Part shown: piece after piece, positions 1-6,619 of the stretch | Position numbering within the stretch: position 1 is the first letter of the stretch | How the letters are laid out: the number at the start of each line of letters is the position of its first letter | Origin: an uncultured bacterium | GTDB lineage: Bacteria > CALINM01 | Length of the DNA stretch: 6,619 nt | Reading direction: 5' to 3' | NCBI GenBank assembly: GCA_938045315.1 | Contig: CALINM010000040.1 | Span: forward strand, 1-6,619 | Position numbers and translations under genes: made by a program | The notes under the pieces: generated by a model | What the model was told of the DNA's origin: nothing | Databases searched by the model: none | The model's input: only the letters and a program-made list of their open reading frames with translations

Positions 1-602
1 CCAAGCTCCATAGCAAAGGAAGCATCTGATGCAGTTCCCACACCAGCATCTACAATAACAGGTACTTTAACAGTTTCAAGAATAATTTTTATATTGTAAG
101 GATTTCTTATGCCCAATCCTGAACCTATAGGTGCCCCAAGAGGCATAACTGCAGCACACCCAACATCTTCTAATTTTTTAGCCATTACAGGATCATCATT
201 TGTATAGGGTAACACTATAAATCCCTCTTTAACCAGAACTCTTGCCGCTTCCAGAAGAGCCTCATTGTCAGGGAAAAGAGTTTTTTGATCTCCTATTACT
301 TCTAATTTAACCATATTACTAAGCCCCAATTCCCTTGCTAATCTTGCAGTCCTTATTGCTTCTTCAGCAGTGTAACAACCAGCTGTATTTGGTAAAATTG
401 TACAGTTTATCTCTGATAAATAATCAAGAATTGTGCGTCTTTGACCCTCAATACTCATCCTTCTTATAGCAACTGTGATGACTTCTGCACCTGATGCTTC
501 TATAGCACCAAGCATAATCTCTGGCGTTGAATACTTACCTGTTCCAACAAATAATCTGGATTTAAATTGTTTGTCACCTATTACAAGATAATCTTCACTC
601 AT
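1..602 (-). CDS. thiG: Thiazole synthase ThiG (3' end cut by window edge)
   Basis: ThiG builds the thiazole ring of thiamine in the cytoplasm by condensing 1-deoxy-D-xylulose 5-phosphate, dehydroglycine and the sulfur of ThiS thiocarboxylate. Reading from 602, 200 complete codons are visible of a family usually about 255 residues long, so the C-terminal fifth lies off the left edge. The protein starts [20 protein letters not shown]. It keeps the family hallmarks VKLEVIGD (residues 98-105, with Lys99 at the place of the Schiff-base lysine that captures DXP), [11 protein letters not shown] (152-162) and VIVDAGVG (182-189), a phosphate-binding part of the TIM barrel. The ATG at 600-602 has a strong AAGGAGG ribosome site just upstream. 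It follows thiS after 20 nt, as the fifth visible gene of the thiamine operon. No frame damage is seen. Confidence 0.97.
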
Positions 603-622
603 ATAACCTCCTTATCTTATAT

Positions 623-823
623 TTATCCCCCACCAACAAAGGTAACTATTTCAAAAATATCTCCTTCACAAATCAATATATTTTCCCAATCTTTTTTGGG
701 GACTATTTCTTTATTTCGCTCAATGGCAACGTGATCTTTATTTATTTTAAAAAAATCAAGCATTTGAGAGACTGTTAAACCTGCAGGAACTTCATAATCT
801 TTTCCATTCACTTTAATGTACAA
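623..823 (-). CDS. thiS: Sulfur carrier protein ThiS
   Basis: This is a 66-residue ubiquitin-fold sulfur carrier. It begins MYIKVNGKDYEVPAGLTV and ends in FVGGG, so it has the required C-terminal Gly-Gly, which ThiF adenylates and which is then converted to thiocarboxylate to supply thiazole sulfur to ThiG. The length is normal for the family. The start is TTG at 823, chosen because AAGGAGG lies 7 nt upstream and no in-frame ATG exists near it; the only nearby ATG is in the thiH frame. The first 16 nt overlap the end of thiH, so its ribosome site sits inside thiH coding sequence and translational coupling is likely. Recognition is by the N-terminal pattern, the terminal GGG and the position between thiH and thiG. 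Confidence 0.95.
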   Translation of the reverse strand: MYIKVNGKDYEVPAGLTVSQMLDFFKINKDHVAIERNKEIVPKKDWENILICEGDIFEIVTFVGGG

Positions 824-2130
824 CTCATCCCCTCCTTAATTTTTTGTGATTCATAAACCCTTTCAAATAGAGAGAGCATTTTAGCCTTTTTATCATCATC
901 TTTTGAATTTTTAACATATTCTAAAAAGGTATTAATCGCATTTTCTTCACAGAACTCCTTAATATGTCCTTTCATCGCAAGATTGTGAAATACACCACCA
1001 ACTCTACCTTTTTTATAGCATGCTGTGCAAAAACTTGGTAACATCCTTTTTTCGAGAATTGATATTACCACATCTTCCAGACTTCGAGTATCGTTTAATG
1101 AAAACTGTGCACCTTCTTTATTAGAAATCTTACCCGTATACCCACCCGGTGCAGTAGAAGATTCAGCACTAATTTGAGAAGCTCCACACTCTAATATTTC
1201 ATCTCTCAGGTATGCAGGTTCTCTTGTAGATACCACGATTCCGGCTGTTGGGATAGATAATCTATAAACAGCAACTATTTTTTTAAAAGTAAGATCATCT
1301 ACGGGATAAGGTGGCTTTTCTACAACAGCGCCCTTTGCATATCTCAACCTGGGAACTGATATAGTATGAGGATAAGTCCCAAAAGATTCTTTAAGATATT
1401 TTGCATGCTCTATTGTGGCAAGTACATCAAAGTGATAATCATAAAGCCCTAAAAGGCAACCTATGCCAACATCTTTAAACCCTGCTTTAATAGCTCTATC
1501 CATGCAAGATAATCTATAATAAAAATCTTTTTTCTTCCCCGCAACATGATAAATTTTGTAAGTATTTTCATGATAAGTTTCCTGAAAAACTTGAAAGACC
1601 CCTACTCCAGTTTCTTTAATCGCCTTTAACTCTTCCACTTCCATGGGAGCAGCATTAAGATGTAAAATATTCATGGGTGTTTCTTTATAAATTGCATCAA
1701 CAACATTTGTTATATAATCAACACCACATAATTTTTTATTTTCCGCTGTTACAAGCAAAGCCCGCCTAAAACCACGATCTGTTAGAAATTTTGCTTCTAG
1801 GACAGCTTCTTCAATACTTAGTGTTTTTCTTACTTCATACTTATTCCCCAGTTGAAAGCCACAATAAAGACACTTATTAGAACATTCATTAGAAAGATAA
1901 AGGGGAGCAAAAAGAACTATCCTATCGCCATATACCTTTTTTTTAATTTCAAAAGCTTTTAAGCATAGTTCATTAATAGTTTCACTATCTTCCACACTTA
2001 GCAGAAAAGATATTTCATCAAGATTTAATTCTTCAGAACAAAAGACTTTCTCTATAATTTCATCGAATCTTTTTCTGTCAAAGGGGTACCTTTTTTTCGA
2101 TATTTCACCAATTTTTTCAAAGTTAAGCAT
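808..2130 (-). CDS. thiH: Radical SAM tyrosine lyase ThiH (2-iminoacetate synthase) with HydG-type C-terminal cluster motif
   Basis: This cytoplasmic radical SAM enzyme is expected to cleave tyrosine into p-cresol and dehydroglycine, the glycine-derived substrate of ThiG. The CX3CX2C motif for the SAM-binding [4Fe-4S] cluster is at Cys83, Cys87 and Cys90 (CSNKCLYCGF). Further family segments are VFQETYH (181-187), GIGCLLGLYDY (222-232), PHTISVPR (254-261) and STREPAYLRDE (301-311). At 440 residues it is longer than the E. coli-type ThiH (about 377). The extra C-terminus has Cys368, Cys371 and Cys394, an exact CX2CX22C, in a CTACYKKGRVGG context followed by ENAINTFLEYV, which closely resembles HydG, the [FeFe]-hydrogenase maturase. 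Context (thiF, thiDN, thiS, thiG) supports the thiamine role. The ATG at 2128-2130 overlaps the fusion gene upstream by 8 nt with only a weak GGGA site, suggesting coupling. HydG itself is the alternative call. Confidence 0.9.
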   Translation of the reverse strand: MLNFEKIGEISKKRYPFDRKRFDEIIEKVFCSEELNLDEISFLLSVEDSETINELCLKAFEIKKKVYGDRIVLFAPLYLSNECSNKCLYCGFQLGNKYEVRKTLSIEEAVLEAKFLTDRGFRRALLVTAENKKLCGVDYITNVVDAIYKETPMNILHLNAAPMEVEELKAIKETGVGVFQVFQETYHENTYKIYHVAGKKKDFYYRLSCMDRAIKAGFKDVGIGCLLGLYDYHFDVLATIEHAKYLKESFGTYPHTISVPRLRYAKGAVVEKPPYPVDDLTFKKIVAVYRLSIPTAGIVVSTREPAYLRDEILECGASQISAESSTAPGGYTGKISNKEGAQFSLNDTRSLEDVVISILEKRMLPSFCTACYKKGRVGGVFHNLAMKGHIKEFCEENAINTFLEYVKNSKDDDKKAKMLSLFERVYESQKIKEGMSCTLK

Positions 2131-3481
2131 TTTTATATTCCCATATTTTTTTTATTTTCAATACTTTTTCGACAACATCAAAGGGGTCACAGCCAAATAC
2201 TCTTATCACTGGTTCCTTACCCACATCGCCAAGATCATAAATAATATCGGGCATAACACTACTTCTTTTCAAAACTTCACATACCCCCCAATTTAGACTG
2301 CTACCTTCTATATTTTTGATATTTTTTGGTTCTTTTTTTCTATCAAAACTTCTTACTTTAAAACCCGCTTCTTTAAGAAGTGGTATTAACTCCGGGATAA
2401 ACCTTAAAGCAATTGCTGATGATACTTCAGGATAAAATCTTTTTGCAGCAATAACCAGTGATGCCACATGTTTTGATGCTCCAAATTCAGGTGAACCAAT
2501 GCAAAAAAGATTATTTTTATAATTTACAATTCTTCCTGGAAAACCTGCTACATCATAAATATCCTTTGCTACAGGTAAAGAATAAACGAAATTTGTTTGT
2601 ATTTCGGGAATCAGGTAACCAATATTCTCGTTTTTAATTCTTTCAAAGGCAATCTTTAATTCCTCCACTATCTCGTATTTCCTGGCCTCTTCCCTTAAAA
2701 CAGCAAATTGATCAACTGTCCCGAATTGGCTACCTAACTCAACTCCCTTCTTTAGCGCTTTAAATATGAATGTCCTTGCCTTTGAGATCGATTCAAGCCA
2801 ATTAAACCCTAAAATTAGATATGAAGCAACTGCTGTTGCAAGGCTACATCCTGTACCATGGGTATTTCTTGTTTTTATTCTCTCTATGGGGAATTTATGA
2901 ATAAGATTTTTTTCAAAATAAACATCAAAATCTATATTAGAATCTCCGCATTTAATCAAAACTCTCTTAGCTTGTTTTAACAAAATTTTACCAGCTTTCA
3001 CAACATCCTCTAATGTTTCAATTTTAATACCCGTAAACTGCTCTGCTTCAGAAATATTCGGGGTTATTAAATCACAGTACTTAAATAATTTTTCTATGAT
3101 ATCTTTGTTAGATAAAATTCCACCACTTTGAGCTACAAGGACAGGATCAATAACAACTGGTTTTTTCTGTTTCTCTAAAAATTTTCTTATTGTATTAGCC
3201 ACTTCAACATTAGCAATCATTCCTATTTTTATTCCATCAAAATAAATGTCATCTTCAATAGAGCTTAGCTGTTTTTCCACATCTTCTTCTGGAAGATTAA
3301 ATATTTTCTGGACTCCCTTTGTATTCTGGGCTGTTATAGATGTTATAACTGTTAATCCATAAACACCTATAGCAGAAGCTGTTTTTAGGTCCGCTTGAAT
3401 ACCTGCACCAGCTGTAGGATCAGAACCTGCTATTATAAGTATTCTCTTTGGTCTACTCATATTTTTTATTTTCAAACTCAT
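2123..3481 (-). CDS. thiD: Bifunctional HMP/HMP-P kinase ThiD fused to thiamine-phosphate synthase ThiN
   Basis: This is a 452-residue fusion. The N-terminal part (about 11-258) is ThiD, which phosphorylates hydroxymethylpyrimidine twice. It has the ribokinase-fold start ILIIAGSDPTAGAGIQAD, the ITAQNTKGV segment and the anion hole NTHGTGCS with Cys212. The C-terminal part (about 270-450) is ThiN, which joins HMP diphosphate and thiazole phosphate in place of ThiE. It shows IPEIQTNFVYS, DVAGFPGRIV, FGASKHVASL and GKEPVIRV. Arg317 and His338 have the same 21-residue spacing as the Arg/His pair reported as important in the archaeal ThiDN enzyme. The ATG at 3479-3481 is preferred because AGGAG lies 6 nt upstream; a TTG one codon earlier (3484) is too close to it, and an ATG at about 3460 (MSRPKR) overlaps the thiF stop but has no ribosome site. 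It overlaps thiF by 29 nt. Confidence 0.95.
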   Translation of the reverse strand: MSLKIKNMSRPKRILIIAGSDPTAGAGIQADLKTASAIGVYGLTVITSITAQNTKGVQKIFNLPEEDVEKQLSSIEDDIYFDGIKIGMIANVEVANTIRKFLEKQKKPVVIDPVLVAQSGGILSNKDIIEKLFKYCDLITPNISEAEQFTGIKIETLEDVVKAGKILLKQAKRVLIKCGDSNIDFDVYFEKNLIHKFPIERIKTRNTHGTGCSLATAVASYLILGFNWLESISKARTFIFKALKKGVELGSQFGTVDQFAVLREEARKYEIVEELKIAFERIKNENIGYLIPEIQTNFVYSLPVAKDIYDVAGFPGRIVNYKNNLFCIGSPEFGASKHVASLVIAAKRFYPEVSSAIALRFIPELIPLLKEAGFKVRSFDRKKEPKNIKNIEGSSLNWGVCEVLKRSSVMPDIIYDLGDVGKEPVIRVFGCDPFDVVEKVLKIKKIWEYKNA

Positions 3482-4280
3482 CAAACTCTCCTAAAATTAT
3501 TCTTAGAACCTGGTTCGCCTGGTGATGTGCTGCAATCCCTACTCTTGGAGCCATTAATCCATTACCCGGCCTTGCCTCACTAACTAAGTCTCCAACTACA
3601 AAAAGTTTATTTGCAATCCGCCTCGTAATGATATCATTATTTGGCCCATACCCAGCTAGCCCAGACGCGGCAACAACAAACACATCTGGCATTTTTTCAA
3701 GAACTGTATGGATTAACATAGTCTTCATGTCAGCTCTATCGAAGGCTTCTACGATAACATGGCAATCAACAAAAATATCTGGTATATTCTTAGATGTTAA
3801 CTTTACATTATGGGTAATGATATTAATGAAGGGATTAATTTTTTTTAGATTATCAAAGAGTGCTTCAGTTTTGAAAAGTCCTATCTGGTGTATGAAATAT
3901 TGTTGTCTATTTAAATTAGATGGTTCCACCACATCAAAGTCAGCTAAAATGAGATTTCCTACACCAACTCTCGCTAGGGCAATAGCAACATTTGACCCCA
4001 ATCCACCAAGGCCTGCAATCCCTACTTTTGAGTTTTTCAGTCTTTCATAAACACCCGGGGTATGTCTTGCAATCATCATAAATTCAAGTTCTTGTTGATC
4101 TGGCAGTTCACCCCTTTTAATTAGAAAAACCTGGTCCCTTTCTTTTAAAGTAACATCTTCACTGACAGGAAAGCCATTTAGTACAATTACATCCGCATTG
4201 GGTTTAAAAATACTTTTCACTTGAAAAAGAGTAATATTTTCTTCAACATCAACAATTTTTTCATTAATTCTGATTTTCAT
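3453..4280 (-). CDS. thiF: ThiS adenylyltransferase ThiF with N-terminal ThiS-like domain
   Basis: ThiF is an E1-like enzyme that adenylates the C-terminal glycine of ThiS using ATP, the first step of sulfur loading. Residues 1-57 look like a ThiS/ubiquitin-fold domain (MKIRINEKIVDVEENITLF, later VIVLNGFPV and VFLIKRGELP) but without a Gly-Gly end. The E1 domain follows from about residue 67: VGIAGLGGLGS (86-96) is the nucleotide-binding glycine motif, and ADFDVVEPSNLNRQ (113-126) holds the Asp and Arg of the adenylation site. Only one cysteine (Cys173) is present, so the two CxxC zinc pairs of E. coli ThiF/MoeB are absent, as in the shorter ThiF type found next to anaerobic thiazole genes. 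The ATG at 4278-4280 gives the natural domain start, but no Shine-Dalgarno is visible before it. It is the first gene after the TPP riboswitch. Confidence 0.92.
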   Translation of the reverse strand: MKIRINEKIVDVEENITLFQVKSIFKPNADVIVLNGFPVSEDVTLKERDQVFLIKRGELPDQQELEFMMIARHTPGVYERLKNSKVGIAGLGGLGSNVAIALARVGVGNLILADFDVVEPSNLNRQQYFIHQIGLFKTEALFDNLKKINPFINIITHNVKLTSKNIPDIFVDCHVIVEAFDRADMKTMLIHTVLEKMPDVFVVAASGLAGYGPNNDIITRRIANKLFVVGDLVSEARPGNGLMAPRVGIAAHHQANQVLRIILGEFDEFENKKYE

Positions 4281-4319
4281 AAATTACGTTGGTAGGACTT
4301 CTGGAAGGCTAACTAACGT

Positions 4320-4407
4320 GACCTTTCCCTACGACGGCATTACCCGTATCAGGTTCTAAGGGTTACTCTCTTTTTGAGAGTTCTCAGCTTGTAAGCACCC
4401 CCAGGTC
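4320..4407 (-). promoter_or_regulatory. TPP riboswitch (thi box) upstream of thiF
   Basis: The minus strand carries the conserved thi-box elements in order: GGGGGTGC (4402-4395), GCTGAGA (4388-4382), an optional P3a hairpin ACTCTC-AAAAA-GAGAGT (4381-4365), ACCC, ACCTGATACGGGTAATGCC, then CGTAGGGAAA. P1 is closed by GACCT (4407-4403) with AGGTC (4324-4320), 5 bp. This aptamer binds thiamine diphosphate and normally turns off downstream genes. It starts 13 nt after the cooT stop codon and ends 39 nt before the thiF ATG. No hairpin with a U-tract follows it, so control of translation start is more likely than a terminator. Recognition is by consensus, not by a covariance search. Confidence 0.96.
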
Positions 4408-4420
4408 CTACAATAACTAT

Positions 4421-4609
4421 TTATTTTTCCTCAAATATAATTTTATGGGAAAGTAAATTCATTTCCCTTATTTTACCCTTAATTCTCTGACTGTCCCCCA
4501 GTACACCATAAAGCAAATACTCATCACCATCAGGAACTATCCGAATAACTTCTTTGAATACAAGCTCTTCTTTATCGCCTTTTAACAAATATACATTTGA
4601 CTCACACAT
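4421..4609 (-). CDS. cooT: CooT-family small nickel-binding protein
   Basis: This is a 62-residue cytoplasmic protein starting MCESNVYLLKGDKEELVF and ending MNLLSHKIIFEEK. The Met-Cys start followed by a short beta-rich chain, the central DGDEYLLYGVLGD and the final KIREMNLLSHKI pattern match my memory of the CooT family, in which Cys2 is the nickel ligand; the founder serves CO dehydrogenase maturation in Rhodospirillum rubrum. Cys2 is the only cysteine here. The start at 4607-4609 was chosen because it yields the family MC start; the open frame extends upstream to 4684 but that stretch runs into the tRNA gene. No good ribosome site is seen. It lies 50 nt after the tRNA and just ahead of the TPP riboswitch. 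No CO dehydrogenase or nickel gene is nearby, so its client is unknown. Confidence 0.8.
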   Translation of the reverse strand: MCESNVYLLKGDKEELVFKEVIRIVPDGDEYLLYGVLGDSQRIKGKIREMNLLSHKIIFEEK

Positions 4610-4659
4610 ATTTTCAATATTAGCACTAATTTTAATACTACTCAAGTTTTTTTTATTAA

Positions 4660-4733
4660 CGCCCCCGGCGTGGATCGAACACACGGCCTCAGGATTAGGA
4701 ATCCTGCGCTCTATCCTACTGAGCTACGGGGGC
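4660..4733 (-). tRNA. tRNA-Arg(CCT), reads AGG
   Basis: A complete cloverleaf is read on the minus strand. The acceptor GCCCCCG pairs with CGGGGGC over 7 bp; the D arm is GCTC/GAGC; the anticodon stem CAGGA/TCCTG closes the loop TTCCTAA, with anticodon CCT; the T arm is GTGTG/CACGC around TTCGATC. The variable region is short (AGGCC). The discriminator base is G at 4660 and CCA is not encoded, so the 3' end must be added after transcription. The gene sits between apt and cooT on the same strand. No terminator hairpin is seen on either side. Confidence 0.97.
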
Positions 4734-4775
4734 AAAATATATAGCTATTTTATCAAAAAATAAAAAGAAAAACAT
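4734..4775 (-). promoter_or_regulatory. AT-rich spacer with possible tRNA promoter -10
   Basis: This 42-nt gap between the apt stop and the tRNA is almost pure A/T on the minus strand. TAAAAT at 4752-4747 would be a fair -10 element and would place a start about 7 nt before the mature tRNA. No convincing -35 box is found, and there is no terminator behind apt. Independent tRNA transcription is therefore possible but not shown; read-through from apt is equally possible. Confidence 0.25.
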
Positions 4776-5294
4776 CTAATATTGCAGAAGAGAAAAAACA
4801 TTATAACCTTTTAATCTCTCTCTGCCACCTAAAGCAGTAATTTCAGCGAGAAATGCACATTCAATAATATTAGCCCCTAATTTTTCTATAAGCTCTGTTG
4901 TTGCCTTAACAGTACCACCTGTTGCAAGTACATCATCACAAATAATAACATTATCACCCTTTTTAAGAGCATCTTTTTGAATTTCGAGACAATCAGTTCC
5001 ATATTCAAGCTGATATGTAACCCTTAACGTTTCAGTAGGTAGTTTCCCTGGTTTTCTAACCAAAACTATGCCCTTACCCAATCTGTATGCTAATGCAGAA
5101 CCCATGATAAATCCTCTCGCTTCAATGCCAACTACATACTGAAGGTTCTCATCAATATATCTATGAGCCAAATAATCAACGGCCTTATGAAAGGCCTTCG
5201 CATTTTTTAAAAGAGTCGTTATATCTCGAAAGAGGATCCCCCTCTTTGGAAAATCGGGTATGTCTCTGATAGCTGATTTCAAGCTTTCTACCAT
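4776..5294 (-). CDS. apt: Adenine phosphoribosyltransferase
   Basis: Apt salvages adenine by transferring the phosphoribosyl group of PRPP to make AMP, in the cytoplasm. The 172-residue length is typical. The start MVESLKSAIRDIPDFPKRGI followed by FRDITTLL (22-29) is the Apt N-terminal pattern, VVGIEARGFIMGSALA (54-69) is the hood/adenine region, VRKPGKLP (79-86) is the flexible loop, and VIICDDVLATGGT (116-128) is the PRPP-binding motif with its paired aspartates (Asp120, Asp121). The ATG at 5292-5294 has a strong GGGAGG site upstream. The gene begins 14 nt after the sigma factor stop, so the two are probably cotranscribed. Confidence 0.97.
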   Translation of the reverse strand: MVESLKSAIRDIPDFPKRGILFRDITTLLKNAKAFHKAVDYLAHRYIDENLQYVVGIEARGFIMGSALAYRLGKGIVLVRKPGKLPTETLRVTYQLEYGTDCLEIQKDALKKGDNVIICDDVLATGGTVKATTELIEKLGANIIECAFLAEITALGGRERLKGYNVFSLLQY

Positions 5295-5308
5295 ATTTAC
5301 TCCCTCCC

Positions 5309-6199
5309 TTATATCTTACTCATATTCTTAGTTAAATCTACTTCGTCTTCTAAAATCATTTTTCTTAGCTTCATTAAAGCCTTCTTTTCAATCTGGCGTA
5401 TGCGCTCCCTTGTAACATTAAAAACCTTTCCTATCTCTTCGAGGGTTTGAGGAACACCACCATCTAAACCATATCTCAGAATAATGATTTTTCTCTCTTT
5501 TTCATCGAGCATAGAGACCCACTTGTTTACTTTAGTTATAATATCAATGTTCTCTGCAACTATATCTGGTGGAATAATGCTCTCATCTTTAATGGTATCG
5601 GCTAATCTATAATCATCTTCATCATTTACTGGCGAATCCATAGAAGAAGTTTTTTTTGCATAATCTATAAGTTTAGCCACATAATCAGGTTTCATACCTA
5701 ATCTTTCAGCTAATTCATCAATATCAGGCTCTCTTTTATGATCTTGATAGAACTCAAAAGTTTCCCTATAAATCTTTTTCATATCATCTGAGACATGAAC
5801 TGGAACTCTTATTACCCTTGATTGATTTATGATAGCTCTTTCTATCGCCTGTTTTATCCACCATGTTGCATAAGTGGAAAATCTACAATCCATGTGGGGC
5901 TCAAACTTATCCACTGCTTTTATTAAACCCAAATTTCCTTCTTCAATAAGATCAATCAGTTCCAAACCCTGTCCCTGATACTTTTTAGCAATTTTAATAA
6001 CCAATCTTTGATTTGATTCTATTAACTTTTCTCTGGCTAATTTATCCCCCTCTTTCATTTTTAAAGTAAGTTCCTTTTCCTCATGGGGCTTTAAAAGGCG
6101 ATATTTCCTTACATCTTTAAGATAATACTTAAGTAAATCATCCTGTTCAAAAGAATGCTGCTTAGACTTTTCTGCTCTTCTACTTTTTTTATAAACCAT
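5309..6199 (-). CDS. RpoS-like group 2 sigma-70 factor
   Basis: This 296-residue sigma-70 family factor lacks region 1.1, as expected for an alternative (group 2) factor rather than the housekeeping RpoD. Region 1.2 starts with DDLLKYYLKDVRKYRLL (20-36). Region 2 (about 55-125) includes LIDLIEEGNLGLIKAVDKFE and RFSTYATWWIKQAIERA, the core-binding, -10 recognition and melting parts. Region 3 (about 130-205) begins SRVIRVPVHVSDD. Region 4 (about 223-282) ends in the helix-turn-helix TLEEIGKVFNVTRERIRQIE, which reads the -35. The whole resembles RpoS of anaerobic delta-proteobacteria more than RpoD. The basic N-terminus (YKKSRRAEKSK) is short. The start at 6197-6199 is the first ATG after a likely promoter with a leader of only about 11 nt and no Shine-Dalgarno. 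A short primary sigma factor remains an alternative. Confidence 0.9.
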   Translation of the reverse strand: MVYKKSRRAEKSKQHSFEQDDLLKYYLKDVRKYRLLKPHEEKELTLKMKEGDKLAREKLIESNQRLVIKIAKKYQGQGLELIDLIEEGNLGLIKAVDKFEPHMDCRFSTYATWWIKQAIERAIINQSRVIRVPVHVSDDMKKIYRETFEFYQDHKREPDIDELAERLGMKPDYVAKLIDYAKKTSSMDSPVNDEDDYRLADTIKDESIIPPDIVAENIDIITKVNKWVSMLDEKERKIIILRYGLDGGVPQTLEEIGKVFNVTRERIRQIEKKALMKLRKMILEDEVDLTKNMSKI

Positions 6200-6216
6200 A
6201 CTGTGCAGTTTTTTTT

Positions 6217-6245
6217 ATAGTACCTTATTTAACAGCCATATACAA
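6217..6245 (-). promoter_or_regulatory. Probable promoter of the sigma factor-apt operon
   Basis: On the minus strand, TTGTAT (6245-6240) and TACTAT (6222-6217) are separated by exactly 17 nt, a good sigma-70 type arrangement. Transcription would start near 6210, leaving only about 11 nt before the ATG at 6199. That agrees with the missing ribosome site. Seen by eye only. Confidence 0.5.
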
Positions 6246-6261
6246 GATTTTTTACTTTTTT

Positions 6262-6288
6262 TTGTTAAAATTTGATTTATAATATAAT
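6262..6288 (+). promoter_or_regulatory. Possible promoter for nrdJ (tandem TATAAT)
   Basis: Two overlapping perfect TATAAT boxes lie at 6278-6283 and 6283-6288. TTGTTA (6262-6267) is 15 nt ahead of the second, a little short of the usual 17. The first would start transcription near 6290, the second near 6295. It points away from the sigma factor promoter and toward nrdJ. In such AT-rich DNA TATAAT boxes also arise by chance. Confidence 0.4.
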
Positions 6289-6293
6289 AAAAA

Positions 6294-6437
6294 ATGTCAA
6301 AAATAAAGAAATGTAAACCCCTAATAACCTTCTTCCTTTTAACGTTATTTATATTCTTTACTTTGTTTATTGCCTATAAAATTGGCAATTATTTTAGTAA
6401 AGATTTAGCATCCCCAATCAAATTTTTTGTAAGATAA
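6294..6437 (+). CDS. Possible 47-residue single-pass membrane protein, unknown function
   Basis: I do not recognise this protein. The reading frame starts at an ATG and encodes MSKIKKCKPL, a hydrophobic stretch rich in Phe and Leu (about residues 10-28), then YKIGNYFSKDLASPIKFFVR. A basic N-terminus, one membrane helix and a short polar tail form a plausible small inner-membrane protein. It ends 18 nt before nrdJ on the same strand. Against it: no ribosome site precedes the ATG, and the likely promoter would start the transcript at or almost at the ATG, so it would have to be leaderless. Phe-rich hydrophobic frames also occur by chance in A/T-rich DNA. It may instead be the untranslated leader of nrdJ. 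Confidence 0.4.
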   Translation: MSKIKKCKPLITFFLLTLFIFFTLFIAYKIGNYFSKDLASPIKFFVR

Positions 6438-6455
6438 TATCAGAAGGAGGCTTTT

Positions 6456-6619
6456 ATGCTTACTACGGTAGCATTAGAAGTCTTAAAAACAAGATACTTT
6501 TTAAAAAATGAAATGGGAGAAACTATTGAAAATTTTGATAAATTAGCCTTTAGAGTTGCAAAAGCCATAGCTGAAGGTGATAAAATTTTTGAAGCTAAAG
6601 CACAAATAAATAAAACTAT
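6456..6619 (+). CDS. nrdJ: B12-dependent (class II) ribonucleotide reductase, N-terminus only
   Basis: Only the first 54 codons are in the window; the gene runs off the right edge. The protein starts MLTTVALEVLKTRYFLKN and continues GETIENFDKLAFRVAKAIA. This pattern, a short helix with ALxVLxxRYxLK followed by GExIExxxxLxxRVAxAIA, is the N-terminal signature of adenosylcobalamin-dependent ribonucleoside-diphosphate reductase, which makes deoxyribonucleotides without oxygen. The ATG at 6456 has a textbook AAGGAGG (6444-6450) 5 nt upstream. No cobalamin riboswitch or NrdR box is evident in the short upstream region. A class I alpha subunit shares parts of this pattern and cannot be excluded from 54 residues. 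Confidence 0.82.
   Translation, partial: MLTTVALEVLKTRYFLKNEMGETIENFDKLAFRVAKAIAEGDKIFEAKAQINKT

Follow-up and report, generated by a model that had tools for sequence, protein, structure and literature searches.

The window holds a thiamine operon

The window, by which we mean the whole analysed stretch of 6,619 nt from an uncultured bacterium (contig CALINM010000040.1 of assembly GCA_938045315.1), holds a thiamine operon. With HMMs, the gene order was found to be thiF-thiDN-thiH-thiS-thiG, all on one strand, and the following features were assigned.

4308-4412, minus strand: TPP riboswitch that heads the operon, directly upstream of thiF (RF00059, 77.7 bits, full length)
3453-4280, minus strand: thiF with an N-terminal ThiS-like domain (PF00899, PF14453, TIGR02354)
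2123-3484, minus strand: thiDN, HMP-P kinase fused to ThiN thiamine-phosphate synthase (PF08543 and PF10120)
808-2130, minus strand: thiH (HydG-type), a radical SAM tyrosine lyase homologue of 440 aa (ORF)
1861-1884, minus strand: radical SAM motif CX3CX2C (C83, C87, C90; residues 83-90)
1654-1668, minus strand: residues 155-159, I-L-H-L-N, a strand assigned from the model
1366-1368, minus strand: H255 in PHTISVPR, aligned with the histidine of HydG PHTIS
949-1029, minus strand: auxiliary cluster motif CX2CX22C (C368, C371, C394)
623-823, minus strand: thiS, sulphur carrier with a C-terminal GGG (TIGR01683, 74.5 bits)
3-602, minus strand: thiG, thiazole synthase, truncated by the contig end (PF05690, 294.8 bits)

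The plus-strand frame over 808-2130 is riddled with stop codons, and the coding strand is the minus strand. By ORF coordinates, thiH shares 16 nt with thiS and 8 nt with thiDN; the original prediction, in which thiH overlapped thiS and lay between thiDN and thiG, thus agrees with both the HMMs and the ORF coordinates. The TPP riboswitch was absent from that prediction, and the operon is presumably under vitamin B1 control. Just upstream of the operon, a CooT-like protein is encoded at 4421-4684 on the minus strand (PF10133, 76.9 bits), and a tRNA-Arg (CCT; window 4659-4734, minus strand) lies between apt and this small gene. The GTG start listed for the CooT ORF (4684) overlaps the tRNA-Arg, and the true start is probably further in.

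The thiH product has a HydG-type body with a second cluster motif

In the thiH product, CTACYKKGRVGGVFHNLAMKGHIKEFC at residues 368-394 forms an exact CX2CX22C motif, and in the alignment it matches the cluster motif of the HydG structures 4WCX and 4RTB at every column. The motif seen in the original prediction is therefore homologous to the HydG cluster motif and no chance match. The prediction had also stated that the motif is missing from E. coli-type ThiH, and short ThiH proteins, the solved structure 7PD1 among them, were found to be without this C-terminal part. In the alignment to HydG, the histidine of the HydG PHTIS motif is kept as H255. This histidine is presumably the residue other than cysteine that binds the extra (dangler) iron of HydG. 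A histidine ligand to that iron is mentioned in a review (PMC6212873).

The family profiles place the protein with HydG. It scored 365 bits against TIGR03955 (HydG), above the cut-off of 312, and 322 bits against TIGR02351 (ThiH), below the cut-off of 380. All 11 tested members of the clade described below passed the TIGR03955 equivalog cut-off and failed that of TIGR02351, so an NCBIfam-based annotation would name them HydG. The AlphaFold2 model (pLDDT 93.5) superimposed on HydG 4WCX with a TM-score of 0.93 (Z 53.5, rmsd 1.8 Å over 433 residues), and the C-terminal domain was confidently modelled on the HydG fold. The nearest solved structures were HydG 4RTB and 4WCX, followed by ThiH 7PD1. 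The window ThiH (808-840) and its two nearest relatives (L012 and L013) are without the C-terminal GxRDxYF-like end that almost all of the remaining thiazole-type proteins and HydG have in common.

Thiazole-type sequences form a clade of their own

Relatives were collected from a scan of genome contigs and from surveys of 295, 297 and 249 sampled genomes in three phyla; the window's own phylum contributed three genomes only, and the breadth was drawn from other phyla. Each locus was labelled by its neighbours, identified by BLAST against the window genome's own genes, as T (thiS/thiG), F (thiF only), H (hydE, hydF or hydrogenase), U (unknown) or S (short ThiH). Two loci with uninformative flanks, L174 and L156, fell in the thiazole clade and were counted there, and the other U rows fell in HydG and were counted with it.

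A tree of ThiH and HydG, as the original prediction had called for, was built without the columns of the C-terminal cluster and placed the window protein in a clade of its own outside HydG. Three groups separated cleanly, with support of 90/76 for the thiazole type, 90/92 for HydG and 100/100 for short ThiH, and with two context changes, the minimum possible. A larger quick tree agreed. There was no thiazole-neighbour sequence among HydG and no hyd-neighbour sequence among the thiazole type. In a tree with HydE as outgroup, support for the thiazole-type clade was 94/88. The clade rests on a short branch (0.05 changes per column) with moderate support, and it is sister to HydG when short ThiH is taken as the root.

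The clade comprises 58 sequences from Nitrospirota, a Desulfobacterota-like phylum, a few Bacillota (L175-L177 and L209) and the small phylum of the window; their identity to the window protein is typically 45-55%. In the open-licence papers on HydG with ThiH, no report of such a clade was found, which is weak evidence of novelty. Two of the thiazole-type genes are split into two frames (L019:2927-3985 and L033:1-996), by sequencing error or decay.

Cluster residues are invariant and five positions separate the clade from HydG

The cysteines of CX3CX2C were invariant in all 58 thiazole-type, 48 HydG and 13 short ThiH sequences. C368, C371 and C394 were kept in 58/58 thiazole-type and 48/48 HydG sequences and in 0/13 of short ThiH. 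At the position of H255, histidine was likewise found throughout the thiazole type (58/58) and HydG (48/48), whereas short ThiH has V, I, L or Y there. A first pattern count had suggested that several members are without this histidine; this was rejected, as the alignment shows PHTLS and AHTIS variants in which it is kept. For five HydG sequences (L225, L227, L229, L230 and L234), a simple pattern search for C-X2-C-X(20-24)-C did not match the C-terminal motif, possibly due to an insertion.

The residues that bind tyrosine in ThiH from Thermosinus carboxydivorans (TcThiH) are T299, R300, R306, S318 and S321 (PMC9046217). They are kept as T302, R303, R309, S321 and S324, each in 58/58 members of the clade. 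N159 aligns with E158 of TcThiH and is asparagine as in most HydG. T. italicus HydG makes up for E158 with Glu128 (TcThiH numbering). This Glu is absent from the clade; the position is V in 57/58, as in C. hydrogenoformans HydG.

Five nearly perfect positions split the 58 thiazole-type from the 48 HydG sequences. In HydG they are R155, N157, T178, I299 and M382, each in 48/48, and in the thiazole type they are I155 (57/58), H157, V178, V299 and, at 382, various residues with no Met among those listed. The window protein has I, H, V, V and H at the five positions. Residues 155, 157 and 159 lie on one strand and 159 faces the substrate, so 155 and 157 should likewise point towards the barrel, in the space that separates the tyrosine site from the auxiliary cluster.

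Genomic context links the clade to thiazole synthesis

In 49 of the collected loci, thiS/thiG adjoin the thiazole-type gene, and in 7 more thiF is a neighbour. A TPP riboswitch was found in 19/20 thiazole-type loci with 1.5-kb flanks compared to 0/20 hydG loci, and in 11/13 further thiazole-type loci. In 12 genomes from other phyla, the thiazole-type protein was the only ThiH/HydG homologue, and neither HydF nor ThiO was found over the cut-off in these 12 genomes. HydF hits far below the cut-off did occur in them, as in 14/14 control genomes, and were read as other GTPases.

Most of the genomes are incomplete MAGs, so the absences are statistical. An [FeFe]-hydrogenase domain was found in 0/53 genomes with the thiazole type outside the window's phylum and Bacillota. 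One of the 53, G394, also has a HydG, which lies within a [NiFe]-hydrogenase gene cluster. Seven tested genomes have both the thiazole type and an [FeFe]-hydrogenase, and all of them carry a separate HydG. In the Desulfobacterota-like sample, short ThiH was found in 0/23 genomes with the thiazole type compared to 18/37 with HydG only (Fisher p = 2.3e-5, with genomes treated as independent, which overstates the significance). From the co-occurrence with short ThiH and with hydrogenase, it follows that the thiazole type takes the place of short ThiH but not that of HydG.

The window genome also encodes ordinary HydG

The genome of the window has two further homologues of the window ThiH, both ordinary hydG genes and both absent from the original prediction. 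One lies on contig C104 in the order hydG-hydE-hydF-hydrogenase, and the other on contig C182, behind hydrogenase subunit genes. Two related genomes show the same split, with one copy after thiDN and the other beside hydE. Neither short ThiH nor ThiO was found over the cut-off in the window genome, which is about 92% complete, and the window ThiH is the sole candidate source of dehydroglycine for ThiG found in it.

The search for hyd genes and second copies that the original prediction had proposed thus gave hydE, hydF, hydrogenase and two hydG genes, and no other thiH. The prediction had named as its counter-case a protein inside HydG, in a genome with hydE, hydF and hydrogenase and with another thiH elsewhere. 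The hyd genes were there; the decisive half of this case failed, since the protein falls outside the HydG clade and no other thiH was found.

Among the loci collected, L011 (8803-11070) encodes a protein in which an [FeFe]-hydrogenase-type domain is fused to a part that resembles a sigma-54 activator. The gene immediately follows hydG-hydE-hydF, and a [NiFe]-hydrogenase gene cluster comes after it.

A HypC-HydE-HydG branch in [NiFe]-hydrogenase gene clusters

The surveys also contained HydE proteins with an N-terminal HypC domain (PF01455), with HydG fused or next to them, in [NiFe]-hydrogenase gene clusters. The HypC-HydE loci are L211:823-3654 (minus), L213:6282-9050 (minus), L212:5789-8578 (plus), L214:838-3918 (minus) and L205:5566-9795 (plus). 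Two Nitrospirota genomes, G084 and G033, have a HypC-HydE-HydG triple fusion, and two others, G069 and G064, have HypC-HydE followed by HydG, adjoining a sulfhydrogenase-like large subunit. In G394, from another phylum, HypC-HydE occurs with HydG, the HycI protease, HypA and HypB. G058 has a HydG of the same HypC-HydE-associated branch on a contig that is cut. An [FeFe]-hydrogenase domain was found in 0/6 of G084, G033, G069, G064, G394 and G058, and by the same test in 7/7 other HydG-bearing Nitrospirota. This suggests that [NiFe] maturation receives CO, or else an Fe-CO-CN unit, from HydE/HydG.

Function of the HydG-type ThiH and rival explanations

The window protein probably works as ThiH and thus makes 2-iminoacetate (dehydroglycine) for the thiazole branch of thiamine synthesis, with a HydG-type body and a real second Fe-S site. 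This reading of the sequence data is based on the thiamine operon, the TPP control, the intact tyrosine-lyase residues, the lack of any other ThiH found in the genome and the position in a clade of its own. Among the options in the original prediction, the one well supported is that of a ThiH lineage with a retained auxiliary cluster; it is backed by the separate clade, the thiazole operons, the TPP riboswitches and the 12 genomes in which the protein is the sole homologue.

One alternative is that the gene is an ordinary HydG that lies in the thiamine operon by chance, or that one enzyme serves both hydrogenase maturation and thiazole synthesis. We consider this most improbable. It would explain why 11/11 tested members pass the TIGR03955 cut-off, why the cluster motif and the histidine are kept, and why hydE, hydF and hydrogenases are present in the window genome, but that genome has two other hydG genes beside hydE/hydF or hydA, the tree position is outside HydG, the hydrogenase domain was found in 0/53 genomes from other phyla, and the operon is under TPP riboswitch control. 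The one enzyme for both pathways that the original prediction had allowed for is contradicted by these two hydG genes, by the 53 genomes without an [FeFe]-hydrogenase and by the separate HydG in the seven genomes with one. A relic, left when HydG was recruited to thiamine synthesis and the second cluster was not yet lost, would fit the sister position to HydG when the root is at short ThiH. This option of the original prediction is nevertheless very unlikely, as all three cysteines and the histidine were kept in 58/58 sequences across several phyla and in genomes without an [FeFe]-hydrogenase. It is likewise very unlikely that the enzyme, while it feeds ThiG, also splits some of the dehydroglycine to CO and cyanide for another use, such as CO for [NiFe]-hydrogenase. 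Where [NiFe]-hydrogenase obtains its CO under anaerobic conditions is still debated (PMC12134894), which leaves room for such a supply, as do the kept cysteines and histidine of the cluster; however, the riboswitch and the operon are typical of thiamine synthesis, and the HydG-invariant R155, N157, T178 and M382 are replaced. The absence of these HydG residues argues against the formation of CO and cyanide.

Enzymes of the ThiH/HydG family cleave SAM at the first cluster and cleave tyrosine to p-cresol and dehydroglycine. Dehydroglycine hydrolyses spontaneously in water (PMC9046217). We tentatively propose that the thiazole-type enzyme may hold dehydroglycine at the auxiliary cluster for ThiG. 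SAM would be cleaved at the first cluster and tyrosine would then yield p-cresol and dehydroglycine, which would travel down the barrel to the auxiliary cluster. There, the open iron of the cluster, either alone or together with a fifth iron bound to H255, could chelate dehydroglycine and shield it from hydrolysis until ThiG takes over. The replacement of R155, N157, T178 and M382 would spare it from being split to CO and cyanide. The auxiliary cluster could instead be purely structural, capping or stiffening the bottom of the barrel or the face that docks ThiG, and have no part in the chemistry. This is possible but somewhat doubtful: the C-terminal domain is confidently modelled on the HydG fold and the residues around the cysteines (382, 384 and 388) are more variable than in HydG, both as might be expected of such a role, whereas H255 is located in the barrel part rather than in the C-terminal domain and is invariant with no obvious structural need, which argues for more than a structural cluster.

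Evolution and meaning

The branch to the HydE outgroup is 3.78 changes per column long, and the branching among short ThiH, HydG and the thiazole type does not resolve. Due to this very long branch, the root is not fixed by HydE, and no direction of evolution is claimed. The intermediate between ThiH and HydG that the original prediction had also considered is neither favoured nor disfavoured by this tree. There is an argument from parsimony: with the root at short ThiH, a cluster-bearing ThiH that came first needs one change, from thiazole to hydrogenase, and otherwise two are needed. The auxiliary cluster might have served thiazole synthesis first, in an ancestral cluster-bearing ThiH that held dehydroglycine for ThiG, with HydG derived from it via changes of the R155, N157, T178 and M382 type. 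We regard this history as rather unlikely. If it is true, the thiazole-type clade is what survives today of the lineage from which H-cluster ligand synthesis arose when holding was turned into splitting.

CX2CX22C is usually taken as the signature of HydG and thus of the assembly of [FeFe]-hydrogenases. Since a large clade with this motif is found in vitamin synthesis without [FeFe]-hydrogenases, neither the motif nor TIGR03955 alone is proof of hydrogenase maturation, and surveys of HydG that rely on them overcount. The clade also suggests that the auxiliary site has a use outside hydrogenase assembly. It is a natural comparison set, with the same cluster residues and presumed substrate as HydG, another fate of dehydroglycine, and five positions that differ, and it makes the origin of the CO and cyanide chemistry of HydG experimentally approachable.

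Comparison with known systems

NosL, the 3-methyl-2-indolic acid synthase, has the aromatic amino acid lyase fold in common with the window protein, at 22-24% identity. It was not retained as a candidate, as it is a tryptophan lyase and its sequence matches residues 63-349 only.

ThiH (TIGR02351; PDB 7PD1, from Thermosinus carboxydivorans) shares with the window type the operon, the presumed reaction and the tyrosine-binding residues, and its radical SAM core superimposes with a Z-score of 48.7. In contrast, the identity is about 30%, ThiH is without the C-terminal domain, the cluster cysteines and the histidine, it has E158 where the window type has N, and the window type scores below the TIGR02351 cut-off.

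HydG (TIGR03955; PDB 4WCX and 4RTB) shares the full-length fold, with Z-scores of 53.5 and 49.8, and at about 40% identity it has CX3CX2C, CX2CX22C, the PHTIS histidine and N159 in common with the window protein. The two differ in that the window type forms a separate clade, in that the window type has I155, H157, V178, V299 and, at 382, a residue other than Met where HydG has R, N, T, I and M, and in that the window type is found in a thiamine operon with a TPP riboswitch, whereas HydG is found with hyd genes.
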